Shown piece by piece: positions 1 to 45,606 of a DNA stretch of 45,606 nt. The DNA comes from Rheinheimera sp. 1928-s (lineage in GTDB: Bacteria > Pseudomonadota > Gammaproteobacteria > Enterobacterales > Alteromonadaceae): the NCBI RefSeq assembly GCF_029269265.1, contig NZ_JARIXP010000002.1, positions 146,829 through 192,434 of the forward strand. Reading direction: 5' to 3'. The position numbers and the translations under genes were made by a program. Each line of letters opens with the position of its first letter. Position 1 is the first letter of the stretch. The notes below the pieces were generated by a model. That model ran no database searches, had not been told where the DNA came from, and saw only the letters and a program-made list of their open reading frames with translations.

Positions 1-9
1 TCCAATGTT

Positions 10-37
10 AAAAATTGCTCCGGGCAATTTTTTATTT
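10..37 (+). terminator. Rho-independent terminator of an upstream gene
   Basis: An 8-bp stem (positions 11-18 pairing with 24-31) with a 5-nt loop is followed directly by a T-rich run. It has the form of an intrinsic terminator for a plus-strand gene ending to the left of the window. No gene can be read in the first 130 bases. Confidence 0.7.
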
Positions 38-139
38 CATCGCTATTCACAGCAATTTCATACGAAATTCAACGATTTGCCCTTGTAGATTTTTCTGGGT
101 GCCTTAGGCTGTACAGATCTGTTTTAAAGGACACTTTTG

Positions 140-1915
140 ATGAAATTATCCATTTTTACTTTACTGGTACTGGCCGCAGGATCCTTTGGTGTATCTGCGA
201 CTTGTCAGACAGAAACCACTATTGCAGCAGTTCAGGGCGATGCTAAACAAAGTCCGCTGTTAAACAAAACAGTGTCTACATCAGGTGTAGTCACTGCTGT
301 TCTTTATCCGGGCAGTAAAGCAGCCGGGGTTTTGATCCAAAGCCTGAACCCTGATACTAATCCAAAAACCAGTGACGCCTTATTTATTGCTGATAAAAAG
401 CTGGTTCAACAGGCAAAAGCAGGTCAACAGCTTGAAGTCACGGGTAAAGTGGTTGAGATAAACGGCATGACAGCTTTGGTGGATGTAAAAACCTCAGTCT
501 GTGGTCAACAGGAAGCGCCAAAACCTGTAGTGGCAACATTGCCAGTAAAATCCAAACAAGACTGGGAAGCTTTGGAAGGTCAGTATTTGTCCTTTCCTCA
601 AGCCTTAATAGTCAACGACACTTATCCGTTAGCACGCTACGGTGAAGTTTTATTGGCCGATAAAAGACTCTGGATAGCCACCGAGCTACACAGACCAGGT
701 AAAGCAGCAAAAGAGTTGGAGCAACAACAGAATTTAAGTCAGCTCTGGCTGGATGATGGGATTTTTGAGCAGAACCCGGATCCTGTGCTCTTCCCTGGCG
801 GCAATTTATCAGCCAGCAATACTGTGCGGGTTGGCGATACAGTAAAAAACCTGCAGGGTTATTTAATTGAAACTAAGCAGGGTTATCGCTTAGTTGCGGC
901 ACAAGTGCCGGATTTTGCAGCCAGCAATGCAAGAACTGGAGCACCTAAAGCCAAAGCCGCTGATCATATTCGGGTCGCGAGTTTTAACGTGCTGAACTTT
1001 TTTACCGGCGAAACTGCGGCTAACCCTTTCCCTACCCGCCGTGGTGCTACAAATGCAAATGAGCTGCAGCGCCAACAAGCCAAAATGATAGCGGCTTTGT
1101 CCGGTATGGATGCTGATGTGATAGGTTTACTGGAAGTAGAAAATAACGGTTTTGATCAGCGCAGTGCTTTGGCGACTTTGGTCCGAGAGCTGAATAAAGC
1201 CTTAGGAGAGCAACGTTATGCTTTTGTGCAGCCGCAACAGGCGTTAGGGGGTGACGCTATTAAAGTGGCTCTTATCTACAACCAACATAAAGTCACAGAA
1301 GCTGGCAAAGCAGTGATGATTGCCGAAGGCCCCTTTGCTTATGGTTCGAGAGCCCCTTTGACTCAGACATTTAAAGCCAAATCCACAGAAGGCCTTTTTA
1401 CTGTCAGTGTGAATCACTTTAAATCCAAAGGCAGTTGCCCGGAAGATAAAGCCGCTGTAGACAATGGCAACAGGGATAATAAAGATGGTCAGAGCTGCTG
1501 GAATCAATCCCGTGTTTTGGCCTCCAAAGCCTTATCTGCCTGGTTACAGACCCAGCCCACTGGCGTCAATACACCTCATCAGCTGGTGATTGGGGATTTA
1601 AATGCCTACCGTCAGGAAGATCCGATTTATACACTGGAACAAGCAGGTTGGGTGCATCTGGCTCCCAAAGATGAAAGCGGGCATTATTCTTATGTGTTCA
1701 GAGGCCGCACAGGTTCATTGGATCATGCGCTTGCCAGCAAAACTATGGCAACACAACTGACCTTATTCCAGCACTGGGCTATTAATGCGGATGAACCAGC
1801 CGTGCTGGATTACAACACTGAGTTTAAATCGCAAGCTCAGCAAAAAACCTTATACGCCCCGGATCCATTCCGTTCATCGGATCATGACCCGGTTTTAATC
1901 GACTTTAAGTTTTAA
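140..1915 (+). CDS. ExeM/NucH-family extracellular endonuclease
   Basis: Secreted or periplasmic nuclease of the endonuclease/exonuclease/phosphatase (EEP) superfamily, 591 aa. A signal peptide covers residues 1 to about 20 (ending GVSA). A beta-rich OB-fold-like half covers about 25-260, and the EEP catalytic domain about 275-590. Visible catalytic blocks are ASFNVLNFF (about 280), GLLEVEN (about 330), SVNHFKSKG (about 424), IGDLNAYRQEDP (about 484), GSLDHALAS (about 524) and SSDHDPV (about 579), giving the metal-binding Asn/Glu and the catalytic His/Asp pairs. ATG at 140 is preferred over the TTG just before it because AAAGGA lies 8 nt upstream. Family members degrade extracellular DNA for phosphate or biofilm control. 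This one is shorter than Shewanella ExeM and shows no C-terminal GlyGly-CTERM anchor. Monocistronic; a hairpin follows the stop. The family call is firm; the substrate is inferred. Confidence 0.9.
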   Translation: MKLSIFTLLVLAAGSFGVSATCQTETTIAAVQGDAKQSPLLNKTVSTSGVVTAVLYPGSKAAGVLIQSLNPDTNPKTSDALFIADKKLVQQAKAGQQLEVTGKVVEINGMTALVDVKTSVCGQQEAPKPVVATLPVKSKQDWEALEGQYLSFPQALIVNDTYPLARYGEVLLADKRLWIATELHRPGKAAKELEQQQNLSQLWLDDGIFEQNPDPVLFPGGNLSASNTVRVGDTVKNLQGYLIETKQGYRLVAAQVPDFAASNARTGAPKAKAADHIRVASFNVLNFFTGETAANPFPTRRGATNANELQRQQAKMIAALSGMDADVIGLLEVENNGFDQRSALATLVRELNKALGEQRYAFVQPQQALGGDAIKVALIYNQHKVTEAGKAVMIAEGPFAYGSRAPLTQTFKAKSTEGLFTVSVNHFKSKGSCPEDKAAVDNGNRDNKDGQSCWNQSRVLASKALSAWLQTQPTGVNTPHQLVIGDLNAYRQEDPIYTLEQAGWVHLAPKDESGHYSYVFRGRTGSLDHALASKTMATQLTLFQHWAINADEPAVLDYNTEFKSQAQQKTLYAPDPFRSSDHDPVLIDFKF

Positions 1916-1920
1916 ACCTC

Positions 1921-1951
1921 AGGGTCAGAGCTGATAGCTCTGACCCTTCTT
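1921..1951. terminator. Terminator hairpin between convergent genes
   Basis: A perfect 12-bp inverted repeat (1921-1932 with 1936-1947) with loop GAT is followed by TCTTTT. It starts 5 bp after the nuclease stop and ends 4 bp before the stop of the convergent TolB-like gene, so it probably serves the plus-strand gene and may act both ways. Its outer arm reads AGGGTCAGAGCT, close to the GGGGTCAG arm of the longer hairpins at 3822 and 34830. Confidence 0.75.
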
Positions 1952-2821
1952 TTACGCCTTACAAACAAAAGCCAGTTGGCTACGTGCTTTATTCAGTGCA
2001 AAACGGCTGATTTCGGTGCCACATTCTTTGGATAAATCCAGCCACAAGTTCCATTCTTGTTTGCCCTGAACCTGCCACTGATAAATTTTAGTGCCGGCAG
2101 AAACCAATAAGATATCTTCGGACCACCAGACTAAATCCTGGCCTCCAGCTGGAAGCGCCAATTCAGTTTGAGTGTTCGCCTTGGTTTTTACATCGTAAGA
2201 ACTTAAATACAACTGATCGTGTTTAGCCTGAGTGTAATAACCTTTCTGAGTACCGGGCTGCCAGCTTAAAGCCCGGCCTACCCCTGTCGCCAGCGTCGTC
2301 AGCTTTCCGTCTTGATCCAGATAACGCACTGTGTGGTTATCTTCTTTATCACCCAAAATAAACAACAATAAATCCTGATGCGGCCCCCAGGCATGATAAC
2401 CGACACCTTTGGGCTCTGTTTTCAGTAAACTGCTGTTACCTTGCCAGTCCACTTTCCATAATCGTTGCGTTTGATCCGCTTCTACCACCACAACAGAAAC
2501 ACCTAAACCATCAGGCAGTAAGGTCGGTGAATATTCACTTAACGCTGTTTTAGTCAGCACATCTTGTTTTTTATCCGCGAGAACATAAACGCCAATATCG
2601 GTTTGCACCGCTGCATCTTTGCCCTGCTCCAGCGTAAAAAACAAGCTTTTCCCATCATTACTAAAAGCTGGCTGGTTGATATAAGTCGGAATTTCGTTAA
2701 TTTTTATTCTATTAGAAATAGATAAATCTTTCGATAAATCAGTCAGATATAAATTGTATTGTGGCAAGGCAGCTGCCACTGGCAACGCCATCACAGCCAA
2801 AGCAAGAGAAAATGATCGCAC
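1952..2821 (-). CDS. Exported TolB-like beta-propeller protein
   Basis: Predicted periplasmic protein of 289 aa. Residues 1 to about 18 form a signal peptide (MRSFSLALAVMALPVAAA). The rest is a run of WD40-like/PD40 blades of the TolB/DPP-IV propeller type, for example PAFSNDGKSLFF, SPTLLPDGLGVSVV, AWGPHQDLLLFIL, LSWQPGTQKGYY and WWSEDILLVSAG. Each is a short beta-strand pair with an Asp/Trp-rich turn. The start is GTG, with AGAAGGA 7 nt upstream. It is not TolB itself: it is much shorter and lies outside a tol-pal locus. Such propellers often bind proteins or glycans, and no catalytic residues can be named. It is divergent from prkB with a 108-bp shared upstream region. The fold is probable; the function is unknown. 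Confidence 0.75.
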   Translation of the reverse strand: MRSFSLALAVMALPVAAALPQYNLYLTDLSKDLSISNRIKINEIPTYINQPAFSNDGKSLFFTLEQGKDAAVQTDIGVYVLADKKQDVLTKTALSEYSPTLLPDGLGVSVVVVEADQTQRLWKVDWQGNSSLLKTEPKGVGYHAWGPHQDLLLFILGDKEDNHTVRYLDQDGKLTTLATGVGRALSWQPGTQKGYYTQAKHDQLYLSSYDVKTKANTQTELALPAGGQDLVWWSEDILLVSAGTKIYQWQVQGKQEWNLWLDLSKECGTEISRFALNKARSQLAFVCKA

Positions 2822-2929
2822 TTGATGGTCCTTCTCTGTTCATCAGCAGCAGCTTCATTACTGTGCTTGCAGTAACCTTACTTTATCCTTTATGGTAGTC
2901 GGCTGACAATCAACACAACCTGGCTTTTT

Positions 2930-3823
2930 ATGTCTCACAAAAACCCTATTATTGCGGTCACAGGCTCCTCAGGTGCTGGCACCACCACCACGATGAGCGC
3001 CTTTTCCCATATATTCCGCAGCCTTGGTATTGATGCCGGTTTTGTTGCAGGGGATTGTTTTCACAAATACAGCAGACCAGAAATGGATCTGGAAATACGT
3101 AAAGCCAAAGAGCAAGGTAAACATATCAGCTATTTTGGTGCTGAAGCCAACGACTTTGCCGCTTTAGAATCGCTGTTCTCCAGCTATGCCGAAACAGGCA
3201 CAGGTAAAGTACGACAGTATTTGCATACCTTTGATGAAGCAGTGCCTTACAACCAACTGCCTGGTACTTTTACGCCCTGGCAGGATTTACGGCCCAACAC
3301 CGACTTATTGTTTTATGAAGGCTTACATGGTGGTGTGGTGACAGAACAAAACAATGTCGCCCAGCATGTGGATTTGCTGATCGGCATGGTGCCTATTGTC
3401 AACTTAGAGTGGATCCAGAAAATTATCCGCGATACTTCAGAACGGGGCCATAGCCGTGAGGCTGTGATGTCGAGCATAGTGCGCAGCATGGATGATTATG
3501 TGAATCAGATCACTCCACAGTTTTCACGCACTCATATTAACTTCCAACGTGTGCCAACAGTCGATACCTCAAACCCCTTCAGCGCCAAAGATATTCCGTC
3601 TTTAGATGAAAGTTTTGTCGTGATCCGTTTTCGCGGTATTAAACATGTCGACTTCCCTTACTACCTGCAAATGATCAACGGCGCTTTTATGTCGCGGGTT
3701 AATACATTGGTGGTGCCGGGTGGCAAAATGAATTTAGCCATGGAGCTGATTTTAACGCCACTGGTAGAGCAGCTGATTATTAAAAGGCGTCAGGCCAGAG
3801 GTCAGATTAACTGGTTAGAATAA
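2930..3823 (+). CDS. prkB: Phosphoribulokinase-like kinase PrkB
   Basis: Cytoplasmic ATP-dependent kinase of the phosphoribulokinase/uridine kinase family, 297 aa, the same size class as E. coli PrkB (289 aa) and nearly collinear with it. The P-loop reads GSSGAGTTT (12-20); as in other phosphoribulokinases it lacks the usual Walker lysine. FYEGLHGG (about 127-134) and RDTSERGHSREAV are further family signatures. No RuBisCO gene is nearby, so the Calvin-cycle reaction is unlikely to be its role; the physiological substrate of PrkB in heterotrophs is not established. ATG at 2930 lacks a clear Shine-Dalgarno sequence. The stop codon lies inside the left arm of the long hairpin at 3822. In related genomes the prkB-yhfA-crp-speD genes cluster; here crp is missing from the neighbourhood. 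Confidence 0.9.
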   Translation: MSHKNPIIAVTGSSGAGTTTTMSAFSHIFRSLGIDAGFVAGDCFHKYSRPEMDLEIRKAKEQGKHISYFGAEANDFAALESLFSSYAETGTGKVRQYLHTFDEAVPYNQLPGTFTPWQDLRPNTDLLFYEGLHGGVVTEQNNVAQHVDLLIGMVPIVNLEWIQKIIRDTSERGHSREAVMSSIVRSMDDYVNQITPQFSRTHINFQRVPTVDTSNPFSAKDIPSLDESFVVIRFRGIKHVDFPYYLQMINGAFMSRVNTLVVPGGKMNLAMELILTPLVEQLIIKRRQARGQINWLE

Positions 3824-3880
3824 AAATGGGGTCAGATCACATTATTGGCCAGGCCAATAATGTGATCTGACCCCATTTTT
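3822..3880. repeat. Perfect 29-bp inverted repeat (REP-like hairpin), copy A
   Basis: Positions 3822-3850 are an exact reverse complement of 3852-3880, with one base (A, 3851) between them. The outer part is AAAAATGGGGTCAG and the tip is GGCC-A-GGCC. It fills the gap between the convergent prkB and speD genes, overlaps the prkB stop, and in RNA from either strand would form a long hairpin ending in T or U residues. It can therefore serve as a two-way terminator. A second copy with the same outer arm but a different inner arm is at 34830. Confidence 0.9.
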
Positions 3881-3885
3881 AAATC

Positions 3886-4692
3886 TTATTCCATTTCCGG
3901 TAAATTACGGCCGTAAAAAATTTCCCGCATTTCGCGTTTCACTTTTTTATTGATGACTTTGCGCTCAACGTCATCCAGTTCACCCACACCAGTACCAAAC
4001 AGATAGTTGTTTAAATCATACTCTTTGAGCATCATTTTGGTATGGAACAGGTTTTCCTGATACACATTCACATCCACCATCTGGAAGGCATTTTTGGTCT
4101 GCTCGTCCATAAAATTCTGAATCGAATGAATAGGATGGTCTATGTAGTGTTTGACACCTTTCACATCACGGGTAAAACCACGTACCCGGTAGTCTATGGT
4201 CACTATGTCCGATTCAAAGCTGTGGATCAGGAAGTTCAGCGCTTTCAGTGGCGAAATTAAGCCACAAGTTGACACTTCAATATCAGCACGGAAAGTACAA
4301 ATGCCATCCTGTGGATGCACTTCAGGGTAGGTGTGCACACAAATATGGCTTTTATCTAAATGAGCCACCACAGAATCCGGCAATGGGCCCGGGTTTTCTG
4401 AATTGTCCGGTGAACCTTCTATAGGTTCTTCACAGACCAGAATAGTCACGCTGGCACCTTGTGGATCATAATCCTGCCGGGCAATATTTAAAATGTTTGC
4501 GCCTATGATATCCACCACTTCACTCAGGATATCGGTCAGACGATCGGCATTGTATTGCTCGTCGATGTAGGAGATATACTCCTGACGATGCTGCTCAGTC
4601 TGGGCATAACAAATATCGTAAATGCTGAAACTCAGGCTTTTGGTCAGGTTATTAAAACCATGCAGTCTTAGTTTTTCAAAAGGTTTTACCAC
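3886..4692 (-). CDS. speD: S-adenosylmethionine decarboxylase proenzyme
   Basis: Makes decarboxylated S-adenosylmethionine, the aminopropyl donor for spermidine synthesis; cytoplasmic, pyruvoyl-dependent. At 268 aa it matches the long E. coli-type SpeD (264 aa). The self-processing site is [13 protein letters not shown], so cleavage is expected between Lys114 and Ser115, with Ser115 becoming the pyruvoyl group. [12 protein letters not shown] carries the conserved active-site Cys, and the C-terminus ends GRNLPE as in E. coli. The start is GTG with TTGAGGT 9 nt upstream. No speE is adjacent. It converges on prkB, separated by the hairpin at 3822-3880. Confidence 0.96.
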
Positions 4693-4755
4693 GTTCTTTT
4701 TACCTCAATAGTCAGAGCTGCAATTCAGTATAGAACAGCTGCACCGATGCAATCT

Positions 4756-5184
4756 TTATTCAGCCGCGGGCTGTACTTCGGATTGTTTCACACTAAAAGA
4801 ATGAGTCACTTCAACACTTTGTGACAACATAATAGAAACTGAACAGTATTTCTCAGCCGACAGATTGACCGCCTTTTCCACATGTTTCTCGCTGACATTA
4901 AAACCTGTCACGACAAAATGCAGATGAATTTTGCTGAATACACGGGGAATAGTATCTACACGTTCACCAGTTAAAATCACTTCACAATCTGTGACTTGCT
5001 GGCGGGCTTTTTGCAAAATGCTGACGACGTCCACCGAAGAACAGGCACCTGCCGCCATCAACACCATTTCCATAGGGCTTGGGGCAGCACTGCCCTCTTT
5101 ATGGGCATCAAACACCACATTGTGACCACTGTCAGAGCGGCCAATAAAGGTTTGGTCACCGGCCCATTTTACGCTGGCTTGCAT
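4756..5184 (-). CDS. yhfA: OsmC/Ohr-family protein YhfA
   Basis: Small cytoplasmic protein of the OsmC/Ohr family, 142 aa, close to E. coli YhfA (134 aa): the blocks MQASVKW, APSPMEMVLMAAGACSS and LSAEKYCSVSIML are shared. The two cysteines expected for thiol-dependent peroxide chemistry are Cys48 and Cys114. Hydroperoxide reduction is the family activity; the specific role of YhfA is not settled. AGGA lies 6 nt before the ATG. In enterics and Shewanella the gene sits beside crp; here no crp is present. The 63-bp gap to speD holds no strong terminator, so co-transcription is possible. Confidence 0.9.
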   Translation of the reverse strand: MQASVKWAGDQTFIGRSDSGHNVVFDAHKEGSAAPSPMEMVLMAAGACSSVDVVSILQKARQQVTDCEVILTGERVDTIPRVFSKIHLHFVVTGFNVSEKHVEKAVNLSAEKYCSVSIMLSQSVEVTHSFSVKQSEVQPAAE

Positions 5185-5254
5185 AGGAGATCCTGTTGTC
5201 CGTAGTCAAAGAACGGCTATTTTACGGAAAACAGTCAGATGAGGCTAGTTAAGA

Positions 5255-5605
5255 TTAATCCATCAAAGCCGCAATCGCAGTATCAAACAGATTTTTGATC
5301 AGCAAAGAAATCTCCTGAATGAGCTCAGTTTGCTGTGCAGTGGCAGGTTCTTCCAGTACCGAAGCAAGAACCTCCTGAAAGTCATACAAGATGCCGTCCA
5401 CTTCCCGCACTATCATGCTGCGATGATTCATCTCCAATTCGGTATGCTGAGTACAGAGCTGGATAATTTGTTCAGCAATAGATTCTTCCAACACTTCACC
5501 CAGAGTTTTAGCTCCGGCGACGACTGGACCTCGTTGTTCAAACAAAGACAAATGTTCAGTCAAAAACTGGATCAGATGCTCGTAGCCGGGTTTATCAGTT
5601 ACCAT
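5255..5605 (-). CDS. DUF3802-like small protein
   Basis: Predicted cytoplasmic, acidic, mostly helical protein of 116 aa with no signal peptide or membrane segment. The opening MVTDKPGYEHLIQFLTEHL, the central REVDGILYDFQEVLASV and the closing LIKNLFDTAIA resemble my memory of the DUF3802 family of Vibrio and Shewanella, whose function is unknown. I chose ATG at 5605. An upstream in-frame GTG (5629) would add eight residues including a CPFC pair, but lacks a Shine-Dalgarno sequence. ATG 5605 has only AGG 12 nt upstream, so translation signals are weak either way. It lies between yhfA and astD, with a terminator for astD just upstream. The family assignment is moderately sure. Confidence 0.65.
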   Translation of the reverse strand: MVTDKPGYEHLIQFLTEHLSLFEQRGPVVAGAKTLGEVLEESIAEQIIQLCTQHTELEMNHRSMIVREVDGILYDFQEVLASVLEEPATAQQTELIQEISLLIKNLFDTAIAALMD

Positions 5606-5720
5606 ACAAAAGGGACACCTATAGTGCACAACACTGGATACTGGACTTTATCTGTGCTTGACACAAAAGCCCAGATAATTTGCCGATAAGTGAATGTCAT
5701 TTAAGCAAATTTTGTTTGAT

Positions 5721-5747
5721 AAAACAAATCGGGGCATAGCCCCGATT
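5721..5747 (-). terminator. Terminator downstream of astD
   Basis: A 9-bp stem (5727-5735 with 5739-5747) with loop ATA, read on the minus strand, is followed by a T-rich stretch. It lies 34 bp after the astD stop and probably ends the arginine-catabolism transcript. Confidence 0.7.
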
Positions 5748-5780
5748 AAAATAAAACTTAAAAAACGAACTTTGTCAGGC

Positions 5781-7268
<1,488 letters not shown>

Positions 7269-7285
7269 TTACCTTGGATAATGGT

Positions 7286-8302
7286 TTAAATCCGGGCTAA
7301 ACGCACCCAGTCGCCCTGAGTAACCTGCAATAGATCGGCACAGTCCTGGGGCAGAATCACCACCTCGCTGTTTTCATCAACATGCAGTTGCAACCAGGTC
7401 GCTCTGAAGTCTTCCAGCTTAGTGTTAGACACCATATAAGGCTGGCCACTTGTCACAGTACCAATCTGGACTTGCAGCTTACGGCTACCCCGTACAGTGC
7501 GGATATGCTCCACTTTGGCTTCGACCGTGGGGCCTGCATCAAAAATATCGACATAACCTGTATTAGAAAAACCTTCGGATTGCAGCAAAGCTAAAGCAGG
7601 ACGGGTTTTTTCATGCACTTTGCCAATCACGGCCTGAGCTTCTTTACTCAATAAGCTGACGTAAATCGGGTATTTGGGCATTAGCTCGGCAATAAACACC
7701 TTCTGGCCTATGCCGGTCAGGTAGTCTGCTGTCGGAAAATCTACAGAAAAGAAGCTGTCCTGCAACCATTTCCAGAAGGGGGAATGACCGTCTTCATCCG
7801 ACACACCACGCATTTCTGCAATGACTCTGTCAGCAAAACGTGAGCGGAATTCAGCAATAAATAAAAAACGGAACTTGGATAACAAGCGACCATTGTTTTG
7901 TTTGCGGCAGGATTCACGTAAAAACAGCGTACAAAGCTCAGAGACACCTGTGTAATCGTTGCACAAGGTCAGAATATCCACTGGGTTATAAACCCCTAAA
8001 GCGCGGGAGGTATGCACGACTTTACCTAAATGGTAATGATAAAACGCATCTTCCAATCCTACTGCAGCTTCAATGGCACTGGTACCAACCACTGCTCCTG
8101 TTTGTGGGTCTTCCAATACAAACAGATAACCTTCATCACCTGGCTTAACGACCTTTTTGGCAAAGGAGGCTTCTGATCGGCTAATTTTACGTTGTAACAA
8201 CTCATCATTGACGGGCAACGAAGTAAAGCCATGACCTGATTCGACAGCAATGTCGTACAGTTCAGGATAATCTTCGGCTCGGATTGGGCGAATGACCATC
8301 AT
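7286..8302 (-). CDS. astA: Arginine N-succinyltransferase
   Basis: First enzyme of the AST pathway: transfers succinyl from succinyl-CoA to the alpha-amino group of arginine. At 338 aa it matches single-subunit AstA (E. coli 344 aa) and starts MMVIRPI as in E. coli. Further family blocks are SGHGFTSLPVN, YHYHLGKVVHTSRALGVYNPVDILTLCNDY (split here at HYHLG and VYNP) and FDAGPTVEAKV. GGAG lies 9 nt before the first of two adjacent ATGs. It lies 99 bp downstream of argD/astC, a gap that contains a hairpin, and 32 bp upstream of astD. Confidence 0.95.
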   Translation of the reverse strand: MMVIRPIRAEDYPELYDIAVESGHGFTSLPVNDELLQRKISRSEASFAKKVVKPGDEGYLFVLEDPQTGAVVGTSAIEAAVGLEDAFYHYHLGKVVHTSRALGVYNPVDILTLCNDYTGVSELCTLFLRESCRKQNNGRLLSKFRFLFIAEFRSRFADRVIAEMRGVSDEDGHSPFWKWLQDSFFSVDFPTADYLTGIGQKVFIAELMPKYPIYVSLLSKEAQAVIGKVHEKTRPALALLQSEGFSNTGYVDIFDAGPTVEAKVEHIRTVRGSRKLQVQIGTVTSGQPYMVSNTKLEDFRATWLQLHVDENSEVVILPQDCADLLQVTQGDWVRLARI

Positions 8303-8332
8303 AGTCGCTTACTCCAGTTATTTTGCTTCAGA

Positions 8333-8350
8333 GCGCCTTTGAAAAGGCGC
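8333..8350. other. Hairpin in the argD-astA gap
   Basis: An 8-bp stem, GCGCCTTT (8333-8340) with AAAGGCGC (8343-8350). On the plus strand it is followed by TTCATTTTTT, a terminator-like layout; on the minus strand, the direction of argD-astA, no T run follows. It would therefore stop antisense transcription rather than the operon, or simply act as a processing or stability hairpin between argD and astA. Confidence 0.5.
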
Positions 8351-8401
8351 TTCATTTTTTGCTTTATTAGTATGTAGTCGAACAATGAATAGAGGCTAAA
8401 T

Positions 8402-9941
<1,540 letters not shown>

Positions 9942-11057
9942 TTATTCAAATGACAGCTTTTTCAGGTCCAGTTGAGACAACATTTTACGCATTTCGTTAT
10001 GAACACCTGCGTCGTTTAACGCTTTGTTGGCTTCTTCCACATCCAGCCGCTGCTCATGAACCAGAAATTTCACCTGCACATAAGTATTGGCTTGTTTGAC
10101 AACACGGGTTAAATCACTACAGCTGCTTAATGGCGTTTCATCTGCGATTTGGTCCAGAATAGCTGCCAACGGCATACGTTTTAATTGCCAGCGAGCAATT
10201 AAATCAGCACTGATAATACCGGCAAATTCTTCTATGCTGCTGGATAAAAAGCCAGCGTCGGCATCTAAAGCTTCTAAAGCATCGGTCAGTTCATTGTCGC
10301 GGGCATCGCGGGCTCGTAATAACTCAGTGCGTTTCACTTGTGCGTAACTGCGTAAATAGTTGCGGATCACCACCATATGGCCCATGGTCTGGAACATAGC
10401 AGCACAAAAAGCGACAAATCCATTTAGTCCCTGGGAATTTGCTATTTCACGGGCAGCTAAAGCTGTGGCCAAAGAATATTCCCAGATTTTGACCTTAAAC
10501 TGAACAAAAGGATCAGTAGAGTGCGGAATACAGTGGCGAAACGCATACACCGGAACCAGGGCCTGCAGGGCCTCAACACCTAAGAAGCGCAACGCAGTTT
10601 TAATGTCTTTGACCAGATTACCTGAGCTAGTCTTATTTCGATACCGCGGCTGATTCACCAAACGCAGTACATCTTCTTTCAGCCATTGCACATTGCTTAT
10701 CAATGGATCCAGCTGGTTTAACGTCACAGCTTTGGCACTTAAAGCATCAATTAAAGCCGGGAAATTCGGCCCTAAATCAAACAATGAGCTGCTGATCACT
10801 TCAATGCTGCTCAGGCGTTGCATCAGCTCCTGAGCGACCTCGTCATGCAAATGAGCCTGCGTAAAGTCGAGGAAGATTTTTTTAGCGTTTTCACCTGACT
10901 GACGGGCTTCCAGCGCTTTACGTTCTATTTCTAACATAGGACGCTGTTCGTTGGTCGTTTGCTGGTTTTTTAAATAACGTAAACGCTTCTGATTCGGGTC
11001 GACACCAATCAGATTATCAATAAACAGCTGCTCCAAAGAGGAGGAAGACAAAGACAT
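9942..11057 (-). CDS. HDOD-domain signalling protein
   Basis: Cytoplasmic protein of 371 aa with a central HDOD domain at about 105-235 (DPLISNVQWLKEDVLRLVNQPRYRNK, then IKTALRFLGVEALQALVPVYAF, then IWEYSLATALAAREIA and MFQTMGHMVV). HDOD is a degenerate HD phosphohydrolase fold without the full metal-binding set. It is used in bacterial regulation of stress, motility and natural competence, usually through protein contacts. The N-terminal ~100 residues and the C-terminal helical part (about 240-371) match nothing I recognise. AAAGGG lies 5 nt before the ATG. It sits between pabA (31 bp upstream) and argD, genes usually adjacent in gammaproteobacteria, so it looks inserted. Confidence 0.8.
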   Translation of the reverse strand: MSLSSSSLEQLFIDNLIGVDPNQKRLRYLKNQQTTNEQRPMLEIERKALEARQSGENAKKIFLDFTQAHLHDEVAQELMQRLSSIEVISSSLFDLGPNFPALIDALSAKAVTLNQLDPLISNVQWLKEDVLRLVNQPRYRNKTSSGNLVKDIKTALRFLGVEALQALVPVYAFRHCIPHSTDPFVQFKVKIWEYSLATALAAREIANSQGLNGFVAFCAAMFQTMGHMVVIRNYLRSYAQVKRTELLRARDARDNELTDALEALDADAGFLSSSIEEFAGIISADLIARWQLKRMPLAAILDQIADETPLSSCSDLTRVVKQANTYVQVKFLVHEQRLDVEEANKALNDAGVHNEMRKMLSQLDLKKLSFE

Positions 11058-11088
11058 AACTACCCTTTACGTTGTGTGTTGACACACC

Positions 11089-11685
11089 TTATTTATCATT
11101 ATTGTTCAGGCCTTTGCACAATGTCAGAAAATTCTGTAATAACTGATGTCCCTGCTCAGTTAAAATGGCTTCGGGATGAAATTGCACCCCGTGCACAGGC
11201 AATTTTTTATGCGACAGTGCCATAATTTCCGGTTCATCAGCTTCAGTCCAGGCTTCAATACTAAAATCAGCCGGCACCGACTCTTGATCCACTACCAGTG
11301 AGTGATAGCGTGTTACGTTCAAGGGATTATTTAAGCCTTTAAACATACCTTGATCCCGATGTTTAATCAGCGAGTTTTTGCCATGCATCACTGTCTTAGC
11401 ACGCACTACTTTGGCACCAAAAGCCTGAGCTATCGCCTGATGGCCTAAACAAACCCCCAAAATAGGAATTTGTCCGGCAAAGTGCTGAATGGCGGCCAAA
11501 GAAATACCAGCCTGATCCGGACTACAGGGGCCTGGAGAAATCACCAGACTGGAAGGTCGAATAGCAGCTATCTGAGTCAGGCTGATTTCATCGTTACGCC
11601 GTACCAGTACCTGCTCTCCTAATTCAGCAAAATACTGAACTAAATTGTAGGTAAAAGAATCGTAATTATCTATCAATAAAATCAT
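11089..11685 (-). CDS. pabA: Aminodeoxychorismate synthase glutaminase component
   Basis: Class I glutamine amidotransferase, 198 aa, which supplies ammonia to PabB for 4-amino-4-deoxychorismate (folate synthesis). The catalytic triad is visible: Cys79 in GVCLGHQ, with His170 and Glu172 in [14 protein letters not shown] forms the oxyanion turn. PabA and the TrpG anthranilate synthase subunit are nearly indistinguishable, and some bacteria share one protein for both. PabA is favoured because E. coli pabA also lies next to argD and no trpE or trpD is present here. The RBS is weak. It lies 58 bp downstream of trpS and is probably in the same transcript. Confidence 0.88.
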
Positions 11686-11743
11686 AACAATCCGGCTTTT
11701 ACAGCATTATTATCAATCAACCTTCAATCAAACCCTAAGTAAT

Positions 11744-12775
11744 TTAGGTGGGTAAAACAAAACCAACAGCCTCATACACTTTTTCAAGTGTCACTGCTGC
11801 ACGAGCTCTGGCTTTTGCAGCGCCTTGTTTTAATACCTGGTCCATCAGTGTCTGATCCTGACGAATTTCATGGAACTTCGCCTGCACTGGTTCTAATAAA
11901 GCAATCACAGCATCTGCTACATCGCCTTTTAAATGGCCATACATTTTGCCTTCGTATTCAGCCACCAGACTGTCAATCGGCTTGCCCGTCACACCACTTA
12001 AAATGCTCAGCAGGTTAGCCACACCAGCTTTGTTTTCCAGATCGTAAGTCACACGAGGTGGATCTTCAGAGTCTGTCATGGCCTTTTTGAATTTCTTGCT
12101 GATCATTTTTGGATCTTCCAGCAAACCAACAAAATTCCACGGATTCTCATCCGACTTGGACATTTTTTTCGTCGGTTCCTGCAAACTCATCACCCGAGCT
12201 GCAACACCAGGAATATAAGGCTCAGGCACAGTAAAAACATCGCCATGCAAAGCGTTAAAACGGCTGGCAATATCCCGGGCTAGTTCAAGATGTTGTTTCT
12301 GATCATGGCCTACCGGCACCTGATGCGCGTTATACACCAGAATATCGGCAGCCATCAGCACAGGGTAAGTAAATAAACCCGCATTGACGTTATTGCTGTG
12401 ACGTTCAGATTTATCCTTAAACTGCGTCATGCGGCTTAATTCACCAAACTGGGTGTAGCAATTTAAAATCCAGTTCAGTTGGCTGTGTTCAGGCACATGC
12501 GACTGCATAAACACGCTGGAGCGGTTTGGATCTATACCACAGGCCAGATACAAAGCCAGACTGTCAAGTGAGGCACTACGCAGCGCTGCAGGTTCCTGAC
12601 GCACAGTAATGGCATGCAAATCGACAATACAGTACAAACAATCGTAGTCGTCCTGCATTCTGTCCCACTGACGCAAAGCCCCCAGATAATTTCCAATAGT
12701 AAGCTGGCCTGAAGGCTGCGCACCACTTAAGACTATAGGTTTGGCTTTCTGCTGATTGGCTTTTGACTCTGACAT
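11744..12775 (-). CDS. trpS: Tryptophanyl-tRNA synthetase
   Basis: Charges tRNA-Trp; cytoplasmic class I synthetase, 343 aa (E. coli 334 aa). Class I signatures are TIGN (26-29, the HIGH equivalent, inside [18 protein letters not shown]) and KMSKS (204-208). Between them VDLHAITV and [17 protein letters not shown] are typical of bacterial TrpRS. The ATG directly follows the gph stop with no gap, and its Shine-Dalgarno AGGA lies inside the last gph codons, so translation is likely coupled. The rpe-gph-trpS order matches the end of the E. coli aroK-dam-trpS operon. Confidence 0.97.
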
Positions 12776-13459
12776 CTATCTTTCCTGTTCTAAACAACAA
12801 ATGGCATCTGGTAACAAGGAGAAAGACTCCAACACCAGATCCGGCTGACTTTGTGCAATGGATTGGCCGTGATTATACCCGTAGCTCAGCGCAATGACAG
12901 GCATACCAGCAGCACGGGCTGCAAATATATCGTTTTCAGAATCCCCGACCAATAAAATATCGGTAACCGGTAGTTGTTGCTGAGCAGCTAAAGCCAACAA
13001 CATCTGTGGATCAGGTTTGGCTTTGTCGACATCATCTGCGCACCAAACCGCTTTAAAAAAGTGTTGAATGCTTAAATGCCGCAGCAATGGTTCAGTAAAC
13101 TGACGTGGTTTATTGGTGACTACTGCCAAAGGATAAAGCGCACTTAGTTGCGCCAATACTTCAGGCACCTGCTCAAACAAACGAGTTTGCGAGCCGTTGC
13201 TTTGCTGGTAAAAACCAATAAACAGCTGCTGTGCCTGATTAAACTCCGACACATCACAGGGATTGGGTTCAAGCTGGCCTGTTAATGCTCTTTGAATCAG
13301 CATCGCCATACCATTGCCCAGCCAATGCTGCACCTGAACCAGGCTGACCTGCGCTTTTCCAAGCTCTGCCAGCATTTGGTTTAGCGCGGGTAAAATGTCA
13401 GGAGCGCTGTCGACCAAAGTGCCATCTAAATCAAAAGCTATCAATTGAAAAGGCCGCAC
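12776..13459 (-). CDS. gph: Phosphoglycolate phosphatase
   Basis: HAD-superfamily hydrolase, 227 aa, which removes phosphate from 2-phosphoglycolate, mostly formed from 3'-phosphoglycolate DNA ends after oxidative damage. Motif I is FDLDGTLVDS (nucleophile Asp10, acid Asp12), motif II lies around AVVTNKP, and motif III/IV is KPDPQ followed by LVGDSENDIFAARAAG. The start is GTG; the rpe stop TAG overlaps it by one base, and GGAG within the rpe end lies 7 nt upstream, so the two are translationally coupled. It is shorter than E. coli Gph (252 aa) but the core is complete. Confidence 0.93.
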   Translation of the reverse strand: MRPFQLIAFDLDGTLVDSAPDILPALNQMLAELGKAQVSLVQVQHWLGNGMAMLIQRALTGQLEPNPCDVSEFNQAQQLFIGFYQQSNGSQTRLFEQVPEVLAQLSALYPLAVVTNKPRQFTEPLLRHLSIQHFFKAVWCADDVDKAKPDPQMLLALAAQQQLPVTDILLVGDSENDIFAARAAGMPVIALSYGYNHGQSIAQSQPDLVLESFSLLPDAICCLEQER

Positions 13460-14133
13460 TAATTCACTCCGGCCAGTTCAGCACGCATCTGATCGATCAC
13501 TTTCTGGTAATCCTTCTGACTGAAAATGGCAGAGCCAGCGACAAAGGTATCAGCACCTGCTTCTGCGATTTCACGGATATTCTCAACCTTCACACCACCA
13601 TCAATCTCCAGCCGGATCGGCAAACCACTCTGGTCAATGATCTGGCGGGCTTGTTGCAGTTTTTTTAAAGTTGCAGGAATAAAAGACTGACCACCAAAAC
13701 CCGGATTGACCGACATCAGCAGCACCAAATCCACTTTATCCAGTACATAATCCAGATAACTTAATGGGGTTGCCGGATTAAACACCAGGCCAGCTTTACA
13801 ACCCTGCTGACGGATCAATTGCAAAGTACGATCCACGTGTTTGGATGCTTCTGGATGAAAACTGATAATGGAAGCACCGGCCTCTGCAAAAGCAGGCACC
13901 AGGCTATCAACGTTTTCGACCATCAGATGCACATCGACAGGAGCTGTGATGCCATAGTTGCGCAAGGCACTGCAAATCATGGGGCCAAAGGTTAAATTCG
14001 GCACATAATGATTGTCCATCACATCAAAATGCACAACATCTGCCCCAGCTTTTAAAACCCGCGCGACATCTTCGCCCAAACGGGCAAAATCTGCCGATAG
14101 AATTGACGGAGCAATCCAGTTAGGTTGGCGCAT
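13459..14133 (-). CDS. rpe: Ribulose-phosphate 3-epimerase
   Basis: Interconverts ribulose 5-phosphate and xylulose 5-phosphate in the pentose phosphate pathway; cytoplasmic TIM barrel, 224 aa, standard length. Metal and acid/base residues are in place: His35 and Asp37 ([14 protein letters not shown]), His69 (VDVHLMV) and Asp178 (LEIDGG). The phosphate-binding end is [17 protein letters not shown] lies just before the ATG. It heads the tight rpe-gph-trpS unit. In E. coli it follows dam directly; here three plus-strand genes intervene. Confidence 0.97.
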
Positions 14134-14373
14134 CTTCTCTCCAAAAAGCTGTTGTAATAAAACAAAGCCCAGACTTTACTGAATCGCTTAGAAAAAATCA
14201 TCTTTGTTAGTAAGGTGCACTGCACAAAAATCAGGCAGCAACGCACCACTTTTGCACATAAATGATAAATCTCTGCAATACCAATTCAGTACCCTATTGA
14301 TTTAATTAGGAATAAAGCAATGGCACAAAAAATGGACTGTATTCACGGGAACTAATAGATAAGGGCAAATAAA

Positions 14374-15126
14374 ATGACAAAAAAAGTAACACTGGGATCA
14401 AAAGCAACAAGTAAAACAATTCGCCGTAGCCTCGTAGCATTGCTGATCGCGGGTAGCAGTTTCGGTGTGAGTGCCGCCAGCCTTTCAGGCAATGTGGCCT
14501 TTACCTCAGATTATTTATTCCGTGGTATTTCGCAAACGGACGAAGGCCCGGCAGTTCAGGGCGGTTTTACCTTAAGCGGAGACTCTGGCTTTTATTTGTC
14601 TACCTGGGGTTCAAACATTAAGTTCGGTGAAGGCAGCATGGAGTTGGACATTTTAGCTGGCTGGACCGGTGCATTAAGCGACAGCTGGAATGTAGACGTT
14701 GGTGTGATGCAATACCGTTATCCAAAAGGCGATAACGATGTCGATGAATTTAACTTTTACGAAGGTTATGCCAAGTTTTTTTATGACAGCTGGACTTTAG
14801 GTATTGCCTATTCACCAGACTATTTTGGCGCCGGAGTTGAAGACTATTACTACCTTTCTGCAGATTACAAATACAGTCTGATAGAAAATATTGCGTTAGA
14901 CTTACACTTTGGCTACAACGTTTTTGAAGATGAAGGTGAGTTTGCAACCTTTTTAGCAGCAGGTCCTGTCAATACTGATACTTACATTGACTGGAGCATC
15001 GGCTTCAGCACAGAAGTCTTAGGTGCGGGTGTGTCGCTGAAATATGCAGACACCGATATCGACGATTCGGCAGAATGCGATTTATGTGATGGTCGTGTTG
15101 TCTTGACTTTAAGTAAAACCTTTTAA
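14374..15126 (+). CDS. TorF-family putative porin
   Basis: Predicted outer membrane beta-barrel, 250 aa. A signal peptide covers residues 1 to about 35 (cleavage near GVSAA). The mature part opens LSGNVAFTSDYLFRGISQTDEGPAVQGG, split here for length at SDYLFRGISQ, the hallmark of the family once called gcw_chp. Alternating hydrophobic strands follow and it ends in Phe (SKTF), as outer membrane proteins do. A CDLCD pair sits just before the last strand. AAGGG lies 8 nt before the ATG. Family members are annotated as putative porins; the transported solute is unknown. It is divergent from rpe, with about 240 bp of AT-rich shared upstream DNA. Confidence 0.88.
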   Translation: MTKKVTLGSKATSKTIRRSLVALLIAGSSFGVSAASLSGNVAFTSDYLFRGISQTDEGPAVQGGFTLSGDSGFYLSTWGSNIKFGEGSMELDILAGWTGALSDSWNVDVGVMQYRYPKGDNDVDEFNFYEGYAKFFYDSWTLGIAYSPDYFGAGVEDYYYLSADYKYSLIENIALDLHFGYNVFEDEGEFATFLAAGPVNTDTYIDWSIGFSTEVLGAGVSLKYADTDIDDSAECDLCDGRVVLTLSKTF

Positions 15127-15137
15127 TCTGTACTGAT

Positions 15138-15161
15138 GGGGCAAAACAACTGTTTTGCCCC
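15138..15161 (+). terminator. Hairpin after the TorF porin gene
   Basis: An 11-bp stem (15138-15148 with 15151-15161), GC-rich at the base, begins 12 bp after the porin stop. The expected T run is missing (TGTAGTTCTG follows), so termination may be partial or Rho-assisted. Confidence 0.55.
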
Positions 15162-15293
15162 TGTAGTTCTGTTCGCTTCATTAAAAAAGTCTTATTTAAG
15201 TGACTTTTGTCACTGGCTGACTAAGTTATAAACTTGTAACTTGTCCTCAACTTGAGTATCATCCAGCACATAATTCAACCAGTTGAGGTTCGT

Positions 15294-15560
15294 ATGAAAC
15301 AACAAGCAAACCGCAAAGTAGTGTCCGCGTTGGCCATTAGCTTGTGTCTTGGTGTTGTTGTTTATCAACAGAAAGACTCACCCACTGAATTATGCCAGGC
15401 GCAGGCGCAAGCCGACCCTTCTAAGCCTCTGGCAATTACTGCATTATGTCAGCCTTCTCAGCAAAGCTGGTTCAGCTGGTTGCAGGGCAACAGCCGCTCT
15501 ACCCAATTTCATTTTGTTGACTTACTTGAGTTACTGAACCGTTTTAACCACAGAGGTTAA
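15294..15560 (+). CDS. Small exported or membrane-anchored protein of unknown function
   Basis: Unrecognised 88-aa protein. Residues about 9-24 form one hydrophobic segment after a basic start (MKQQANRKVVSALAISLCLG), so it is either secreted or anchored facing the periplasm. Beyond it lie two cysteines (about 34 and 52), a Trp-rich stretch (QQSWFSWLQG) and a hydrophobic end (FVDLLELLNRF). ATG 15294 is chosen because TTGAGG lies 5 nt upstream; an upstream in-frame TTG at 15252 has no RBS. Its stop is one base before the DUF2970 ATG, and the RBS of that gene overlaps its last codons, so the two are coupled and may work together. Confidence 0.65.
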   Translation: MKQQANRKVVSALAISLCLGVVVYQQKDSPTELCQAQAQADPSKPLAITALCQPSQQSWFSWLQGNSRSTQFHFVDLLELLNRFNHRG

Positions 15561-15561
15561 A

Positions 15562-15756
15562 ATGGCAAAAGCTCCAGGCTTTAAACAGGTACTCAAAGCC
15601 GTATTCGGTGCTGTTGTTGGAGTTCAATCTGAGCAACAACGTCAACAAGACTTTCAGACAACAACCATCTGGCCTTACTTAGTCGCAGGAGTTTTTGCTG
15701 TGATGATTTTTGTTGGGTTATTACTGCTGCTGGTCAGTTGGGTAGTCGAAGGCTGA
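15562..15756 (+). CDS. DUF2970 single-pass membrane protein
   Basis: A 64-aa inner membrane protein: an amphipathic basic N-terminus (about 1-35) containing VFGAVVGVQSEQQRQQDF, typical of DUF2970, and one transmembrane helix at about 38-60. The function of DUF2970 is unknown. GAGG lies 5 nt before the ATG, at the end of the preceding gene. Its last 82 bp overlap the 3' end of dam on the other strand, so its membrane helix is encoded opposite the Ser/Thr-rich tail of Dam. Confidence 0.8.
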   Translation: MAKAPGFKQVLKAVFGAVVGVQSEQQRQQDFQTTTIWPYLVAGVFAVMIFVGLLLLLVSWVVEG

Positions 15757-16574
15757 ACATTGGTTGCATATAACGCAAAAAGTTCTGCGACTTTGCCTCG
15801 TGTTGCGCCTTTCTGGCTGATAGAACGCCCTACCTGAATAGAGGTTAACTCTGCTTTCTCATACAACTTACGGGTTAAAATAGTGTCGTGATTACTGATC
15901 ACTACGCTAATGCCACGGCTCTGGCAATTTTCGGCCAGGTTTGCCAGTTCTGCCTGATCATCCAAATCAAAACTGTTTTTAGCATAAGACGTAAAGCTGG
16001 CCGTGCGGCTCAGTGGCACATAAGGTGGATCACAGTACACCACTGCCGGTGCTTTAATGTGTTGCATCAGCTTGTTGTAATCCATACAAACAAACTTAGC
16101 TTTTTGTGCTTTTTCAGCAAAAAACCATAACTCCGCTTCGGGGAAATACGGCTTTTTATAGCTGCCAAAAGGCACGTTAAATTTACCACTGCTGTTATAG
16201 CGGCATAACCCATTGTAGCCATGGCGATTTAAATACAAAAACAATAACGAACGCTGATAGCTGTCGGTACTTTGATTAAACTCTTCCCGAAAAGACAGAT
16301 AACTGCTTTTTTCGTTGCTGCTTTGGACAAATAATCCTCTGGCATCTGCAATAAATTTCGCGGGCTGAGTTTGCAACAGCTGGTACAGATGGATCAGGTC
16401 AGCATTGATATCATTCAGCAGATAGTCCGGATAATCTGTGTTTAAAAACACTGACCCAGCTCCGACAAAAGGCTCGACCAATAAAGGCGCCTTTGGCAGT
16501 TGCAAAGAAATGGCATCAACTAAATTATATTTTCCGCCAGCCCATTTCAGAAAAGCTCTGGACTTCTTCAGCAT
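15675..16574 (-). CDS. dam: DNA adenine methyltransferase (GATC)
   Basis: Methylates the adenine N6 in GATC, guiding mismatch repair, replication timing and gene control. 299 aa; E. coli Dam is 278. AdoMet site FVGAGS (36-41) precedes catalytic DPPY (182-185), the group-alpha order, and FLKWAGGK opens the protein. ATG 16574 has AGGTG 8 nt upstream; a TTG six bases earlier is too close to that RBS. The last ~30 residues (after LFALYATN) are Ser/Thr/Asn-rich and extend past the usual end; this tail overlaps the convergent DUF2970 gene by 82 bp. It lies 36 bp downstream of damX. Confidence 0.96.
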   Translation of the reverse strand: MLKKSRAFLKWAGGKYNLVDAISLQLPKAPLLVEPFVGAGSVFLNTDYPDYLLNDINADLIHLYQLLQTQPAKFIADARGLFVQSSNEKSSYLSFREEFNQSTDSYQRSLLFLYLNRHGYNGLCRYNSSGKFNVPFGSYKKPYFPEAELWFFAEKAQKAKFVCMDYNKLMQHIKAPAVVYCDPPYVPLSRTASFTSYAKNSFDLDDQAELANLAENCQSRGISVVISNHDTILTRKLYEKAELTSIQVGRSISQKGATRGKVAELFALYATNVQPSTTQLTSSSNNPTKIITAKTPATK

Positions 16575-16610
16575 AAGCAAGTCACCTGTCTAGTCTGCCG
16601 CCGTATCAGG

Positions 16611-18386
16611 TTAGTTTGCATTGGCTGAGCGGATCTCACGCTGAATATCACTTAAAGGTTTCACAAATGGGGTTTGCTGCCGCAACTCTTCAGGCATAGA
16701 CTTCACTTGCTGCCGTGCAGCTGCGCCATTGACATAAGAGGCGGACACCACAACAAACTGAGTTTTACCTTGCTGTTGACGCTGGTACAACTGCAGATTT
16801 AATGTTGAATACTGCTGTAAAAATTTCTTCGCAGCAGCTTCCTGAGAAAACACGCCGAGTTGAATAGCCACAGTGTCTGGCAGCATACCTAACAGCACAG
16901 CGGCATCGCCTTGAGCTGATGCATTCGCTGTCGGGGGTGTTTGTTGAACCGATTGTTCGGCGTCAGCAGCCATCTCTGCAAGTAGGTCATTTTGCTCCGG
17001 TGCAGCTTCAGCAGGTGCCTGTTGTACAGGAGCTTCCGTTGCAGGTTCTGGCTCAGCAACGACAACAGCTTCCTCACCTGGCGCAGGTAACGCAGGGATC
17101 ACAGGTTGTTCGCGCATAGGCTCTGACTCAATAGTCATAGAAACTATTTGCTGTTGAGGCAAACCGTTGTCATCTTTAGCCACTTCCTTGCGCACTGTCA
17201 TACTGGCGGTATCAGTGGTTTTTTCCATCGCCATTTGTGGCAAGCCCTGATCGGCAACAACAGTTTGCGCGCTATTTGATGCCGCAGAATTATTTACGGT
17301 AGCAGCAGACTGCGCCGGTATTTCCGCTTTGATTTCTACTGTAGGTTCAAAATGACGATCTGCTTGCAAGCGTGCTGCAGCACTAGTGTCGGCTGCAGGA
17401 TAATAAGGCACCATATCATTAGCTATAGGTTCCCTGAACTGCTGTTCAGTCCACAACCAGAACATCACTACGGCGGCAATCAAACCAAAACCCAGGCTCA
17501 TCACTAAAAAAGGTGAAAAAAACTGGCCTGAGGCCTGCTTTGCTGGTTTTGTATCTTCCACTGTGCGGTGGCGATAGTCGCTGCGTTGTTCTGTTTCTAT
17601 TGAAAATGAGGGGTGTTCATCTGCTGTATCTATGGCACGAAATCCCAGCGGATCGTCCCTGTCATTTAAATCAAAGCTGCTGTCCCTGGCATTGGCTACA
17701 AAAGCTGGAGCAGTGATCTCTTCCTTGGCCGAAAATGTCAGCGGTGAAGCAGCAGCTTCTGCTTTGGGTTTAGAAAACACTGCCGCCTTACGGGCAGGGC
17801 TGGCATTCAGCCCATGTAACAATAAATGCAAATCGCCGGCACAATCTTCAATACGTTCGCGTTGTTCACGGCCCTGCAAATTATAAGGCGCTAATAATTC
17901 AGCGGCTTCTGCTTCACTGAATGCAGGAATATTCATTGCCAGACGAATATCATTTTTTGCTTTCAGGCAACTGACGAAAACGCTGACAGGTAGTTGCTGA
18001 ACCAGCTGCCAACTGGCCTCGTTTAGTAGATCGGCATCGTCTACCAGCAATAGGTATTGTTGTGTTTTATCCAACTGAGCCACAAAATCTGTCAAAGTGC
18101 GTGGCATAGCAGCAGAGCCAAGCCATTGTTGCTGAAGTACTTTCAGTACATCAACAGGATTCAGACCAGCATCAGCCTGTAACAAAGCCACATTAAACTG
18201 CTCAGAGCAAATTTCAGCCAGCGTCAGGATCAAGGTAGATTTTCCACTACCGCTTGACCCCACCAGTTGTAAACGGTCAGGCTGATTAAATTCCAGCTGC
18301 AACAGCAAACGTTGCAGTAACTGACGTTGGGAGCCTAAAAGGCCGGAATGTTGCGTTAAACGCTGTTGCAGAGCTTGTTTACTCAT
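16611..18386 (-). CDS. damX: DamX-like AAA and SPOR-domain cell division protein
   Basis: Inner membrane protein, 591 aa. The cytoplasmic N-terminus is an AAA-type ATPase: Walker A GSSGSGKST (43-51), Walker B YLLLVDDAD (111-119). One transmembrane helix follows at about 290-312 (FLVMSLGFGLIAAVVMFWLW), then a long Pro/Ala/Glu/Gln-rich periplasmic linker (about 320-495), and a C-terminal SPOR domain at about 500-580 (VAIQLGVFSQEAAAKKFL, then TQFVVVSASY). SPOR domains bind denuded septal peptidoglycan, so it should localise to the division site. It is longer than E. coli DamX (428 aa). Its ATG overlaps the aroB stop (ATGA), and the RBS is weak, which suggests coupling. Confidence 0.9.
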   Translation of the reverse strand: MSKQALQQRLTQHSGLLGSQRQLLQRLLLQLEFNQPDRLQLVGSSGSGKSTLILTLAEICSEQFNVALLQADAGLNPVDVLKVLQQQWLGSAAMPRTLTDFVAQLDKTQQYLLLVDDADLLNEASWQLVQQLPVSVFVSCLKAKNDIRLAMNIPAFSEAEAAELLAPYNLQGREQRERIEDCAGDLHLLLHGLNASPARKAAVFSKPKAEAAASPLTFSAKEEITAPAFVANARDSSFDLNDRDDPLGFRAIDTADEHPSFSIETEQRSDYRHRTVEDTKPAKQASGQFFSPFLVMSLGFGLIAAVVMFWLWTEQQFREPIANDMVPYYPAADTSAAARLQADRHFEPTVEIKAEIPAQSAATVNNSAASNSAQTVVADQGLPQMAMEKTTDTASMTVRKEVAKDDNGLPQQQIVSMTIESEPMREQPVIPALPAPGEEAVVVAEPEPATEAPVQQAPAEAAPEQNDLLAEMAADAEQSVQQTPPTANASAQGDAAVLLGMLPDTVAIQLGVFSQEAAAKKFLQQYSTLNLQLYQRQQQGKTQFVVVSASYVNGAAARQQVKSMPEELRQQTPFVKPLSDIQREIRSANAN

Positions 18387-19450
18387 ATGCTAAAGAGAGC
18401 CATTAGTTCTTGTTCGGTCACATCATCGACTATTGCGCTTTGCCCCAGGGCGGTAGGAACAATAAAGCGCATTTTGCCTGCCTGTACTTTTTTATCGGTT
18501 TTCATATAAGGCATAAAATCTGCAATGTTCATCTGCTTTGGCGGTGCCACAGGCAAATCAAAAGCAGATAACAACTGGATTATACGTTGTAACTCTTCGG
18601 AGCTGACATCACCACGACTGACGGCCAGCTGAGTTGCCATCACCATACCTACAGCCACTGCTTCGCCATGTAACCACTGACCATAACCTAAAAAGGCCTC
18701 AATGGCATGACCAAAAGTATGGCCCAAATTCAATAAAGCCCGCTCACCTTGCTCTGTTTCATCGCGGCTGACAATATCCGCTTTCATCTGACAACAATGG
18801 CGGATCATTTCGCCTAAAACAGCAGGTTGCAATTCACGGATAGCCTGTTGATTTTGCTCCAGCCAGTTAAAAAAGGCCAGGTCGCTGATCAGCGCATACT
18901 TAATCACTTCCGCCATGCCTGCAGCAAATTCAGAGGCAGGTAAAGAGCTTAAAACCGAAGTATTAATCAGCACCAGATCAGGTTGCTTAAAAGCACCAAT
19001 CATATTTTTACCCAGCGGGTGGTTAACAGCCGTTTTACCGCCGACAGAAGAGTCAACCTGAGATAATAAAGTGGTCGGCAGCTGGATAAAACGTACACCA
19101 CGCTGGTAGCAAGCTGCAACAAAACCTGTCAGATCGCCTATCACTCCGCCACCTAAAGCGACCAGTAATACATCACGGTTGATTTTGTGCTCAAGCAAAA
19201 AGGACATCACCTGTTCAAAAGAGCTTAAGGTTTTGTAGGCTTCGCCATCGGGTAAAATAAAGGAGTGCACTGTTGAATCAGGAAATAATGCAGTGACAGC
19301 AGGCAAATAAAGCCCTGCAACCACTGGATTAGAAACAATCACCACCTGACGGGCTTGAGGTAAAAAATCCGTCAGAGGCTGACTAAATAACTGGGGACTG
19401 ATCAGGATAGGGTAGCTGCGCTCTCCAAGTTGTACTGCAACTTTTTGCAT
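18383..19450 (-). CDS. aroB: 3-dehydroquinate synthase
   Basis: Second step of the shikimate pathway: converts DAHP to 3-dehydroquinate using NAD and a divalent metal in the cytoplasm. At 355 aa it has normal length. Motifs are DGEAYKTLSSFE, ALGGGVIGDLTGF (NAD site, 99-110) and LPTTLLSQVDSSVGGKTAVN. By alignment with E. coli the metal ligands should be Glu181, His244 and His261. AAGGAG lies 8 nt before the ATG. The gene follows aroK by 39 bp and overlaps damX by 4 bp, as in the classic aroK-aroB-damX-dam operon. Confidence 0.97.
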   Translation of the reverse strand: MQKVAVQLGERSYPILISPQLFSQPLTDFLPQARQVVIVSNPVVAGLYLPAVTALFPDSTVHSFILPDGEAYKTLSSFEQVMSFLLEHKINRDVLLVALGGGVIGDLTGFVAACYQRGVRFIQLPTTLLSQVDSSVGGKTAVNHPLGKNMIGAFKQPDLVLINTSVLSSLPASEFAAGMAEVIKYALISDLAFFNWLEQNQQAIRELQPAVLGEMIRHCCQMKADIVSRDETEQGERALLNLGHTFGHAIEAFLGYGQWLHGEAVAVGMVMATQLAVSRGDVSSEELQRIIQLLSAFDLPVAPPKQMNIADFMPYMKTDKKVQAGKMRFIVPTALGQSAIVDDVTEQELMALFSI

Positions 19451-19489
19451 ACACAGCTCTCCTTAATATCCCTGAAAAGTTATCTCAAA

Positions 19490-20008
19490 CTAGAAACCAA
19501 GTTGTTCAACGATTTGATTCGCCACTGAACGGGCACTTTGTTCGTCTGTGCGTACGGTAAAGTCAGCGATCTCTTCATACAGAGGATTACGCTCAGCCGC
19601 CAGACGTTCCAGCACCTCTTTTGGTGCCTCTTCGGTTTGTAACAACGGACGTCTTTTGTCACGTTGAGTACGGGCCACTTGTTTCTCTATAGGGGTTTCT
19701 AAATAAACCACTATGCCACGCGCGGATAAACGGTTGCGGGTTTCTTTGCTCAGCACTGAGCCACCGCCAGTCGCCAGTACTATGCCTTGTAATTCTGTTA
19801 AGTCCGAGATCACGTTTTCTTCGCGAACACGGAATCCCTCTTCGCCTTCCAGATCAAATACCCAGGCTATATCTGCACCAGTGCGGCGTTCTATTTCCTG
19901 ATCTGAGTCGTAGAATTCGAGATGAAGCATGTCTGCTAAATGACGGCCAATTGTACTTTTGCCTGCACCCATTGGGCCTACCAGGAAGATATTGCGTTTT
20001 TCTGCCAT
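19490..20008 (-). CDS. aroK: Shikimate kinase I
   Basis: Phosphorylates shikimate to shikimate 3-phosphate; 172 aa (E. coli AroK 173), with nearly identical opening residues. Walker A is GPMGAGKST (11-19), the shikimate site includes [11 protein letters not shown], and ATGGGSV and [11 protein letters not shown] (lid) are present. No clear Shine-Dalgarno precedes the ATG, as is common for aroK. It is followed by aroB; upstream is pilQ, separated by 158 bp that contain a hairpin and presumably the aroK promoter. Confidence 0.97.
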
Positions 20009-20126
20009 AGTTCGTAATGCTGCTGCGCTAACTTAGAAGGTTAATTTCAGGACCCGAAAGCTCCCACGAAAATTTGAAGCGGTGAATTATGTCAGCAATC
20101 AGCTTGGCTTGGCAAGCGAATTTTCT

Positions 20127-20150
20127 GCCGGAGCCAGCGTCAGCTCCGGC
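20127..20150 (-). terminator. GC-rich hairpin after pilQ
   Basis: An 8-bp stem, GCCGGAGC (20127-20134) with GCTCCGGC (20143-20150), and an 8-nt loop lie 16 bp beyond the pilQ stop. Read on the minus strand it is followed by AGAAAATTCG, not a T run, so it may be a weak terminator or a transcript-stability hairpin between the pil and aro blocks. Confidence 0.45.
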
Positions 20151-20166
20151 CTTGCTTTACGTCGTG

Positions 20167-21873
20167 CTACAGGCTCTCAGTCAGTATTTTTGGTGTAACG
20201 AAAATCAGTAATTCAGTTTTTTCATTAAAGTCATTGCGGCGTTTAAATAAATTACCTAAATAGGGAATGTCACCAAACACTGGTACTTTAGAGGTGGTAT
20301 TGGTCATCTGCTGCTGGTAAATGCCACCCAGAACTACTGTAGCGCCATTATCGACCAGCACCTGGGTCTGGATGCGCTGCGTATCTATCGCCTGCGCAGG
20401 GCCATTGCCAGTCGATACAGTTTCACCACGAGTATCTTGAGTGATCTCCAAATCCAGAATAATTTTATTGTCTGGCGTAATTTGTGGGGTGACTTCAAGG
20501 CTCAATACCGCCTTTTTAAAGGTCACTGTAGTAGCTCCACTGCTGGATGCTTCCAGATAAGGAATTTCAGTACCCTGCTCTATGCGGGCTTTTTTCTGAT
20601 TGGCCGTGGTAATACGAGGACTGGCAATAATTTCGCCTTTGTTTTCCTGCTCCAGCGCTGACAACTCTAAATCCAGTAAAGTACCATCAGCAAATTTAGT
20701 CACATGAAAAGCTATACTGCCAGCCGGATTCGCCACAGGTAAATTCACATTCCATCTATCATTTAAAGCAGGCACAGTGCCACCAGCCAGATTATTGGCA
20801 CCAGGTGCATTGCCAGACCAGGCTCTGTCATTTTGCTGGTCGCTAAAGCCCCAGCGTAAGCCTATTTCGTCCCGCACGTTGTCTTTAACTGTCACCATCC
20901 GGGATTCAATCAGCACTTGCTTCACCGGCACATCCAGCCGTCGCAATAAACGCCGCACACTTTCAATAGTGGTTGCAGTGTCTTTCACCAGCAAGGTATT
21001 GGTTCTGTCATCCACAGCCACATTACCGCGGGCGGATAGTAGGGTCGCTTCTTTATTGTTGAGTAAAGCGGCAATATCCGCCGCTTTGGCATAATTAATA
21101 GGTAAAAACTCTGAGATCAGAGGTTCCAGTTGTTCAACCTGCTGCTGAGCCTGTAGCTCTTTCGCTTCGCGCGCTGCCAGCTCATCAGAGGGCGCTATCA
21201 TCAGAATATTGCCATCCATACGTTTATCCAAACCACGCACTTTCAGCACTATATCCAGCGCCTGATCCCAGGGCGTGCCATCCAACCGCAAGGTGATATT
21301 GCCTGTCACTGAGTCACTGGTAACCAGATTAAAGCCGTTGTAATCTGCAATGATCTGCAGCACTGTACGCACCGGAATATCCTGAAAATTCAAAGAAATA
21401 GCGCGGCCTACATACTGAGCTGTTGCGGCTGACTGCTGCTGGTCCGCAGCGCTTTTTTGCACCACCAGATGAAACACCTGATCGACTTGCTGGTAGCTGT
21501 AGGTGAATGAATCAAGAGTTGCGATCACCAACCTTGCTTTGTCGCCTTCCCTGAATGTTTCAATACCTTTAACCACAGTAGCGAAATCCAGCACATCCAG
21601 TTGATACAACAACTCATCACTGATTTGAGTATCATGAAAGTCCAGTTGGATTTGGCCATTTTGTTCAACCACATCCACAGCAGCCGAATTTTGTTGCAGA
21701 AACACCAGAATCTTTGCCTCGCCTTGTTCTCCACGACGAAAATCTATCGATTCAATCTCATTAATAAAGTCTGTACTCTGCCGTGCTGAGGTATAAAAAG
21801 CCAGCACAGCACAAAACAGCATTATTACTTTACTAAGGTGCAGAAGCCTGGAGCTTGTTTTAATTTTTATCAT
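20167..21873 (-). CDS. pilQ: Type IV pilus secretin PilQ
   Basis: Outer membrane secretin through which type IV pili pass. 568 aa, on the short side for PilQ, with one AMIN domain rather than the two of Pseudomonas. Layout: hydrophobic export signal 1 to about 30, AMIN about 38-135 (cell wall binding), secretin/TonB short N domain about 160-215 (LNFQDIPVRTVLQIIADYNG), N1 domain about 240-320, and the secretin barrel about 400-566, including SPRITTANQKKARIEQG, VTPQITPDNKI and VPVFGDIPYLGNLF. The start ATG lies 12 bp after the pilP stop. It is the last gene of pilMNOPQ. Confidence 0.96.
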   Translation of the reverse strand: MIKIKTSSRLLHLSKVIMLFCAVLAFYTSARQSTDFINEIESIDFRRGEQGEAKILVFLQQNSAAVDVVEQNGQIQLDFHDTQISDELLYQLDVLDFATVVKGIETFREGDKARLVIATLDSFTYSYQQVDQVFHLVVQKSAADQQQSAATAQYVGRAISLNFQDIPVRTVLQIIADYNGFNLVTSDSVTGNITLRLDGTPWDQALDIVLKVRGLDKRMDGNILMIAPSDELAAREAKELQAQQQVEQLEPLISEFLPINYAKAADIAALLNNKEATLLSARGNVAVDDRTNTLLVKDTATTIESVRRLLRRLDVPVKQVLIESRMVTVKDNVRDEIGLRWGFSDQQNDRAWSGNAPGANNLAGGTVPALNDRWNVNLPVANPAGSIAFHVTKFADGTLLDLELSALEQENKGEIIASPRITTANQKKARIEQGTEIPYLEASSSGATTVTFKKAVLSLEVTPQITPDNKIILDLEITQDTRGETVSTGNGPAQAIDTQRIQTQVLVDNGATVVLGGIYQQQMTNTTSKVPVFGDIPYLGNLFKRRNDFNEKTELLIFVTPKILTESL

Positions 21874-21885
21874 GATTCAGGGTGC

Positions 21886-22431
21886 TCAGTTAGTTTCGGC
21901 TGCATCAGCGGACGCATCCAACAATTGCAATTTGCTGTTCCTCTGCACAGTGCAACCACTGCCATCAGGAATAAATTCTGTGATCTCAATATAGTCTGGC
22001 TTTACGGCTATCACCTTGCCATGAAATAAACCTAATCTGTCGTTGATACTAATCCTGTGCAAACTTTGATCTGAGGCTTCAATCAAAGCCCATAACTGAT
22101 CAGCATGGCCCAGGGTGCCACGCATTTTTAAGTTATCTATGGCAAATTGTTCCAGTGCTTGTTTTTCGCGCTGATTATCCAATTGAATACAACCCGGCTG
22201 ATGCACAGGCAGTTGGTTGTAAGCCTCCGGTGATGGCAAACTGAAAGGACTGCGTAAGTCGGAGCTGGTGTAAGGCAAGTGTTCAAAGGCTTTGACCGGT
22301 GGCAAAGGCGGAATTTTAGCGTTGGAGTTCGCTTTCACATCCGCCATAAACTGCTGAATATCAGTGGTATCGTCAAAACATCCAGCTAAAAACAGGGTCA
22401 TAAAAAGCAGAAGCAATGAAGTCAGTTTCAT
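21886..22431 (-). CDS. pilP: Type IV pilus assembly lipoprotein PilP
   Basis: Inner membrane lipoprotein, 181 aa, that links the PilN-PilO complex to the secretin PilQ. The lipobox is LAGC with lipidated Cys18. After a Pro-rich linker (about 36-75), the C-terminal HR/beta domain (about 100-170) carries MRGTLGHADQLWALIEA, then YIEITEFIPDGSGC. The ATG overlaps the pilO stop by 4 bp, so translation is coupled. Confidence 0.95.
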   Translation of the reverse strand: MKLTSLLLLFMTLFLAGCFDDTTDIQQFMADVKANSNAKIPPLPPVKAFEHLPYTSSDLRSPFSLPSPEAYNQLPVHQPGCIQLDNQREKQALEQFAIDNLKMRGTLGHADQLWALIEASDQSLHRISINDRLGLFHGKVIAVKPDYIEITEFIPDGSGCTVQRNSKLQLLDASADAAETN

Positions 22432-23027
22432 TTTTTCAGCTCCTTGTACCTGTAAGTTTTGGCGATAACACTAAAACTCTGCTTACCGTCTTCCCTGCTT
22501 TGGATCAAAAAATCATGCAAACTGACAATACGGGGTAACTTGGCAATTTCACTGACAAAATTACCAATCTGGTGATAATCCCCCACCACCTCAATCTGGA
22601 TAGGTAATTCGGTATAAAACTCTTTTTCAATTTCCGGCATCCAGTTAATCCGGACAAAGGTCAGCCCCACTGAAGTACCGGCAAAAGTAATATCATCCAG
22701 CATGCCAGGGGTTTCGTGGGTTGCAGGTAGTTGTTTTAATAAGGTGGAAAAGGTTTTTTCCATTTCCAGCATTTGCTCTTGGTACAACTCAAGATTGATC
22801 GCCTTTACATATTTATTTTGGTAATCCACCCGCAGTTCCAGCTCTTTTTGTTGTGCTGTTTCGAGGTTCGTCACCTGAGCTTCAATCAGGAAAAAATAAC
22901 TCAGCAACATCACGACAAAAGCCACGACCAAAGCCAGACCAATTTTCCCAGCTTTCGGCCAGGCTCCCATATTATTAAAATCAATTTCAGATAAATCGAT
23001 ATCGGACAAGTTAATGTTCAGGCTCAT
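22428..23027 (-). CDS. pilO: Type IV pilus inner membrane protein PilO
   Basis: Bitopic inner membrane protein, 199 aa. A short cytoplasmic N-terminus (INLSDIDLSEIDFNNMGAWP) is followed by one transmembrane helix at about 27-48, a coiled coil at about 50-95 and a C-terminal ferredoxin-like fold. It pairs with PilN to form the alignment complex between motor and secretin. It overlaps both pilN and pilP by 4 bp (ATGA), which marks a translationally coupled run. Confidence 0.94.
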   Translation of the reverse strand: MSLNINLSDIDLSEIDFNNMGAWPKAGKIGLALVVAFVVMLLSYFFLIEAQVTNLETAQQKELELRVDYQNKYVKAINLELYQEQMLEMEKTFSTLLKQLPATHETPGMLDDITFAGTSVGLTFVRINWMPEIEKEFYTELPIQIEVVGDYHQIGNFVSEIAKLPRIVSLHDFLIQSREDGKQSFSVIAKTYRYKELKK

Positions 23028-23632
23028 TTGCTTGCTCCGCTTTTAGCAGCGCCAGCCTTGCCAGCGGGCTCCGGTGGTAATGGAGGCGGTTCAGCACCCA
23101 CCAGATGTAAGTGCATTTTGAAATCACTTAATAAACCACTGTCCTCTTTGCTGGCCTGAATAAACTCCAACACAGGTAACGTCAGCAGAGGGGATTGTTC
23201 AATCACTCGCAGCAAGCTGGATAATCTGTTGTTAGACTCACTTTTCCCTGTCACCAGTAACCTGTTGAACTTCTTATCTAATGACACCAGATACACCCCA
23301 GCAGGTACAGTCTTGGCCACTTCATCCATAATTTGAGTGCCCAGATTTCTGCTGCGCTGCAACTGCTCTATCAGTGACATACGCTGCTGCAAACCGGCTT
23401 TTTGTTTTTCCAGCTCACGGATCTGTGCAATACGCTGATCCAATACCTGAATTTCCGTCTCCAGTAAGGTATTGCGGCTGAGTTGCCCTTCCACACGGGC
23501 CTGATACAGCCAATAGACAATAAACATCAACACAAAGGCCAATACAGCCACCTGCGCCAACACCGTCAGATAATTCAATTGTTGTTGTTTACGCGCGGCT
23601 TCACGCCATGGCAGCAGGTTTATTGATGCCAT
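23024..23632 (-). CDS. pilN: Type IV pilus inner membrane protein PilN
   Basis: Bitopic inner membrane protein, 202 aa. The cytoplasmic N-terminus carries INLLPWRE (4-11), the conserved peptide that docks into PilM. A transmembrane helix follows at about 23-43, then a coiled coil (about 48-95) and a C-terminal ferredoxin-like fold that dimerises with PilO. The tail is Pro/Ala/Gly-rich (PPPLPPEPAGKAG). It overlaps the end of pilM by 13 bp and the start of pilO by 4 bp. Confidence 0.94.
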   Translation of the reverse strand: MASINLLPWREAARKQQQLNYLTVLAQVAVLAFVLMFIVYWLYQARVEGQLSRNTLLETEIQVLDQRIAQIRELEKQKAGLQQRMSLIEQLQRSRNLGTQIMDEVAKTVPAGVYLVSLDKKFNRLLVTGKSESNNRLSSLLRVIEQSPLLTLPVLEFIQASKEDSGLLSDFKMHLHLVGAEPPPLPPEPAGKAGAAKSGASK

Positions 23633-24699
23633 GAGTTAAAACTCCGTAGCGCTAAGCCTGTGGCAATCATCAGGCAAGGGGCTTTTTCCGTCAGCTCCTG
23701 ACGATGAACAGCCGAGGCTGATTCCATATGGCGAAACGGATTGGCGATCACAGCCTGAATGGCCAGCTCGTCACTGATCAGAGTGTCTATGCCATCCAGC
23801 AAACTGGTACCGCCACTGATCAGCAAATAATCCACCTGCTCTTTACCACTGGTGGTCAGGTACATCTGAATAGCTCGGCGGATTTGCTGCAATAACATGG
23901 TCTGAAAAGGTGCCAGGACTTCAAAACTGTAACTGGGAGGCAAGTCGGCCAGAATTTTTGCCTGTTCTGCTTCTTCATAGGTTTTATTGTAGTAATTCAT
24001 AATACTGCGGCTGTAATGCTCGCCACCAAAGGCAATATCTCTGGTGTAGAGGTTTTTATCGCCCTCCACTATGCTCAGCAGCGTCATAGTGGCGCCTATA
24101 TCCAGCACAGCCACTACTTTTTCTGCAGCATCCTCGGGCAATTGATCCAGGCACAGCTCAGCGGCGCGGCTTAAGGCTGAACTTTCGACATCTATTACTT
24201 TGGCGGTAAATCCAGCCGACTCCAGCGCGGTAACACGGGCCTGAACACTTTCGGTGCGGGCGGCACTAAGCAACACATTCACTTTACTCGGGTCAGTTTC
24301 ATTGGCTTCGAGCCGTTCGAAGTCTAAACTGACTTCATTCAGCGGGTATGGAATTAAACTATCGGCTTCTAATTCAATCTGACGGGCTAATTCAGCATCT
24401 GTTAAACTGGCATCCATAAAAATGACTTTACTGATCACCAAAGAACCAGACACAGCCGATGCAGCATACTTAATTGATTTATCTATCTTTTTCCTGATAT
24501 TCAATAAAGCATGAGCCACAGCTTCGATATCCTGAATTTCACGATCCACCATCGTGCCTTTCAGCATAGGTTCTATTGCAAAGGCTTCTACTTTATAATG
24601 CTGGTTGTGTTGGCTTAATAACACAGCTTTAACAGCATGTGAGCCAATATCGACCCCTAACATTAAGGTTTTTTTTGTTTGAAACAGCTGCTTTAGCAT
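23620..24699 (-). CDS. pilM: Type IV pilus actin-like ATPase PilM
   Basis: Cytoplasmic actin/FtsA-like protein, 359 aa, that binds ATP and the PilN N-terminus to recruit the pilus alignment complex. Phosphate 1 loop LGVDIGSHAVKAV (about 13-25), VAVLDIGATMTLLS and LLISGGTSLL (adenosine site) are visible. I start at ATG 24699 (MLKQLFQTKK), placing the first strand about 13 residues in, as in other PilM proteins. The open frame extends to a TTG at 24765 but gains nothing family-like. GGGA lies only 4 nt before the ATG, so the start is moderately sure. It heads the operon pilMNOPQ, divergent from ponA. Confidence 0.93.
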   Translation of the reverse strand: MLKQLFQTKKTLMLGVDIGSHAVKAVLLSQHNQHYKVEAFAIEPMLKGTMVDREIQDIEAVAHALLNIRKKIDKSIKYAASAVSGSLVISKVIFMDASLTDAELARQIELEADSLIPYPLNEVSLDFERLEANETDPSKVNVLLSAARTESVQARVTALESAGFTAKVIDVESSALSRAAELCLDQLPEDAAEKVVAVLDIGATMTLLSIVEGDKNLYTRDIAFGGEHYSRSIMNYYNKTYEEAEQAKILADLPPSYSFEVLAPFQTMLLQQIRRAIQMYLTTSGKEQVDYLLISGGTSLLDGIDTLISDELAIQAVIANPFRHMESASAVHRQELTEKAPCLMIATGLALRSFNSWHQ

Positions 24700-24850
24700 A
24701 GCGTCCCGTGCACAGGTCAATGATTTATATTGAACTTCTGTCATGAGCTTAGTCGTTTCATACAAGATTGCGTAGGGTCAGCAAACAGCTTTTAAAAAAA
24801 AACAGACTAGCAGTCCCGCTAGATCCAAAAATATACATTGAGGTTAATCA

Positions 24851-27472
24851 GTGTCGTGGTTTAAAAAACTAATCATTCTGATGATTGCAGGTGCTTTTTC
24901 CGTTGTAGCTCTGGTTGCGGCGAGTTACTGGTATGTCAAAGATGACCTGCCAAGTGTGGCCACATTAAAAGATGTGAAGCTGCAAACGCCAATGCGTGTC
25001 TTTAGTCAGGACGGCGAACTTATTTCACAGTTCGGTGAAAAACGTCGTATTCCATTAAAACTGGAAGAAATGCCTGATTTGCTGCTCAAAGCCGTGCTTG
25101 CTACAGAAGACAACCGCTTCTATGAACACCCTGGCATTGATGTGATTGGTATGTTCCGCGCCTTTACCGTCGTTGCTATGAGCGGTGAAGCCAGGCAAGG
25201 TGCCAGTACTATTACTCAGCAATTAGCTCGTGTATTTTTCCTGACTCGGGAGAAAAAGCTAATCCGTAAAATTAAAGAAATATTTTTAGCTTTACGTATC
25301 GAACAGGAACTCACCAAAGATGAAATTCTGGAGCTGTATTTAAACAAAATTGAATTAGGGCATCGCTCTTTTGGTGTGGGTGCTGCAGCGCAAGTGTACT
25401 TTGGCAAAAACATTCAGGATTTAACTTTATCTGAAATGGCTATTATTGCCGGTTTACCGCAAGGCCCTTCGGTATTAAACCCGGTGCGTTCGCCAAGCCG
25501 TGCCCGGGCTCGTCGCAATATTGTATTGGGGCGTATGCTGAATGAAGGCTACATCACTCAGGCTCAGTATGATGAAGCACTGCAGGAGCCTATTTTATCC
25601 AAACTGCACGGCGCGCAAATTACCGCTTCAGCTCCTTATATAGCTGAAATGGTGCGTCAGGAAGTGGTGGATAAATATGGCGAAGAAGAAGCCTATTCCA
25701 AAGGTTTTCAGGTGTTTACTACTGTAGATTCTAAATTACAGGGTAAAGCTGTAGCTGCTGTGCAAAAAAATGTCGTGGGCTATGATGAACGCCATGGCTA
25801 CCGTGGCCCTGTCGCCACTTTGTGGCAAGCCACAGCCCAACCTCAGGAAGATGGTTCAGTTAAATTTGCCGAAACAGACCGCATGACGGATGAAGCTATT
25901 CTGGCTTATCTGGATACACAAAATGGTCTGGAAGATTTAATTCCGGCCGTTATTACTGAAGTGTCAGGCCAGCAGGCAGAAGCCATTTTATCCGGTGGCC
26001 GTAAAATCACCTTGCCATGGCAGGGGTTAAACTGGGCCAGAGCTTTTATCAGTCATGACAGACAAAGCCATCCACCTAAAGCAGCGGCCGACGTGTTAGC
26101 ACCAGGTATGCATGTATTAGTGCGTCCCGATGCCGGCGAATGGCGTTTAGGCCAAATTCCAGGTGTCAGTGGCGCTATAGTGGCCATTAATCCGAAGGAT
26201 GGTGCTGTGCAGGCCTTAGTAGGCGGTTACAGTTTTGCCATGACACAGTTTAACCGCGCCACTCAGGCGAATCGCCAGGTGGGTTCTAACATCAAACCTT
26301 TTATTTATTCTGCTGCGCTGGAAGCTAATCTGACACTGGCAACCTTAATGAACGATGCACCTATTCACCAGTGGGATGAAGGTTCAAATCAGGCATGGCG
26401 ACCGAAAAACTCCCCTGAAGTGTATGACGGAGCTATCCGTATTCGTGAAGCTTTAGCCAAATCAAAAAACGTAGTCGCAGTGCGTTTATTACGTGCTGTA
26501 GGTATAGAAAACACCCGCCAGCATCTGACTAAATTTGGTTTCAGAGAAAAAGATCTGCCACACAGTGAAACCCTTGCCTTAGGTTCAGCTTCGTTAACTC
26601 CGCTTGAACTGGCCACAGGTTATGCGGTATTCGCCAACGGTGGATATTTAGTGAAGCCTTATGTCATTACCAAAATTCTGGATGATCAAAATAACCTGAT
26701 TTACGAGCATATTCCTGTGCCAGTCTGCGCTGAATGCGAACAACAAGACTTAGCAACCAAGGCCGCTGCCGAACAAGCAGCAAAGGAAGCTGCAGCTCTG
26801 GCAGAAACAGCAGATCCTGAAGCTCAGTTGGAAGCTACTTTTGCCGAACAAACAGCGACAACCGAACCAGCGACTACAACAGCTCCGGCTTATGCGCCAC
26901 GGGTGTTATCAGCACAAAATGCATTTTTAATTGCTGACGCACTGAAAAGTTCGATTTGGGGTGGCGGTGACTGGAAAGCCGGCACTGGCTGGCTGGGTAC
27001 AGCTCACAGGTTACGAGAGTTAAAACGCCAGGATTTAGCCGGCAAAACAGGTACCACCAATGATGTAAAAGACGCCTGGTTCTCTGGTTTTTCGCCAGAA
27101 CTTGTCGTCACTTCATGGGTAGGTTTTGATGATGCTGAAAGCCGCTTAGGTAAAACAGCCTGGAATAATAACTTAGGCAAAGATCAGATTGCTGGCGGTG
27201 AGTCCGGAGCTAGAACAGCTTTACCGGCCTGGCAGGAGTTTGTCGGTTTTGCGTTAAAAGATAAACCACAAGTCTATATGCAGCCTCCTGTAGGCATCAC
27301 CTCAGTACGGATTGATCTGAAAACGGGTTTATTAACTCAGGCTACAGATAACAGCAGTGGCTTCGAGTTTTTTATTCAGGGTACAGAACCCAAAACTTAT
27401 GTGAACTCATCAGTGCAACAATTACCAACACAAAATAATCAGCAACAGCAAGACGAAATAGAGTTGTTCTGA
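24851..27472 (+). CDS. mrcA: Penicillin-binding protein 1A
   Basis: Bifunctional peptidoglycan synthase (glycosyltransferase and transpeptidase), anchored in the inner membrane by a helix at about 7-29; 873 aa (E. coli PBP1A 850). The GT51 domain spans about 50-225 with catalytic Glu86 (ATEDNRFYEH) and ARQGASTITQQLARVF. The transpeptidase domain spans about 430-790 with SxxK Ser479-Lys482 (GSNIKPF), SKN 538-540 and KTG 732-734. An Ala/Glu/Thr-rich stretch (about 628-680) interrupts the transpeptidase half. The start is GTG with GAGG 7 nt upstream. It is divergent from pilM across about 150 bp, as in E. coli and Pseudomonas (also called ponA). Confidence 0.97.
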   Translation: MSWFKKLIILMIAGAFSVVALVAASYWYVKDDLPSVATLKDVKLQTPMRVFSQDGELISQFGEKRRIPLKLEEMPDLLLKAVLATEDNRFYEHPGIDVIGMFRAFTVVAMSGEARQGASTITQQLARVFFLTREKKLIRKIKEIFLALRIEQELTKDEILELYLNKIELGHRSFGVGAAAQVYFGKNIQDLTLSEMAIIAGLPQGPSVLNPVRSPSRARARRNIVLGRMLNEGYITQAQYDEALQEPILSKLHGAQITASAPYIAEMVRQEVVDKYGEEEAYSKGFQVFTTVDSKLQGKAVAAVQKNVVGYDERHGYRGPVATLWQATAQPQEDGSVKFAETDRMTDEAILAYLDTQNGLEDLIPAVITEVSGQQAEAILSGGRKITLPWQGLNWARAFISHDRQSHPPKAAADVLAPGMHVLVRPDAGEWRLGQIPGVSGAIVAINPKDGAVQALVGGYSFAMTQFNRATQANRQVGSNIKPFIYSAALEANLTLATLMNDAPIHQWDEGSNQAWRPKNSPEVYDGAIRIREALAKSKNVVAVRLLRAVGIENTRQHLTKFGFREKDLPHSETLALGSASLTPLELATGYAVFANGGYLVKPYVITKILDDQNNLIYEHIPVPVCAECEQQDLATKAAAEQAAKEAAALAETADPEAQLEATFAEQTATTEPATTTAPAYAPRVLSAQNAFLIADALKSSIWGGGDWKAGTGWLGTAHRLRELKRQDLAGKTGTTNDVKDAWFSGFSPELVVTSWVGFDDAESRLGKTAWNNNLGKDQIAGGESGARTALPAWQEFVGFALKDKPQVYMQPPVGITSVRIDLKTGLLTQATDNSSGFEFFIQGTEPKTYVNSSVQQLPTQNNQQQQDEIELF

Positions 27473-27494
27473 TAGCTTACCCAAGCTAAAAAAC

Positions 27495-27517
27495 AGGCCG
27501 CTTTTGCGGCCTTTTTT
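27495..27517 (+). terminator. Terminator after mrcA/ponA
   Basis: A 7-bp GC stem, AGGCCGC with GCGGCCT and loop TTTT, is followed by a run of Ts. It starts 22 bp after the mrcA stop: a textbook intrinsic terminator. Confidence 0.9.
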
Positions 27518-27544
27518 GTCACCAATACTGCATACCCATAGGGA

Positions 27545-27956
27545 TTAAGGTCTAGCGGCGATCACCTCGATTTCGACCAACATGCCATCCGCCACTAAAC
27601 CTGCAATTTGCAAAATCCATTTTTCCGCCCAAAGCTGGATCCCCAACCAGAAACACTGTCATTTTAATCACATCGCCCATACCCAGGCCTTTTTGCTTTA
27701 ATGAGCTTTCAATCTGGCTCAGCACGTTCAGGGTTTGCTCTTCGGTATTGCCCCAAAACTCCACTGAGCCTTTGGCCGCTTTTGGATCTTTAGGTGCTGG
27801 TACTTTGCCGCTTTCAAACACCAGTTTATTTACTTCCACTGCATTGGCGATAGGAAAAGTACTGTTGTCGGGCAAAGGATAGCGTTTTACTTCTGCCATC
27901 AGGCTGCTGCTTGCAACACAAAGTGATAACAGAGCTAATTTTGTCAGGCTTTTCAT
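27545..27956 (-). pseudogene. Exported RidA-family protein, broken by deletion and frameshift
   Basis: RidA (YjgF/YER057c) proteins hydrolyse reactive enamines and imines. This copy has a signal peptide (1 to about 21, ending SLMA), so it was periplasmic. Residues up to 116 (GDPALGGKMDFA) read as normal RidA; the frame then gives 18 unrelated residues and stops at 27552. In the next frame, from about 27611 down to a stop at 27545, the proper RidA end appears: QIAGLVADGMLVEIEVIAARP (given here in its two halves, QIAGLVADGM and LVEIEVIAARP). About 20-25 residues between the two parts are absent, including where family members carry the Arg (Arg105 in E. coli RidA) that binds the substrate. The junction lies at about 27609-27612. 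It follows the cytochrome gene by 14 bp. A sequencing or assembly error cannot explain a missing block easily but is not excluded. Confidence 0.82.
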
Positions 27957-27970
27957 TCGGTGGTTTCCTC

Positions 27971-28618
27971 TTATTTTTTAATGTCCGTTTGTTGAAGATT
28001 TGTCTTTTGAATATCCAAAGTAGTGATATAAGCCACAAGATCAGTCAGATCCTGATCCCGCTTAATTGAAAGTGCAATTTGTTTCATCAGCGCCCCGGCT
28101 GCATCTTTTTCAGCACTACCACGCTGTCCGCTACGATAAGCCTGTAATTGACGTAACAAATACCAGCTGTACTGGCCTGCCAGAGGGGGAGATCCCATTG
28201 TCTGATTACCTTCAGCGGCAGCACCATGACAAGCCGCGCAAGTCTGATACAAGGTTTTGCCTTGGCTCACATCTCCGGCAACCTTTTCAACCGTTTTGCT
28301 GACCTGAAAACCGCGGATAAAGCCAATGGCGCGTTTTATATCCTCCGGGCTCATACTTTGAGCCACCGCCATCATTTCCTTACTATAAGCGTCTGTGCTT
28401 TGATGACCACGCCAACCCGATTGAAACGCCTGTAGCTGAGAAGACAAATACCAGTCGGGTAAAATAGCCAGATTAGGCGCACTGATAGCCTCGTTGCCCT
28501 GTGCATTGCTGCCATGACAGACCAGACAATACTGGGCATCGGTATGAAAAGTTTCAGCCTGAACAGTAGCGCTGAATAAAACAGCGAACAAGGCACAATA
28601 TAAGATCCAGTCCTTCAT
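27971..28618 (-). CDS. Periplasmic diheme cytochrome c
   Basis: Exported 215-aa protein (signal peptide 1 to about 21, ending VQA) with two heme c sites, CLVCH (31-35) and CAACH (127-131). The two halves are an internal duplication: WYLSSQLQAFQSGWRG in the first matches WYLLRQLQAYRSGQRG in the second, the layout of cytochrome c4/c553-type electron carriers. The ATG overlaps the stop of the amine oxidase gene by 4 bp, so the two are translationally coupled. I infer that this is the electron acceptor of the flavoenzyme; cytochrome acceptors are known for the related nicotine oxidoreductase NicA2. The physiological partner downstream (oxidase) is unknown. Confidence 0.9.
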   Translation of the reverse strand: MKDWILYCALFAVLFSATVQAETFHTDAQYCLVCHGSNAQGNEAISAPNLAILPDWYLSSQLQAFQSGWRGHQSTDAYSKEMMAVAQSMSPEDIKRAIGFIRGFQVSKTVEKVAGDVSQGKTLYQTCAACHGAAAEGNQTMGSPPLAGQYSWYLLRQLQAYRSGQRGSAEKDAAGALMKQIALSIKRDQDLTDLVAYITTLDIQKTNLQQTDIKK

Positions 28619-30213
28619 ACCGCCACCTGCCGCTGCTTTTGGTGTTCCTGCTGCTGGATACTTTCCATCGCATACCAGGCCGAGCGCACAGCTCCTTCCT
28701 GCCAGCCAGGGTGATAACTAACCTGATCGCCTACCATATAATGAGCACCCACAGGTGCCTGTAAGGTCGCAAAACTACTCTTCAGCAAATCTTCCGACCA
28801 GACAGCGCCACAACCCAGCATATGATTCATACGTTGCCAGCACACACTGTTGCCCTGCTCTATGTATTTACCATAGTCCGGATGCAACTTTGCCCCCTGA
28901 GTGATAGCAGTGGCTATCCGCTGCTGATGGGTCATTGCAGAAATACGATCGGAGATGGCTGGGTCCCAGCTGTAAGCCCCCAGCAAAATGCCTTTGGCTT
29001 TAAATAGACCATGTGAAGGGTACCAAATTTGGGTGATATCCTGATTGGTCCAGCTGATGCCTGAATAAATCTGATCTTTCTCCCAAAAGCGTTCTTTCGC
29101 CTGCAAGGCTATTTTCGATAGTTTTCCACGCTGCAGCGCCTTCATCACAGCAACATAGTCAGCAGGGAAATTGTTTTCTATACCAGCCATCAACTGAGCA
29201 GGAATACAGTTCAGGCAATAGTCGGCCTGCTCTACCTGCAACTGACCATCCAGCCAGTAGCTGACTTCAACACCTTGTGGCAGCAGCTGTACTTTTTGTA
29301 CTTGTGCTTTTAACTGCACTTTGCCGGCTAAGCGACTCAGAAAAGCATCGACTATTTTGTCCATACCGCCAACAGGTGTTATCACTGCTGCCGCCTGATC
29401 AGCCAATTCGCCAAAATGCATGGCTCCAGCCCAGAAATTACTTTGCAGCAAATCAGCAAAGGCTCTCGGTTTTTTCAACACCCCTGGCGATAAAATGCCA
29501 CCTGACTGATAACCAGCTCTGTCACTGCCCTCATAAGTAAAATCACTGGATAAGTCACCATAAGAGCGGCAAAACTCCAGTAGCTTTTGTCGGTCTATAT
29601 CGTCAAAGGGAGCATCCAGTTTTGCCTGTGCCTGCACAGACTTTGCCATCAATTCACTGAAAAAACCCCGGGTATCCGCTTCGTATTCACGTATACGAAC
29701 AGGTTTTCCGGCAAAAGCATTGTCATCCTGGGTGTAGCAGTTTTTGTTGTAGTTACAAAACGTCTGCATCTCTACAGCAAATTCGCGGCAGTAGTGCAGA
29801 ATAGCGGTGTGATGGGCAGGAATACGGGCAGGACCTGCATTGAAATACAGGTCTGGGTCTTTATCAAAGTTACAAAATTGCGGGTTACCTAGCTCATCAA
29901 TAAAATCACCATGACGAATGGTAAGGTTTCTGCCGCCCGCTCTGTGGGAGGCTTCAAGGATCTTGCAGTGATAACCTGCTTTGCCAAGTTCGTAGGCAGC
30001 CACCAAACCACTGATGCCAGCTCCCAGTATTAATACAGTTTTAGGTCCCGAGGTTAAAGGCTTCAGCTTCACCAGTTCAGCCTGGGCCTGCACCGGAGTG
30101 GCGAATAAGCCAAATAAACCAGCTGCCTGTAACATAGCGGCTGAACCACCCACTTTACCTATCCACAACAAGGCTTCTCTTCGGCTGAGCTGTTTATTAT
30201 GTATCTCTGTCAT
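28615..30213 (-). CDS. Tat-exported flavin monoamine oxidase family protein
   Basis: FAD enzyme of the amine oxidase (MAO/polyamine oxidase/L-amino acid oxidase) superfamily, 532 aa. A twin-arginine signal (SRREALL, Arg11-Arg12, cleavage near AQA 45) implies export folded with its FAD. The dinucleotide site is VLILGAGISGLVAAYELG (64-69 GAGISG) with EASHRAGGR after it. The C-terminal FAD block includes GAHYMVGDQVSYHPGWQEGA. I place the start at ATG 30213, with GAGGG 10 nt upstream and the Tat motif near the N-terminus; an in-frame TTG at 30324 would add 37 residues ahead of the Tat signal. It oxidises an amine to an imine; the substrate is not predictable. It lies 111 bp after the receptor gene and overlaps the cytochrome gene. 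Confidence 0.88.
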   Translation of the reverse strand: MTEIHNKQLSRREALLWIGKVGGSAAMLQAAGLFGLFATPVQAQAELVKLKPLTSGPKTVLILGAGISGLVAAYELGKAGYHCKILEASHRAGGRNLTIRHGDFIDELGNPQFCNFDKDPDLYFNAGPARIPAHHTAILHYCREFAVEMQTFCNYNKNCYTQDDNAFAGKPVRIREYEADTRGFFSELMAKSVQAQAKLDAPFDDIDRQKLLEFCRSYGDLSSDFTYEGSDRAGYQSGGILSPGVLKKPRAFADLLQSNFWAGAMHFGELADQAAAVITPVGGMDKIVDAFLSRLAGKVQLKAQVQKVQLLPQGVEVSYWLDGQLQVEQADYCLNCIPAQLMAGIENNFPADYVAVMKALQRGKLSKIALQAKERFWEKDQIYSGISWTNQDITQIWYPSHGLFKAKGILLGAYSWDPAISDRISAMTHQQRIATAITQGAKLHPDYGKYIEQGNSVCWQRMNHMLGCGAVWSEDLLKSSFATLQAPVGAHYMVGDQVSYHPGWQEGAVRSAWYAMESIQQQEHQKQRQVAV

Positions 30214-30324
30214 CGGCACTATTCCCTCTACATCCTGCACAAAAGCAGACGGGTCACGATCAAAAGAACAAAACCCAGGCTGCGGTATCCCTAATGCAGC
30301 CTGAGTTCTGCCCTGACTGCTCAA

Positions 30325-32898
30325 TCAGAAGGTATAAACGCCTCTGAAGTAGTAATAGCCGCCGTTGAAGCCGTATGGCGAAGTCACAGGGTATTTAGCC
30401 CCAACAGAATCACCATAAGGGTTCAGACCCGGGTATTTATCAAAGGCGTTTTGTGCACCGACAATCAGTTCTATGTTATCGCTGAGCATGTAGCCCAATT
30501 CAAGATCGACCAGAAGTGCAGATCCTTCAGACATGCCCTGAGCAGCGTCGTAGGTATCGTCTACTTCCCAGAAAGAACCAAAGTAGTTCACTCTGGCCAG
30601 TGCACGCCAGTTATCCTCTGAGTGATTAAAGCTGATGCTGCCACGGGTTTTAGGTAAGTTCTCCTCCAATGTGCGGATTTTGACGTCATCTATATTGGTG
30701 GTCAGCGGATCAACAGTGACTTCGGTTTTGTTCCAGTTCATAACAAAACTTAATTTGGATGCACCAGATCCCAAATCCAGATCCTGACTGATGACTAAGT
30801 CTGCTCCCGTCGTTTTAGTGTCAAAGTCGTTGGTAAAAAACTTAATGCTGGTATAGCTGGTTGCGTCGTTAATCCCCATAGCCAGCAAAGCAGCAATATC
30901 AGTTTCGGACAGTTCAAGCGGAGAGGTTTGACTCAACCGATCTTCCACGTCAATTCTGTACATGTCTAAAGAAACGTGAGTGGAACCAAACTCGCCCACT
31001 AAACCAAAAGAAAGGTTTTCAGATTCCTCTGGCTTTAACGCTTTTCCGCCTTTTTGAATTGATATGGGGTTATCCGGCGGCAGTGTTGCTTCGTCTACCA
31101 AACCATTAGGGCCAAAAGCTGTACTGACGTTCACCACTTTGCTTTGGCCTATTGTAGGCGCACGGAAGCCTGTACCCGCTGCAGCGCGCAACGACAAGCT
31201 ATCGGTGATTTTAAACAAGCCGGAGACTTTCCAGTTGGTGGTATCACCAAAGTCGGAATAATCTTCATAACGAACAGCGCCATTGAGCATCAGGTTTTCT
31301 GTAACCCAACTGGATACATCGGTATAAAAAGATAAATTATGGCGACTGAATACCCCTGCAGATTCAGGTTTAAAACCGGGGAAACCATTGGAACCAATAC
31401 CAAAACCTTGATCCGCCAACACACCCACAGAGTAAGAGGGCACATCACCGGCTTTGACTTCAAAGGTGTCTTCACGCCATTCCATGCCACCTGCCAGCAC
31501 CACTGCATCATAGAAACCCACTTCAAATTCGCGGAACAAATCCATATTTAATCCGAGCTCACTTTGCACATAAGTGCCAGGACTAAAACTGGTCGGTGAA
31601 TTGGCGCCTAAGGACGCGTTCACTGTATTGTTTATTTTAAACTCGGCCTGGTTGCGGCCGTAGGATGCACTTAAGTCGAAAAATATGTCATTAACCAGTT
31701 CGCCTTTGACACCACCAGCAATGGCGCTGTCGGTCACTGTGCCACCAAATTTTGGTGTAAAACCGCCCGGGAACATTTCAACAAAAGACCAGCAATTTGG
31801 ATCTGCAGTGATAGCAGCCAGGTCAGATGCAATAGGAATACCATTGGCATCCAGTCGTAATGGACCACAACTGTTACCATCATCCGGAGTCATGTCGCCA
31901 ACCAACACCGAATCGTATTCGACATCATCTACTGTTACTTTAGGACCTGCATAAACACCGCCGCGGTTAGTGGGGTTACGATAATAAAAACCGCCCTCAA
32001 CTTCACGCTGGGCATGGTTACCAAAGGCATAGGCCTCTTTGCCATTTTTCAAATCAAGTTCCAGATTGGCGAAGAGTTTAAAGTCATCTTTGATTTCCGG
32101 TGAACCCCAAACCTGAGCTGGATTCAACACTGCTGTATTGCCAGCTTCAATCAAAGCTGCAGCGTCAGAGCGCTGCACACTGCGATCGGTCGGGTCCGCA
32201 TTTTTGTATTCAAAACTGAAGTTGGCAGAACCGGAATCGGTTAGAGGTAAACCTATATTACCGGCCAATGTTTCACTGGTGCCGTCCCCTTCATAATGCT
32301 GGCCCCATTTGGCTTCCAGCACACCACCTTCGCTATCATTTTTTAGCTGGAAGTTCAGCACACCAGCTATAGCATCAGAACCATACTGAGCCGCAGCACC
32401 ATCGCGTAATACTTCGACTTGTCTTATAGCAACCGCAGGGATCACCGAAATATCAGGGCCCTGAGCACCATCTGAAATACCACCACCAGCAAAGGCAATG
32501 ACTGAGGCGCGGTGACGTCTTTTACCATTCACTAACACTAGCGTTTGATCCGGACCAAGACCACGCAAATTGGCAGGACGAATTAAAGTAGCGGCATCGC
32601 TGATAGACTGAGCATTGATGTTAAAACTGGGCACCAGAGTACTCAGCATATTAAGCATATCCGGGTTACCCTGATTGGCGAACTCTTCAGCACCTATAAT
32701 ATCGATAGGCACGGGAGACTCACCGACAGAACGTGGTGCGGCGCGGGAGCCTACCACTGCAATTTTCTCTACATTTTCTTTCTCTTTGGCTGCATCATCC
32801 TCTTCGGCCGCTAAAGCAACACCACTATAGCCCAGTAAAACAGCACCTTGTAATGCGGCACCTATCTGCAGACATAACGCACTTTTTTTTATTTTCAT
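30325..32898 (-). CDS. TonB-dependent outer membrane receptor
   Basis: Outer membrane active transporter, 857 aa. A long signal peptide (1 to about 31, ending GVALA) is followed by an acidic spacer and a likely TonB box around EKIAVVGSRA. The plug domain (about 60-180) includes ANLRGLGPDQTLVLVNGKRR, then VEVLRDGAAAQYGSDAIAGV. The 22-strand barrel ends in Phe (YYFRGVYTF). This plug type is common in Alteromonadales receptors whose substrates are largely unknown. ATG 32898 starts a proper signal peptide; the open frame extends 27 codons upstream without a signal-like sequence. It is first in the receptor-amine oxidase-cytochrome-RidA series, so I infer uptake of the amine substrate. No Fur-type box is evident upstream. 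Confidence 0.92.
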   Translation of the reverse strand: MKIKKSALCLQIGAALQGAVLLGYSGVALAAEEDDAAKEKENVEKIAVVGSRAAPRSVGESPVPIDIIGAEEFANQGNPDMLNMLSTLVPSFNINAQSISDAATLIRPANLRGLGPDQTLVLVNGKRRHRASVIAFAGGGISDGAQGPDISVIPAVAIRQVEVLRDGAAAQYGSDAIAGVLNFQLKNDSEGGVLEAKWGQHYEGDGTSETLAGNIGLPLTDSGSANFSFEYKNADPTDRSVQRSDAAALIEAGNTAVLNPAQVWGSPEIKDDFKLFANLELDLKNGKEAYAFGNHAQREVEGGFYYRNPTNRGGVYAGPKVTVDDVEYDSVLVGDMTPDDGNSCGPLRLDANGIPIASDLAAITADPNCWSFVEMFPGGFTPKFGGTVTDSAIAGGVKGELVNDIFFDLSASYGRNQAEFKINNTVNASLGANSPTSFSPGTYVQSELGLNMDLFREFEVGFYDAVVLAGGMEWREDTFEVKAGDVPSYSVGVLADQGFGIGSNGFPGFKPESAGVFSRHNLSFYTDVSSWVTENLMLNGAVRYEDYSDFGDTTNWKVSGLFKITDSLSLRAAAGTGFRAPTIGQSKVVNVSTAFGPNGLVDEATLPPDNPISIQKGGKALKPEESENLSFGLVGEFGSTHVSLDMYRIDVEDRLSQTSPLELSETDIAALLAMGINDATSYTSIKFFTNDFDTKTTGADLVISQDLDLGSGASKLSFVMNWNKTEVTVDPLTTNIDDVKIRTLEENLPKTRGSISFNHSEDNWRALARVNYFGSFWEVDDTYDAAQGMSEGSALLVDLELGYMLSDNIELIVGAQNAFDKYPGLNPYGDSVGAKYPVTSPYGFNGGYYYFRGVYTF

Positions 32899-33394
32899 AG
32901 TTTTTATCCAGGGTGAGAGGTAAACTGATGTTCCTGCATTACGCGACAAAAACTGCGACGCCGCCTGCTGATTTTCCATTCATATAATCAACATATAAAT
33001 ACAGTCCTACTTAGTTCAACTCACGTCAATTGAATAAAAATTAACCATCAGATGAAAATTAGTATTTTATATAACAGCATGTTTTAATTTGTTTTTATTC
33101 AGAAAACATCAAATACAACTACTGCACCACAATAAAACAGCCAGATAATCACCCAACCACTAAAGTGAATATAAATGCACCAATGCGGTTCACTAGTTTG
33201 TCTTTTCATCTTAAGTAGTGCAGCCGGTTCACTCAATTTAGTGCATTTTCTTTCAGCAAAAGAATCCGCCAGAGAAGGTCAGGCTTTTGACCACCAGCAA
33301 GTGCAACCAGATACATTCACTTACACAACCCAATGAATTTTTTAAGGAAACAGCGGTCTGAAATTTATAATTCAATTCAGGAAGAGAAAAAGTG
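32899..33394. promoter_or_regulatory. AT-rich intergenic region between the receptor gene and the DUF533 gene
   Basis: About 500 bp with no convincing gene; it must hold the divergent promoters of the receptor and DUF533 genes. Noted elements: TGAATAAAAATTAA (33031-33044), matching 13 of 14 ArgR-box positions and forming a 10-bp inverted repeat with TTTTTATTCA (33092-33101); and two direct copies of CGGTTCACT (33186-33194 and 33225-33233). None can be tied to a regulator from sequence alone, and AT-rich matches arise easily by chance. Confidence 0.35.
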
Positions 33395-34090
33395 ATGAAT
33401 ACAAAAGCTTTGTTAGAACAACTGTTAAAAGCTGGCTCTGATGTAATGCAGCAAAAAACCTCAGGCACTATGGGCTCTAAAACAGCTGATTTATCTTCTG
33501 TCAGCAAACTCATGTCAGGTTTTGGCGGTGGCGCTTTATCAGGTGGTGCTTTGGCTTTGCTGCTTGGTTCAAAACAAGGCCGCAGTCTGGGTGGGAAAGT
33601 CATTACTTATGGCGGTTTGGCTGCCTTGGGTGTACTTGCCTATAAAGCCTATGGTAACTGGCAACAACAAAATAAAGGGACAGTGGATCAACATGAACCA
33701 CAAACTGTAGACCGCTTGCCTGCAGCAGAGGCTGAGCAGCACAGTAACGCTATTTTAAAAGCGCTGATCGGTGCAGCCAAAGCTGATGGTCATATAGATC
33801 AACAGGAACGCGAATTGATTGACAGCGAAATAGCCAAACTGACTTCAGATCTTAGCCTGCAGCGCTGGTTTGACCAGGAAATGGCAAAGCCGCTGGATCC
33901 GGCTGACATTGCTTTGGCGGCTACGACAGAAGAAATGGCAGCGGAGATGTATCTGGCTAGTTTACTGGTGATCAATGAGCAAAATTATATGGAAGGCGCT
34001 TATTTACAGGAGCTGGCACGACAGCTCAAACTGCCGGTTGAACTCAAAGCTGAACTGGATTTTCAGGCCAAGCAGGCCCTTTCTCAATAA
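33395..34090 (+). CDS. yebE: YebE-like DUF533/TerB-fold membrane protein
   Basis: Inner-membrane-associated protein, 231 aa. The N-terminus contains a Gly-rich hydrophobic region (about 44-90: GGGALSGGALALLLGSKQGR, then GGLAALGVLAYKAYGNW). The C-terminal half (about 115-230) is a helical TerB-like domain: ALIGAAKADGHIDQQERELI, then EMAAEMYLASLLVINEQNYMEG, both given in part. It matches the E. coli YebE/DUF533 family, whose function is unknown, though yebE is an envelope-stress (Cpx) gene in E. coli. ATG 33395 follows AGGAAGAG; the GTG immediately before it is in frame but closer to the RBS. It stands alone on the plus strand. Confidence 0.87.
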   Translation: MNTKALLEQLLKAGSDVMQQKTSGTMGSKTADLSSVSKLMSGFGGGALSGGALALLLGSKQGRSLGGKVITYGGLAALGVLAYKAYGNWQQQNKGTVDQHEPQTVDRLPAAEAEQHSNAILKALIGAAKADGHIDQQERELIDSEIAKLTSDLSLQRWFDQEMAKPLDPADIALAATTEEMAAEMYLASLLVINEQNYMEGAYLQELARQLKLPVELKAELDFQAKQALSQ

Positions 34091-34100
34091 CATCTGACCG

Positions 34101-34171
34101 TTAATCAGGCTATTCATTCGGCAACGCTGGCTTTGGAATTTGTTGCTGACAAGCCAGAATAGCCTGATTAA
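34101..34171. repeat. 15-bp perfect inverted repeat around the 3' end of the binding-protein gene
   Basis: TTAATCAGGCTATTC (34101-34115) is the reverse complement of 34157-34171, separated by 41 bp. The left arm contains the stop codon of the minus-strand binding-protein gene, and the right arm lies inside its coding sequence (reading INQAIL). Both arms are flanked by CATTCG. The loop is too long for a standard terminator. Confidence 0.6.
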
Positions 34172-34787
34172 TCGAATGAATATGCCGTTTACCAAAAGCC
34201 TTGCTCAGATAAAAACCACCTGATGTGGTATTAAACACCTGCTGGTGGTAAAGCGGACTTTGCTCAGACAGCAATGCGTTTAATGACAAATCCGGCAGCA
34301 AGGCAGCATCCACCCTTCTGGCGTCCAGAGTCAGTAATTGTTTATCAAATTCTTCAACATAAACAACATTCAAATACCCAGCTTTTTCCAAATAACTGGC
34401 TTGTAGCGAACCACGTTTTACGGAGACGGAGATAGCCTTGTTTGTCAGGTCAACTTTTGAGTCTGGCAAGGTTAACCATATATTATTCACTGTGACAAAC
34501 TCGATAGACCGCACAGAGCTTTTATCACGCTCAGCATCAAACAAAGCCGGGTAGACTAAATCAAGCTCTCCTGTTGCGACATGATGAAATAAGCGGATGT
34601 TAGGGTAACTTTTCCAGTCAAACTGCAACTGACTTTGTTGCTCTATGCAGCGCAGCAATGAAGCATCATAACCTCTTGGCTCTGCTGCTCCAGGTAAAGA
34701 CAGGCTGAAATTCGTTGGATGGCCAGCTTTGACCACTGGAGTGGCTTGCACTGATGCCACAAAACATAAAAAAAGCCACTTTTTCAT
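34110..34787 (-). CDS. Periplasmic solute-binding protein, family 3-like
   Basis: Exported protein of 225 aa with signal peptide 1 to about 15 (MKKWLFLCFVASVQA). The fold appears to be a small type II periplasmic binding protein (SBP_bac_3 style): GYDASLLRCIEQQ (lobe 1), LDLVYPALFDAERDKSS, SVKRGSLQASYLEKAG (hinge) and RVDAALLPDLSLNALL. No ABC permease or ATPase is nearby and no sensor domain is fused, so it may be an orphan binding protein; such proteins are frequent in Alteromonadales. ATG 34787 has GGTGGA about 9 nt upstream; a GTG at 34802 is also open. Moderately sure of the family, not of the ligand. Confidence 0.72.
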   Translation of the reverse strand: MKKWLFLCFVASVQATPVVKAGHPTNFSLSLPGAAEPRGYDASLLRCIEQQSQLQFDWKSYPNIRLFHHVATGELDLVYPALFDAERDKSSVRSIEFVTVNNIWLTLPDSKVDLTNKAISVSVKRGSLQASYLEKAGYLNVVYVEEFDKQLLTLDARRVDAALLPDLSLNALLSEQSPLYHQQVFNTTSGGFYLSKAFGKRHIHSINQAILACQQQIPKPALPNE

Positions 34788-34829
34788 CAGTGTCTGATCC
34801 ACCCAGTTTTTTTAAAGTATAGCCAAACA

Positions 34830-34884
34830 AAAATGGGGTCAGCTCAGATTGTTAACTGTTAACAATCTGAGCTGACCCCATTTT
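34830..34884. repeat. Perfect 27-bp inverted repeat (REP-like hairpin), copy B
   Basis: Positions 34830-34856 are an exact reverse complement of 34858-34884 with one base (T, 34857) between. The outer arm AAAATGGGGTCAG is identical to copy A at 3822. The inner arm differs at several sites, each change matched on the other arm, and the tip is GTTAAC-T-GTTAAC. It starts 12 bp beyond the argH stop and ends in T residues on the minus strand, so it can act as the terminator of the arg operon. Confidence 0.9.
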
Positions 34885-34896
34885 CTAACCCTTGAA

Positions 34897-36276
34897 TTAC
34901 AAAGCTTCGAACCAAAGCTTAGTTGCATCCAGCGCTTCTTTAACCCGCTCAGGACTGGTACCAGCCAAAGATGCCCGTTTCGCCAGACCTGCTTCAATAG
35001 TCAGGGCGGCAAAAACATCCTCACTGATCAAAGGCGATACCTGCTGCATTTCGGCTAAAGCTAAAGCTTCCAGCGGTTTTTGCTGCTTCGAAGCCACCAG
35101 CACCAGCTCACCGGATAACTCATGAGCGTCACGGAAAGCGATGCCTTTACCCACCAGATAATCGGCCAGGTCGGTCGCATTGCTGTAGCCAAGCTCTGCA
35201 GCTAAACGGCAACGTTCCACATTAACCGATAAATGCGGCAGTACTGTCGCCAGCACCAGCAAGCATTGCTGCCAGCTTGCCACTAAATCGAAAAAGCCCT
35301 GTTTGTCTTCCTGCATATCTTTGTTGTACGCCAGAGGCAAACCTTTGAGTACATGCAAAATAGCCACTAAATGACCCAGCACCCGGCCGGTTTTACCACG
35401 TAATAATTCAAATACATCCGGGTTTTTCTTTTGTGGCATCAAGGACGAGCCGCTACTGATAGCATCACCCAGCTTAAAGAAAGCCGCTTCGCCTGAGCAA
35501 AAGAAAATCACATCTTCAGATAAACGCGATAAATGTGTCATACACAAAGAGGCGGTAGCAGACAGCTCAACCACATAATCCCGATCAGACACTGCATCTA
35601 AGCTATTAAGCGCTGCGGATTTAAAACCTAAACGCTGCGCTAAAGCTGTGCGGTCGATTTGAATACCAGTGCCCGCTAAAGCACCACAACCTAAAGGACA
35701 AACATCCATCCGCTCTAACGCATCGTCAATACGGCTTAAATCCCGTTTAAACATTTCGATGTAAGCCAAAGCCCAGTGACTGACCAGCACAGGCTGAGCC
35801 CGTTGCAGGTGAGTAAAGCCCGGCATCACAGCGCCAAAATGCGCATCAGCAAAAGTAATCAATGCACCAATGGCAGTAATTAAAGTGCTGCGAACCTGAC
35901 TGGCATTCAGTTTGGTCCACAAACGTAAGTCGGTTGCCACTAAGTCGTTACGGCTGCGGCCGGTGTGCAGCTTTTTCGCCACCGCACCAATTTTTTGCTG
36001 CAACTGAGCTTCCACCCAGCTATGAATATCTTCTTCCTGCGTCTGCAACGGCAGCTTAGGATTGGATTCCAACGCTAAAGCTAAATCAGCCAAAGCATGA
36101 TCCAGTTGCTCTGCTTCAGCTGCGGTAATAATACCAGCCTCAAGCAAGCCTATGGTCCAGGCACGGGAGGCCTGAATATCCTGTTGCGCCAGCAGATAAT
36201 CAAAACTTAATGAGTCATTAAATTCACTGAACTCGGCCAGACTGGCTTCGGTAAACCGACCACCCCACATCGCCAT
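34897..36276 (-). CDS. argH: Argininosuccinate lyase
   Basis: Last step of arginine synthesis: splits argininosuccinate into arginine and fumarate. 459 aa, fumarase/aspartase superfamily. Motifs are HTGRSRNDLVATDLR (about 104-118), GFTHLQRAQP with His156, and the signature GSSLMPQKKNPD (276-287). The protein ends shortly after the lyase domain, so there is no ArgA acetyltransferase fusion of the kind seen in Moritella and Vibrio. GGGG lies about 8 nt before the ATG. It is last in argCBFGH, 66 bp after argG with a hairpin in the gap. Confidence 0.97.
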   Translation of the reverse strand: MAMWGGRFTEASLAEFSEFNDSLSFDYLLAQQDIQASRAWTIGLLEAGIITAAEAEQLDHALADLALALESNPKLPLQTQEEDIHSWVEAQLQQKIGAVAKKLHTGRSRNDLVATDLRLWTKLNASQVRSTLITAIGALITFADAHFGAVMPGFTHLQRAQPVLVSHWALAYIEMFKRDLSRIDDALERMDVCPLGCGALAGTGIQIDRTALAQRLGFKSAALNSLDAVSDRDYVVELSATASLCMTHLSRLSEDVIFFCSGEAAFFKLGDAISSGSSLMPQKKNPDVFELLRGKTGRVLGHLVAILHVLKGLPLAYNKDMQEDKQGFFDLVASWQQCLLVLATVLPHLSVNVERCRLAAELGYSNATDLADYLVGKGIAFRDAHELSGELVLVASKQQKPLEALALAEMQQVSPLISEDVFAALTIEAGLAKRASLAGTSPERVKEALDATKLWFEAL

Positions 36277-36305
36277 GATAAATACCCCAAAACTTGAAAA
36301 GAGAA

Positions 36306-36325
36306 ACGGCTCACAGTTGAGCCGT
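36306..36325 (-). other. Hairpin in the argG-argH gap
   Basis: An 8-bp stem, ACGGCTCA (36306-36313) with TGAGCCGT (36318-36325), read on the minus strand is followed by TTTCTCTTTTC. It could be a leaky terminator or an mRNA-processing hairpin that lowers argH expression relative to argG. Confidence 0.55.
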
Positions 36326-36342
36326 CTTGATGCTCAGAACCA

Positions 36343-37545
36343 TTAACCTTTGCTATGCAAAGCACGGATACGGCTGGCTAAGCTATACAGGCGGATAAAA
36401 CCTGCAGCATCTTTTTGGTTGTACACTTCATCACCTTCAAAAGTTGCAAAGGCTTCAGAGTACAGGCTGTTGGGTGAACGGCGTTGCGTTACAGTCACGT
36501 TGCCTTTGTACAGCTTGACCACTATGTCACCTGTCAGTTGGTCGGCTAAAGAAGTCGCAGCAGCTAACAAGGCATCTTTTAACGGCGTGAACCAACGACC
36601 ATCATAAACCAGCTGAGCAAACTCTAAGCCCACTTCTTCACGGTATTTCAGTGAAGTGCGGTCATACACCAGAGATTCCAGTGCACGCAAAGCAGCGACT
36701 AAAATAGTACCGCCAGGAGTTTCGTAGCAGCCGCGGGATTTCATACCCACTAAACGGTTTTCAACGATGTCGATACGGCCTATGCCATGCTCTGAACCAA
36801 TAGCATTCAGCACTTCAATGGCTTTGATTGGAGCTACAGCTTCACCATTTAACTTCGTCAGTTCGCCTTTTTCAAAACTTAACTGAATATGTTCAGCTTT
36901 GTCCGGCGCCTGCTCTGGAGATTTAGTCCACATCCAGATTTGGTCTGATGGCTCATTCCACGGGTTTTCAATCTCACCACCTTCGTGCGAGATATGCCAT
37001 AGGTTGGCATCACGGCTATAAATTTTGGTAGCTGAAGCTGTGGTTGGTACATTTTTCTCTGCCAGGTAATTTAACAGTGACTGGCGGGAATTAAATTGCC
37101 ATTCACGCCATGGCGCTATCACTTTTAACTGCGGAGCTAAGGCGGCAAAAGCACCTTCAAAACGAACCTGATCATTACCTTTACCAGTACAACCATGGCA
37201 TAAAGCATCAGCACCTAATTTCAGCGCCAGTTCAACCTGAGCACGGGCAATCACAGGGCGTGCCATAGAAGTACCCAGCAAATACTGGCCTTCATACACT
37301 GCACCTGTTTTTAAGGTTGGGTAAATCACTTCTTTGATCAGTTCTTCACGCAGGTCGACCACATGGCACGAGCTTGCGCCTGACTTGATAGCTTTTTCTT
37401 CCACACCAGCCAGTTCCTCATCGCCCTGACCTACGTTGGCCACAAAAGCTATCACTTCACAGTCATAGTTATCTTTTAACCAAGGCACAATGGCTGATGT
37501 GTCTAAACCACCTGAATACGCTAACACTACTTTTTTGATACTCAT
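36343..37545 (-). CDS. argG: Argininosuccinate synthase
   Basis: Joins citrulline and aspartate with ATP to form argininosuccinate. 400 aa, the normal length of the short bacterial form. The N-type ATP pyrophosphatase P-loop is AYSGGLDTS (9-17). [14 protein letters not shown] and [12 protein letters not shown] are further signatures. I start at ATG 37545 ([10 protein letters not shown]), with GAGG 6 nt upstream; the TTG four codons earlier overlaps that RBS. The argF stop is 8 bp upstream. Confidence 0.97.
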
Positions 37546-37553
37546 GTCCAACC

Positions 37554-38468
37554 TCAACTAAATAAACTGACTAATACTGCATTCTGAGCGTGCATACGGT
37601 TTTCAGCCTGTTGCAACACTAACGAATTATCGCTGTCCAGCACTTCGCTGGTCACTTCATGCCCACGATGTGCAGGCAGGCAGTGCATAAAATGTTTCAC
37701 CGCTAAACGCTGCATCACTGCAGTATTGATTTGGTAAGGCGCAAACAGGTTCTCGACCAGTTTAGGGTCGGCCTTAGCCCCCATCGACAACCAGGTGTCG
37801 GTGTAAATAGCATCCGCACCGGCAGCAGCTGACACATGCTGACTTAAAGTCAGTTTAGCGCCGCTTTTTTCTGCTATGGCCTGAGCTTTTAACAATACAT
37901 GAGCATCAGGACCAAAGCCTTGTGGTGTGACCACAGTCAGCGTCATACCCATAATGGCCGCGCCTAACATCAGCGAGTGGCAGACATTGTTACCGTCACC
38001 GACAAAAGCCAGATGCACCTTGCTTAAGTCGCCATAATGCTCTTTTAACGTCAACAAATCCGCCAGCGCCTGACAAGGATGGTACAAATCGCTCAGTGCA
38101 TTAATCACTGGTTTCTTGCTGCTTTGCGAAAGCAATACTAATGTTTTCTGAGAATAGACCCGCGCCACTATGGCATCACACCAACAGGCCAGATTACTGC
38201 CAAAATCTTCCACTGATTCGCGTACGCCCATAGCTCCGTTTTGCTGATCCAGATACACACTGTGACCACCCAACTTGTTGATCCCGACATCAAAGCTGAC
38301 ACGGGTTCGCAAAGAAGGCTTTTCAAACAATAAGGCAATGCTTTTGCCTTTGAGTGCAGAGCTGTACTGCTCTGGTTTTTGTTTGATCTGAAGCGCAAGC
38401 TCCAGCAGGTCGGATAATTGGTTCTGATCCAATTCAGCTAAACATAAAAGCTGGGTTAATTTACTCAT
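37554..38468 (-). CDS. argF: Ornithine carbamoyltransferase
   Basis: Makes citrulline from ornithine and carbamoyl phosphate. About 304 aa; aspartate/ornithine carbamoyltransferase superfamily. The carbamoyl phosphate loop is [12 protein letters not shown] (SxRTR), [15 protein letters not shown] is the second phosphate site, and [10 protein letters not shown] holds the ornithine-closing Cys. The start is uncertain: ATG 38468 gives the usual MSKLTQLL opening, but an ATG five codons upstream (38483) is also open and neither has a good Shine-Dalgarno. It follows argB after about 75 bp without a clear terminator. Confidence 0.95.
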
Positions 38469-38543
38469 AAAAACACACTGCATGTCCGCTAGGCGGCATC
38501 CTTATCGTTGCAACACACCCTTATGGTATGTTTTGTTTCGGGA

Positions 38544-39314
38544 TCAATACACGATGCAAGTACCTACTGCTTGTTGTTGCATCAACTTTAATAAATCGTC
38601 CGGATGCTGCCATCCTGCCACTGTAATATTACGTTTCAGTGCTTGAGCTGTTTCCAGCGCCGCATCCAGTTTTACTTTCATGCCCCCTTTAATCACACCA
38701 TCTGTGACCAGTTGTTGCGCTTCTGCTGCAGTTAAAGTGGGGATAAGCTGCATATTGGCATCGAGAATGCCAGGCACATCGGTCAGCAACACCAGTTGGC
38801 CCTGTACCAGCTGACAAATGGCGGCTGCAGCAATATCAGCATTCACATTCAGTAGCTGACCATCAGCACTTAAGCCAATAGAGCTGAATACAGGGGTAAA
38901 ACCCTGGGCCAATAAGGTATTCAGCAGTAGTGGATTGTTAGGTTTGGCAATACCAACAGCACCTAATTTATGATTAATATCAAAAGCTAAACTACCACCT
39001 GCAGCCAGACTTAACCCCACAGGATTTAAGCCCTGCAATGTGGCCCGCGCCACCATATCAGCGTTGACCGCACCATCTAAAGCACCAGTAATCACTGGCA
39101 TTTGTTCTGCTGGAGATACCCGCTGGCCATCAATTTTTTCAGTGGTAAAACCAAATTTAGCCAGCCACTGATCCACCTGATCGCCACCGCCATGCACCAG
39201 TACTATTGGATACTGAGTTTTAAGCTGGGCACAAACTTTTAATAAGGCATCTAAAGCGGCCTGATCCTGTAATAAACGGCCACCCATTTTAAGTACTAAA
39301 GGTGTCTGGCTCAT
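38544..39314 (-). CDS. argB: Acetylglutamate kinase
   Basis: Phosphorylates N-acetylglutamate, the second arginine step. 256 aa, amino acid kinase fold, matching the short E. coli type (258 aa). Motifs are VLKMGGRLL (Lys9), LVHGGGDQVDQWL, LNVNADIAAAAI and DGVIKGGMKVKLDAA. It lacks the N-terminal helix of arginine-inhibited hexameric kinases, so feedback inhibition by arginine is not expected. The ATG overlaps the argC stop by 4 bp (ATGA). Confidence 0.96.
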   Translation of the reverse strand: MSQTPLVLKMGGRLLQDQAALDALLKVCAQLKTQYPIVLVHGGGDQVDQWLAKFGFTTEKIDGQRVSPAEQMPVITGALDGAVNADMVARATLQGLNPVGLSLAAGGSLAFDINHKLGAVGIAKPNNPLLLNTLLAQGFTPVFSSIGLSADGQLLNVNADIAAAAICQLVQGQLVLLTDVPGILDANMQLIPTLTAAEAQQLVTDGVIKGGMKVKLDAALETAQALKRNITVAGWQHPDDLLKLMQQQAVGTCIVY

Positions 39315-40351
39315 TCTGCGGCTCCAGCAAATAAACCTGCGGTTTCGGGAGCACCAAATTTGATATTGGCCGCCTGCATAGCTTGTGCAGCAGCACCTTT
39401 GAGTAAGTTATCAATAGCGGACACAATCACCAGTTGCTCACCATCCTGTTGCCAGTGGATATCACAAAATGGTGTGCCCGCCACATCAGCCACATTCGGT
39501 GAGTGTTTGACTAAACGTACTAATGGCTTAGCTGCATAAGCCTGCTGGAAAGCGGCTGCCACTTGCTCTGCAGTAACGCCTGACTTTAAAGTCACCACGC
39601 TGGTGGCCAGAATGCCACGTTTAAAGTTGCCTAAATGTGGCGTAAACACCACTTTGCGGCCTAAATTCTGTTCGATTTCAGGTCTGTGTCTGTGTTTAAA
39701 GAAGCCATAGGCATTCAGGCCCACTTCGCAAAATGACGTACTTAATGCCGCTTTACGACCCGCACCAGACACACCGCTGGTGGCGTTAATCACAGGAATA
39801 CAACCATCGGCCACTAAACCTGCTTTTAATAAAGGCAACAAGGCCAACGAACAAGCTGTTGGGTAACAACCCGGCACAGACACCAACTGAGGCAATGGCT
39901 TATCCAGCCACTCCATCAGTGAATACACAGCTTGATCCAAGAGTTCAGGATGCTGATGCTCATAGCCATAATACTTAGGATACAAAGCCGGATCTTTTAA
40001 ACGGAAAGCACCGGATAAATCAAACACGGCTATGCCTTTGGCCAATAACAAAGGCGTGACAGCTTCACTGACTTCATGCGGTAAAGCTAAAAAAGCCACA
40101 TCCAGTTTGCCAGCTAAGTCTTCGACTAAATCGTCCGTCCACGGCTGTACCTGGATATCTACAACGCCCTGATAACGTGGATATAAATTAGAAAAAGGCT
40201 CAGCAGCGCGGCCAGCGGAAGCAAAAGCGTAACTCAACTCAAAATACGGATTCCGTGCCAACATAACGGCCAATTCGGCGCCGCTATAGCCGGCAGCACC
40301 TAATACAGCGCTGCGCAGTGTGGTGGTAGGGGAAGTGGATTGAGTGGACAT
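39311..40351 (-). CDS. argC: N-acetyl-gamma-glutamyl-phosphate reductase
   Basis: NADPH-dependent reduction of N-acetylglutamyl phosphate to the semialdehyde. 346 aa. The dinucleotide site is GAAGYSGAE (18-26), and catalytic Cys162 sits in VPGCYPTA; FTPHLGNFKRGI is a substrate-side motif. ATG 40351 is chosen because the family length is about 335-345 aa; the open frame continues 30 codons to a TTG with no family similarity. GGAG is about 12 nt upstream, somewhat far. First gene of argCBFGH, with candidate ArgR boxes about 90-125 bp upstream. Confidence 0.95.
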   Translation of the reverse strand: MSTQSTSPTTTLRSAVLGAAGYSGAELAVMLARNPYFELSYAFASAGRAAEPFSNLYPRYQGVVDIQVQPWTDDLVEDLAGKLDVAFLALPHEVSEAVTPLLLAKGIAVFDLSGAFRLKDPALYPKYYGYEHQHPELLDQAVYSLMEWLDKPLPQLVSVPGCYPTACSLALLPLLKAGLVADGCIPVINATSGVSGAGRKAALSTSFCEVGLNAYGFFKHRHRPEIEQNLGRKVVFTPHLGNFKRGILATSVVTLKSGVTAEQVAAAFQQAYAAKPLVRLVKHSPNVADVAGTPFCDIHWQQDGEQLVIVSAIDNLLKGAAAQAMQAANIKFGAPETAGLFAGAAE

Positions 40352-40441
40352 AGGTCGCTGAGTCTCCGAAAACAAAAATAATAAATTAAGGCCACGCCAA
40401 AAAAGTGTGGCCAGTGTAGTGGCTTCGCCATGCAGTTTCAA

Positions 40442-40494
40442 GAATTATTATGCTGAATTAGTGAATTTTTATTTTATTTAATTCATAAATTCAA
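40442..40494 (-). promoter_or_regulatory. Candidate tandem ArgR operator upstream of argC
   Basis: Two sites resemble the ArgR box TGAATWWWWATTCA: AGAATTATTATGCT (40442-40455, 11 of 14) and TGAATTTTTATTTT (40463-40476, 12 of 14). Their starts are exactly 21 bp apart, the spacing of paired 18-bp ARG boxes with a 3-bp gap in E. coli. The wider region also forms an inverted repeat, TGAATTAGTGAATT (40455-40468) against AATTCATAAATTCA (40481-40494). Repression of argCBFGH by ArgR with arginine is inferred. Confidence 0.55.
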
Positions 40495-40570
40495 ACAAGC
40501 ACAAGATCCACTGCAGAAAGACCACAGCTTAGACCAAAATGGCCCAAGGCAGAAGTCGAACTGACTTAAA

Positions 40571-42325
40571 TCAAAGACCCATAGCTTCGCCCTGAGGATC
40601 GATATTCTGACCCGACAGGCTATTCAGCGCATCAGCTAAGGTTGAATAAAAACTCAAAATACCAGGCAAAGGTTGCACCTTAGCTTTCGCCAGAGTTTTC
40701 AGCGGTTGAAAGGTTAAATCTGTCACCAATAAATGAGTGCCTTGCTTTTCAGCCAGACTCACCAGCTTAGTAAAAGCTGAGAGTCCACCCGCATCCATCA
40801 GCGTCACTGCATCCATCACTAAAATAGCGCCTTGCTGCTGCTTGAGTTTGACCGATAGCTCACCAAAAACCCGGTCTGCTGCGGCAAAAAATAAAGGGCC
40901 GCTGATGCGAAATGCTTTCCAGCCTTCAGGTAAAGGCTCAAGCAGGTATTTTCTGTTATGACTGATATCCGCGACACGGGTCATATCCGCCACTTGTTTA
41001 ACAAAGAAAAAAGCGGCGATGACCATGCCACAGCTGATGGCAATAACCATATCAAACAGCACTGTACAGCCAAAACAAATCAGGAAAATAATAATGTCGT
41101 TACGCGGAGCGGTTTTTAGCAGATGCACAGCTTTAGGCGCTTCACTCATATTCCAGGCGACAACTAACAGCAAAGCGGCCATAGCTGCCATAGGTAAATA
41201 GGCCAATACAGGCGCCAGCACCAGCAAAGCCAATAACACCACCAGCGCATGGATCATGCCAGCTATGGGCGACTGAGCACCAGCCCGCACATTGGCAGCG
41301 GAGCGGGCTAAAGCAGCTGTTGAAGTGAATCCACCCAAAAATGGCGCCACTATATTGCCAATGCCCTGGCCTAATAATTCGCTATTAGCACTGTGCCTGC
41401 GCCCTGTCATACCGTCCAAAACTACGGCGCACAGTAAGGATTCAATAGCGCCTAACATCGCCATTGCAAAAGCTGCTGCCAGTAAGTCTTTCACCATTTG
41501 AGTACTGAACTCTAAAGCTTGCCCATCAGGGCCTGCCTGTAACCAGGGCCAGGTGAATTCGGGTAATACAGCTGGGATGCCCTGCCCTTGCGAGCCATCA
41601 GGTAACAGATAGCTAAATCGACTACCTATGGTGTCCAGCTCCAGCCCAAAGTGAGCCAGCGCTAAGGCCAAGGCTGTCGCTATCACTATGGCAGGTAAAT
41701 GCGGTGGTAAAGGCAGTTTGAGTTTTGGCCAGAGCCACATCACAGCTAAAGTCACAGCAGCCACCAGCAAGGATGGCCAATGCAGATCGGGTAAGGCAAA
41801 AGACAGTTGCTGTAATTTCTCTAAATAATGCTCAGACAGCTTCTCTATCGGCAAACCAAAGACGTCTTTAATTTGCAAAGTGGCGATCACCACAGCAATA
41901 CCGCTGGTAAAACCTAAAGTAACTGCTTCGGGAATATATTCAATAAAACGACCAAAACGCATAGCGGCCATGATGATCAACATCACACCAGACAAAATAG
42001 TGGCCAGCAGCAAGCCCGCCAGACCATAACTTTGCGCAACAGGGTATAAAATAACCACAAAAGCTGCGGTAGGCCCACTAATGCTGTAACGGGAACCGCC
42101 GGTCAGGGCTATCAGAAAACCTGCGATCACTGCTGTATACAAACCGTATTGAGGCGGTACACCGCTGGCTATCGCCAACGCCATCGCCAGTGGAATGGCG
42201 ATAATACCGACAGTGATACCGGCCAACAGATCCAGCTTAAAAGCGCCAAAGCTATAGCCTTCAGCCAGACATTCCCGCAGCGCATGGCCAATACGCAAAG
42301 AAAACAAATAAGAGCGGTGCGACAT
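40571..42325 (-). CDS. dauA: SulP-family C4-dicarboxylate/anion transporter DauA
   Basis: Inner membrane SLC26/SulP transporter, 584 aa. The N-terminal ~430 residues form many hydrophobic helices with the SulP signature around IPLAMALAIASGVPPQYGLY (20 residues shown) and GGSRYSISGPTAAFVVILYP. A cytoplasmic STAS domain covers about 440-565 (FFAAADRVFGEL, then LVMDAVTLMDAGG). It is collinear with E. coli DauA (YchM), which carries succinate and other C4-dicarboxylates at acid pH; other anions are possible. ATG 42325 (MSHRSYLFSL) is preferred over a TTG nine codons upstream. It lies upstream of argC on the same strand, with 219 bp between that hold the arg promoter. Confidence 0.88.
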   Translation of the reverse strand: MSHRSYLFSLRIGHALRECLAEGYSFGAFKLDLLAGITVGIIAIPLAMALAIASGVPPQYGLYTAVIAGFLIALTGGSRYSISGPTAAFVVILYPVAQSYGLAGLLLATILSGVMLIIMAAMRFGRFIEYIPEAVTLGFTSGIAVVIATLQIKDVFGLPIEKLSEHYLEKLQQLSFALPDLHWPSLLVAAVTLAVMWLWPKLKLPLPPHLPAIVIATALALALAHFGLELDTIGSRFSYLLPDGSQGQGIPAVLPEFTWPWLQAGPDGQALEFSTQMVKDLLAAAFAMAMLGAIESLLCAVVLDGMTGRRHSANSELLGQGIGNIVAPFLGGFTSTAALARSAANVRAGAQSPIAGMIHALVVLLALLVLAPVLAYLPMAAMAALLLVVAWNMSEAPKAVHLLKTAPRNDIIIFLICFGCTVLFDMVIAISCGMVIAAFFFVKQVADMTRVADISHNRKYLLEPLPEGWKAFRISGPLFFAAADRVFGELSVKLKQQQGAILVMDAVTLMDAGGLSAFTKLVSLAEKQGTHLLVTDLTFQPLKTLAKAKVQPLPGILSFYSTLADALNSLSGQNIDPQGEAMGL

Positions 42326-42402
42326 CTGAATCCGTCCAGTAGCAAAACACAAGCTGAGTGTAACTAAGTCTAGCTGCTAAGGTGTTGATCTAGTGTAAAG
42401 AT

Positions 42403-42936
42403 TCAACTCTTTGGGACTAAAGTATAAGTTTCGACACTCTGATAGCTCACACCCTGCTCTGTGCTGATGGAGTGATACAAGGCCACTTCTGTACAAAGCA
42501 GGCATAAAGGCTGAACAGGGATAGGAAAAGCAGCCGCAGACTGAAACTTACGCGCCAAAGTCACATGAGGCACAAAAAGTTCCGGCACAGGCGCATTCAG
42601 AAAAGGCAAAGCCAGCTGCTGTAGCTTTTGTTGTAGTGCCATCAGAGCTGCGGGAGGCTGAGAGACGCCCAGATACAACACTTTGGCGTGGCTAAACTGA
42701 TCCAACTGGTCAAAACAGAGTTCAAACGAAGGGAGCTGGCGCAGCAATTCAAGGCTTTGTGACCATAACTGCTGTTGCACAGTGAAAGTTTGCTGACCTA
42801 AAAAGACTAATGTCAGATGCAAATTATTGGCTGAGTGCCATTTGGCTTCCTGACAAAGCTCCGGCTGCTGATAAGCTTGCAGCAGCCGTTGTTGTTCCGG
42901 GCTGAACTTCAGACTGAGGAAGCATCTGTCGTTCAT
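42403..42936 (-). CDS. thpR: RNA 2',3'-cyclic phosphodiesterase ThpR
   Basis: Cytoplasmic 2H phosphoesterase, 177 aa (E. coli ThpR/LigT 176), which opens 2',3'-cyclic phosphates and can ligate tRNA halves in vitro. The two catalytic HxTx motifs are His40-Leu-Thr-Leu (NLHLTLVFLG) and His124-Val-Thr-Leu (FVPHVTLAR). ATG 42936 lies 14 bp after the metF stop. The open frame extends 21 codons into metF but that part is only an out-of-frame read of metF. No Shine-Dalgarno is visible, so translation may depend on coupling to metF. Confidence 0.92.
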   Translation of the reverse strand: MNDRCFLSLKFSPEQQRLLQAYQQPELCQEAKWHSANNLHLTLVFLGQQTFTVQQQLWSQSLELLRQLPSFELCFDQLDQFSHAKVLYLGVSQPPAALMALQQKLQQLALPFLNAPVPELFVPHVTLARKFQSAAAFPIPVQPLCLLCTEVALYHSISTEQGVSYQSVETYTLVPKS

Positions 42937-42949
42937 ACGATGAATGACA

Positions 42950-45606
<2,657 letters not shown>

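What the first reader, a model, noticed from the sequence alone, without database searches (positions are those of the whole stretch)
27545..32898. Four-gene exported amine-oxidation cluster: receptor, Tat flavoenzyme, diheme cytochrome, RidA
Seen: four consecutive minus-strand genes encode a TonB-dependent receptor, an amine oxidase-family flavoprotein with a clear Tat signal, a diheme cytochrome c overlapping it by 4 bp, and a RidA homologue with a signal peptide 14 bp further. Every product carries an export signal. Known: flavin amine oxidases make imines; the relative NicA2 passes electrons to a c-type cytochrome instead of oxygen; RidA proteins hydrolyse imines and enamines. Inference: the receptor imports an amine, the flavoenzyme oxidises it in the periplasm with the cytochrome as acceptor, and RidA releases ammonia and the carbonyl product. 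I do not know a described system with this full set.
Basis: partly seen in the sequence, partly recalled or inferred. Interest (0 to 1): 0.75.

Follow-up and report, generated by a model that had tools for sequence, protein, structure and literature searches.

The report
Exported amino-acid dehydrogenase cluster, RidA broken
These four neighbouring genes look like a version of a known bacterial cluster that strips nitrogen from amino acids outside the inner membrane and passes the electrons to a cytochrome, but in this genome the helper gene RidA has lost a piece and is probably dead.

Summary
The four genes and their order are real, but two points of the finding fail. The RidA gene is broken: against four congeners it has a 74-bp deletion that shifts the frame and removes the conserved Pro-Ala-Arg stretch. 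The finding's end, 27545, is the stop of a frame this gene no longer reaches. And the flavoenzyme is not NicA2-like: its best solved match is Rhodococcus opacus L-amino acid oxidase (E 4e-78), and the GPxRIP Arg is invariant in 36 of 36 aligned sequences. A homologous LAAO, cytochrome c, RidA cluster was published in 2016 for Gluconacetobacter diazotrophicus (PMC5053998; located here). The cytochrome-acceptor idea is in print for other members of the superfamily (PMC12224317). The co-occurrence claim holds: in 35 loci, RidA in 26, a c-type cytochrome in 23, a TonB receptor in 17 (about 3 to 5 expected), though outside the genus the neighbouring receptor is mostly another subfamily. The window lies in a clade with a two-heme cytochrome. 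Six congeners lack the block at the same site. The receptor is followed by a conserved terminator-like hairpin and may be a separate transcript. Verdict: variant of a known system.

The parts
30325..32898 (-). TonB-dependent receptor (open frame from 32979; start ATG with signal-like MKIKKSALCLQIGAALQGAVLLGYSGVALAA at 32898)
   Evidence: PF07715 and PF00593; orthologue of 90-96% identity beside the flavoenzyme in 5 of 5 congeners that have the enzyme; dN/dS about 0.04
30261..30319 (-). Terminator-like hairpin, T-rich on its 3' side, between receptor and flavoenzyme
   Evidence: MFE -33.4 kcal/mol, z -5.96; hairpins also in G004, G021, G002, G007; alignment. Not listed by the simple scan, which allows loops of 3-8 only
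28615..30213 (-). Tat-exported L-amino-acid-oxidase-family flavoenzyme (532 aa from ATG)
   Evidence: PF01593 E 1.2e-35; PDB 2jae L-amino acid oxidase E 4.4e-78; Tat motif LSRREALLWIG; invariant Arg130 (GPARIP) and Lys367
27971..28618 (-). Diheme c4-like cytochrome c with Sec-type signal (by eye), overlapping the flavoenzyme gene by 4 bp
   Evidence: PF00034, two stretches; best PDB match cytochrome c4 1etp E 5.8e-17; dN/dS about 0.1
27552..27956 (-). Broken RidA (Rid3-like, exported form): 74-bp internal deletion with frameshift; conserved Pro-Ala-Arg stretch lost
   Evidence: an intact congener copy matches PFL1385 9bkc E 2.1e-36
27545..27551 (-). Former end of the RidA frame (stop used by intact relatives), out of frame here
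27495..27512 (.). Terminator-like hairpin between RidA and the convergent PBP1A-like gene, matched on both strands
   Evidence: 5 terminator-like sites found in the region against 6.0 in shuffles, so weak by itself
24851..27472 (+). Left boundary: penicillin-binding protein 1A-like gene (name recalled, no family search); not part of the system
   Evidence: Flanks the block in G004, G021, G016, G002; next to DUF533 in six congeners without the block
33392..34090 (+). Right boundary: DUF533 protein; not part of the system
   Evidence: PF04391

Best explanation
This is a block, present in some congeners and absent in others, that encodes a periplasmic L-amino-acid dehydrogenase system. The Tat-exported flavoenzyme oxidises an L-amino acid to its 2-imino acid. 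Its flavin passes electrons to the adjacent diheme c4-like cytochrome and so to the respiratory chain. The exported Rid3-type RidA normally speeds hydrolysis of the imine to 2-keto acid and ammonia. The TonB receptor, probably a separate transcription unit, brings a substrate across the outer membrane, most likely an amino-acid-containing compound or peptide. In this particular genome RidA has been lost by a recent deletion, so the imine must hydrolyse on its own or by another protein. Shown by sequence: gene families, homology to the published lao-cccA-ridA cluster, co-inheritance, the RidA deletion (in one assembly), presence or absence of the block at one site. Inferred: dehydrogenase rather than oxidase chemistry, L-amino acid as substrate, the receptor's role and cargo.
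For: Flavoenzyme nearest to R. opacus LAAO. The GPxRIP Arg is invariant in 36 of 36 aligned sequences, window included (36 of the 40 then in hand), and aligns with Arg at chain position 83 of 2jae; its role as carboxylate anchor (Arg84) is recalled. The published G. diazotrophicus cluster was located and five of six printed primers match it: LAAO 37% identical over 526 aa, RidA 44% identical to an intact congener copy. RidA subtype in 32 of 36 genomes with the enzyme and 0 of 16 congeners without. Of 35 loci: cytochrome-type CxxCH frame within 900 bp downstream in 23, TonB receptor within 5 kb in 17 against 2.9, 4.3 or 5.5 expected. Diheme (10) and monoheme (27) enzymes are each one side of a supported branch. 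PMC12224317 (abstract, passages, sections 14 and 18): an adjacent CytC gene is the stronger predictor of dehydrogenase function; its clade 1 pairs with about 20-kDa diheme c4 cytochromes. PMC5619798 (passages): Rid3 proteins hydrolyse imines that snake-venom LAAO makes from several amino acids. Flavoenzyme, receptor and cytochrome under purifying selection, window dN/dS 0.03-0.12.
Against: No kinetic data for this clade were found. The clade-1 diheme pairs in PMC12224317 reacted only modestly with their cytochromes in solution. 11 of 48 family rows have no cytochrome-type frame close downstream, so the flavoenzyme can do without one. The receptor link is loose: outside the genus, 13 of 30 enzyme-bearing genomes have a match to the window receptor at E up to 1e-60, and the best match lies beside the enzyme in only 3 of those 13 (G049, G443, G746). 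The G. diazotrophicus stretch shows no receptor by my profile. The hairpin argues against one transcript. The RidA deletion rests on one assembly.
Confidence: 0.62

Rival explanations
1. The enzyme is a periplasmic LAAO that uses O2 and makes hydrogen peroxide (nutrient scavenging or antagonism); the cytochrome is a neighbour or only a peroxide or electron sink.
For: The best solved relatives are named oxidases. A clade of 10 relatives plus one long-branch row has no cytochrome-type frame close downstream; nine of the 35 loci have RidA but no such frame (one of them, in G560, has one upstream). PMC5053998 describes LAAO as H2O2-forming.
Against: The cytochrome gene overlaps the flavoenzyme by 4 bp, and diheme and monoheme partners each map to one enzyme branch. 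PMC12224317: most tested FAOs with an adjacent CytC behaved as dehydrogenases. PMC5053998 recounts ccm mutants with 5% of wild-type IAA (original not read).
Confidence: 0.2
2. One reading: an amine (polyamine, aromatic amine) is the substrate of a NicA2-like enzyme.
For: Same superfamily, PF01593; Tat plus cytochrome layout as in NicA2 and Pnao (PMC12224317).
Against: LAAO is by far the best sequence match in the PDB; putrescine oxidase and MAO rows lie at about 1e-11 to 1e-7. The GPxRIP Arg is invariant.
Confidence: 0.08
3. The 74-bp RidA deletion is an assembly error and the system is complete in this strain.
For: The remaining RidA part is still under strong constraint (window dN/dS 0.02-0.05); single assembly; no reads.
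Against: The site lies inside a 647,724-bp contig, far from its ends, with no ambiguous bases in the stretch read; the same 74-bp gap against each of four relatives.
Confidence: 0.2
4. The receptor is an unrelated TonB gene that travels with the block but does not serve the enzyme.
For: Terminator-like hairpin; 58 TonB barrel matches in this genome; outside the genus the best match to the window receptor is beside the enzyme in only 3 of 13 genomes.
Against: 17 of 35 loci (13 of 25 genera) have a receptor within 5 kb; P by genus 3e-5 with doubled densities, 1e-3 with tripled.
Confidence: 0.3

Closest known systems
lao-cccA-ridA cluster GDI2456-2454 of Gluconacetobacter diazotrophicus PAL5 (PMC5053998)
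   Same: Homologous Tat-type LAAO (37% over 526 aa), homologous RidA (44% to an intact congener copy), c-type cytochrome between them in the same order; the same roles proposed in the paper's discussion
   Different: Monoheme cytochrome with no BLAST match to the diheme one; no TonB receptor by my profile in the 20-kb stretch; RidA full-length there, broken in the window; tied to IAA formation from tryptophan, not shown here
Tat-exported, cytochrome-c-using dehydrogenases of the flavoprotein amine oxidoreductase superfamily (NicA2, Pnao, clades 1-3 of PMC12224317)
   Same: Tat signal plus adjacent exported cytochrome; clade 1 pairs with diheme c4 cytochromes of about 20 kDa, as here
   Different: Only superfamily kinship seen; LAAO-type enzyme with GPxRIP Arg; the word Rid does not occur in that paper's main text
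Rhodococcus opacus L-amino acid oxidase (PDB 2jae; organism recalled)
   Same: Best solved match over 467 residues, E 4.4e-78
   Different: No cytochrome or RidA partner known to me (recalled)
Rid3 proteins PFL_1385 and PSPTO_3006 (PMC5619798; PDB 9bkc, 9bka)
   Same: An intact congener RidA matches both, E 2.1e-36 and 4.5e-33
   Different: The window copy lacks the C-terminal part
Chlamydomonas LAO1-LAO2/RidA periplasmic deamination (PMC10805672, passages read)
   Same: Extracytoplasmic LAAO clustered with a putative RidA
   Different: Alga; no cytochrome partner of LAO1 in the passages read

Membership tests
lao-cccA-ridA cluster | LAAO homologous to GDI2456 | tested here: met
   36.9% identity over 526 aa, E 5e-103
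lao-cccA-ridA cluster | c-type cytochrome gene directly downstream | tested here: met
   Overlap of 4 bp; but diheme, not monoheme
lao-cccA-ridA cluster | intact exported RidA next | tested here: not met
   74-bp frameshifting deletion in the window; met in four congeners
lao-cccA-ridA cluster | keto acid / IAA formation dependent on the cluster | not testable with these tools
   Needs a mutant
Cytochrome-c-using FAO dehydrogenase | Tat signal on the flavoenzyme | tested here: met
   LSRREALLWIG by eye; an [ST]RR motif found by one regular expression in 35 of 40 rows; two of the five misses (L054, L049) show RR by eye
Cytochrome-c-using FAO dehydrogenase | adjacent cytochrome c with Sec signal | tested here: met
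   signal by eye
Cytochrome-c-using FAO dehydrogenase | poor O2 reactivity, fast cytochrome reduction | not testable with these tools
   Stopped-flow needed
L-amino acid oxidase family | sequence kinship to LAAOs above other amine oxidases | tested here: met
   The 15 best PDB rows are L-amino acid or L-glutamate oxidases or reconstructed LAAO ancestors, except one labelled only 'Amine oxidase' (5ts5, by recall a snake LAAO); putrescine oxidase follows at 3.8e-11
L-amino acid oxidase family | carboxylate-binding Arg | tested here: met
   R130 invariant, aligned to R at 2jae chain position 83; role recalled
RidA imine deaminase | conserved Pro-Ala-Arg stretch near the C terminus | tested here: not met
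   Deleted in the window; PARS/PART present in congeners and in 9bkc/9bka; catalytic role of the Arg recalled
NicA2-like amine enzyme | nearest kin among NicA2 or Pnao | tested here: not met
   No entry so named among the best 60 PDB matches shown of 99; the remaining 39 were not seen

The most novel reading that the evidence does not exclude
A receptor-to-respiration module: an outer-membrane TonB receptor feeds amino acids or peptide products to a periplasmic LAAO-family enzyme that has become a dehydrogenase, wired to a dedicated diheme c4 cytochrome, with an exported Rid3 protein as its own imine hydrolase. The cell would gain electrons and ammonia without importing the amino acid across the inner membrane. 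The diheme, monoheme and cytochrome-free clades would be separate acceptor choices of one LAAO family. The window genome would be a natural experiment in which RidA has just been lost.
Probability: 0.33. Interest if true: 0.5.

Novelty: new variant of a known kind. Interest (0 to 1): 0.34.

Why it matters
If true, it extends the 2025 finding that many 'amine oxidases' are really cytochrome-linked dehydrogenases to the L-amino acid oxidase family, where the kind of cytochrome partner splits along the tree and so can be tested pair by pair. It gives an exported Rid3-type protein a concrete partner: in the 52 genomes searched it was found only with this enzyme. And it corrects the finding: in this genome the RidA step is missing.

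Tried and rejected
Rejected: close NicA2 kinship. A second copy of this RidA subtype elsewhere in the genome: only one match at E up to 1e-15. A different signal-bearing Rid-family protein exists at G000:C22 (L112:7459-8031), but by eye it has no PAR stretch, so it is a weak substitute. RidA as a long-decaying pseudogene: its remaining part still shows low dN/dS, so the loss is recent, or an assembly error. An insertion-element origin of the block was not tested.

Led nowhere: a genome-contig scan with a 36-sequence alignment (no stretch conserved enough); structure prediction (switched off). The genus was not identified, so I give no name. Of nine loci from the DNA pattern, five hold the enzyme and four do not. 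The iron-response paper PMC9368920 and the secretome paper PMC12502724 gave one passage each, of no help.

Weak points of my counts. The TonB expectation used first-look candidate numbers, which undercount (38 against 58 by Pfam in G000); one search repeats it with factors 1.53, 2 and 3 (P by genus 2e-6, 3e-5, 1e-3). The 35 loci leave out five congeners; with them the counts are RidA 30, cytochrome 28, receptor 22 of 40. The profiles were built from the same loci. The cytochrome count is a CxxCH frame within 900 bp downstream on the same strand; of these, five monoheme frames (L057, L054, L065, L067, L056) were checked in Pfam, besides the window's own. The monoheme label went to every row not in the other two lists; one L062 enzyme so labelled has its cytochrome-like frame upstream and counts as a miss. 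In one search the G004 cytochrome rows used a wrong frame and were dropped; two were redone. On this check I added the 3-of-13 receptor result and therefore moved the receptor rival from 0.25 to 0.30 and the novel case from 0.35 to 0.33.
Full report
Observation. The window holds four minus-strand genes in the order given: TonB receptor, flavoenzyme, diheme cytochrome, RidA. Overlap and gap are as stated (4 bp, 14 bp). The RidA frame, however, is 134 aa and ends at 27552; only profile positions 13-75 of 121 of PF01042 match. Four congeners carry a 161-residue protein (frames of 168 codons) with LPARS and ending in EIEVIA(A/V)RP. Pairwise DNA alignment gives the same 74-bp gap in the window at 27611-27613 against each of the four. 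Against G004, G021 and G016 there is no other gap inside the gene; against G002 there are three small ones in its last 20 bases, where that alignment is poor. The deletion removes the conserved PAR stretch, present also in PDB entries 9bkc and 9bka, and shifts the frame. The finding's end, 27545, is the old stop codon.

What the flavoenzyme is. Pfam gives PF01593. No NCBIfam model reaches its cut-off. In the PDB the best match is 2jae, L-amino acid oxidase (R. opacus, recalled), E 4.4e-78; the next rows are reconstructed and other L-amino acid oxidases, then L-glutamate oxidase; putrescine oxidase follows at 3.8e-11 and MAO B at 1.6e-8. In 36 aligned family members, window included, R130 (GPARIP or GPWRIP) and K367 are invariant; they align with Arg and Lys of 2jae. 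That this Arg binds the substrate carboxylate is recalled, not from a call.

Distribution. With the window's own genome counted, homologues were found at E up to 1e-30 in 6 of 369 genomes of the class sample and 27 of 398 of the phylum sample, and at E up to 1e-20 in 8 of 60 relatives, among them 5 of 21 congeners. I fetched 38 stretches and scanned them, with the window, using profiles built from the window set. Leaving out the five congeners, 35 loci remain: RidA within 3 kb in 26, CxxCH frame close downstream in 23, TonB receptor within 5 kb in 17; all three in 8, the window's among them. Expected receptors: 2.9 by first-look counts, 4.3 after scaling to the Pfam count in G000, 5.5 at double and 7.7 at triple density. 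Independent check by whole-genome search at E up to 1e-15: this RidA subtype in 32 of 36 flavoenzyme genomes and 0 of 16 congeners without the enzyme. The four misses are G486, G720, G544 and G298.

Three clades. In a maximum-likelihood tree of 48 rows (the 40 loci and 8 from Gluconacetobacter and Nguyenibacter genomes) the monoheme group (27) and the diheme group (10, with the window) are each one side of a supported branch; the 11 rows without a close downstream cytochrome are a supported group of 10 plus one long-branch row. The enzyme's lineage and the cytochrome type therefore go together.

Published cluster. PMC5053998 (abstract, passages and the first of two parts of the discussion read) describes lao-cccA-ridA in G. 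diazotrophicus, where Tn5 insertions in lao abolished IAA and also lowered cccA and ridA transcripts, and proposes that cytochrome and RidA assist the LAAO. I found the locus by a pattern from a printed primer; five of six printed primers match my stretch L103 exactly. Its LAAO is 37% identical to the window's, its RidA 44% to a congener copy; its cytochrome is monoheme and shows no BLAST match to the window's. PMC12224317 (abstract, passages, sections 14 and 18 read) shows that many Tat-exported members with an adjacent cytochrome are dehydrogenases, and that one clade pairs with diheme c4 cytochromes, with only modest rates in solution. The window's cytochrome is c4-like (best PDB match 1etp). 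PMC5619798 (passages read) shows imine deaminase activity of Rid3 proteins with LAAO products. Full-text searches for a TonB-dependent receptor with L-amino acid oxidase and RidA, and for flavin monoamine oxidase with RidA and cytochrome c, gave no paper; a third gave one irrelevant paper (listing, and one passage). Those searches cover open-licence PMC papers only.

Receptor. The window receptor has an orthologue of 90-96% identity beside the flavoenzyme in all 5 congeners that carry it, and a paralogue of 53-59% in the own genome and all 21 congeners, with or without the enzyme. In this genome the paralogue (G000:C5) lies divergent to a dipeptidyl peptidase IV gene, a hint of peptide cargo and no more. 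Outside the genus the link is looser: of 30 enzyme-bearing genomes 13 match the window receptor at E up to 1e-60, and the best match is beside the enzyme in 3 (G049, G443, G746; 41-47% identity) and elsewhere in 10. So a receptor is often there, but mostly of another subfamily. Between receptor and flavoenzyme a hairpin with T-rich 3' side folds at -33.4 kcal/mol (z -5.96), and four congeners fold similarly with changed sequence (z -2.1 to -3.8). The fifth, G016, was aligned only in part. The simple terminator scan did not list it.

Presence and absence. In G004, G021, G016 and G002 the block lies between the PBP1A-like gene and DUF533 as in the window; in G007 only the DUF533 side is on the contig. 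In G001, G010, G015, G012, G008 and G014 the two flanking genes are neighbours without it, G012 with another small gene between them. In the other ten congeners without the enzyme the PBP1A-like gene is next to argH and DUF533 is not found there. G001, whose PBP1A-like protein is 99% identical to the window's, lacks the block. Gain and loss cannot be told apart from this.

Mechanism. Best reading: L-amino acid to imino acid at the flavin, electrons to the diheme cytochrome, imine hydrolysis by RidA where intact, receptor for substrate entry. The first two steps are inferred from kinship and from kinetics of other clades; the RidA step is inferred from Rid3 biochemistry and is missing in this genome; the receptor's role and cargo are unknown. 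Selection on the window's other genes remains strong (dN/dS 0.03-0.12), so the rest of the system is not visibly decaying.

Verdict. A real, conserved cluster of a known kind, in a diheme variant with a frequent TonB neighbour; not an undescribed system; RidA broken here.

Noticed in passing
L119:4262-4624 (G012): At the site where the window has the block, G012 carries a different single small gene (120 aa) between the PBP1A-like gene and DUF533, so the site takes up different inserts; by recall it looks like a DUF1428 protein.
   Followed up: partly
L111:6644-11741 (G000:C5): A receptor 55% identical to the window's, with a counterpart in all 21 congeners, lies divergent to a dipeptidyl peptidase IV gene in this genome.
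   Followed up: partly
L112:7459-8031 (G000:C22): A second Rid-family protein with a signal-like start, of another subtype, which by eye lacks the PAR stretch.
   Followed up: partly
L061, L066, L068, L069, L072, L074, L075, L076, L078, L079: A clade of flavoenzyme relatives without a cytochrome-type frame close downstream; RidA within 3 kb in eight of the ten: candidates for true oxidases.
   Followed up: partly
L066, L069, L070 (G659): Three paralogous flavoenzyme loci in one genome with different neighbours.
   Followed up: no
window 40001-42000: AT skew of 0.19, about twice the next highest 2-kb step of the window.
   Followed up: no
window 34110-34802: A small solute-binding-like protein (PF00497 below cut-off) beside the block; present next to DUF533 in G001, G010 and G012, which lack the block, so not part of it.
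   Followed up: partly
plasmids collection: Flavoenzyme homologues below 60% identity on 37 plasmid records, in Mesorhizobium, Ketogulonicigenium, Deinococcus and others; neighbours not examined.
   Followed up: no
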